From a virus, in the IMG/VR virus record IMGVR_UViG_3300025301_000071, positions 1 through 30,287 of that record: a stretch of 30,287 nucleotides of DNA; one strand, written 5' to 3'. Positions 1 to 30,287 of the stretch are shown here, one piece after another. The translations under genes and the position numbers were made by a program. The notes beneath the pieces were generated by a model. That model was not told the origin of the DNA, made no database searches, and worked only from the letters and a program-made list of their open reading frames with translations. Position 1 is the stretch's first letter. Every line of letters begins with the position of its first letter.

Positions 1-2
1 CA

Positions 3-473
3 ACGAAGCCCGCAGCGCGTAAGCGTGCCGAGGGCAACCCGGGCAAGCGCGCGATCCCCGAGAATAGGCCGCGCCCCGACGCCGGCGAGATGCCGACGGC
101 CCCGACGTGGCTAGACAAAGAAGCCCGGGCCGAGTGGAAGCGCGTTACGGCCGTAATCTCGAAGTTTCCCGGGTGGCTGGGGCGCATCGACCGCGCTTTA
201 CTCGCCGACACTTGCGCAACGTGGGCCGATATAGTCGCGTTGCGCAAGATCCTCAAGGGCGACGGCTACATCATAACCACGGCGCAGGGCAACAAGATCC
301 AGCACCCGGCGGCCGGCGCGCTACATACGAAGGAAAAGATCCACATTCGGCAGCTTTCCGAAATGGGGCTCACCCCGACGAGCCGCGAAAAGGTCGGGCT
401 ATCCGAGAAAAAAGACGACCTCGACGAATTCACCACGTACGTTAGCCAAAAAGGTAAGGCTTTGGGCCGATGA
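3..473 (+). CDS. terS: Terminase small subunit, P27 family (5' end outside window)
   Basis: The frame is open from the first bases, so the true start lies left of the window. The first in-window residues include GNPGKR followed by a proline-rich stretch, the N-terminal signature of P27-type small terminases. An internal ATG at 90 would remove this signature and is unlikely to be the start. The C-terminal part has the family motif GLTPTSREKVGL. The protein recognises the packaging site and recruits the large subunit during DNA packaging. The stop overlaps the next start by 4 bp (ATGA), and TerL follows about 0.6 kb downstream, which fits the role. Confidence is high for the family; the specific packaging site is not visible. 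Confidence 0.88.
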   Translation, partial: TKPAARKRAEGNPGKRAIPENRPRPDAGEMPTAPTWLDKEARAEWKRVTAVISKFPGWLGRIDRALLADTCATWADIVALRKILKGDGYIITTAQGNKIQHPAAGALHTKEKIHIRQLSEMGLTPTSREKVGLSEKKDDLDEFTTYVSQKGKALGR

Positions 474-709
474 AAGATCCAAGCTACCGACCGAGCCGCC
501 GCGAGCGCAAGGCCGATCACGTCAAGAATTACGGGTGCGCATGCGGCGAGAAATTCCGCGGCAATCTTGAGGGGGTACTAAAAGCCGGCTGGGGCCTGTA
601 CGCCTTCACCGAAAAATGCCGCTTGTGCGAGATGCGGCACCAGCGCGCGAAGTTCGACAAGGCGATCGCGAAGGAAGAGCGCCGGCGGAGTAAAGCCACC
701 AATGGATGA
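470..709 (+). CDS. Small Cys-rich protein, possible zinc-binding
   Basis: Seventy-nine residues, starting at an ATG that overlaps the terS stop by 4 bp, which supports translational coupling. A CACG motif near residue 23 and a CRLC motif near residue 50 form two cysteine pairs of the kind that bind zinc. The C-terminus is basic and helical (KFDKAIAKEERRRSK). I do not recognise the family. Its place between the two terminase genes resembles that of small HNH or zinc proteins that assist packaging in other phages, but no HNH motif is visible. Function unknown. Confidence 0.65.
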   Translation: MKDPSYRPSRRERKADHVKNYGCACGEKFRGNLEGVLKAGWGLYAFTEKCRLCEMRHQRAKFDKAIAKEERRRSKATNG

Positions 710-842
710 GCCAACCGAGATCCGCACCTTTGACGACGACCCCGACGGGCAACGCTGGGGGTTATTTGAGGGCGTTTGGTGCCCGATGGATATAACAACG
801 AACTGGGCGCCGCCGAGCGCAGAGGATCAACCCCATGGCTAA
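702..842 (+). CDS. Small acidic hypothetical protein
   Basis: A 46-residue reading frame starting at the ATG at 702, overlapping the end of the preceding gene by 8 bp and the start of the next by 8 bp. It begins MDEPTEIRTFDDDPDG and is acidic with four tryptophans or so in its second half. Overlap on both sides and absence of any other frame here suggest it is real, but its shortness leaves doubt. No recognisable domain. Confidence 0.45.
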   Translation: MDEPTEIRTFDDDPDGQRWGLFEGVWCPMDITTNWAPPSAEDQPHG

Positions 843-1053
843 GCGCATCATAGAGCTAGAGATCAACGGCCAGGTTATTGAGTGCTCAAGGCTGATCCTA
901 CACTACCCACCAGCAACAGATCGCGAGGCGTGGGGGGGAAGAGAACACCCGCGGCCCCTACGCGGCACATTTCACCCGATTAATCCGTCGATCGGGCTGA
1001 TTAACTTTAATATTCCGGCGAAGCCCACAAAGGATCAAGCCCTTGGCGACTGA
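835..1053 (+). CDS. Small hypothetical protein between terminase genes
   Basis: Seventy-two residues from an ATG at 835, with AGAGG about 9 bp upstream as a possible ribosome site. It starts with a beta-rich segment (KRIIELEINGQVIE) and ends 11 bp inside the TerL gene. No family recognised. It fills the only gap between the preceding short genes and TerL, so it is probably translated. The proline-rich middle and lack of motifs prevent any functional statement. Confidence 0.5.
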   Translation: MAKRIIELEINGQVIECSRLILHYPPATDREAWGGREHPRPLRGTFHPINPSIGLINFNIPAKPTKDQALGD

Positions 1054-2746
1054 GATCGACACCTGGCGCGGCCGGCTCGACGACGACCGCAAGCGGGCCT
1101 ATGATGCGATGGAAAAGCGCGCCGCGGCCGAGGGCTGGACCGAACGAATCCAGGGCTTTAACGACGTACTCGCCATGGCGCACGGGTGCCACTTCGACGC
1201 GGGGCTCGCCGAGCACGTCGCCGAGTTTTTCCCCCGCTTTCTTCGGCACAGTAAAGACCCCTTCGCCGGGCAGCCCTTCGAGCTTCAAGGCTGGCAGCGC
1301 GAGCGGGTGATCGCGCCCGTCTTCGGGTGGCAACGCCCGAACGGTACGCGGCGCTTTAGGGTGGCATACCTTGAGATCCCCAAAAAGCAGGGCAAGACGA
1401 CACTAGCCGCGGGGCTTGGCGTGTATATGCTCGCGGCCGACGGGGAAAACGGCGCCGAGGTGTACCCGGGGGCGATAAACCGCGAGCAAGCGGGCATGTG
1501 TTTCGAGGATGCGGCGCGTATGGTCGAGGCCAGCCCTATACTACGTGAGCGCATCCAGGTGATCCGCAGCACCAAAACGCTCAACTATTCCGCCGCTAAC
1601 GGCCGATTCAAGGCGCTGAGCGCCGACGTAGCGAGCCATGAGGGGCTAAACGTAAGCTGCGCGATCCTCGACGAGCTACACGCGCACAAGAATCGGCGGC
1701 TTTGGGATACGCTGCGGTATGGCGGATCGGCGCGCAGCCAGCCGCTTTTTATTGTGATCACGACGGCCGGCGACTACGACCCGACTAGCATAGGCTGGGA
1801 AACACACGAATACGCCGAGAACGTGATCGCCGGCACGTACGAGGATTGGCAATTCTACGCGCTGATCTACGCGGCCAGTAAGGATGCCGACTGGGCGGAC
1901 CCGGCGACATGGTACAACGCGAATCCGAGCCTCGGGATCACGGTGCCCGAGGAAGATATGCAAGCTATGTGCGATGAGGCGCTAAATTCACCCGACAAGC
2001 AGAGCAGCTTCAAGCGGTATAGGCTCAATATATGGGTTCAAACCAAAGACGGCTTTATTGATATGGACGCCTGGAACGCCTCGGGCGAAGCCTTCGACCT
2101 CGAAGACCTCGCCGATCGCCCGTGCTATGGCGGCTTGGACTTGTCCAGCAAAGAGGATCTAAGCGCCTTCGCGCTCGCTTTCCCCCCGACGCCTGACGAT
2201 CAGGTGTTTCGGCTTTTACAGTGGCTATGGGTGCCCGAAGACAGCCTCGCGGAGCGGGCAAAGCGCAACGGGCAACCGTACATCCAATGGGTTAACGATC
2301 GGCATATATTGACGACGCCCGGCGCGCGTATCGACTACAGAGCGATCCGCCAGCATATCGAAGAGATCGCCGGCGGCGTCAAGCTGCGCGAGCTACACTA
2401 TGATCCGAAGTTTGCCGCGGAGATAATAGCCGACCTTGAAGCCGCGGGCGTGCCCATGGTCGAGCACGCGCAGACGTGCAAGGCAATGAATCCCGGCATG
2501 CAAGCCTTGAACCTCAACGCCAAGCGGGGCGAGCTCAAGCACAACGCAAACCCGGCGATGTCTTGGCAAATGGGCAACGTGATCGCGAAATACGACACGG
2601 ACGGCGCCGCCAGGCCCGACAAAAGCAACCGAAAAAAGAAAATCGACGGCCCGGTCGCGGCCTTTATGGCGTTGGGGCGCGCGGTATCGATCAACGCCTC
2701 GGCGGGCGTGAGCAAGTACGAAACGGAAGATCTAAGGTTTGTATAA
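1043..2746 (+). CDS. terL: Terminase large subunit, HK97/P27-partner type
   Basis: The packaging motor ATPase and nuclease, 567 residues, full length for the family. The TTG start at 1043 has AAAGGA 8 bp upstream. A Walker A-like motif (IPKKQGKTT, about 112-120) uses the variant P-loop typical of large terminases. Walker B is AILDE (about 207-211), followed by a coupling motif VITTAG near 238. The nuclease domain begins with GLDLSSKEDLSAF (first metal-binding Asp near 366), and a late acidic residue sits in KKIDGPVAAFMA near the C-terminus. It cuts concatemers and pumps DNA through the portal encoded 2 kb downstream. The separation from the portal gene by an unrelated cassette (2747-4659) is unusual. 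Confidence 0.95.
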   Translation: MATEIDTWRGRLDDDRKRAYDAMEKRAAAEGWTERIQGFNDVLAMAHGCHFDAGLAEHVAEFFPRFLRHSKDPFAGQPFELQGWQRERVIAPVFGWQRPNGTRRFRVAYLEIPKKQGKTTLAAGLGVYMLAADGENGAEVYPGAINREQAGMCFEDAARMVEASPILRERIQVIRSTKTLNYSAANGRFKALSADVASHEGLNVSCAILDELHAHKNRRLWDTLRYGGSARSQPLFIVITTAGDYDPTSIGWETHEYAENVIAGTYEDWQFYALIYAASKDADWADPATWYNANPSLGITVPEEDMQAMCDEALNSPDKQSSFKRYRLNIWVQTKDGFIDMDAWNASGEAFDLEDLADRPCYGGLDLSSKEDLSAFALAFPPTPDDQVFRLLQWLWVPEDSLAERAKRNGQPYIQWVNDRHILTTPGARIDYRAIRQHIEEIAGGVKLRELHYDPKFAAEIIADLEAAGVPMVEHAQTCKAMNPGMQALNLNAKRGELKHNANPAMSWQMGNVIAKYDTDGAARPDKSNRKKKIDGPVAAFMALGRAVSINASAGVSKYETEDLRFV

Positions 2747-2760
2747 GTTTTTAGTGTCAC

Positions 2761-2830
2761 GGATCGGCGCAGCACGGCGCGGTTGCTCAGGACGCGGATC
2801 GGCAGGTCGTGGCGAGGCAAGGCAAGGTAA
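2761..2830 (+). repeat. Cryptic pentanucleotide-periodic array 1
   Basis: Fourteen contiguous 5-nt units can be read without any gap, from GGATC, GGCGC, AGCAC to GGCGA, GGCAA, GGCAA, GGTAA. Position 1 is G in 12 of 14 units and position 3 is C in 10 of 14, while the other positions vary. The array starts 14 bp after the TerL stop and ends 30 bp before the ATG at 2861. An A-rich leader with GGAGG follows it. It is non-coding. Confidence 0.8.
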
Positions 2831-2860
2831 CAACGTAAGGCAACAACGGAGGAAAAGAGA

Positions 2861-3457
2861 ATGACAACAGCAGCAGAATCAACGAAAATGTTACAGGCAA
2901 CAGTAAGGCTCAAGAGTGCATCGCCGTATTCGCAAGGCAAGCACTACGACAAAGTAATGGTCCCGCTTGACCCCGAGAACGAGAGCGCGGGGGACTACGA
3001 AAAAAGAACATGGAGGAATCGGCTACACGTCACACCCGACGGATTTGTATTTATTCCCCAGCAGTCACTACACAAGTCTGCTATTGCCGCGGCAAAGTAT
3101 ACCGGCGACACGATACCGGGAAAAGGAAAAAAGACGTGGACCGCTAAATTGCAGTCTGGGCTTATGTGTATGGAACCTATTGTGCTACCTGTTCGCGCTG
3201 ATGATGTTGATGGAGAATGGCTATTTGTCCCCAGCGACGGCAAGCCCGGCGGATCTCGCCGCGTATCCAAGTGCTTTGGATATATTCCCGAGTGGTCAGG
3301 GGATCTCAATTTGACGATCCTTGACACGATTATCACAGAGGAGATCTTGTTTAGATACTTTGAACGCGCCGGGCGCTTTATCGGGATAGGGCGGTTTAGG
3401 CCGGAGCGTGGCGGATTTTATGGACGATTCACAGTTGAAAGCGTCAAGATTTTTTAA
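2861..3457 (+). CDS. Cassette protein A, unrecognised; faint RAMP-like features
   Basis: A 198-residue protein with a strong upstream GGAGGAAAAG. I cannot assign it to a named family. An N-terminal strand (LQATVRLKSASPYSQGKHYD) is followed by FVFIPQQSLHKSAIAAAKYTG (about 64-84). The glycine-rich C-terminus GIGRFRPERGGFYGRF is near 174-189. This order (first strand, an IP-x-x-SL helix, terminal G-rich loop and strand) recalls the RAMP fold of Cas5/Cas7/Cas6 proteins, which bind RNA. That is an inference from motif layout only. Codon use is AT-richer than in the flanking packaging and head genes. It is preceded by array 1 and followed 1 bp later by array 2, suggesting a mobile accessory cassette. 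Confidence 0.75.
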   Translation: MTTAAESTKMLQATVRLKSASPYSQGKHYDKVMVPLDPENESAGDYEKRTWRNRLHVTPDGFVFIPQQSLHKSAIAAAKYTGDTIPGKGKKTWTAKLQSGLMCMEPIVLPVRADDVDGEWLFVPSDGKPGGSRRVSKCFGYIPEWSGDLNLTILDTIITEEILFRYFERAGRFIGIGRFRPERGGFYGRFTVESVKIF

Positions 3458-3458
3458 C

Positions 3459-3533
3459 GGCGTGGCCGAGCTGAGTAAGGCGTCGCCGCGCAAGGCGAGA
3501 TAGGGCGGGATAAGGCAGGCAAGGCCAGGAAAC
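3459..3533 (+). repeat. Cryptic pentanucleotide-periodic array 2
   Basis: Fifteen contiguous 5-nt units in register, beginning GGCGT, GGCCG, AGCTG, AGTAA and ending GGCAG, GCAAG, GCCAG, GAAAC. Position 1 is G in 11 of 15 units and position 3 is C in 10 of 15. The array begins 1 bp after the stop of the preceding gene and ends 17 bp before the ATG at 3551. The spacer contains AGAAAGGA as ribosome site. Stops in the sequence argue against coding. Confidence 0.78.
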
Positions 3534-3550
3534 AACAGAAAGGATTAACA

Positions 3551-4069
3551 ATGAGCGAAGAACAGGTACAACAATTCAAAGTGCAGCCCAATTATAGTGT
3601 TGAGTCGTCACTACTCATCGCAAAATTGAACAAAGGCGAGATCGGCGACATCCTGACCGATGAGGAGCTCACAGAAATAGCGCGCATTCCGTGCAATGTA
3701 GGCGGCAAGGGCTATGGATACCTACAGACCGCGATCCGGTATTGCGAGCGACAACCGCCCGGGGAGCGGCGAGTGTGGAAGCGAGTCAAGGGGAATAACA
3801 TGATTAAATGCCTTGATTCCGATGAAATTATCAACCACGCGACAGGGGGGATGCGAGGTATACATCGTAGAGGCAAGCGAATAGCTAGGCAAGTTACCGC
3901 GATCGATCTGCCAACGCTGGAAAATGGGAAGAAAAGCGAAGCGCTTGCGTTGATTTCGCAGGCGGCGACGTTGGCCTCGTTTGCCCACGGCCGCACAACC
4001 AAGATGTTACGTGATAAGAATGTGAAAAAGAAAATTGACATGAAATTACTAGTTGATGCGATGAAATAG
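3551..4069 (+). CDS. Cassette protein B, unrecognised, basic and helical
   Basis: A 172-residue protein with AAAGGA 7 bp before the ATG. No family recognised. The middle part is strongly basic (RRVWKRVKG near 75; GIHRRGKRIARQV near 103-115), and the C-terminal third looks alpha-helical (SEALALISQAATLASFAHG), so a nucleic-acid-binding helical protein is plausible but unproven. Base composition is AT-richer than the structural genes on either side, matching protein A. It lies between arrays 2 and 3, so both proteins share the same type of leader. It may be co-inherited with protein A. Confidence 0.75.
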   Translation: MSEEQVQQFKVQPNYSVESSLLIAKLNKGEIGDILTDEELTEIARIPCNVGGKGYGYLQTAIRYCERQPPGERRVWKRVKGNNMIKCLDSDEIINHATGGMRGIHRRGKRIARQVTAIDLPTLENGKKSEALALISQAATLASFAHGRTTKMLRDKNVKKKIDMKLLVDAMK

Positions 4070-4078
4070 ACTTTAATA

Positions 4079-4188
4079 GGCGCGGCAAGACACGACTTAG
4101 CTTGTCGGGGCCGGGCACGGCGAGGAATGAATCGGCAAGTAGAGGCAAATCAAGACAGGGCATAGCGTCGCTAGGCAAGGCAAGTGAA
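4079..4188 (+). repeat. Cryptic pentanucleotide-periodic array 3 (longest)
   Basis: Twenty-two contiguous 5-nt units in one register. Exact GGCAA occurs five times, among degenerate versions such as GACAC, GTCGG, GGCGA, ATCAA and CGCTA. Position 1 is G in 18 of 22 units and position 3 is C in 18 of 22. The array starts 9 bp after the stop at 4069 and ends 26 bp before the ATG at 4215. The intervening A-rich stretch contains GAAAGGG. Confidence 0.85.
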
Positions 4189-4214
4189 CACAAAGAAACA
4201 GAAAGGGCACAACG

Positions 4215-4472
4215 ATGCGTAGTAAGCTCAAACCGTACCCGCAAGACGGCGATCTCCGCCGGCGTCGGGCTTTCCTATGGTGGCCGAAGGCGATCGGCCG
4301 TGATCGGCGTTGGCTAGAGTGGGCCGAGTGGGCCGAGGTGCGCTATGTGCCGCGGCTCATCTCGCCCTATGGCCCGCTTCCCGAGTGGCGCGCCGTAGCG
4401 TGGATCGACGAGACCCGATCGCGGCGCTTTGTGCCGCAAGAGTACAACCCGCGGAGTGAGCACCATGGATGA
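4215..4472 (+). CDS. Small Trp- and Arg-rich hypothetical protein
   Basis: Eighty-five residues from an ATG with GAAAGGG upstream. It is rich in tryptophan and arginine (FLWWPKAIGRDRRWLEWAEW near 21-40). No family recognised. It is preceded by array 3, like the two cassette genes, but its GC-rich codon use matches the phage backbone. It may therefore be the resident gene that followed TerL before the cassette entered. The stop overlaps the next gene by 8 bp. Confidence 0.6.
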   Translation: MRSKLKPYPQDGDLRRRRAFLWWPKAIGRDRRWLEWAEWAEVRYVPRLISPYGPLPEWRAVAWIDETRSRRFVPQEYNPRSEHHG

Positions 4473-4659
4473 TGCCGAGCGCAGAGCCGTCGATTATATA
4501 CCACCTGGCCGCACGGGTGGCGCTGTATGCCCGAAGTGCGCAGCCGTATGCGTCAAGGTCGAGCAAACCGTAGTGAGAACGCGCACGGCCGTTGTGCGCT
4601 GGCACCGATGCGCGTGCGGCCTTCGCTTTAAGAGCGTGGAAAAAGTACCAGCGCCCTAG
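4465..4659 (+). CDS. Zinc-ribbon protein (NrdR/Ogr-like ribbon)
   Basis: Sixty-four residues from the ATG at 4465, chosen because GGAG lies 9 bp upstream; an upstream TTG at 4429 in the same frame is less likely. The protein has CPKC near residue 21, then a beta-rich stretch with TRTAVVRWHRC, and CACGLRFKSVE. This matches the four-cysteine zinc ribbon seen at the N-terminus of NrdR and in phage Ogr/Delta-type activators. It could bind DNA and regulate late transcription from its place just upstream of the head operon, but it lacks an ATP-cone and is short. Zinc ribbon is clear; the role is inference. Confidence 0.65.
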   Translation: MDDAERRAVDYIPPGRTGGAVCPKCAAVCVKVEQTVVRTRTAVVRWHRCACGLRFKSVEKVPAP

Positions 4660-4698
4660 TACTAGCCGCGTGGTATCGAGACTCTTGACAGCCGCGCG

Positions 4699-4714
4699 GA
4701 TCTTTATAAAGATC
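4699..4714. promoter_or_regulatory. Perfect 16-bp palindrome upstream of portal gene
   Basis: GATCTTTATAAAGATC is a perfect inverted repeat in the 92-bp gap between the zinc-ribbon gene and the portal. A TTGACA lies at 4685-4690, but no -10 hexamer sits at proper spacing (TATAAA begins only 14 bp on). It could be an operator overlapping a late promoter, or a short hairpin. The role is uncertain. Confidence 0.4.
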
Positions 4715-4751
4715 AGCCTGAAACTAGAGCCAGCACTATAGGGCTTACACT

Positions 4752-6794
4752 TTGGGCTTATTGGATTTATTCAGACGGCGCCGACCACAGGCGCGCGCGC
4801 ACCCGTCGAACCTCAACGATCCCGATCTGATCGCGATGCTGGGCGGCGGCATGGATACGGCCGCGGGGATCGCAATGAACGAAACCGCCGCGCTGAGCAA
4901 CGCCGGCGTATGGGCCGCGGTGAAGACCAACGCCGAAACCGGGGCGATGCTCCCTAAACACGTCTTTAGGCGTACCGCGGGCGGCGACAAGGTGCGCGAC
5001 TTCGGCCACTCTTTGCAGCGCGTGATCCACGTACAGGCCAACCCTATACAGAGCGCCTATGAGATGTGGTCGGTATTTTTCGCCAATTTACAGCTAAGGG
5101 GTAGCGCATACGCGCAGATCATACGCAACGCCGGGGGCGATGTCTCCGAGCTCTGGCCGATCCCGGCTGATAAGGTGGCAGCGACGCGCCAGGGCGATCG
5201 CCTGAGCTTCACCGTACGCACCAAGGGCGGCGCCGAGGTGCCCGTCGAACAAGGCAACATGCTCTACATCCACGGCTTTCGATTTCAGGGCGAGCGCGGG
5301 ATCAACCCGATCCAAATAGGTAAAGACTCCCTCGCGCTTGGCGTGGCCATGGAAAAGTACGGATCGGGCTTCTTTGCGCGTGGCGGCCGGCTGAGCGGCA
5401 TACTTGAGATCGTTGGCGATCTCTCCGAAGAGCGGCAAGACGCGATCGCCAATCAATTCGATGACGCCTACGGCAGCGTAGAAAACGCCCACAAGACGCT
5501 AGTTGCCAAAGAGGGCACCAAGTACCACCAGATGAGCGCACCGCCCAACGAGGGCCAGCTATTAGAGGGGCGCACATTCCAGATCCAAGAGGCCGCGCGG
5601 CGCTTTTCGAGCACGCCTTCGCGATTGCAAGACCACAGCCGATCGACCTTTAAGAACGTGGAACAGCAGAATATAGAGTACGTGCAATACGGCCTACAGC
5701 CGATGATCTCGGCGGCCGAGGGCGCGATCAATACACAGCTTTTTACACGCGACGAGCAAGACGAGCTTTTTGTCGAGTTTAACGTCGACGCGCTACTCAG
5801 GGGCGACACCGCGACACGCTACGCGGCCTATGCCTCGGCGATCCAGCATGGTTGGATGAGCCGAAACGAAGTACGCGACCGCGAGAACCTTAACCCGATC
5901 GAGGGCGGCGACGAGCTCTTAATGCCGGTCAATATGACGCCGATCAGCGAAGGCGGCACGGCCCCGGCGCAGGATGGCGACGCCGACACACGCGCCCGGC
6001 GCACGCTAGGGCACGTACTCACACGCGCGGAGCGGGCCGACGTCGAGGGCACCATCGAGCCACGGCGCGCACTCCGCCGGCTCGGGCGCAAGACTATCGA
6101 AGACGCGGCGCGGCGGCTTGTACGCGCGGAGCTTCGGCAATTGCGGGCGCTTGTCAAAAAGCACATAGGGCGGCGCAGCGCGGCGGATCTACAGCTTGCG
6201 CTGGAAGAATTCTACGGCAACCGCGGCGAGTTACCGGAAATTATAGCCAAGACGCTCGGGCCAGTCTTCGAGGCGTACGCGCTAGAGGTGGCGGCGGCGG
6301 CGGCGGGCGAAGTCGGTGGCGCGGTGCCCGAGCTTGGCGAGTTTGTCGAAAAGTATGCCGAAGCCTACACAGCCCGGCACGCGGGATCGCACCTTGGGCA
6401 GCTTCTCGCGATCATGCGCGAGGAAAACCCCGAAGACCAAGCCGAGGCGATCGAGACGCGCCTCGCGGAGTGGGAGGCGGGCCGCAACGAGGGCGAGGGC
6501 ACGGAGGCGGCGGAGAAAATAGGCGATCGCGAAGCCGTCAAGCTCGGCGATGCTATTGCCGGCGTAGTCTTCGCGGCGGCTGGCGTGACTAGCTTTATCT
6601 GGATCGCGAATGCGGGCGCGTGCCCGATATGTAACGAGCTCGACGGGCGCGTCGTCGGGCGTGAGCAGGTATTCGTAGAAAGCGGCGACACCGTGACCCC
6701 CGAATCGGGCGACGCGGCACCCTTAACGACACGCACGAACGTGGCGCACCCGCCACTACATCAAGGCTGCGATTGCACACTCGCGGCGGCATAA
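4752..6794 (+). CDS. Portal protein fused to a MuF-like C-terminal domain
   Basis: A 680-residue protein starting at TTG 4752, giving MGLLDLFRR, a typical HK97-family portal N-terminus; a stop at 4725 excludes other starts far upstream. Residues up to about 410 form the portal, the dodecameric ring through which DNA enters and leaves the head. The remaining 270 residues are charged and helical. They end with CPICNELDGRVVG (about 624-636) and PLHQGCDC near the C-terminus. This Cys pair, LDG and terminal His/Cys pattern is that of the MuF/SPP1 gp7 minor head protein domain. In many phages this is a separate gene immediately downstream of the portal. The ribosome site is weak (TATAGGG). Confidence 0.9.
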   Translation: MGLLDLFRRRRPQARAHPSNLNDPDLIAMLGGGMDTAAGIAMNETAALSNAGVWAAVKTNAETGAMLPKHVFRRTAGGDKVRDFGHSLQRVIHVQANPIQSAYEMWSVFFANLQLRGSAYAQIIRNAGGDVSELWPIPADKVAATRQGDRLSFTVRTKGGAEVPVEQGNMLYIHGFRFQGERGINPIQIGKDSLALGVAMEKYGSGFFARGGRLSGILEIVGDLSEERQDAIANQFDDAYGSVENAHKTLVAKEGTKYHQMSAPPNEGQLLEGRTFQIQEAARRFSSTPSRLQDHSRSTFKNVEQQNIEYVQYGLQPMISAAEGAINTQLFTRDEQDELFVEFNVDALLRGDTATRYAAYASAIQHGWMSRNEVRDRENLNPIEGGDELLMPVNMTPISEGGTAPAQDGDADTRARRTLGHVLTRAERADVEGTIEPRRALRRLGRKTIEDAARRLVRAELRQLRALVKKHIGRRSAADLQLALEEFYGNRGELPEIIAKTLGPVFEAYALEVAAAAAGEVGGAVPELGEFVEKYAEAYTARHAGSHLGQLLAIMREENPEDQAEAIETRLAEWEAGRNEGEGTEAAEKIGDREAVKLGDAIAGVVFAAAGVTSFIWIANAGACPICNELDGRVVGREQVFVESGDTVTPESGDAAPLTTRTNVAHPPLHQGCDCTLAAA

Positions 6795-6806
6795 CGAGGT
6801 AGGAAC

Positions 6807-7484
6807 ATGAAAAGACGATGCTTTGAAGGCGAAAAGGTCGAATATAGGGCCGAGGGCGACGGGGAAGACGGGGGCGAAGGCACGATCCGCGGCTATGCGG
6901 CCGTATTCGATCAGCCGGCACACGGCGAGGTTATCAAGCAGGGCGCATTTACCAAGACGCTAAACGACGGCGCCGACGTGCGCGCGCTCTGGAACCACGA
7001 TCAAAACATCGTACTCGGGCGCACGAAGAGCGGCACGCTTGAGCTTGAGCAAGACGATCACGGGCTGCGGTACACGATACACCCGCCCGATTGGGCGAGC
7101 GATATAGTCGAGACGATCAAGCGCGGCGACGTCGACCAATCTAGCTTTGGATTCGAGCCGGTCAACGTAACGCCGAGCGAGACGGCCGACGGCGGCACGA
7201 TCAACGAGGTGCGCGAGGCCAAGCTATTCGATGTCTCGCCCGTGACGTTCCCATGGTACGAGGGCACGGAGACGGTAGCGCGGTCGCTTGAGGTACGCAA
7301 CAAGGCCGGCCAGGTGCGCACGGTCGGCGAGCTTCTCGAAGACTTCGAGACCACAGAACCAACAGCAACACCGGAGCAACGCGACGACACGGACACCACG
7401 CCAGGGCCGGGGCCAGCGCCTCACCCCGACGCCGGGACGATCGACGTTATGCGCCGAAAATTAGAACTCAAAGCAAAAGAATAG
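6807..7484 (+). CDS. Prohead maturation protease, HK97 gp4 family (U35)
   Basis: A 225-residue serine protease that cleaves the capsid delta domain during head maturation. The family pattern is visible: GTIRGYAAVFD near 25-35, KQGAFTKTL near 45-52, ALWNHD with the catalytic histidine near 64, and QSSFGFEP with the catalytic serine near 112-113. After about residue 170 the sequence is low-complexity, rich in Thr, Pro, Glu and Asp (TEPTATPEQ, TTPGPGPAPHPDAG), probably a flexible tail. AGGTAGG lies 5 bp upstream of the ATG. The gene lies between portal and capsid as usual. Confidence 0.93.
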   Translation: MKRRCFEGEKVEYRAEGDGEDGGEGTIRGYAAVFDQPAHGEVIKQGAFTKTLNDGADVRALWNHDQNIVLGRTKSGTLELEQDDHGLRYTIHPPDWASDIVETIKRGDVDQSSFGFEPVNVTPSETADGGTINEVREAKLFDVSPVTFPWYEGTETVARSLEVRNKAGQVRTVGELLEDFETTEPTATPEQRDDTDTTPGPGPAPHPDAGTIDVMRRKLELKAKE

Positions 7485-7498
7485 GAGGCCACTACACA

Positions 7499-8725
7499 AT
7501 GGCTAAAACAGTCGAGTTACGGCAAAAGCGCGCCGGCTTGGTTGCTTCTATGCGCGAATTGCTCGACAAGGCCGAGGCGGAAAACCGCGGCCTTAATACC
7601 GAAGAGGATGCGCAGTATCGGCAAATGGATGCCGACGCAGACGAGATCCAAGATAGGTACGAGCGACAAGAAGCACTAGAAGCGCAAGAACGCGCGCTTT
7701 CCGAGAGCACTAGCGAAGTGCTCGACCCGGCGGACGACACGAGCACGGACAACAGCCCGAGCGAAGTGCGCACCCGTCAGGAACAGAACATCTACAAACG
7801 CTACCTGCAAGGCGGCACGCACGCGCTCACGACCGAAGAGCAAGAGCGCGCCCTGCAAGTGGACAGCGACACGGGCGGCGGCTATCTTGTCGGCGAAGCT
7901 ACCTCTAGTAGCATCATCAAGTCGATCGACAACATGGTCGCGCTACGACAACTCGCCACCATTGAAACGCTGGCGACGGCTTCGAGCTTGGGCATACCAA
8001 GCCTCGACAACGATCCCGCCGATTCGGACTGGACCACGGAGATCCTCACGGGCTCCGAAGATTCCACGATGAGCTTCGGCAAGCGTGAGCTTATCCCCAA
8101 GCCACTCGCCAAACTTCTCAAAGTTTCGCGCACGTTGCTCAGGAAATCGCCGAACATTGCCGGCCTCGTCAATGAACGTCTTGCTTATAAATTCGCAGTT
8201 AGCGAAGAGCAAGCATTTATGACGGGATCGTTACCTGGCGAGCCGCTCGGCATATTCACCGCGAGTGCGGACGGGATCAGCACGGGCCAAGACGTGAGCA
8301 CCGATAATACCTCATCGGCGATCACCTTTGACGGCCTGAAAAATGCAAAATACACGATCAAAGGCGGGTACTTGCCCAACGCGCGCTGGATATTCCACCG
8401 CGACGCGATCAAGATGATCGACAAGCTCACGGACGACAACAGCCAGTATATTTGGCAGACGAGCACGCAAGCGGGCCGCCCCGACACGTTGCTCGGCGTC
8501 CCCGTGATCTCTAGCGAATACGCCCCGAACACGTTCACCACGGGGCTATACGTTGGGATGATCGGCGACTTCTCGAACTACATGATCGCAGATTCACTTT
8601 CGATCACCATCCAGCGGCTCGATGAGTTGTACGCCGCAACGAACCAAGTAGGCTTTATCGGCCGACTTGAAACCGACGGCATGCCCGTGCTCGAAGAAGC
8701 CTTCGCGCGCGTCACGCTGGCATAA
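7499..8725 (+). CDS. Major capsid protein, HK97 fold
   Basis: A 408-residue coat protein with AGGAGG upstream of the ATG. Roughly the first 100 residues are charged and coiled-coil-like (LRQKRAGLVASMRELLDKAEAE and onward). This is the delta or scaffold domain that the upstream protease should remove. The mature domain then begins around TGGGYLVGE, with the E-loop and spine-helix regions and a GIFTASADG segment. NARWIFHRDAIKMI and DTLLGVPVISSEYAP in the C-terminal half are typical of the family. It builds the icosahedral shell. Placement after the protease and before the head-tail genes is canonical. Confidence 0.95.
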   Translation: MAKTVELRQKRAGLVASMRELLDKAEAENRGLNTEEDAQYRQMDADADEIQDRYERQEALEAQERALSESTSEVLDPADDTSTDNSPSEVRTRQEQNIYKRYLQGGTHALTTEEQERALQVDSDTGGGYLVGEATSSSIIKSIDNMVALRQLATIETLATASSLGIPSLDNDPADSDWTTEILTGSEDSTMSFGKRELIPKPLAKLLKVSRTLLRKSPNIAGLVNERLAYKFAVSEEQAFMTGSLPGEPLGIFTASADGISTGQDVSTDNTSSAITFDGLKNAKYTIKGGYLPNARWIFHRDAIKMIDKLTDDNSQYIWQTSTQAGRPDTLLGVPVISSEYAPNTFTTGLYVGMIGDFSNYMIADSLSITIQRLDELYAATNQVGFIGRLETDGMPVLEEAFARVTLA

Positions 8726-8740
8726 GGAAGGGGTGATCAC

Positions 8741-9175
8741 ATGAACACAGCAAAAGACGAAAAAGTCACCCGCGTCGCGAACGCGAGCGCAGCCGGCACG
8801 ACACAAGTAGACTCAAGCTCCGTTGATATGACGGGATTCGATTCCGTCAAATTTATCACGGCGTTTGGTGCGATCGTGTCGGGTGCCGCAACTAGCGTGC
8901 ACGTTGCGACGTCGAGCGACGATTCGACCTGGAATGACCTTCTGGGCACGAGTATCACGGTGGCCGACGACGACGACAACCAAGTCACGGTACACGAGAT
9001 CGTGAAACCGTTGGAGCGTTATCTGCGGATCGAAGTCGCGAAAGCGACGCAGAACTCGACGGTTGACGGGATCGTAGCGGTGCAATACAACGCCCGCAAG
9101 AAACCGACGACCGACGACGCATCAACCGTGGTAGACCGAGAAACACACGTCAGCCCGGCCGAGGGCACGGCGTAA
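8741..9175 (+). CDS. Putative head decoration or accessory virion protein
   Basis: A 144-residue, Thr/Ser/Val-rich, probably all-beta protein (QVDSSSVDMTGFDSVKFITA, VHVATSSDDSTWNDLLG). Small beta proteins directly downstream of the capsid gene commonly decorate the shell, and the gene position is the main basis for the call. AAGGAAGGGGTG lies upstream of the ATG at 8741. A strong GC hairpin without a U-run follows its stop, probably tuning expression of capsid against downstream genes. No named family recognised. Confidence 0.65.
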   Translation: MNTAKDEKVTRVANASAAGTTQVDSSSVDMTGFDSVKFITAFGAIVSGAATSVHVATSSDDSTWNDLLGTSITVADDDDNQVTVHEIVKPLERYLRIEVAKATQNSTVDGIVAVQYNARKKPTTDDASTVVDRETHVSPAEGTA

Positions 9176-9186
9176 GTTAATGCAAC

Positions 9187-9212
9187 GGGCGGGGGCTTCG
9201 CGGCCCCCGCCC
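9187..9212 (+). terminator. GC-rich hairpin between head and connector genes
   Basis: A 10-bp perfect stem (GGGCGGGGGC pairing with GCCCCCGCCC) and a 6-nt loop TTCGCG. It is not followed by a U-run, so it may be an attenuator or an RNA-stabilising structure at the end of the abundant capsid transcripts rather than a full terminator. Confidence 0.65.
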
Positions 9213-9226
9213 AGAACTGAGGCGAC

Positions 9227-9469
9227 ATGAAGATCAAGTTAGTGACGAGATACAGCGGGCCAGGCGGCACGTTTAAGCCGGGCGATACGGCGGAATTCGA
9301 CGCCGACGCCGCGGCGGATCTGATCGATGGCGGCTACGCCGTACGAGTCGACGAGCCCAAGCCTAAAGCGAAGCCGGCGGCCAAGACCTACGAAACAAAA
9401 GCGACCGAACCACGCACGCAAACCGCGGCGAAGGCAGCGGCGAAACCAAAGGCAAAGCGCAAACGCTAA
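9227..9469 (+). CDS. Small head-to-tail region protein with Lys/Ala-rich tail
   Basis: Eighty residues. The N-terminal half (MKIKLVTRYSGPGGTFKPGD, then DADAAADLIDGGYAVRVDE) matches a common small phage protein found between capsid and connector genes. The C-terminal half is almost only Lys, Ala, Pro and Thr (KAAAKPKAKRKR) and should be disordered and very basic. Such tails could contact DNA or a packaged protein. TGAGGCG precedes the ATG. The role is unknown; the position implies a virion or assembly protein. Confidence 0.7.
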   Translation: MKIKLVTRYSGPGGTFKPGDTAEFDADAAADLIDGGYAVRVDEPKPKAKPAAKTYETKATEPRTQTAAKAAAKPKAKRKR

Positions 9470-9475
9470 GCAGCA

Positions 9476-10309
9476 ATGAGCAACCTTTACACGACATTGG
9501 AGAGCACCAAGGCGGCGCTAGACATAGCGGCGGCCACCACGACCTATGACGCCGTGATCCTCGAATACATCGAGGGGGCAAGCCGGCGCTGTGACGACGT
9601 GGCGCGGCGCCATTTCTACGCGAAGACCGACACGCGCGACGTTAGCGGCTACCCGCTCAAGGATCGCCGCGGCGTGCTCTATGCGCCCGTGCCCGACTTG
9701 CTCACCGTCACCAGCGTCGGCAAAGACACCGAAGGCGATCTCACGTTTGACGGCGGCACACTGACCGAGGGGACCGACTATTACCTCGCGCCGCGTAATG
9801 ACTTTCCGAAGACGGCAATTTATAAGCACCTCGGCGGCTCGGAGAGCGTCTTCGCCGAGCAAGATCCCTACTTGCAGATCGTCGGTAGCTGGGGCTATGG
9901 CGAGAGCGCGAGCCCATGGGATGCCACCGCGATCACGGGCACGGTCGGCGACACGACCACCACCACGCTCACGCTCAGCGCCGACGGCACCGTCGAGACG
10001 GGTCACACGATATTGATCGGCACCGAGCAGATGTACGTTACAGGGCTCGGCACGCTGAGCGCCACGGTTGTACGGGGCGCGAATGGCACCACGGCCGCGG
10101 CGCACACGGCGGCAACGATAAGCACGGCACAGTACCCGCTCAGGCTGATCAACACGGTACGCGCGATCGTGGTCGAACTCTGGAATTTCAGGAAGACGAC
10201 GGGCATGCAGAGCGTACTAACCGGCGCTTTCCAAGAAATGTACCGTAAAGCTATGACCGACGTTGACGTCGGGCGGATGCTCGGGCCACTTCGGAGGGGC
10301 TTAACGTGA
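9476..10309 (+). CDS. Head-tail connector (gp6-like adaptor) with inserted beta module
   Basis: A 277-residue protein. The N-terminus (LESTKAALDIAAATTTYDAVILEYIEGASRRCDDVARRHFY) is typical of gp6/gp15-like adaptors that bind the portal. The C-terminal segment (LINTVRAIVVELWNFRKTTG) is the helical end of the same fold. Between them, residues about 153-216 form an extra Thr-rich module ending RGANGTTAAAHTA, absent from ordinary adaptors of about 200 residues. Nearly the same module occurs in the next gene. The stop overlaps the next GTG start by 4 bp, indicating coupling. Confidence 0.8.
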   Translation: MSNLYTTLESTKAALDIAAATTTYDAVILEYIEGASRRCDDVARRHFYAKTDTRDVSGYPLKDRRGVLYAPVPDLLTVTSVGKDTEGDLTFDGGTLTEGTDYYLAPRNDFPKTAIYKHLGGSESVFAEQDPYLQIVGSWGYGESASPWDATAITGTVGDTTTTTLTLSADGTVETGHTILIGTEQMYVTGLGTLSATVVRGANGTTAAAHTAATISTAQYPLRLINTVRAIVVELWNFRKTTGMQSVLTGAFQEMYRKAMTDVDVGRMLGPLRRGLT

Positions 10310-10839
10310 GCATCCAGTCGGTATTAAACGCGCGCGCGACCATAAAGCGCAAGGGCAACACCGCCAGCGGGATCACGGCGACGGTAGCCGACGATAGCAG
10401 CACCACGATCACCGTTAGCGCAGACGGCACGATCTTGCCGGGCATGGTGATCACGGTCGAGAGCGAGGATCTATATGTAACCGATACCGCTACGGGCAGC
10501 GTAACGGCAACGCGCGGCGCCAACGGCACGACGGCCGCGGCGCATACGGCGAAGGCGATCACGATCAAGACCGACCGCAGCGGGCAAGAGAGCTTTAGCT
10601 ACTCGAATAACGCAACGGACGTGCCGTGCCGTGTAATGGTATTACCGGGCGCCGATCAATTCGAGAACGGCGAAGGCGTGCGCGTCACGGGCCAGATTTA
10701 TTTTGGCACCGACGCCGACATCGAGCAGGAAGACGAGATCACCGTCGGCGCGGAGTCTTTCAGGGTGGCCGACTTCGACGCCTCACTCGGATCGCGGAAT
10801 ATGGCGCAGGTGGCGAACGTGGTGGAGGTGCGCGTCTAA
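10306..10839 (+). CDS. Head completion (stopper-like) protein with inserted beta module
   Basis: A 177-residue protein starting at GTG 10306, overlapping the adaptor stop. Residues about 23-87 are the Thr-rich module TITVSADGTILPGM through TATRGANGTTAAAHTAKAI, shared with the adaptor. The remainder (PCRVMVLPGADQFENGEGVRVTG, DEITVGAESFRVADFD) has the beta-rich composition of head-closure or stopper proteins that plug the connector after packaging. Position between adaptor and gp10-like gene supports this. The assignment to stopper is by context. Confidence 0.7.
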   Translation: MSIQSVLNARATIKRKGNTASGITATVADDSSTTITVSADGTILPGMVITVESEDLYVTDTATGSVTATRGANGTTAAAHTAKAITIKTDRSGQESFSYSNNATDVPCRVMVLPGADQFENGEGVRVTGQIYFGTDADIEQEDEITVGAESFRVADFDASLGSRNMAQVANVVEVRV

Positions 10840-11141
10840 TGGCGATGCGGATCAACGTACGAAAAGCGGCGCTTGACGAGATGCTCGACATAGGCGACAA
10901 GCACACGCAGACCGTTGCCGAGAATATCAAGCGCGCGGCACAAGCGTCGGCGCCGGTGGTAAGCGGCGAGCTCAAGGCGTCGCACGGTACAAAGCGAATG
11001 CGGCGCGGCCTTTGGATCGTGACGGTCGACAAATTCTATGCGGCTTGGGTGCACTGGGGCCGCAAGAAATACCAAGACGAGGGCGATCCATGGGTGCGCA
11101 AAGCGGCGAATTCTGTAGGTCTATCTACTCGGGGTAAATGA
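10839..11141 (+). CDS. HK97 gp10-like neck/tail completion protein
   Basis: A 100-residue protein. The ATG at 10839 overlaps the preceding stop (TAATG), and this is preferred over earlier in-frame starts that would run through the preceding gene. The stretch VAENIKRAAQASAPVVSGELKASH is characteristic of the HK97 gp10 family (helix, then the P-V-x-S-G-x-L motif), and FYAAWVHWGR matches the region where family members read EYGT. It functions in joining head and tail. The short length is normal for compact members. Confidence 0.8.
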   Translation: MAMRINVRKAALDEMLDIGDKHTQTVAENIKRAAQASAPVVSGELKASHGTKRMRRGLWIVTVDKFYAAWVHWGRKKYQDEGDPWVRKAANSVGLSTRGK

Positions 11142-11144
11142 TGA

Positions 11145-11582
11145 ATGGGCGTAGTCAACGAAAATCTAGTCTTGCGCGAGTTTTACACGACGAGCGCGAC
11201 GGGCTTGTATACGCTGATCGCGCAACGGGCCTACGCCTGGCGCATCCCCAACGATGTCGACAATACCGACGCGCTGATCGTGTTTCGTGCGCAGCCGGGC
11301 GGCACATTGGTGCAAGGCGTGATCCGGGATCTCGACATCGAGATCGTATGTTATGGCGGGGGCAGCGACCTCAAGAAACAAGAGCAAGCGAGCGACGACG
11401 TATACCGGGCCTTTTGCGATATTCATGCGCAAGCCTCGGGCGAGTACAAGAGCATGATCACCACGTACAGCGGCGTGATCATGAATTGCGAAGAGGTATC
11501 GACCGGGGCGTTAGTTCCTGGCGATGGCGACAACTGGCCGGCGGTGCAGACCGTTTGGCGCTACCAAATTAGAAATAAGTAG
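11145..11582 (+). CDS. Putative tail terminator/completion protein
   Basis: A 145-residue protein starting 3 bp after the previous stop. It shows the alternating alpha/beta layout of tail terminators: an initial helix with TTSATGLYTLIAQRAYAWRIP, strands DALIVFRAQPGG and IRDLDIEIVCYGGG, a helix DDVYRAFCDIHAQ, and a final strand TVWRYQIRNK. It lies directly before the major tail protein gene, as expected for the ring that caps the tube. Assignment is by layout and order; I did not recognise a specific subfamily. Confidence 0.7.
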   Translation: MGVVNENLVLREFYTTSATGLYTLIAQRAYAWRIPNDVDNTDALIVFRAQPGGTLVQGVIRDLDIEIVCYGGGSDLKKQEQASDDVYRAFCDIHAQASGEYKSMITTYSGVIMNCEEVSTGALVPGDGDNWPAVQTVWRYQIRNK

Positions 11583-11612
11583 GGCAAAGCCCACAACGAA
11601 AGGACAAGAACC

Positions 11613-12209
11613 ATGGGTACACTAGCTAATTTAATTACCGGTGTGGGCACCGTGTACACGGCGCCCTTTGGCGAGCCAAAGGTCGAAAAGAATGATCTTG
11701 CACCACCAGCGATCACCGTCACGCCGGGCGGCAATTGGGTTGCCACCGGCTTCACCCGCGACGGGGTAAAGATCTTATATGAGCCAACGATCGAGCCCGT
11801 CTTCGTGGATCAGCACGACGGCCCGGTCAAGTGGGACAAGATCGCCGAGCGGTGCAAAGTCTCTTTTGTGGTCGCCGAGCAAGACGTCGAGGCGTGGGAA
11901 ATCGCGATCGCGGCCTGTACACAATCGGCCGTAGCCGCCGCCGCCGATCAAACGGCCCAAAGCATTGTGAAGGTCGGCGACGATACGATCACGCCGATCG
12001 CTATGATGATCGTGGGCAACTCGCCGACCGCGGACGCTGACTCGATTATCGAGTTTCACCGGGTTATACAGACGGGCAGCCCAGAAATCTCTATGATGAA
12101 AAAGCAAGAGGGGCTACAGGTCGAGTTTGACGTCGGTTGCGACGTGACGCAGACGGCCGGCGAGCGTTTCTTTGTGAAGACCGATATAACCGCGGTTGCT
12201 TCGAGCTAA
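11613..12209 (+). CDS. Major tail tube protein
   Basis: A 198-residue protein with GAAAGGA upstream of the ATG. It begins MGTLANLITGVGTVYTAPFGE and contains WVATGFTRDGVKILYEPTIE. This glycine/threonine-rich beta architecture is typical of siphovirus tube subunits, including a stretch on lower-affinity target binding (EPVFVDQHDGPVKWDK). It is expected to polymerise as hexameric rings into the tail tube around the tape measure. The order terminator, tube, chaperones, tape measure is canonical. Confidence 0.85.
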   Translation: MGTLANLITGVGTVYTAPFGEPKVEKNDLAPPAITVTPGGNWVATGFTRDGVKILYEPTIEPVFVDQHDGPVKWDKIAERCKVSFVVAEQDVEAWEIAIAACTQSAVAAAADQTAQSIVKVGDDTITPIAMMIVGNSPTADADSIIEFHRVIQTGSPEISMMKKQEGLQVEFDVGCDVTQTAGERFFVKTDITAVASS

Positions 12210-12212
12210 GCT

Positions 12213-12443
12213 ATGCGCTTTGAGATCGAAACCAAAAGCGACAAGATGACGCTGAGCGCCTCAAGCGCGAGCGAGGCCGACAGGCTTCGGAGGATGCCCG
12301 AGGTGCTCGCTTTTCAGCGCGTCGAGGTGAAAGACGATCGGGGCCGCGTGCGTGCCGTACGGTACGAGGGCGGCCCCGTAATGGCGGAAATTATCAAAGA
12401 GGAGCAGAGCACCAAGGCGGCGAGGGCGCCCAAGCGCAAGTAG
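12213..12443 (+). CDS. Small hypothetical protein in tail operon
   Basis: Seventy-six charged residues starting 3 bp after the tube gene stop. It begins with a beta segment (RFEIETKSDKMTLSAS) and has a basic C-terminus (TKAARAPKRK). No family recognised. The tight spacing in the tail operon suggests a role in tail assembly, possibly a chaperone for the tube subunit, but there is no direct evidence. Confidence 0.6.
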   Translation: MRFEIETKSDKMTLSASSASEADRLRRMPEVLAFQRVEVKDDRGRVRAVRYEGGPVMAEIIKEEQSTKAARAPKRK

Positions 12444-12472
12444 ATAGCAACGAATCAACGGAGGGATCACCA

Positions 12473-12874
12473 GTGGAAAACGAGACAACCGACGGCGACA
12501 TACTGAGCGGCTCGCCGCAGATCGTAAGGCTTGGCGGCACCGAGTACACGATCCGCACACCGCCCCGACGCTGGGCGCGTGAGATGCGCGGCAAGTGGGC
12601 CAGCCTACAAGATGACGTAAAGCGCGCCGGCGACGACGCGGCCGTCGTAATGGGCCTTATGGAATCCCTGCTTGATCGGTGCTTGACACACCCCTCGCTT
12701 GCAGAGCACCGCGAATCCATCGAGGAAAGCGCAACGGATGAGGAGTGCGGCGTATTGCTCGGCATTGTAGCGGAGCAACTTACAAGCCCTTTAGTGGAGA
12801 TGGCGACGGGGCTGGGGCAGAAAATAGCGATCAAAGCACCAGCGGAAACGGAGACGGCAACGGCGAACACATAG
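12473..12874 (+). CDS. Tail assembly chaperone (gpG-like), source of -1 frameshift product
   Basis: A 133-residue protein from GTG 12473 with GGAGGG upstream. It starts MENETTDGDILSGSPQIVRL and is acidic and helical, as tail chaperones are. It lies between tube and tape-measure genes, where G/GT pairs occur. Codons CCT TTA at 12788-12793 preceded by C form a CCCTTTA slippery site in the correct phase. A -1 shift here enters the frame ending at 13107 and yields a fusion of about 211 residues. The unshifted protein ends in NT at 12874. Chaperone identity is mainly from context and frameshift architecture. Confidence 0.8.
   Translation: MENETTDGDILSGSPQIVRLGGTEYTIRTPPRRWAREMRGKWASLQDDVKRAGDDAAVVMGLMESLLDRCLTHPSLAEHRESIEESATDEECGVLLGIVAEQLTSPLVEMATGLGQKIAIKAPAETETATANT
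12787..12793 (+). promoter_or_regulatory. Programmed -1 ribosomal frameshift site CCCTTTA
   Basis: The heptamer fits X XXY YYZ exactly. In the zero frame it is read C CCT TTA and after slippage CCC TTT, so both tRNAs can re-pair in the -1 frame. It lies within the overlap of the two chaperone frames. I did not fold the downstream RNA, so a stimulatory hairpin or pseudoknot is not shown. Confidence 0.75.
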
Positions 12875-13107
12875 AAAGCCGCGCGCTCGATCTGATCATG
12901 CGCGAGTATGGGATCGGGCTGCGCGAGCTAGAGGAATACTGGACGGATGCGCAGCTAGTTATGATGGCGGATCGTATTGTCGAACGCTATCGAAGGCAGA
13001 GCGAAGGATCGGGCGGAATGCCAGAGCACAAAGAAGTAGAGAGCGACGAGCTACTCGGGCAAATGGGCGTAGTGACGCGAGAAAGGGCGGCGAATAATGG
13101 CTATTAA
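12787..13107 (+). CDS. Tail assembly chaperone C-terminal part (gpT-like), made by frameshift
   Basis: The -1 frame downstream of the slippery site. After a Gly/Asp/Ser-rich linker (SGDGDGAGAE, STSGNGDGNG) comes a conserved-looking helical segment: SRALDLIMREYGIGLRELEEYWTDAQ, then MMADRIVERYRR. This resembles the T-domain of phage chaperones, whose fusion form recruits tube subunits to the tape measure. No convincing independent ribosome site precedes this frame, and it would make sense only as fusion with the upstream chaperone. It overlaps the tape measure start by 11 bp. Confidence 0.75.
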   Translation, partial: PFSGDGDGAGAENSDQSTSGNGDGNGEHIESRALDLIMREYGIGLRELEEYWTDAQLVMMADRIVERYRRQSEGSGGMPEHKEVESDELLGQMGVVTRERAANNGY

Positions 13108-14524
13108 TTTAGGCAGCGGCTTTTTTACGGCGGCCATGGAAGACCAGATCACCGGGAAGTTTAACAAGATCTCCGCCAACATCAAGGCCCAATCTCGCGC
13201 TATTGCTAACCGTATGACGATCATGGGCAGCGCGATCACCGGCGCGCTTTTGTCGACGTTGCCGGCTTTCTTCGAGCAGGAAAAGGCCGAGAAGCAACTC
13301 GAAGCCGTGCTCAAGTCGACGGGCGAGGCCGCGGGATTCCAAAAGGATCAACTGCTTGAGATGGCGGCGGCATTGCAAAAGGTTACAACCTTCGGCGATG
13401 AGACGATCATAGGCGCACAAAATATTCTTTTGACCTTCACCAAGATCAAGGGCGATGTATTCCCGGCCGCGATCGAGACGATCCTCGACATGAGCCAGGC
13501 GCTAGGCAACGATCTCAAGGGCAGCGCGATCCAGTTAGGTAAGGCGCTCAACGATCCGATCCGTGGCGTGAGCGCGCTGGCCGAGGTTGGCGTCAGTTTC
13601 ACCGAGCAGCAACGCGAGCAGATTACGGCCATGGTAGAAGCTGGCAACGTGATGGGTGCCCAGCAAGTGATCCTTAAAGAGTTGTCGGTGGAATTTGGGG
13701 GTAGCGCTCGGGCAGCGCTCGACACGTACGGCGGCCGCCTCAAGCAAGTGAAAAACGAGATCGGCGACCTGGCCGAGATGATCGGCGCCGCTTTAATGCC
13801 AAGGATCGAAGAGCTAACGCAAGAGCTCAAGCCGATGCTTGAAAGCATGGCGGAGTGGATCAAGCAGAACCCAAAGAACACCGAAAGCCTCGTCAAGCTC
13901 GCGGCGGCTATAGGCGGCGTGCTCCTGGCGGCGCGGCCGGTGCTCGCGGTGGTGGAGCTCATGATCAAGTCTTTTGGGGCGCTCAAGTGGATTGTAATAG
14001 CGATCGCCGGCACCGTCACGGGCACGCTAGTGCTCGCCTTTGCGGCGGCGGCCTTTGCGCTCGCGCTTGCGCGTCAGAAAATAACGGAAGAGTGGGAAAA
14101 CGTGGTCAAGATGTTCAAGGAAGGCGTTGACCTGATCGGCGAGTGGTTTGGATTTCTGGGCGACTTCTTTACGGGCAACTTTGGCGACGCGCTCGACTTC
14201 ATTACGGCAAAGGTCAAGGGCTTGATCGACACGTTGCTCGCGTTGCCCATGGAAATCCTCGACGGGATCATCGGGCTGGCGGGCTTTGCCCCTAAATTCG
14301 GGATCGGCGCGGCGAACTCCGCCGGCGCTACGACGCGCGTAGCGGGTGCCTCGGCGGCCCTGGCGGGCGCTGGCGCCGCGGGTGGCGGGCTGAGCATCCA
14401 AGGGCCGATCGTGTCGGGCGTGACGCTACACACCGAGGCCGACGTCGACAGCTTATTGTCGATCCTCGGCGACGAGCTACGGCGGCGGCTTGTATCGCGC
14501 GGCCAGTCTTCGGAGGGGCTCTAA
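13097..14524 (+). CDS. Tape measure protein (short)
   Basis: A 475-residue protein starting within the chaperone end. It has long helical segments (TGKFNKISANIKAQSRAIANRMTI near 18-40), a Phage-tail-measure-like core (AAALQKVTTFGDETIIGAQN, QALGNDLKGSAIQLGKALNDP), and hydrophobic stretches at about 265-325 (GGVLLAARPVLAVVELMI, IVIAIAGTVTGTLVLAF). The C-terminus is Gly/Ala-rich. It fixes tail length and helps DNA entry through the membrane. From the usual 1.5 A per residue, a tail of roughly 70 nm is expected, shorter than most siphovirus tails. The gene is small compared with the usual 700 or more residues. Confidence 0.9.
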   Translation: MAINLGSGFFTAAMEDQITGKFNKISANIKAQSRAIANRMTIMGSAITGALLSTLPAFFEQEKAEKQLEAVLKSTGEAAGFQKDQLLEMAAALQKVTTFGDETIIGAQNILLTFTKIKGDVFPAAIETILDMSQALGNDLKGSAIQLGKALNDPIRGVSALAEVGVSFTEQQREQITAMVEAGNVMGAQQVILKELSVEFGGSARAALDTYGGRLKQVKNEIGDLAEMIGAALMPRIEELTQELKPMLESMAEWIKQNPKNTESLVKLAAAIGGVLLAARPVLAVVELMIKSFGALKWIVIAIAGTVTGTLVLAFAAAAFALALARQKITEEWENVVKMFKEGVDLIGEWFGFLGDFFTGNFGDALDFITAKVKGLIDTLLALPMEILDGIIGLAGFAPKFGIGAANSAGATTRVAGASAALAGAGAAGGGLSIQGPIVSGVTLHTEADVDSLLSILGDELRRRLVSRGQSSEGL

Positions 14525-15349
14525 TTGGCTAATTCGATACACGTAGGCACCGACCCCGCGAGCCTCACCGACTTGAGCGGCGCAAGCTACGGCGTGACGC
14601 TACTTAAAACGGCCTGGCCGTGGATGGCGAGCCCTGACGCTTTCCTGCAAAACATACCGCAGCGCGACGGGGGATCGGTGCTTGTGAATAACTTTAGGAT
14701 GCGCGCGGCGGCTTTCCCGTTGCGCATTGCCGGCACGAGTAACAGCGACTTATTGAGCAAGCTGGAATCGATCCACAAGCTCACCGATCCGCGGCTAGGC
14801 GCTATTTATGTAAAGGCCGACGTTTGGAGCGATCGCCTATTCTATGGGCGCTTTACTGGCCCATGGTCGGCGGGGTATCGGGGCCAGCTTGTGATCAACG
14901 TCGCGGCGGAATTCACTAATCAGTGGAGCGAGCTACTAAGCACGACCGAAACGACGCAGACCGAGACCGTCAGCGCCTCGCCCGAAGCCTTCACCGTGCC
15001 CGCAGCCGGGAGCGTAGCCGGGAGCGCGCCGGCGTTGCCGCAATGGGTGATCAAGAATACCAGCGGCGGCGCGAGTGGCGCGATCAAGCTCACGAACGGC
15101 ACGACCGCGGAAACCTTTAGCCTACCAACCACGGCGAGCATACCAAACGGCACCTGGCTACGCCTCGACCGCGAGCGCTGGACCGTCGAGACGAGCACCG
15201 ACAGCGGCAGCACATGGAGCGACGCGCCGGCGCTTGTCGGCACGGGGAAGAATATTCCACGCATAAACCCGGGCGTATCGAACTCTTGCACCTTAACGAA
15301 TTTGAGCAGCGGCGCGATCGATATAGTGTATCGCGCGAGGTATATCTAG
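14525..15349 (+). CDS. Distal tail (Dit-like) protein
   Basis: A 274-residue protein starting at TTG 14525, immediately after the tape-measure stop, preceded by GGAGGGG. It has an N-terminal domain with FPLRIAGTSNSDLLSKLESIHKLTDP (typical of Dit proteins) and RLFYGRFTGPWSAGYRGQLVINVAAEFTNQW. A galectin-like C-terminal domain follows, with PQWVIKNTSGGASGAIKLTNG, WLRLDRERWTVE and NSCTLTNLSSGAIDIVYRARYI. Dit forms the hexameric hub at the tail tip and anchors the receptor-binding apparatus. The order after the tape measure fits. Assigned by pattern rather than one catalytic motif. Confidence 0.75.
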   Translation: MANSIHVGTDPASLTDLSGASYGVTLLKTAWPWMASPDAFLQNIPQRDGGSVLVNNFRMRAAAFPLRIAGTSNSDLLSKLESIHKLTDPRLGAIYVKADVWSDRLFYGRFTGPWSAGYRGQLVINVAAEFTNQWSELLSTTETTQTETVSASPEAFTVPAAGSVAGSAPALPQWVIKNTSGGASGAIKLTNGTTAETFSLPTTASIPNGTWLRLDRERWTVETSTDSGSTWSDAPALVGTGKNIPRINPGVSNSCTLTNLSSGAIDIVYRARYI

Positions 15350-15350
15350 C

Positions 15351-16679
15351 ATGGCTACAACGGATTTTAAGAAAGCACCCCTAAACCGGCCCAACGCGAT
15401 CGGCACGCTCGACAGCGGCACGCACCCGACCGGGATCAGCAACTCCGCCACAAGCATAACGCTGAGCAGCGGCGATGGCGCGAAGTTTCCGTCAACGGCG
15501 GATTTCTGGATCACATTCTACGAAGACGACGCCGACACCAACGAGATCGCCGAAGTTACGGCCAACCCCTCAAGCGACACATTCGGCACGATCTCACGGG
15601 GCCAGCAAGGCACCAGCGCCGCGGCATGGGGCGCGCTCGGCGAGACGGTTAACGTGGGGATGCTGATCACGCGCGATCAGTTTACAGACCTACAAACGGC
15701 GGTCAATAACATCGAAGACGGCACGACGGTGCTCGCGAGCGTCACCACCGACGGCGACATCATAGCGAACACGGGAAACACCACGATCGCGATCGCGAAT
15801 ACGGTAGCCACGACGATCAACATGGGGGCAGCTGCCAGCAGCGCGATCAACCTCGGGCACGCGAGCGGCACGCTTACTTCACTCGGGATACATAACATAG
15901 GCACGAGCGGCACGGCCACGACGATCAAGGGCACGCTTAACGTCGACGAGGCCGCCACCTTCGACACTACGCTCGGCGTAACGGGCGACACGACGCTCAC
16001 GGGCGATCTAGCGGTCAACGGTGGCGACATTACGACCACGGCCAGCACGCTCAACGTAGGGACGGCCAACGCTACGACCGTCGCGGCATTTACCGCGGCA
16101 AGCACGTCGCTCGGTTTAGGCCATGCGAGCGGCACCAACACGATCGCGGGCGCTACGACTTTCTCGGAGGCGATGACGATCACCGCGGCCAACGCCTTCA
16201 CCATCGACAACAATAACGCGCGAATGTTTTGGCGCGAAGCGGATCAGACGACGGATGAGAAATATTGGGAGATTTCGGCACAAAGTAAACTATTCAGGCT
16301 GAGAGCTTTTAACGACGCGATTGGTTTATCTGAAACTGTTTGGACGGTTACGCGGGGCACGGCAATGGATGTGACCGCGCAATCGTGGCGCATTAGTAAT
16401 ACCACCGCAATGGATCTAGATTCTAACGGCGACTTTAGAGTACGAAATGATACGCAGATTGACGGCACGCTCGACGTTGACGGCAATGTAACGCTAGGCA
16501 ACGCGAGCACCGACACCATAACGCTCACCGGGCGCGCCCAAGTGCGGCAAGTGACCGACGCGGGGCCGATGACCGCCACCGACGGCAGCGTACGAGAGAT
16601 CGTGTACAACACTTCGGATTCCAAGTTTTATGGGTGCACGACGACGGGCAGCCCGGCAACGTGGTCGGCGCTTAACTAG
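15351..16679 (+). CDS. Tail fibre protein with repetitive beta-structured shaft
   Basis: A 442-residue protein. The N-terminal module (residues about 20-100: SATSITLSSGDGAKFP through TISRGQQGTSAAAW) resembles the Thr-rich module in the connector proteins. The shaft (about 120-285) has repeats such as TLNVDEAATFDTTLGVTGDTT, TSLGLGHASGT and TINMGAAASSAINLGHASGT, typical of trimeric beta-structured fibres. A domain from about 285 (ARMFWREADQTTDEKYWEIS, FRLRAFNDAIG) is encoded by AT-richer DNA (about 16210-16460). The last residues (REIVYNTSDSKFYGC, TWSALN) are a common phage fibre tip. Likely a host-range protein. Confidence 0.78.
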   Translation: MATTDFKKAPLNRPNAIGTLDSGTHPTGISNSATSITLSSGDGAKFPSTADFWITFYEDDADTNEIAEVTANPSSDTFGTISRGQQGTSAAAWGALGETVNVGMLITRDQFTDLQTAVNNIEDGTTVLASVTTDGDIIANTGNTTIAIANTVATTINMGAAASSAINLGHASGTLTSLGIHNIGTSGTATTIKGTLNVDEAATFDTTLGVTGDTTLTGDLAVNGGDITTTASTLNVGTANATTVAAFTAASTSLGLGHASGTNTIAGATTFSEAMTITAANAFTIDNNNARMFWREADQTTDEKYWEISAQSKLFRLRAFNDAIGLSETVWTVTRGTAMDVTAQSWRISNTTAMDLDSNGDFRVRNDTQIDGTLDVDGNVTLGNASTDTITLTGRAQVRQVTDAGPMTATDGSVREIVYNTSDSKFYGCTTTGSPATWSALN

Positions 16680-16690
16680 GAGTATTCAAT

Positions 16691-16876
16691 ATGGCGACAC
16701 GCATAGAACTCGACGGTATGACCCTCGAAGAGCAGGAAGAGCACGCCTTCGCCGAGGCGGCACGCTGGAAAGCGATCGGGCGGCGTATTCAGGCCGCGCG
16801 GAAATTCCGCACACAAGCGGATCTCGACGCCGACGTCGTAACGGCCAAGGATCAAGTATTCACGGGGGGCCGATAG
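16691..16876 (+). CDS. Small helical hypothetical protein
   Basis: Sixty-one residues, mostly charged and helical (MTLEEQEEHAFAEAARWKAIGRRI). GGAG lies 8 bp upstream of the ATG, and the stop is immediately followed by the next ATG. A longer competing frame at 16630 has no ribosome site and lies partly in the fibre gene. No family recognised; possibly a tail assembly accessory. Confidence 0.6.
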   Translation: MATRIELDGMTLEEQEEHAFAEAARWKAIGRRIQAARKFRTQADLDADVVTAKDQVFTGGR

Positions 16877-17122
16877 ATGAGCGAGAAACCGAACCAGAAA
16901 CACGCTACCAACGCGCTCGACGTATTACTCAACGGGATCAAGAATACCCGGTGCTTCTATTGCACGATCCCCGAGGTACAAACGGCCGAGGCTATTCTCC
17001 GCGCGTTTATCATGGACCCGGTAAAGGCACCAGTGCCCCCGGGCGAACCTGTGCCCGAAGCCGCTCCGGCGGAATCCGTAGCGCGTAACGGCAAGCGCAA
17101 GAAGCAACCGAGCGCGAAATAA
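16877..17122 (+). CDS. Small hypothetical tail-region protein
   Basis: Eighty-one residues starting directly after the previous stop. The N-terminal half is helical with one Cys pair (CFYC), and the C-terminal part is Pro/Ala-rich with a basic end (GKRKKQPSAK). GGGGGG upstream of the ATG may act as a ribosome site. Its stop overlaps the next ATG by 1 bp (TAATG). No function can be given. Confidence 0.6.
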   Translation: MSEKPNQKHATNALDVLLNGIKNTRCFYCTIPEVQTAEAILRAFIMDPVKAPVPPGEPVPEAAPAESVARNGKRKKQPSAK

Positions 17123-18777
17123 TGACCACCGCCAACACGGCCCGGGCGAATAGCGCGAGAGCTAACAATCCGATCATACCCGCGGCCGCGGCGGATGTAT
17201 CCCAAACCGTTAACCGGCCGTATCTATTAGAGATCCGCGATTCAGCCGGCGATCACCAATGCTACTTGCCCGACTGGCACACGGCCACGCGGCGCGCTGC
17301 GGTCAACGAGCCCGAGCTACTGAGCTTTATGGTGCCCGAAGACAGCATCGCGATCCCGAGCCTGATCGGGTTTAACGAGGTTTGGCTATACCGCGGCACG
17401 CAAAGCGTAGCCACGCAGAAATTCGAGATCCTCGTCACCGAAGACATGATAGGCAGCACGGCCGGGCTTCGCGTCGAGGCCGACAGCTACCTCGGGCAGC
17501 TTGCGCGCGAGTTTGTAACGAATTACGAAACGGCGACAAGCCGAACCCTAGAATATATTGTTTCTGAGATCCTGAGCACGCACCAGACCCAAGACCGCCC
17601 GATCAGCCGCGGCAATATACACGCCTCGGCGGGCACCGATACGATCCCCCCTATCCGCTTCAATAATAAAAGCATCCTCGCGATCCTACAAGAGCTTCGC
17701 GGGTACGTCGGCGGGTACTTTTCCGTAGACGTCAGCCGCCGGCTCAATTGGAGCACGACCGCCGGCACGACCCAAGGCCATTGGATCAGGCTCGGGCATA
17801 ACGCACTAGACATAAAGCGCAGGAAAGACTACAGGGCGCTTTCTACGCGCGTCGTAGGCCATGGGCAAGGGGTAGACGACGCCACGCGGCTCAAGAGCAC
17901 ACAAGACGACGCAAGCGCCCAGAGTACCTACGGCGTGATCCAGCGCCCGATCTATATGCAGCACATCGACGATTCGACGCTACTCGACACGATGACACAG
18001 GCGGAGCTCGACCGAGTGAGCGGCCCCAAGGTTACCTATGACGTAGGGATGATCGATCTATTTCACGCCGACAGCACGAGCTATAGCCACTTACAGCACC
18101 TTATAGAGCCGGGCACGCGTGTCAAGCTGATCCACGACTCACCAGCGATCGACATTGACACAACGATCCTAAATGCCGAGTGGCTACTCGACAACCCCGA
18201 GCAGGTCAAGATCAACCAAAGCAACGAAGACAACCTCAACGATCCAACGAACGCCACGAAAAAAGACCCGCTCGACGTGATCGTCGACCTCATCGAGCGC
18301 ACGCAAGAGCAGAGTAACGACACGGGGATCGGCGCGGAGATATTACACCAGATCGCGGGCGGCACCTTTGCGGCCCCGGCAACGCCGTCGCTCGGCGGCT
18401 TCGAGGATGTTATATGGTGGGATGAGAGCCAAGACGTGGGCAACCTTGACGAGAAAATCGTCGACGCGATCGAGAATAATACCGACGCCACGAGCCAGGC
18501 GAGCATCGAAGACGCGATCGCCGAGGGGCTGAGCAACGTGATCGCCGCGGCCGGCGCGGCACCGCACGACGGCACTACCTACAATAACTATATCACCAAC
18601 ACGCAGAGCTTTGGGATCGCGTGGGGCGGCGAGGTTGGAACCTTTCCGACGCTACCGACCGAACAGCCTACGATCGTCTATTACACCGTAGACGATCAGC
18701 TATACATAGGCTACGACAACGGCGGCGACGCGCCGAACTGGACCCCGCTACAAATAACCACGGACGATGCCCCGTAA
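17122..18777 (+). CDS. Tail hub / tail-tip protein (Gp37-like)
   Basis: A 551-residue protein whose N-terminal part (PYLLEIRDSAGDHQCYLPDW, ELLSFMVPEDSIAIPSL) and central part (LRVEADSYLGQLAREFVTNY, ILAILQELRGYVGGYFSVD) follow the pattern of siphovirus hub proteins such as Gp37-like and endopeptidase-tail families. From about residue 370 the sequence is acidic and helical (NLDEKIVDAIENNTDATSQ). The end (LPTEQPTIVYYTVDDQLYIGYD) looks like a small beta domain. It should form the tail tip below Dit. A protease or peptidoglycan-active domain is not evident. Confidence 0.7.
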   Translation: MTTANTARANSARANNPIIPAAAADVSQTVNRPYLLEIRDSAGDHQCYLPDWHTATRRAAVNEPELLSFMVPEDSIAIPSLIGFNEVWLYRGTQSVATQKFEILVTEDMIGSTAGLRVEADSYLGQLAREFVTNYETATSRTLEYIVSEILSTHQTQDRPISRGNIHASAGTDTIPPIRFNNKSILAILQELRGYVGGYFSVDVSRRLNWSTTAGTTQGHWIRLGHNALDIKRRKDYRALSTRVVGHGQGVDDATRLKSTQDDASAQSTYGVIQRPIYMQHIDDSTLLDTMTQAELDRVSGPKVTYDVGMIDLFHADSTSYSHLQHLIEPGTRVKLIHDSPAIDIDTTILNAEWLLDNPEQVKINQSNEDNLNDPTNATKKDPLDVIVDLIERTQEQSNDTGIGAEILHQIAGGTFAAPATPSLGGFEDVIWWDESQDVGNLDEKIVDAIENNTDATSQASIEDAIAEGLSNVIAAAGAAPHDGTTYNNYITNTQSFGIAWGGEVGTFPTLPTEQPTIVYYTVDDQLYIGYDNGGDAPNWTPLQITTDDAP

Positions 18778-20408
18778 TGGCCTGGCCTCAAGCGACATTT
18801 ATTAAACAAAGCTGGGGACACCTCCCGAGCTTTTTGTCGGCTATGTGCGTCGCTATCAACGAGCGCGAAGCAGCGCTCGACGAGGCCGAGTCTAAATTTA
18901 CGATCGCAGACGGCACGCGGAAAACAAACCCGACCACGGCCGACTTTGCGGGCCTCGTCTTCGCCAGAGTGCGCGACACCGACACGGGCACGGGTACGAT
19001 CAGCTCGACCGCTAAAGCCGTCACGGGCGTCGGCACGGCTTTCCGTGTGGCCGGCACGGGAACGATCGACTCGACGGATTTCGCCGTCAATGGAACGTCT
19101 ACGGTATTTCTCAGTGAGCTAGAAAGCGGCGACACCATAACGGCCGATGGGCAAGATCGGATCGTCGACGAGATCACGCTCGATTCAACGCTCACGACTA
19201 CGGCGGCATTTTCGCCCGCCTTATCTACTGAGAGCTTCGAGGTGCCCGGCGAGATCAAGCCCGGCGAAATACTCACGGCCGAGGATCAGGATCGGATCGT
19301 CGATGAGGTTACAAGCGCCACGGAGCTCACGACTAAGGCCGCATTCTTGCCGGCGCTATCGGCCGACGCCTTCGAGGTGCCCGGCGACGGCGATCGCATC
19401 CAGGGCATACTGCTCGAATTACAAGCGGCGGCCCGCAGGCTTTCCGACGGCTTCGGCACGGCGCCAGCGGATACAAAGACGCTTGTAGAGTCGGGGAGCG
19501 ATACGACGAAATGGCTATACCGCGACATAGTAGGATCAAACGGCGTAGGCGGGGAGATTTCGACCTCGGGCACCGTGACGAATAGCGGGGCCACCGTTAC
19601 GGGCGTTGGAACGGCATTTACAACCGAGGTCAATATAGGCGACGTTATAGCCAGCGGATCGGCGACACCGGGCAACGAGTACCGCGAGATCCTGAGCATA
19701 GAAAGCGATACGAGCTTAACCATTGACGCGGAATTCGATCCGATTATGTCGGCCGACCCTATGCCGATCGTGCGCGGCTTCGGCTTTACCTTTAATTGGT
19801 GGAAGGCTACTACGTGGGAACGGCTGCGCCAGTACATCGACGCGCTGATCTATTATCGGATCGGCATGCTCGGGACAAAATCAGGCACACAGCGCAGAGT
19901 AGAAAACGATCCAGGCACCGAACAGGATGCTTGGGACAATGCGAAAGCGGCCACACCAACCGCAACCGAAGTCACGGGCGCGGGCTGGGTTATGGTTTAC
20001 GACCTATCGGGGAAAACGTGTACTATTTCTTCGGCCGGCACGACGATTTACAGCACGACAGACTACTCGGGATCGTTTGTTTCAGGTAGTGGGCTTTTGA
20101 GCTATTTTAAGACGGCGACGGGCGATCGCACGATCGATATAGGCTGGCGAATCACGCGCAGCGGGGGATCGGCGCTAACGGGAACCGAGGCGGCGACGGT
20201 TACATATCCACAGACCACCACACAGGACGCTACTGTTACGGTTCCAATAGTAAGCGACTTCACCACAGTAACAACGATCACAACTAGCGAACCATCTACA
20301 GAGCCCTTCGATGTATTCCAATCGAGTGCGTGCGGTTTGAGTATAGGCGGCACAACCGGCCTAGTCTTCACCCTCGACCTATCCAGCGAGCTCACGGATC
20401 AAGCATGA
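18777..20408 (+). CDS. Tail tip/fibre protein with tandem internal repeats
   Basis: A 543-residue protein from ATG 18777, which overlaps the hub stop by 1 bp; an earlier in-frame start would run inside that gene. It begins MAWPQATFIKQSWGHLPSFL. Thr/Ser-rich beta modules follow, of the form V-x-G-V-G-T-A-F ... G-D-x-I ... ILSIESDTSL. Two adjacent copies of about 45 residues are present (GDTITADGQDRIVDEITLD, then GEILTAEDQDRIVDEVTSA). The second half has another module and a Thr-rich beta end. Likely part of the receptor-contacting tail structure; not assigned to a named family. Confidence 0.7.
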   Translation: MAWPQATFIKQSWGHLPSFLSAMCVAINEREAALDEAESKFTIADGTRKTNPTTADFAGLVFARVRDTDTGTGTISSTAKAVTGVGTAFRVAGTGTIDSTDFAVNGTSTVFLSELESGDTITADGQDRIVDEITLDSTLTTTAAFSPALSTESFEVPGEIKPGEILTAEDQDRIVDEVTSATELTTKAAFLPALSADAFEVPGDGDRIQGILLELQAAARRLSDGFGTAPADTKTLVESGSDTTKWLYRDIVGSNGVGGEISTSGTVTNSGATVTGVGTAFTTEVNIGDVIASGSATPGNEYREILSIESDTSLTIDAEFDPIMSADPMPIVRGFGFTFNWWKATTWERLRQYIDALIYYRIGMLGTKSGTQRRVENDPGTEQDAWDNAKAATPTATEVTGAGWVMVYDLSGKTCTISSAGTTIYSTTDYSGSFVSGSGLLSYFKTATGDRTIDIGWRITRSGGSALTGTEAATVTYPQTTTQDATVTVPIVSDFTTVTTITTSEPSTEPFDVFQSSACGLSIGGTTGLVFTLDLSSELTDQA

Positions 20409-20839
20409 TGATCGCCGCGACCTTACACCGCGAACGCTCGACCGATGACGGCACCTTCGGGTTATTCACGATCGCCCGCGGATCGTGGGCCAAGCTGATC
20501 TTGCAAAGCCTCGAACTACCCGACCGCGGCAACGCGCGGAATATATCAAGCATCCCCGCCGGGCGCTACCAATGCGCGCGCAAGATCTCGCCGCGCTTTG
20601 GGCACGTATACGGCCTGGCCGACGTACCCGGGCGCTCTCATATCCTGATCCACCCGGGGAACTACGCCGGCGACGAGAACCTCGGGCGGCGTAGCAACTC
20701 CGCCGGGTGTATCTTGCTCGGGCTCGACCGTAACGAATTCGACGGCCAGCGCATGATCGGCAAGAGTCGCGCGGCGCTGGCGGCTCTGTACAACTTCACC
20801 GAGAGCCAACCTTTTACCCTAGAAATTAATGAAAGGTAA
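20405..20839 (+). CDS. DUF5675-family protein, lysis region
   Basis: A 144-residue protein from ATG 20405, overlapping the previous stop. It contains the family features ERSTDDGTFGLF, LELPDRGNARNISSIPAGRY, DVPGRSHILIHPGNYAGDENLGRR and SAGCILLG. The conserved HPGN and SAGCI residues resemble the His and Cys of L,D-transpeptidase-like enzymes, so a cell-wall role is possible, but the family function is unproven. It opens the cassette of small membrane proteins and is the only enzyme-like candidate there. No lysozyme or amidase gene is seen. Confidence 0.75.
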   Translation: MMIAATLHRERSTDDGTFGLFTIARGSWAKLILQSLELPDRGNARNISSIPAGRYQCARKISPRFGHVYGLADVPGRSHILIHPGNYAGDENLGRRSNSAGCILLGLDRNEFDGQRMIGKSRAALAALYNFTESQPFTLEINER

Positions 20840-20843
20840 GACC

Positions 20844-21251
20844 ATGCCAGATCCAGCGACCACCAGCACCACCGCCGCCGCCGGCATACTTGCCGCGCTT
20901 ACAGGCAGCGGCGGGATCGCCGGGCTCGTCACATGGGCGCGGCGTATAACGGGCCGCGTTGCCGCCGTCGAGGTAAAAGTCGATCACGTATTGACCGCCG
21001 TGCAGGAAGAGCGCGTTAGCCGGGAGAAATCCGACGCGGAGCTCAGCACCACGTTACAGCGGATCGCCGACAGCGACGTCGAGGAGCGGCGCCGCCTTTA
21101 TGAGTACATAGACAACAGCGCCAAAGAGCAGACGGCCGTGATCACTAAGTCGGCCGACGCGGCCAACCGACTCACGACCGCGGTAGCCGTGCTCGACGAA
21201 AAGATCAATAACGTGCGCGGCAAATGTAAGCATTGCGACGATCACAAGTAA
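20844..21251 (+). CDS. Membrane-anchored coiled-coil protein (XhlA-like), lysis region
   Basis: A 135-residue protein. The ATG at 20844 is chosen because GAAAGG lies 9 bp upstream; a 5-residue longer start at 20829 would be inside that ribosome site. Residues about 12-30 (AAAGILAALTGSGGIAGLV) are a possible membrane or amphipathic segment, followed by a long coiled coil (VKVDHVLTAVQEERVSREKSD onward) and a CKHC end. The architecture resembles XhlA-type or spanin-associated phage lysis proteins. Assigned by layout and position only. Confidence 0.65.
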   Translation: MPDPATTSTTAAAGILAALTGSGGIAGLVTWARRITGRVAAVEVKVDHVLTAVQEERVSREKSDAELSTTLQRIADSDVEERRRLYEYIDNSAKEQTAVITKSADAANRLTTAVAVLDEKINNVRGKCKHCDDHK

Positions 21252-21268
21252 CCGAAAGGATACACACC

Positions 21269-21454
21269 ATGGAAAACCTAAAAGACTGGAAGACGACGAT
21301 CGGCGGGATTCTGATCGCCATAGGCGGCCCACTTGCCGCCACCGGCGAAGGCAGCATCCAAACGATCGGCGTAATACTCGGCGCCGTCGGTGCCTTGCTA
21401 CTCGGCACATCCGCCACGGGCAACCCCACAAAAAAGAAAGGTAAGCTACCATGA
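21269..21454 (+). CDS. Holin-like small membrane protein
   Basis: Sixty-one residues from ATG 21269, with GAAAGGA 9 bp upstream (a longer in-frame start at 21233 has none). Two Gly/Ala/Ile-rich hydrophobic segments (TIGGILIAIGGPLAATG and IGVILGAVGALLLGTSA) are separated by a short turn, and the C-terminus is basic (KKKGKLP). This is typical of small phage holins that open the inner membrane. Position in the lysis region supports this. The stop overlaps the next ATG by 4 bp. Confidence 0.7.
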   Translation: MENLKDWKTTIGGILIAIGGPLAATGEGSIQTIGVILGAVGALLLGTSATGNPTKKKGKLP

Positions 21455-21552
21455 TCGAGAACCTGATCAGCTCAATTATTGAAAACATAGGCGCGCGACT
21501 GATCGCGGTGATCGTCGACTTCTTGCTCGCGATCTTCGGGCTGGCGCCATGA
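21451..21552 (+). CDS. Tiny membrane peptide, lysis region
   Basis: Thirty-three residues, from an ATG overlapping the holin-like gene (ATGA) and ending in an ATGA overlap with the lipoprotein gene. The peptide (MIENLISSIIENIGARLIAV, then IVDFLLAIFGLAP) is a single hydrophobic helix with a few charges. Overlap at both ends is strong evidence that it is translated. It may be a second holin or antiholin-type peptide; function not established. Confidence 0.65.
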   Translation: MIENLISSIIENIGARLIAVIVDFLLAIFGLAP

Positions 21553-21866
21553 CGAGCGCGGAGATACACCAAACGCTTAACCGCGCGATCGTCTTCGGGC
21601 TTTGCGCCCTGGCTATCCTCGCGGCGTGCGGGTGCGCGACGATCGAGCAGACGCGGATCAACGCCGACGGCTCAAGCTACACGGCCAAGGGTAAAGTATT
21701 TCTCAAGGGCAACATAGCCGAGCTTAAAACGACCCTAAGCGAGGCGATCGACCATGATGGGCACTACACCCTAGAGATCGGGCAAGACTCGGCAACGCTC
21801 GACGCCGACGCTATGGAACTTGTGGGGCTTCTTAATAACTTGCTCGACCTGGCGCCGATACCCTAA
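21549..21866 (+). CDS. Small lipoprotein, lysis region (Rz1-like position)
   Basis: A 105-residue protein with an N-terminal hydrophobic segment (AIVFGLCALAILAACGC). LAAC is a lipobox with the modified cysteine near 27. The mature part (IEQTRINADGSSYTAKGKVFLKG) is mixed beta. Outer-membrane lipoproteins at the end of a lysis cassette are typically spanin subunits, but this one is longer than Rz1 and not proline-rich. It is the last gene of the late operon, before a clear terminator. The lipoprotein sorting supports a diderm host. Confidence 0.7.
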   Translation: MTSAEIHQTLNRAIVFGLCALAILAACGCATIEQTRINADGSSYTAKGKVFLKGNIAELKTTLSEAIDHDGHYTLEIGQDSATLDADAMELVGLLNNLLDLAPIP

Positions 21867-21910
21867 CCACACACGGGCCGCGTTATTCCCTCCCACGCGG
21901 ACCAACCCCC

Positions 21911-21948
21911 GCCCGCGGCGCGCCGCCATCGCGTCGCGGGCATTTTTA
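21911..21948 (+). terminator. Rho-independent terminator of the late operon
   Basis: GCCCGCG at 21911-21917 pairs with CGCGGGC at 21935-21941. The stem extends inward by a G-U pair and four further pairs to about 12 bp with a 7-nt loop, and is followed by ATTTTTA. It separates the rightward late operon from the convergent integrase gene, whose stop lies in the T-tract. Confidence 0.85.
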
Positions 21949-22995
21949 TCGCCTCGGCGGTCTAAACTCTAGCACCTTGGGATCATCGGGCGGCGCGAGC
22001 TTCGGCAGCGTCGCCCGGTCGATGTCGGCGTCGTACGGCTTAAGGTGGCCGTAAAGCTCCGTCACCGACGTGTGACTATGCCCCATCCATCGCCCTATCT
22101 TGAAAAGGTCAACGCCCGATTGGGCGAGCCGCGACGCGAAAGTATGGCGGAGCGTATGGGGGTGGATGTCGAGCTCGGCGGCCTTGCAGACCGCGGCAAA
22201 GCCTTTGCGAACGTCGAACCTATACCGATACTTTCCCGGGAGCTTGTGTGGCGCGATGAGATACCCCGACGGCTGGGCGTACGCACGGATCACCGCCTCA
22301 AGGTCAGCCGAGAGCGGCACCGCCCGATCCTCGCGATCCTTGACCTCGAAGCCGGGGCCGCTTTGCACCTGGACGATCCGCGCCTCGAAGTCGAACCAAT
22401 CCCAACGCGCCGCAACGGCCTCACCTTTTCGGAACCCGGCGAAAATGCCGAGCGCCCAGAAAAAGAGCTGATCCGTACCGAGGTCGGCCGCCGCCGTCAG
22501 CCCCCGCACGCATTCCGCATCCGTCAGCCACTTGACCGCCTTTTTGTGCTCGGGCAACCGCTCAGCGCCGGCGAAGGGATTAGGGCCGCGTAGTATCCCC
22601 TGCTTGATCGCCCTATTGAAAACCGATTTAAGCGCCGTCAGCGACTCATTCACCGACCGATTCGAGACCGTGAGCCTATACGCGCCCTTGTATGCCTCGA
22701 TGTGCGCAAGCGTGGTGCACGAGGGGGTACGAGCGCCCGAGGTGGCCGCCATGCGCCGCAGCGCCCTCACGCGGCTTTCTATCGTCTGCGCGGCGCGGTG
22801 CCCTTCGGCCCATTGCAGGTAGTGATCGATCAGCGCATCCCATGAGAGCGCACCGGCCGGCTCGGCGTCGACGTATTGCTCAAGCAAGGCCCGGGCCTCA
22901 CGCGCCGACGTAGTGCCGAGGGACTTGTCGACCCAACGATCGCCGCGCTTAAAGCGGATATAGTAGACCGCTCCGCGCTTTTTGAGTGAAGCCAT
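21946..22995 (-). CDS. int: Tyrosine recombinase integrase
   Basis: A 349-residue phage integrase that joins attP and the bacterial site. The N-terminal region (RGAVYYIRFKRGDRWVDKSLG) is the arm-binding domain, followed by a core-binding helical domain. In the catalytic domain one sees GFRKGEAVAARW (Arg near 204), VKDREDR, HTLRHTFASRLAQSG (His-x-x-Arg), WMGHSHTSVTELYGH with the second His and the nucleophilic Tyr. The set is complete, so it should be active. AAAGGGGA precedes the ATG. It is leftward, near the tRNA-derived attachment site at 23632, and may share a transcript with the upstream secreted-protein gene. Confidence 0.95.
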   Translation of the reverse strand: MASLKKRGAVYYIRFKRGDRWVDKSLGTTSAREARALLEQYVDAEPAGALSWDALIDHYLQWAEGHRAAQTIESRVRALRRMAATSGARTPSCTTLAHIEAYKGAYRLTVSNRSVNESLTALKSVFNRAIKQGILRGPNPFAGAERLPEHKKAVKWLTDAECVRGLTAAADLGTDQLFFWALGIFAGFRKGEAVAARWDWFDFEARIVQVQSGPGFEVKDREDRAVPLSADLEAVIRAYAQPSGYLIAPHKLPGKYRYRFDVRKGFAAVCKAAELDIHPHTLRHTFASRLAQSGVDLFKIGRWMGHSHTSVTELYGHLKPYDADIDRATLPKLAPPDDPKVLEFRPPRR

Positions 22996-23074
22996 GGGCT
23001 ATTCCCCTTTATTACGCCACGCCGCCGAGCGCTTGCCGTCGGCCTTGGCGTGAAAATCCGTTTACTGTGCGGCC

Positions 23075-23482
23075 TTACTCCGCCATGCGCCGCGGTCGCG
23101 CTCGACACTGGCCCGCCAATCCCGGGGCGCTATTATAACCGCAGCCGGCTCGGCAGGGGTAGCGGGGGCGCGCGATCTCGTAGGGTAGGCCGGCCTCGCC
23201 GTAGTGCACGGCCAGCCAGCGATAAACGGGGCGCCGCGTCAATTCGAGCACCTCGTCGATTATAATATAGTCAACTTGCACCATTTCACGGACGGGCGGC
23301 ACCGTCGTCGACCAAGCCCGCACCCAATCCCCGGGGGCCAGGTCGAGGAACGCCGTACCAACCCCCCGAAGGCGGCGCGAGTTTGGTTCCGTGGCCTCAA
23401 GCGAGATCACGCCAGGGCCGGGGGACCACCGGGGCAACGGCTCAGCGGCCGCGCAGACTACAAGGGCAAGCAGGGAAAACAT
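23075..23482 (-). CDS. Predicted secreted protein next to attP (candidate lysogenic conversion gene)
   Basis: A 135-residue protein, leftward, with a perfect AGGAGG 8 bp before the ATG. The N-terminus MFSLLALVVCAAAEP is a Sec signal peptide. The mature protein contains GVGTAFLDLAPGDWVRAW and VQVDYIIIDEVLEL, resembling in spacing the V-G-T-A-F ... G-D ... modules of the tail protein at 18777, and a Cys pair (PCRAGC). No family recognised. It has its own upstream promoter (23578-23607) and faces away from lytic genes, which is the usual setting of a prophage-expressed accessory gene. Function unknown. Confidence 0.75.
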   Translation of the reverse strand: MFSLLALVVCAAAEPLPRWSPGPGVISLEATEPNSRRLRGVGTAFLDLAPGDWVRAWSTTVPPVREMVQVDYIIIDEVLELTRRPVYRWLAVHYGEAGLPYEIARPRYPCRAGCGYNSAPGLAGQCRARPRRMAE

Positions 23483-23577
23483 AGATCGATCCTCCTATGG
23501 TTTTGGCACCGTCGGCGCCATGGGTACAAAATGGGGTAAGTCGTGGGCACACTTCGCTTTTTGTCGGGCCTAAGTAA

Positions 23578-23607
23578 AGTATACCTGATAAACGAAACCC
23601 CCGTCAA
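23578..23607 (-). promoter_or_regulatory. Predicted sigma70 promoter, leftward, for the secreted protein/integrase
   Basis: On the minus strand TTGACG (plus 23602-23607) and TATACT (plus 23578-23583) are separated by 18 bp. The -10 is one base from consensus and the -35 is one base off. A leader of about 90 nt reaches the secreted-protein ATG at 23482. It lies close to the att core, so integration could alter its expression. Confidence 0.65.
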
Positions 23608-23631
23608 ATAAGGGGTAAAGGGGGGTGTAAA

Positions 23632-23677
23632 TGGTCGGGGTGATCGGATTCGAACCGACGGCCCCCTGCTCCCAAAG
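23632..23677 (-). other. attP: attP core: 3' half of tRNA-Pro(UGG)
   Basis: On the minus strand, 46 bp read as the 3' half of a tRNA. It begins inside the anticodon loop (CTTTGGGAG, anticodon UGG), then the anticodon-stem 3' side GCAGG, the T-loop GGTTCGAATCC, and an acceptor end CACCCCGACCA. The 5' half is missing: upstream sequence on that strand does not match a D-arm. This is the usual form of a phage attachment core matching a host tRNA-Pro gene, so integration would restore the tRNA. Flanking sequence in 23483-23809 should carry integrase arm sites, which I could not define. Confidence 0.85.
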
Positions 23678-23771
23678 AATAAAGCCCGATCCAAACTCAC
23701 ACCCCCTCACGCCATAAGGCGCTACCCTGGACTAACTTACAAAAACGCCTAAAACTCACTCAGACCCCCTA

Positions 23772-23788
23772 CGGCCCACTATGGGCCG
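23772..23788. terminator. Perfect hairpin downstream of the repressor gene
   Basis: CGGCCCA and TGGGCCG flank a CTA loop, a 7-bp perfect inverted repeat 22 bp beyond the repressor stop. No U-run follows on either strand, so it is either a weak terminator of the repressor transcript or a protein-binding palindrome near attP. Confidence 0.4.
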
Positions 23789-23809
23789 GATTTGGGTACA
23801 CCTTACCGC

Positions 23810-24238
23810 CTATAATAGATCGGGTGTGTCGGGTGTGCCGGGTTTGTTCAGGCCGCGAAGCGCCGCGGCGGCATCTAATCGCGTTTCGTACGCCGCGCGG
23901 ATCGCCTTTTCGTATATCTGCGCCTTCGTTGCGGGCGAGAAACCGCTCGCCCGTAGCTTCGCGGCGAGATTCTCAAGCCCCTGCGCCAAGAGATCGGCCA
24001 CCTCGCCGCCGCCCGGCGTACTCGCCGACCCCGGTGGCGATACTTTACCGCGCAAGACCGCAACTAGACGCTCCATTGTATTAAAGTGCAACTCGTGAGT
24101 TTTGCCGCGCTCAAAAGAAGAATACGCACCGTAAGAAATCCCAATAAGCCCCGCCATCGTCGCTTGGCTTATTCCGTGCTCTTCGCGCCATGCCTTCGCG
24201 GCGGTGGGCGTTACCTTTTCTTTTTCTAACATCATCAT
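23810..24238 (-). CDS. Phage repressor, XRE-type HTH (CI-like)
   Basis: A 142-residue leftward protein. The ATG at 24238 was chosen because AAAGGA lies 9 bp upstream; a TTG at 24256 would overlap that site. The N-terminal helix-turn-helix is WREEHGISQATMAGLIGISYGAYSSFERG (Q-A-T-M-A ... S-Y-G-A-Y-S-S-F-E). The C-terminal part is helical (LLAQGLENLAAKLRASGFSP) with no Ser-Lys LexA-type autocleavage signature visible. It is smaller than lambda CI, so induction may be through an antirepressor or another mechanism. Its divergent position to the Cro-like gene supports the lysogeny-maintenance role. Confidence 0.8.
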   Translation of the reverse strand: MMMLEKEKVTPTAAKAWREEHGISQATMAGLIGISYGAYSSFERGKTHELHFNTMERLVAVLRGKVSPPGSASTPGGGEVADLLAQGLENLAAKLRASGFSPATKAQIYEKAIRAAYETRLDAAAALRGLNKPGTPDTPDLL

Positions 24239-24260
24239 GTTACCCATCCTTTCCAAGCCA

Positions 24261-24301
24261 GTATACTAACCTATACATAGTGTATCACGTTAGTTGGTAT
24301 A
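24261..24301. promoter_or_regulatory. Nested palindromic operator region (repressor side)
   Basis: ATACA-TAG-TGTAT (24273-24285) is a perfect 5-bp inverted repeat around three bases. It is nested within ACTAAC (24265-24270) and GTTAGT (24289-24294), a second inverted repeat whose centre differs by only half a base. Outer TATAC-type flanks continue the symmetry. It covers the leftward promoter of the repressor and is a good operator candidate. Confidence 0.6.
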
Positions 24302-24307
24302 GCGCAA
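24279..24307 (-). promoter_or_regulatory. Predicted leftward promoter of the repressor (PRM-like)
   Basis: On the minus strand TTGCGC (plus 24302-24307) and TACACT (plus 24279-24284) are 17 bp apart. It is weaker than the rightward promoter, as expected for maintenance promoters, and overlaps the operator palindromes. The repressor ATG is about 40 bp downstream. Confidence 0.5.
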
Positions 24308-24342
24308 CCTTTTACAGGATATTTCTAAAAAGAAAAAAACCC

Positions 24343-24371
24343 TTGACAGACTGTATGCACTACTGTACAAT
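24343..24371 (+). promoter_or_regulatory. Strong rightward early promoter (PR-like)
   Basis: A consensus TTGACA (24343-24348), 17 bp spacer and TACAAT (24366-24371). This is the best promoter in the window and drives the Cro-like gene and early operon. TACTG (24361-24365) and CAGTA (24375-24379) form an inverted repeat around the -10, a plausible operator for repression. Confidence 0.8.
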
Positions 24372-24431
24372 AGGCAGTATACTCAAGAAAACGCCTACTA
24401 TATACAGCACGCAAACCCCGAAGGGCCGCCT

Positions 24432-24686
24432 ATGAATACCGCGCAAGCCAAAAAAGCAACGCCCCCACATCGACGGATCGCAAATTTTAGGGCAAAAAAG
24501 GGCTGGAGCTTGCGCCGCATGGCGGCCGAGGTAGGGCTAAGTCTCGGCAACGTGCACCAGATCGAGATCGGCAACCGCGCGATCACGGCACCGACGGCCA
24601 AGAAATACGCCGCCGTTATGGGCGTCGGGTGGCCCCGCCTATGCGCCGACAAGCCCCAACCCGCCGAGGAGCCCGTCAATGTCTGA
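24432..24686 (+). CDS. Cro-like XRE HTH protein
   Basis: Eighty-four residues with AAGGGCC upstream of the ATG. The helix-turn-helix is WSLRRMAAEVGLSLGNVHQIEIGNR (about 27-51), with basic flanks. It is the first gene of the rightward early operon and diverges from the repressor, the place of Cro. It probably turns down early transcription during lytic growth. The next gene starts 8 bp before its stop. Confidence 0.8.
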   Translation: MNTAQAKKATPPHRRIANFRAKKGWSLRRMAAEVGLSLGNVHQIEIGNRAITAPTAKKYAAVMGVGWPRLCADKPQPAEEPVNV

Positions 24687-24996
24687 TTCTGACCTATTCC
24701 CCGCGATCAAAGCGCTCACCGAGGAAGTGCGGCACCTTCGCCACGAAATGCGCGACCGCCCGATCGTCGGCGCCCTCAATATGGCTCAGGCGTGCAAGTA
24801 CCTCGGCGTATGCGAAATGACGATCCGCCGGCTTATTACCCGCGGCGATCTCCGATCCCGGCTTATCGGCACGGCCCGGCGTTGGCGCATATCCGACCTT
24901 GACGACTACCTCGATCGGTGTATTGACACCCGCGGCGCCGCCCTACTGGACCCCGAGACCGCGCGCAAGCGTATCAACGAGATCACGGGAGCCTAA
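24679..24996 (+). CDS. Excisionase-family (MerR-like) HTH protein
   Basis: A 105-residue protein. The core MAQACKYLGVCEMTIRRLITRGDLRSRLIGTARRWRISDLDDYLDR (about 35-80) is the canonical excisionase/AlpA-type winged helix (MTI-x-RLI-x-x-G-D-L, then WRI-x-DLDDYL). An N-terminal coiled segment (IKALTEEVRHLRHEM) precedes it. Such proteins act as recombination directionality factors or regulators. This may be Xis for the integrase 2 kb away. It overlaps the Cro-like gene by 8 bp. Confidence 0.75.
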   Translation: MSDSDLFPAIKALTEEVRHLRHEMRDRPIVGALNMAQACKYLGVCEMTIRRLITRGDLRSRLIGTARRWRISDLDDYLDRCIDTRGAALLDPETARKRINEITGA

Positions 24997-25000
24997 AGCT

Positions 25001-25387
25001 ATGGCGCCAGACGACGAGCACACAAACCGCGGCGGCACCAACAACGACCCAAACGCCGACCCCTCGGAATTTATCAGCCCACACAACTCGCGCCCGGCGC
25101 AATTTCCGAGCGCAAGGCGATCTATATTCGGCTTCGAGCGCTGGACCCCGCCCGACCCCGCCGACGTACGCGCCGACATGGCGGCCGCGGCGATACGCTA
25201 CGCGCTACCGTCGCACCGCATCCTATTCGGTAGCCATCTCACGCAAGCGCAAAAGCGCGAAGCTATCGAGAGCTTCTTAGAGCTTGGGCGCAACGTGGCG
25301 CGGATCTTCGGGCACTCAACGCCGGCGCGCGACATTGCCGACGGCTTGATCGACGAGCTCGGCATCAAGCACGAGGGCGACGCATGA
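25001..25387 (+). CDS. Hypothetical early protein
   Basis: A 128-residue protein from ATG 25001, 4 bp after the preceding stop; a longer in-frame start at 24899 would overlap that gene. The N-terminal 50 residues are Asn/Pro/Asp-rich and likely disordered. The C-terminal half is helical (MAAAAIRYALPSHRILF, TQAQKREAIESFLELGRNVA). No recognised family. It belongs to the regulatory run of the early operon. Confidence 0.6.
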   Translation: MAPDDEHTNRGGTNNDPNADPSEFISPHNSRPAQFPSARRSIFGFERWTPPDPADVRADMAAAAIRYALPSHRILFGSHLTQAQKREAIESFLELGRNVARIFGHSTPARDIADGLIDELGIKHEGDA

Positions 25388-25524
25388 GCGCCCCCACGCA
25401 ACACCCCACCCGCGCGCGCGTCGCCTTTCTCCTCGGCGCGTGCGCGTACACACAAGCGGCGGGCGGTCGACCCCAATGCTACAACCCGACCGCCCGCCAT
25501 GCTCTCACGGGGGGCAGCGCATGA
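25384..25524 (+). CDS. Small early protein
   Basis: Forty-six residues from an ATG overlapping the previous stop by 4 bp (ATGA), and ending in a 4-bp ATGA overlap with the next gene. It reads MSAPTQHPTRARVAFLLGAC and contains two Cys and several Arg. Overlaps at both ends suggest coupled translation of a real small gene. No function is visible. Confidence 0.5.
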   Translation: MSAPTQHPTRARVAFLLGACAYTQAAGGRPQCYNPTARHALTGGSA

Positions 25525-25787
25525 GCCGCGCACGTATCAAAATGAATCTTTACGAGCAGGACTATCACAACGAACTAGGCGAGCGCTTGCAGTCGCTACG
25601 CGAGCTTAACGGATTCACGCGCCGCGCCGTCGCCGAGCGCCTCGGCGTCGATTGGGTGTACTACGAAGACGCAGAGCAGGGCAACCGCGGGATCACGACC
25701 TTACAACTACAAACGCTCGCCGAGCTTTACCGCACGACCGTCGCGGACATGCTCGAAGGGATTGGACCAGAACAAGGGGAGGGATAA
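25521..25787 (+). CDS. XRE-type HTH regulator
   Basis: Eighty-eight residues from ATG 25521, overlapping the previous stop; a longer start at 25440 is unlikely. The helix-turn-helix is LQSLRELNGFTRRAVAERLGVDWVYYEDAEQGNR (about 26-59), followed by TLQLQTLAELYRTTVADML. It is a second small repressor-type protein downstream of the Cro-like gene, perhaps acting on a later early promoter. The target is unknown. Confidence 0.7.
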   Translation: MSRARIKMNLYEQDYHNELGERLQSLRELNGFTRRAVAERLGVDWVYYEDAEQGNRGITTLQLQTLAELYRTTVADMLEGIGPEQGEG

Positions 25788-25790
25788 TAC

Positions 25791-26105
25791 ATGCACCAGC
25801 AAGCGCTAAACTTTGACGCGGCGCCGCTCGCCCGGGGGCTGGACCCCGAGAGCAGCCACCGCGCGGCCGAGGGCGTCGTCAGGCGCGGCACCGTCAGCCG
25901 ACACGAGCGCACGATCCTCAACGCTTTGCGGGATCACCCGAACGTGACCGCCGGCGAGCTCGCCAAGTATATCGACCTCGACAGTGTACAGATCGCGCGG
26001 CGCGTGAGCGCCATGGTAGACAAGGGGCTGATCCAGATATGCCCGGCGCGCCGTTGCACCGTAAAGCGCCGCACAATGCGCACGCTCCGCGCGGTGGCTG
26101 TATGA
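25791..26105 (+). CDS. Winged-helix DNA-binding protein (MarR-like fold)
   Basis: A 104-residue protein with GGGGAGGG upstream. The core RHERTILNALRDHPNVTAGELAKYIDLDSVQIARRVSAMVDKGLI (about 37-80) is a winged helix with the family pattern of helix, recognition helix and wing, and the end is basic (RRCTVKRRTMR). Similar small proteins sit in early phage operons. The stop overlaps the next gene by 4 bp. Function beyond DNA binding is inference. Confidence 0.65.
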   Translation: MHQQALNFDAAPLARGLDPESSHRAAEGVVRRGTVSRHERTILNALRDHPNVTAGELAKYIDLDSVQIARRVSAMVDKGLIQICPARRCTVKRRTMRTLRAVAV

Positions 26106-26926
26106 CGATAAGAGCGATCCAAGTCGCGGGCCGCGGCCTTGAGCTTACGAGCCTCGAACAAATGCAGCAATACGCCGACGTGCTCAGAAAGTCGGGCGTT
26201 GTGCGCGACTGCAAGAACGCCGAAGAGTTGATCGTGCGTATCCAGTACGGGTACGAGCTCGGGCTAACGCCGATGCAGTCGATCCAGAATATAAGCAACG
26301 TAAACGGTCGCTTAACGCTTTGGGGCGATCTTATGCTTGCGATCGTGCAAGCGTCGCCGAAGTGTGAGTACATCAAAGAATGGGGCGAAGGCGAGGGCGA
26401 AGATTACGTCAGGCACATCGAATGCAAGCGCACCGACCGCGAAGCCCCGACGCAGCAAAGCTGGGGCGTAGACGACGACAAGCGCGCCGGGCTTTGGGGC
26501 AAGGGCACGCACAAGAGCTACCCCAAGCGGATGCTACAAATGCGCGCGCGATCCTTCGGGCTTCGTGATGCTTTCCCCGACGTACTACGCGGCGCCATCG
26601 CGACCGAGGAGGCGCAAGACTATCGCGAAGGCGTCGACAGCCCCAAACACGTCGAGGCCGAAGTCGTCGACGAGACCCCGCCGGCACCGCAGCGCGAGCC
26701 AGGCGACGAGCCGCCCGAAGAGCAACCCGCGGCGGAGACAACACGCGATCGGATTCGCGCGCGTTGGGTAATTGTGCGCACCGAGTACAACCTTGACGAC
26801 GCCGTACTTGTTGGCGAGCTCAACGAGCGCACCGGGCGCACGCCGACCGACGCCACCGACGGCGAACTCACAACGGCGATCGACACAATAGAAAAGCGCG
26901 CGATCGCGGCGCTCGAAGACTTTTAA
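26102..26926 (+). CDS. RecT-like single-strand annealing protein (candidate)
   Basis: A 274-residue protein from ATG 26102, overlapping the previous stop. It contains VRIQYGYELGLTPMQSIQNISNVNGRLTLWGDLMLAIVQAS (about 45-86), a segment characteristic of a phage protein group annotated as RecT-like recombinases, and YPKRMLQMRARSFGLRDAFPDVLRG (about 140-165). The C-terminal 90 residues are acidic and Pro/Glu-rich, then helical. Neighbours are an SbcC-like ATPase and SSB, consistent with a recombination module that anneals strands. The family is not secure without a profile search. Confidence 0.65.
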   Translation: MTIRAIQVAGRGLELTSLEQMQQYADVLRKSGVVRDCKNAEELIVRIQYGYELGLTPMQSIQNISNVNGRLTLWGDLMLAIVQASPKCEYIKEWGEGEGEDYVRHIECKRTDREAPTQQSWGVDDDKRAGLWGKGTHKSYPKRMLQMRARSFGLRDAFPDVLRGAIATEEAQDYREGVDSPKHVEAEVVDETPPAPQREPGDEPPEEQPAAETTRDRIRARWVIVRTEYNLDDAVLVGELNERTGRTPTDATDGELTTAIDTIEKRAIAALEDF

Positions 26927-26950
26927 CCAACGCAACCGGAGGGACACGGA

Positions 26951-28801
26951 ATGCAGATCAAAAGGCTAGGGATACGCAATTTTAGGAGTATTGAGGTGCT
27001 CGACGTAGAGATCGGCCCTGCGGCCGCGATCGTCGGGCCGAACGGCGCCGGCAAGAGCTCGATCCTTGCCGCGATCCAGTTTGCACTATTCGGGCGCTGC
27101 GAATTCACGGGCGCCGGGGGCCAGGGATCGAAAGACCTGATCCGAAACGGCGGACGCCAAGCCGTGATCCTTTTACAGATGCACACCGCAAAGCGCGACA
27201 TATGGATCGCCGCAACGATCAACCAAAAAGGAAAAAACAACTTCGACGCGCACGACGGCGACGGCCTCGTCTTCGACACGCGCCGCGGGCTATGGTCCGC
27301 GCTCGGCGTCGACCCCGAGATCGCCGAGGCCGCGGCCAACCCCTTCGCGTGGATGAGCGACGGCAACACCGCCGCGGTATTCCGCCGGCTTGTCGGCGGC
27401 GACGACGTGCCCGGCAACTTGTTGCGCTACCTCGACGACGAGGGCGATCGCAAGTTTGCCGAAGACTTCGCCGCCCGACATACGATCGCGCTCAACGGCC
27501 CCGACGACTTCGAGAGCTTGGGGATCGCGATGTTTACGCAGCGCACCGACACCAAGCGCGCGCTAAAGGCGGCCGAGCTTGAGCTCGAAGGGCTACCCTT
27601 CGCCGCGCGGCCGCTGATTGGAAGCCCGGACCCGCAAGCCACAAACCCGCTAGAGCAGATAAAACGCGGCAAGGGCGATCTAGTACACCAACGATCGAGC
27701 CTTGAGCGCTTGCTACAGTTACAAGGCGCCGCGCAGCACGCCGCGACGCCCGAGCGGATCGCCGAGCTCACGGCGAAGGCCCAAAGGCTCGCCGACGAGA
27801 TCACAATCGCCCATAACGACCTACAGGAACAAATGAGCGACGGCAGGGCGCTCGGCGGCAAGCTGGAAGAGCTACGCGCCGCGCCGCGTAAGTCGGTGCA
27901 GATCGTCGCACGCCTTGACGCGCTCGACGACGGCGAAACGTGCCCGACTTGCGGCGCCCGGCTATCACCCGAGGAAGCGCAAGCCGCCGCCGCGGAAAAA
28001 TGCGAGCTCCAAGAAAAGCTAGTGAAAGCCATGGCCGCCGAGGCCGAGCGCGACGCCTTGATCGAGAGATGGGGCGACGAGCTAGAAACCCGGGGCAAAA
28101 TCCGCGACACCAGTAACGCCGCATGGCTCAAGCTATGCGAAGAGCACGCCGCCGCCAAGGCCGCGCTTGAGGCCGCGAAGCCCGCCGCCGACATACCCGC
28201 GGATATTGACGCCCAGGTCGAGGCCAAGCGCGCCGACATCGCCGCCACCGAGGGGATCATAAAAGAGCTTGAGGCGTGGCGCGACTACTCGGGCCAGCAG
28301 AAAGCCGTCGAGCGGCTCAAGGCCGAAGTGGGGCACCTCGACGCCGGCGTCAAGGCGTACCGCGACGGGGCCGCGATCAACGCGCTACTGGGGGATCGCT
28401 TGCAAGACGTGATCTATCATGCAAACGCCATACTACAGCCGCACCGCACGACGCTCAGCTATACGATCGACGGTAAGCACGTCAGATTTTACGCACACGG
28501 CCGCCGTATCGAGCACACAAGCACGGGCGAGCGCACGATCGCCGCCTTCGCTTTGGTGCGTGCCGTGACCGACGCGCCGATCTTGCTAGATGACGCTAAC
28601 CACCTGGACGGCTACAACCGCGCCGAGCTTGTCGACTTTGCGCAAGCCGTAGCGGCGCCGCACGCCGACGAGGATTCCCCTACTATCTTGCTCGCCTGGA
28701 CCTTGCAAAGCGAAGACACCGACACCGAGATCGAAGACGCCCAATGCGAGGGCCTAAACGTGATCGTACCTAACCACACGGAGACCCCCGCCCATGCCTA
28801 A
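26951..28801 (+). CDS. SbcC/Rad50-like AAA ATPase with zinc-hook
   Basis: A 616-residue SMC-type ATPase with CGGAGGGAC upstream of the ATG. The N-terminus (IKRLGIRNFRSIE) and Walker A GPNGAGKSS (about 29-37) are followed by a long charged helical region. A CPTCG motif (about 331-335) followed by ARLSPEEAQ forms a zinc hook flanked by coiled coils. The C-terminal lobe has an ABC-like signature STGERTIAAFAL (about 525) and a Walker B-like ILLDDANHL (about 544-552), with Asp-Asp where many relatives have Asp-Glu. Similar proteins pair with an SbcD/Mre11-like nuclease, but none is seen here. It probably acts in phage DNA recombination with the adjacent RecT-like protein. Confidence 0.85.
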   Translation: MQIKRLGIRNFRSIEVLDVEIGPAAAIVGPNGAGKSSILAAIQFALFGRCEFTGAGGQGSKDLIRNGGRQAVILLQMHTAKRDIWIAATINQKGKNNFDAHDGDGLVFDTRRGLWSALGVDPEIAEAAANPFAWMSDGNTAAVFRRLVGGDDVPGNLLRYLDDEGDRKFAEDFAARHTIALNGPDDFESLGIAMFTQRTDTKRALKAAELELEGLPFAARPLIGSPDPQATNPLEQIKRGKGDLVHQRSSLERLLQLQGAAQHAATPERIAELTAKAQRLADEITIAHNDLQEQMSDGRALGGKLEELRAAPRKSVQIVARLDALDDGETCPTCGARLSPEEAQAAAAEKCELQEKLVKAMAAEAERDALIERWGDELETRGKIRDTSNAAWLKLCEEHAAAKAALEAAKPAADIPADIDAQVEAKRADIAATEGIIKELEAWRDYSGQQKAVERLKAEVGHLDAGVKAYRDGAAINALLGDRLQDVIYHANAILQPHRTTLSYTIDGKHVRFYAHGRRIEHTSTGERTIAAFALVRAVTDAPILLDDANHLDGYNRAELVDFAQAVAAPHADEDSPTILLAWTLQSEDTDTEIEDAQCEGLNVIVPNHTETPAHA

Positions 28802-28910
28802 ATTTATACCATCGTGGACGATCGGATTTGCGATCGCATACGACAAGACCACAAGACAAATTGTAGTAATTCTACCTTTTATGGTGATGGAGTACCCCGC
28901 CCATGCCTGA
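28794..28910 (+). CDS. 38-residue ORF inside a 109-bp direct-repeat-bounded insertion
   Basis: From ATG 28794 to TGA 28908-28910, it begins MPKFIPSWTIGFAIAYDKTT and is partly hydrophobic. It overlaps the ends of the ATPase gene and the SSB gene. Both it and the ATPase end in PAHA, because CCCCGCCCATGCCT occurs at 28786-28799 and again at 28895-28908. The segment between is AT-richer than its surroundings. It may be translated, but its origin looks like duplication or insertion rather than an old gene. Confidence 0.45.
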   Translation: MPKFIPSWTIGFAIAYDKTTRQIVVILPFMVMEYPAHA

Positions 28911-29328
28911 TCTCAAAATGCCAGAACTCAACGCCGTGACCATATCGGGCCGGCTCACCGACGACCCCGATCTCAAGTACACGCACGGGGGCACCGCCGT
29001 CGCCGACATACGGATCGCCGTCACCCGGCACAGCAAGCAGGGCGAAGAAACCGGATTCTATGACGTGACCCTATGGGCCGAGACCGCCGAGCGCTACGCG
29101 CAGACGCTCAAGCGCGGCAACCCCGTGATCGTTGAGGGCCGGCTCGCCGTCGACACCTGGAACGACAAAGACACCGGGAAAAGCCGATCGAAGGTAAAGA
29201 TCGTGGGCAACCGGATCAGCGCGCTCACGTGGCCCGAGGAAGGGGGCGGCGCCCGATACCCGGCCGAAGAAAAGGCCGCGCCGGCACCCGCGCCGAGAGA
29301 AACCAAGCACGACGATCTACCGTTTTAG
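28903..29328 (+). CDS. ssb: Single-stranded DNA-binding protein
   Basis: A 141-residue protein. The OB-fold is recognisable from VTISGRLTDDPDLKYTHGGTAVADIRIAVTRHSKQGEETGFYDVTLWAETAERYAQTLKRGNPVIVEGRL (about 12-80), followed by KSRSKVKIVGNRISAL. A Pro/Ala-rich linker leads to the acidic tip DDLPF, which in bacterial SSBs binds partner proteins. It protects single strands at the fork and during recombination and lies directly after the recombination genes. The start is shared with the repeat discussed for the preceding ORF. Confidence 0.93.
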   Translation: MPDLKMPELNAVTISGRLTDDPDLKYTHGGTAVADIRIAVTRHSKQGEETGFYDVTLWAETAERYAQTLKRGNPVIVEGRLAVDTWNDKDTGKSRSKVKIVGNRISALTWPEEGGGARYPAEEKAAPAPAPRETKHDDLPF

Positions 29329-29336
29329 GGGGGCAC

Positions 29337-29543
29337 ATGCTAGGAACCACCACGCAGCGAGACTATAGGGCCGCGATCGCCAAGTATTGCCGCCTGAATA
29401 TAGAGCTCGCAAGTCGACTCAAGCGCGCCAAATGGGCCGAGGCCGTCGCATGGATCACCAGCGCGATCGCGTGCGTCACCTTTGCCGCGTCGATCGTTTT
29501 AGCGCTGCACACCTGGCGCATACTTGAGGAGCTCGGGCGATGA
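29337..29543 (+). CDS. Small membrane protein of the replication region
   Basis: Sixty-eight residues from ATG 29337, with AGGGGGGC upstream; a longer in-frame start inside ssb is unlikely. A basic N-terminal half (YRAAIAKYCRLNIELASRLKRAK) precedes a single hydrophobic segment (AWITSAIACVTFAASIVLAL, about 38-57). It overlaps the next ATG by 4 bp. No function known; such small membrane proteins are common in early regions. Confidence 0.6.
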   Translation: MLGTTTQRDYRAAIAKYCRLNIELASRLKRAKWAEAVAWITSAIACVTFAASIVLALHTWRILEELGR

Positions 29544-30287
29544 CACTAGCGATCACGAATTGGGAAGAGTTGTACGAGACAAACGACAAGGGCAAGGCGT
29601 GGAAGGCGGGCCAGGCGCACCGCGTCGGCGAGTTTCCCTACGTGCGGCTAAGAGTTAACGGCGCGGCGCACTCCGCCGGCTACCGTGACTTTCTCGCCGC
29701 GGCTGGCGATATGGCCCCCGCCGCCTTCGGCGTCTTCGCCAAGCTACTCGAACTCGCGGCCGATCACAAGGGGGGCGAGCGCGGATTGATCACCACGCGG
29801 CACGGAGACCCGGCCGACATCGAGGCGATCGCGGGTATGATGGGCTTTCCCGTGGGGGCTGTAGCGCGCGGCGTGGCAATACTCGCCAACCCCCTAGTCG
29901 GTTGGGTACATTGGACTTGCGACGATTCCCCCTCAGAGGGGGAAAAAAGCGGAGAAAAGCGGAGCGAAGCGGAAAAAGGCGGAGCGAGGCGGAAAAAGGC
30001 GGAGGAAAGCGGAAAAAGGCGGAGCGATGCGGAAAAAAGCGGACGCTTATATAATCAATCAATCAGATCAGATCAAGAGCAGGGGAAAACCACCCCGCCG
30101 GGGGGCGGCGGGGGCGCGCTCCCTGATCCGTTGGAAACATACCCGACCTTACAAAGCATCTACCCCGGGCTACTCACGGCTATCAAAGAAGCTCATCCCC
30201 ACGCCAACACCCCCGAGCCCGGCACCAAGGCCGACCACAACGCGCGCAAAGCCCTCGCCAACCTGATACGCCTTGACGGATTCAAAG
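29540..30287 (+). CDS. Replication initiator-like protein (gpO/DnaA-partner type), 3' end outside window
   Basis: The frame starts at ATG 29540 and remains open to the right edge, about 249 residues so far. The N-terminal part (NWEELYETNDKGKAWKAGQ, VRLRVNGAAHSAGYRDFLAA, ERGLITTRHGDPADIEAIAG) has the pattern of the helical winged DNA-binding domain of phage replisome organisers. Residues about 135-170 are very charged (EKSGEKRSEAEKGG, RRKKAEESGKRRSDAEKSG) because of the DNA repeat there. The remainder (LPDPLETYPTLQSIYPGLLTAIKEAHPHANTPEPGTKADHNARKALANLIRLDGF) resembles the helicase-loader interaction part. Initiator function is inferred from layout and the origin-like repeat. Confidence 0.7.
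   Translation, partial: MTLAITNWEELYETNDKGKAWKAGQAHRVGEFPYVRLRVNGAAHSAGYRDFLAAAGDMAPAAFGVFAKLLELAADHKGGERGLITTRHGDPADIEAIAGMMGFPVGAVARGVAILANPLVGWVHWTCDDSPSEGEKSGEKRSEAEKGGARRKKAEESGKRRSDAEKSGRLYNQSIRSDQEQGKTTPPGGGGGALPDPLETYPTLQSIYPGLLTAIKEAHPHANTPEPGTKADHNARKALANLIRLDGFK
29941..30040 (+). repeat. Ten 10-bp iterons, candidate replication origin
   Basis: Ten contiguous decamers in exact 10-bp register, for example GGAAAAAGGC and GGAGCGAGGC. Units 3-10 alternate between an A-tract type and a GCGA type, giving A-tracts phased about every 20 bp. The purine bias is near complete, with GC ending each unit. The 10-bp period is not a multiple of three, so the DNA period, not a protein repeat of equal unit, is what is conserved; the protein period is 10 residues. 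An AT-rich stretch follows at 30046-30072. Confidence 0.75.
30046..30075. other. AT-rich, candidate DNA unwinding element
   Basis: Directly after the last iteron comes CTTATATAATCAATCAATCA and then tandem ATCAG-like units, about 70% AT in a GC-rich genome. Iterons followed by an AT-rich stretch inside the initiator gene is the arrangement known for the lambda origin. The unwinding role is inferred. Confidence 0.5.

Follow-up and report, generated by a model that had tools for sequence, protein, structure and literature searches.

The DNA analysed here, referred to as the window, is a 30,287-base phage fragment (IMG/VR record IMGVR_UViG_3300025301_000071) in which a gene for the terminase large subunit lies upstream, and a portal gene downstream, of the locus described below. 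Between these two genes are three arrays with a 5-nt period and two open reading frames, all five on the plus strand. Array 1 (2761-2830; 14 units) is followed by an open reading frame for a 198-aa protein (2861-3457), array 2 (3459-3533; about 12-15 units) by one for a 172-aa protein (3551-4069), and array 3 (4079-4188) contains 22 units. An open reading frame on the minus strand at 21946-22995 resembles a tyrosine integrase, as judged by eye.

The period-5 information of arrays 1, 2, and 3 was 42.6, 32.0, and 66.8 bits, respectively, against shuffle means of about 10 bits (sd about 4). In agreement with the signal anticipated in the earlier note, the observed score was matched in 0 of 5000 dinucleotide shuffles for each of the three arrays, and the top-scoring 75-nt segments of the whole 30 kb fell within arrays 3 and 1. 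The coordinates given in that note were reproduced, as were its unit numbers (14, 15, and 22), G at position 1 in 41 of 51 units, C at position 3 in 38 of 51, and GGCAA as the commonest unit (n=7). Its description of positions 2, 4, and 5 as variable held for positions 4 and 5, but position 2 proved conserved too, with G in 35/51. Each unit is composed of a triplet and two free bases (NN), the triplet being GGY in 24 and RRY in 35 of the 51 units. Similarly, the single unbroken register that had been assigned to each array does not apply to array 2, in which a 1-nt shift of register follows unit 12 (GGCAG, GCAAG, GCCAG, GAAAC).

The NN string of array 1 reads TC GC AC GC TG AG GC TC AG GT GA and then AA AA AA, which is probably the start of a constant 3' tail. 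The last two or three units of array 3 (AA AA AA) are probably tail as well, and A-rich unit ends (AA AA) recur ahead of the tail in several relatives. Unit 6 of array 1 (CTCAG in the window) begins with C at position 2786, where the near-identical records L006 and L007 carry the consensus G. A promoter and terminator search on the window gave nothing above chance, and an Rfam search of the window gave no match. The three arrays are real and very probably functional.

Searches of Pfam and NCBIfam with the 2861-3457 product found no named family, and its only PHROGs match was phrog_4652, of unknown function. A profile built from eight aligned relatives matched one solved structure, the Vipr protein of phage SUSP1 (PDB 36pp), with an E-value of 3.5e-14, and a 23-member profile of the family matched the same structure (3.5e-13) with the C-terminal G-loop aligned. 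This G-loop, FIGIGRFRPERGGFYGRF in the window, is conserved across the family. The AlphaFold (AF2) model of the protein (pLDDT 82, pTM 0.77) matched the Cas7 of a type VII CRISPR system in Foldseek (E 8e-8), and a structure comparison placed Csm3 at Z 9-10. Judged by the profile match, the conserved residues, and the modelled fold, the open reading frame is a Vipr homologue with a predicted RAMP fold of the Cas7/Csm3 type and is called vipr below. A tblastn search with the Vipr of the window found none in named phages; the divergent L016 protein alone reaches Viprs from named phages of the enterobacterial, pseudomonad, and actinobacterial groups.

The earlier note knew of no name for the feature. 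It was described in April 2026 as VIPR (Vipr, vap, and vrRNA) in a preprint on Escherichia phage SUSP1 and a Pseudomonas fulva prophage (PMC13142463), the one preprint naming a pentanucleotide-array feature that a full-text literature search returned. According to its main text, Vipr is an ancestral RAMP, and VIPR, which represses rival phages and mobile DNA, is presented as a weapon of phages from which CRISPR may have descended (PMC13142463). The vrRNAs are given as about 100 nt long, co-purify with Vipr, and consist of 9-16 YNNGG repeats and an invariable, structured 3' tail; a fixed triplet is combined with two hypervariable bases, and double-stranded DNA is recognised with a 1-nt skip on the codon wobble (PMC13142463). 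In both the SUSP1 and the P. fulva system, the vrRNAs were shown to be expressed and an RNP to form, and the skip rule and repression were established (PMC13142463). The main text further distinguishes seven VIPR types and six vap families (vap1-6), reports that some vrRNAs are aimed at other VIPR systems, and names staggered and hammerhead-interspersed arrays (PMC13142463). As a positive control, the same array detector was applied to the SUSP1 locus, and it returned four array regions, of which one precedes and three follow the genes, in agreement with the layout in the preprint (PMC13142463). The VIPR trait of being encoded mainly by phages and proviruses fits the window, a virus record with flanking terminase and portal genes.

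The predicted structure of the 3551-4069 product showed a winged helix followed by helices (pLDDT 92), corresponding to an N-terminal winged helix of the AGT/MGMT type and a helical bundle. The family profile weakly matched the DNA-binding domain of O6-alkylguanine methyltransferase, and scores in the structure comparison were no more than middling; the matches to the N-terminal part included winged-helix domains. A homologue of this gene adjoins vipr in 62 of 82 loci, and several of the remaining loci end at a contig edge. Co-occurrence, profile, and model suggest a vap-like gene, which occupies the place of vap (VIPR-accessory) and encodes a predicted winged-helix protein.

The vipr loci surveyed numbered 82, comprising the window and 81 from IMG/VR, a few of which are near-duplicates. 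Period-5 arrays flank vipr in all 82, including an array upstream of the gene in relatives as in the window; homologous genes lacking an array, the contrary case raised in the earlier note, were not found among them. In the control, 37,081 60-nt segments inside vipr genes reached a maximum of 25.9 bits, and none attained the threshold of 33. The commonest triplets among the relatives were GGC, GAC, CGC, GGT, AGT, and AAC, as extracted in the RRY register, which covers loci with another consensus only partly. A purine-purine-pyrimidine triplet is kept in many loci despite the shift in base composition (GGC, GAC, AGT/AAT), with AGT/AAT in AT-rich phages and GAC in L009 and L010. Relatives carry several consecutive arrays and also arrays past the last gene. 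About seven to twelve consecutive arrays lie beside vipr in L045 (4090-5082), L059 (3566-4393), and L086 (3548-4246), pointing to large guide repertoires. In the AT-rich loci L012 (2575-3155), L014 (3700-3970), and L015 (3728-3985), ARTNN blocks of about 100 nt are separated by similar ccccctaaaaaattt elements, which are possibly another processing or start signal.

The loci L009 and L010 have flanks that are 96-100% identical and near-perfect GACNN arrays (L009, 3798-3975 and 4561-4628; L010, 3838-3976 and 4561-4624) with GAC in 82 of 86 units, and their NN strings are unlike. The arrays also differ in length, the upstream one having 35 units in L009 (GAC in 33) and 27 in L010 (GAC in 25). 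Such differences are typical of an array that carries information and turns over fast, and the guides look as if they had been rewritten. The hypervariability of NN refers to this pair, as the comparators of the window itself are near-identical records only.

These observations bear on the possibility that the RAMP binds the arrays as leader elements and so regulates its own operon in a TRAP-like manner, without any guide function. Every array of the window directly precedes a start codon, and the RAMP would bind at 5-nt steps in this case too. However, relatives show serial arrays and arrays beyond the last gene, NN is hypervariable between near-identical phages although regulation through the triplet needs no such variation, and the vrRNAs of homologous systems are reported as guides (PMC13142463). 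We consider an autoregulatory leader highly improbable.

A small RNA element lies between the arrays of L016, Gordonia phages Trine and MakoManhole, Mycobacterium phage LittleE, and Mycobacterium prophage prophiBWHA-1. It is composed of a 5-bp acceptor-like stem, a linker of about 10 nt, and a 6-bp T-arm with the loop UUCGANU, followed by RCG. Arrays punctuated by this minihelix were located at 3771-3815, 5020-5072, 5140-5195, and 5252-5305 in L016, 3066-3340 in L185, 2229-2410 and 3685-3875 in L186, 1638-3135 in L187, and 2348-2395 in L188. Ten distinct elements keep 50/50 acceptor and 60/60 T-stem pairs with many compensatory changes, and the pairing level was reached in 0 of 2000 trials with re-dealt 3' strands; since stem boundaries were set manually in sequences showing the stems, this level arises partly by selection. 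The minihelices are probably processing sites for RNase P and RNase Z. Array spacers resembling tRNA are not mentioned in the main text of the preprint (PMC13142463).

The minihelices also bear on the idea that the arrays act as DNA sites, namely iterons or operators spaced at half-turns, to which an oligomeric protein such as the winged-helix product would bind. Five base pairs correspond to half a helical turn and the 3551-4069 product resembles a DNA-binding protein, but covarying, tRNA-like separators in the actinophage arrays are an RNA feature, and Vipr homologues bind the array transcripts as RNA (PMC13142463). Operators, one of the roles proposed in the earlier note, are unsupported, and DNA sites of this kind are very improbable. 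Least credible of all are decayed simple tandem repeats, functionless products of slippage, which would suit the imperfect triplets of the window and the GGCAA units adjacent to each other at array 3' ends, but not the recurrence of arrays beside vipr in 82/82 loci with differing triplets (GGC, GAC, AGT/AAT) and NN. All three explanations account for less than VIPR does and are rated low.

Targets were sought by decoding the arrays under the 1-nt skip, which for array 1 gives the predicted target TCNGCNACNGCNTGNAGNGCNTCNAGNGTNGA. For the arrays of the window, seeds of 8-10 units with a 1-nt skip yielded no convincing or full-length target. Units 2-11 of array 3 had no matches in IMG/VR; its units 3-10 and 3-11 had 3 and 2 matches, respectively, in viral and bacterial contigs without convincing extension past the seed. 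Units 2-9 of array 1 gave 72 seed matches and units 2-9 of array 2 gave 8, none of which extended, and the L010 array decoded in the same manner had no match.

Among the relatives, the 12-unit vrRNA of L065 (3574-3650) matches the antisense of vipr in L009 (4180-4215) and L010 over 10 consecutive units under the 1-nt-skip rule. The vipr of L179 (1212-1247) is matched at the same 10 units despite different skipped bases, and in those of the matched vipr genes that were checked the skip falls on the third codon position (wobble). At the corresponding site of its own vipr, L065 matches in 7 of 12 units, a mismatch that is expected if the system must spare itself. By a rough count, about 0.005 chance matches of 10 units are expected in the searched pool. 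Similarly, the L073 vrRNA has a wobble-aligned match of 8 consecutive units within the L030 vap-like gene. On these matches it is plausible that the L065 vrRNA targets the vipr of other phages, that is, VIPR aimed at VIPR. A comparison of skip rules 0-3 over a small pool of loci gave a weak result, with no clear excess of skip 1 over shuffles, so the 1-nt-skip rule rests on single matches in the present data; the large raw count of skip-1 matches is biased, as it includes loci retrieved with the seed itself.

Taken together, the window very likely comes from a temperate siphovirus-like phage and contains its VIPR locus, in which the arrays would be vrRNAs serving as guides on the RAMP against rival DNA. 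The present analysis contributes to this reading the arrays, the homology and predicted fold of the RAMP, their co-occurrence, the NN hypervariability in relatives, and a plausible target of one relative. Of the roles suggested in the earlier note, two are favoured, an RNA to which an oligomeric protein binds at 5-nt steps and a guide-like RNA: a Cas7-like RAMP gene adjoins the arrays, and in the literature such arrays are guide RNAs (PMC13142463).

For the window itself we infer expression, processing, the binding of one protein per unit, a target, and an effect. The three arrays would be transcribed from the late-gene region and trimmed to vrRNAs of about 70-110 nt. Copies of the RAMP would line the vrRNA, one per 5-nt unit, each gripping the conserved triplet and leaving the two variable bases exposed. 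Jointly, these dinucleotides would recognise the double-stranded DNA of a rival, be it a phage, a prophage, or a satellite, by pairing two bases and skipping one, usually the codon wobble base, and transcription would be blocked where the DNA is bound. The winged-helix accessory probably aids DNA binding.

We tentatively propose, at somewhat under even odds, that the window belongs to a branch with a wider code, in which any purine-purine-pyrimidine triplet (GGC, GAC, AGT/AAT) may act as the anchor and vrRNAs of at least 20 units may form a guide that reads about 60 bp, and that a sister branch in actinophages may free its vrRNAs through tRNA acceptor/T-arm minihelices cut by host RNase P and RNase Z. 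Neither the wider code nor the minihelix release is stated in the main text of the preprint (PMC13142463). The kind of system is already known, although only for months; the features that merit further study are the relaxed triplet, the length of the arrays, and the minihelices. A reading of the raw sequence without tools reached the same feature as the VIPR report independently. The IMG/VR relatives show how far VIPR is spread and how much the anchor triplet may vary, and near-identical phages with different NN content raise the question of how new guides are written.

Among known systems, TRAP (trp RNA-binding attenuation protein) is an oligomer that binds GAG/UAG triplets at steps of about 5 nt. 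The window arrays share this spacing of triplets and, as proposed here, binding by an oligomer; however, their consensus triplet is GGC/RRY rather than GAG/UAG, and the protein has a predicted RAMP fold and no Pfam hit, and there is no trp operon. The Cas7 proteins of class 1 CRISPR-Cas systems (Csm3 and type VII Cas7) have the same predicted fold, that of the backbone RAMP coating the guide RNA, whereas the window has pentanucleotide arrays instead of CRISPR repeats, a single RAMP gene, and two free positions per five in place of five per six. Compared with the published VIPR systems, the triplet of the window is looser than that of SUSP1 (GGY in 24/51, RRY in 35/51) and that of relatives is GAC or ART; the locus is flanked by terminase and portal genes; and the arrays, with 14, 12-15, and 22 units as counted in the DNA sequence, extend in array 3, and up to about 35 units in relatives, beyond the range of 9-16 reported in the main text (PMC13142463). 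The likeness to VIPR lies in a RAMP protein homologous to SUSP1 Vipr, a neighbouring small gene of DNA-binding type that completes the minimal locus of vipr and vap, and phage-encoded intergenic arrays in which a conserved triplet alternates with two free bases.
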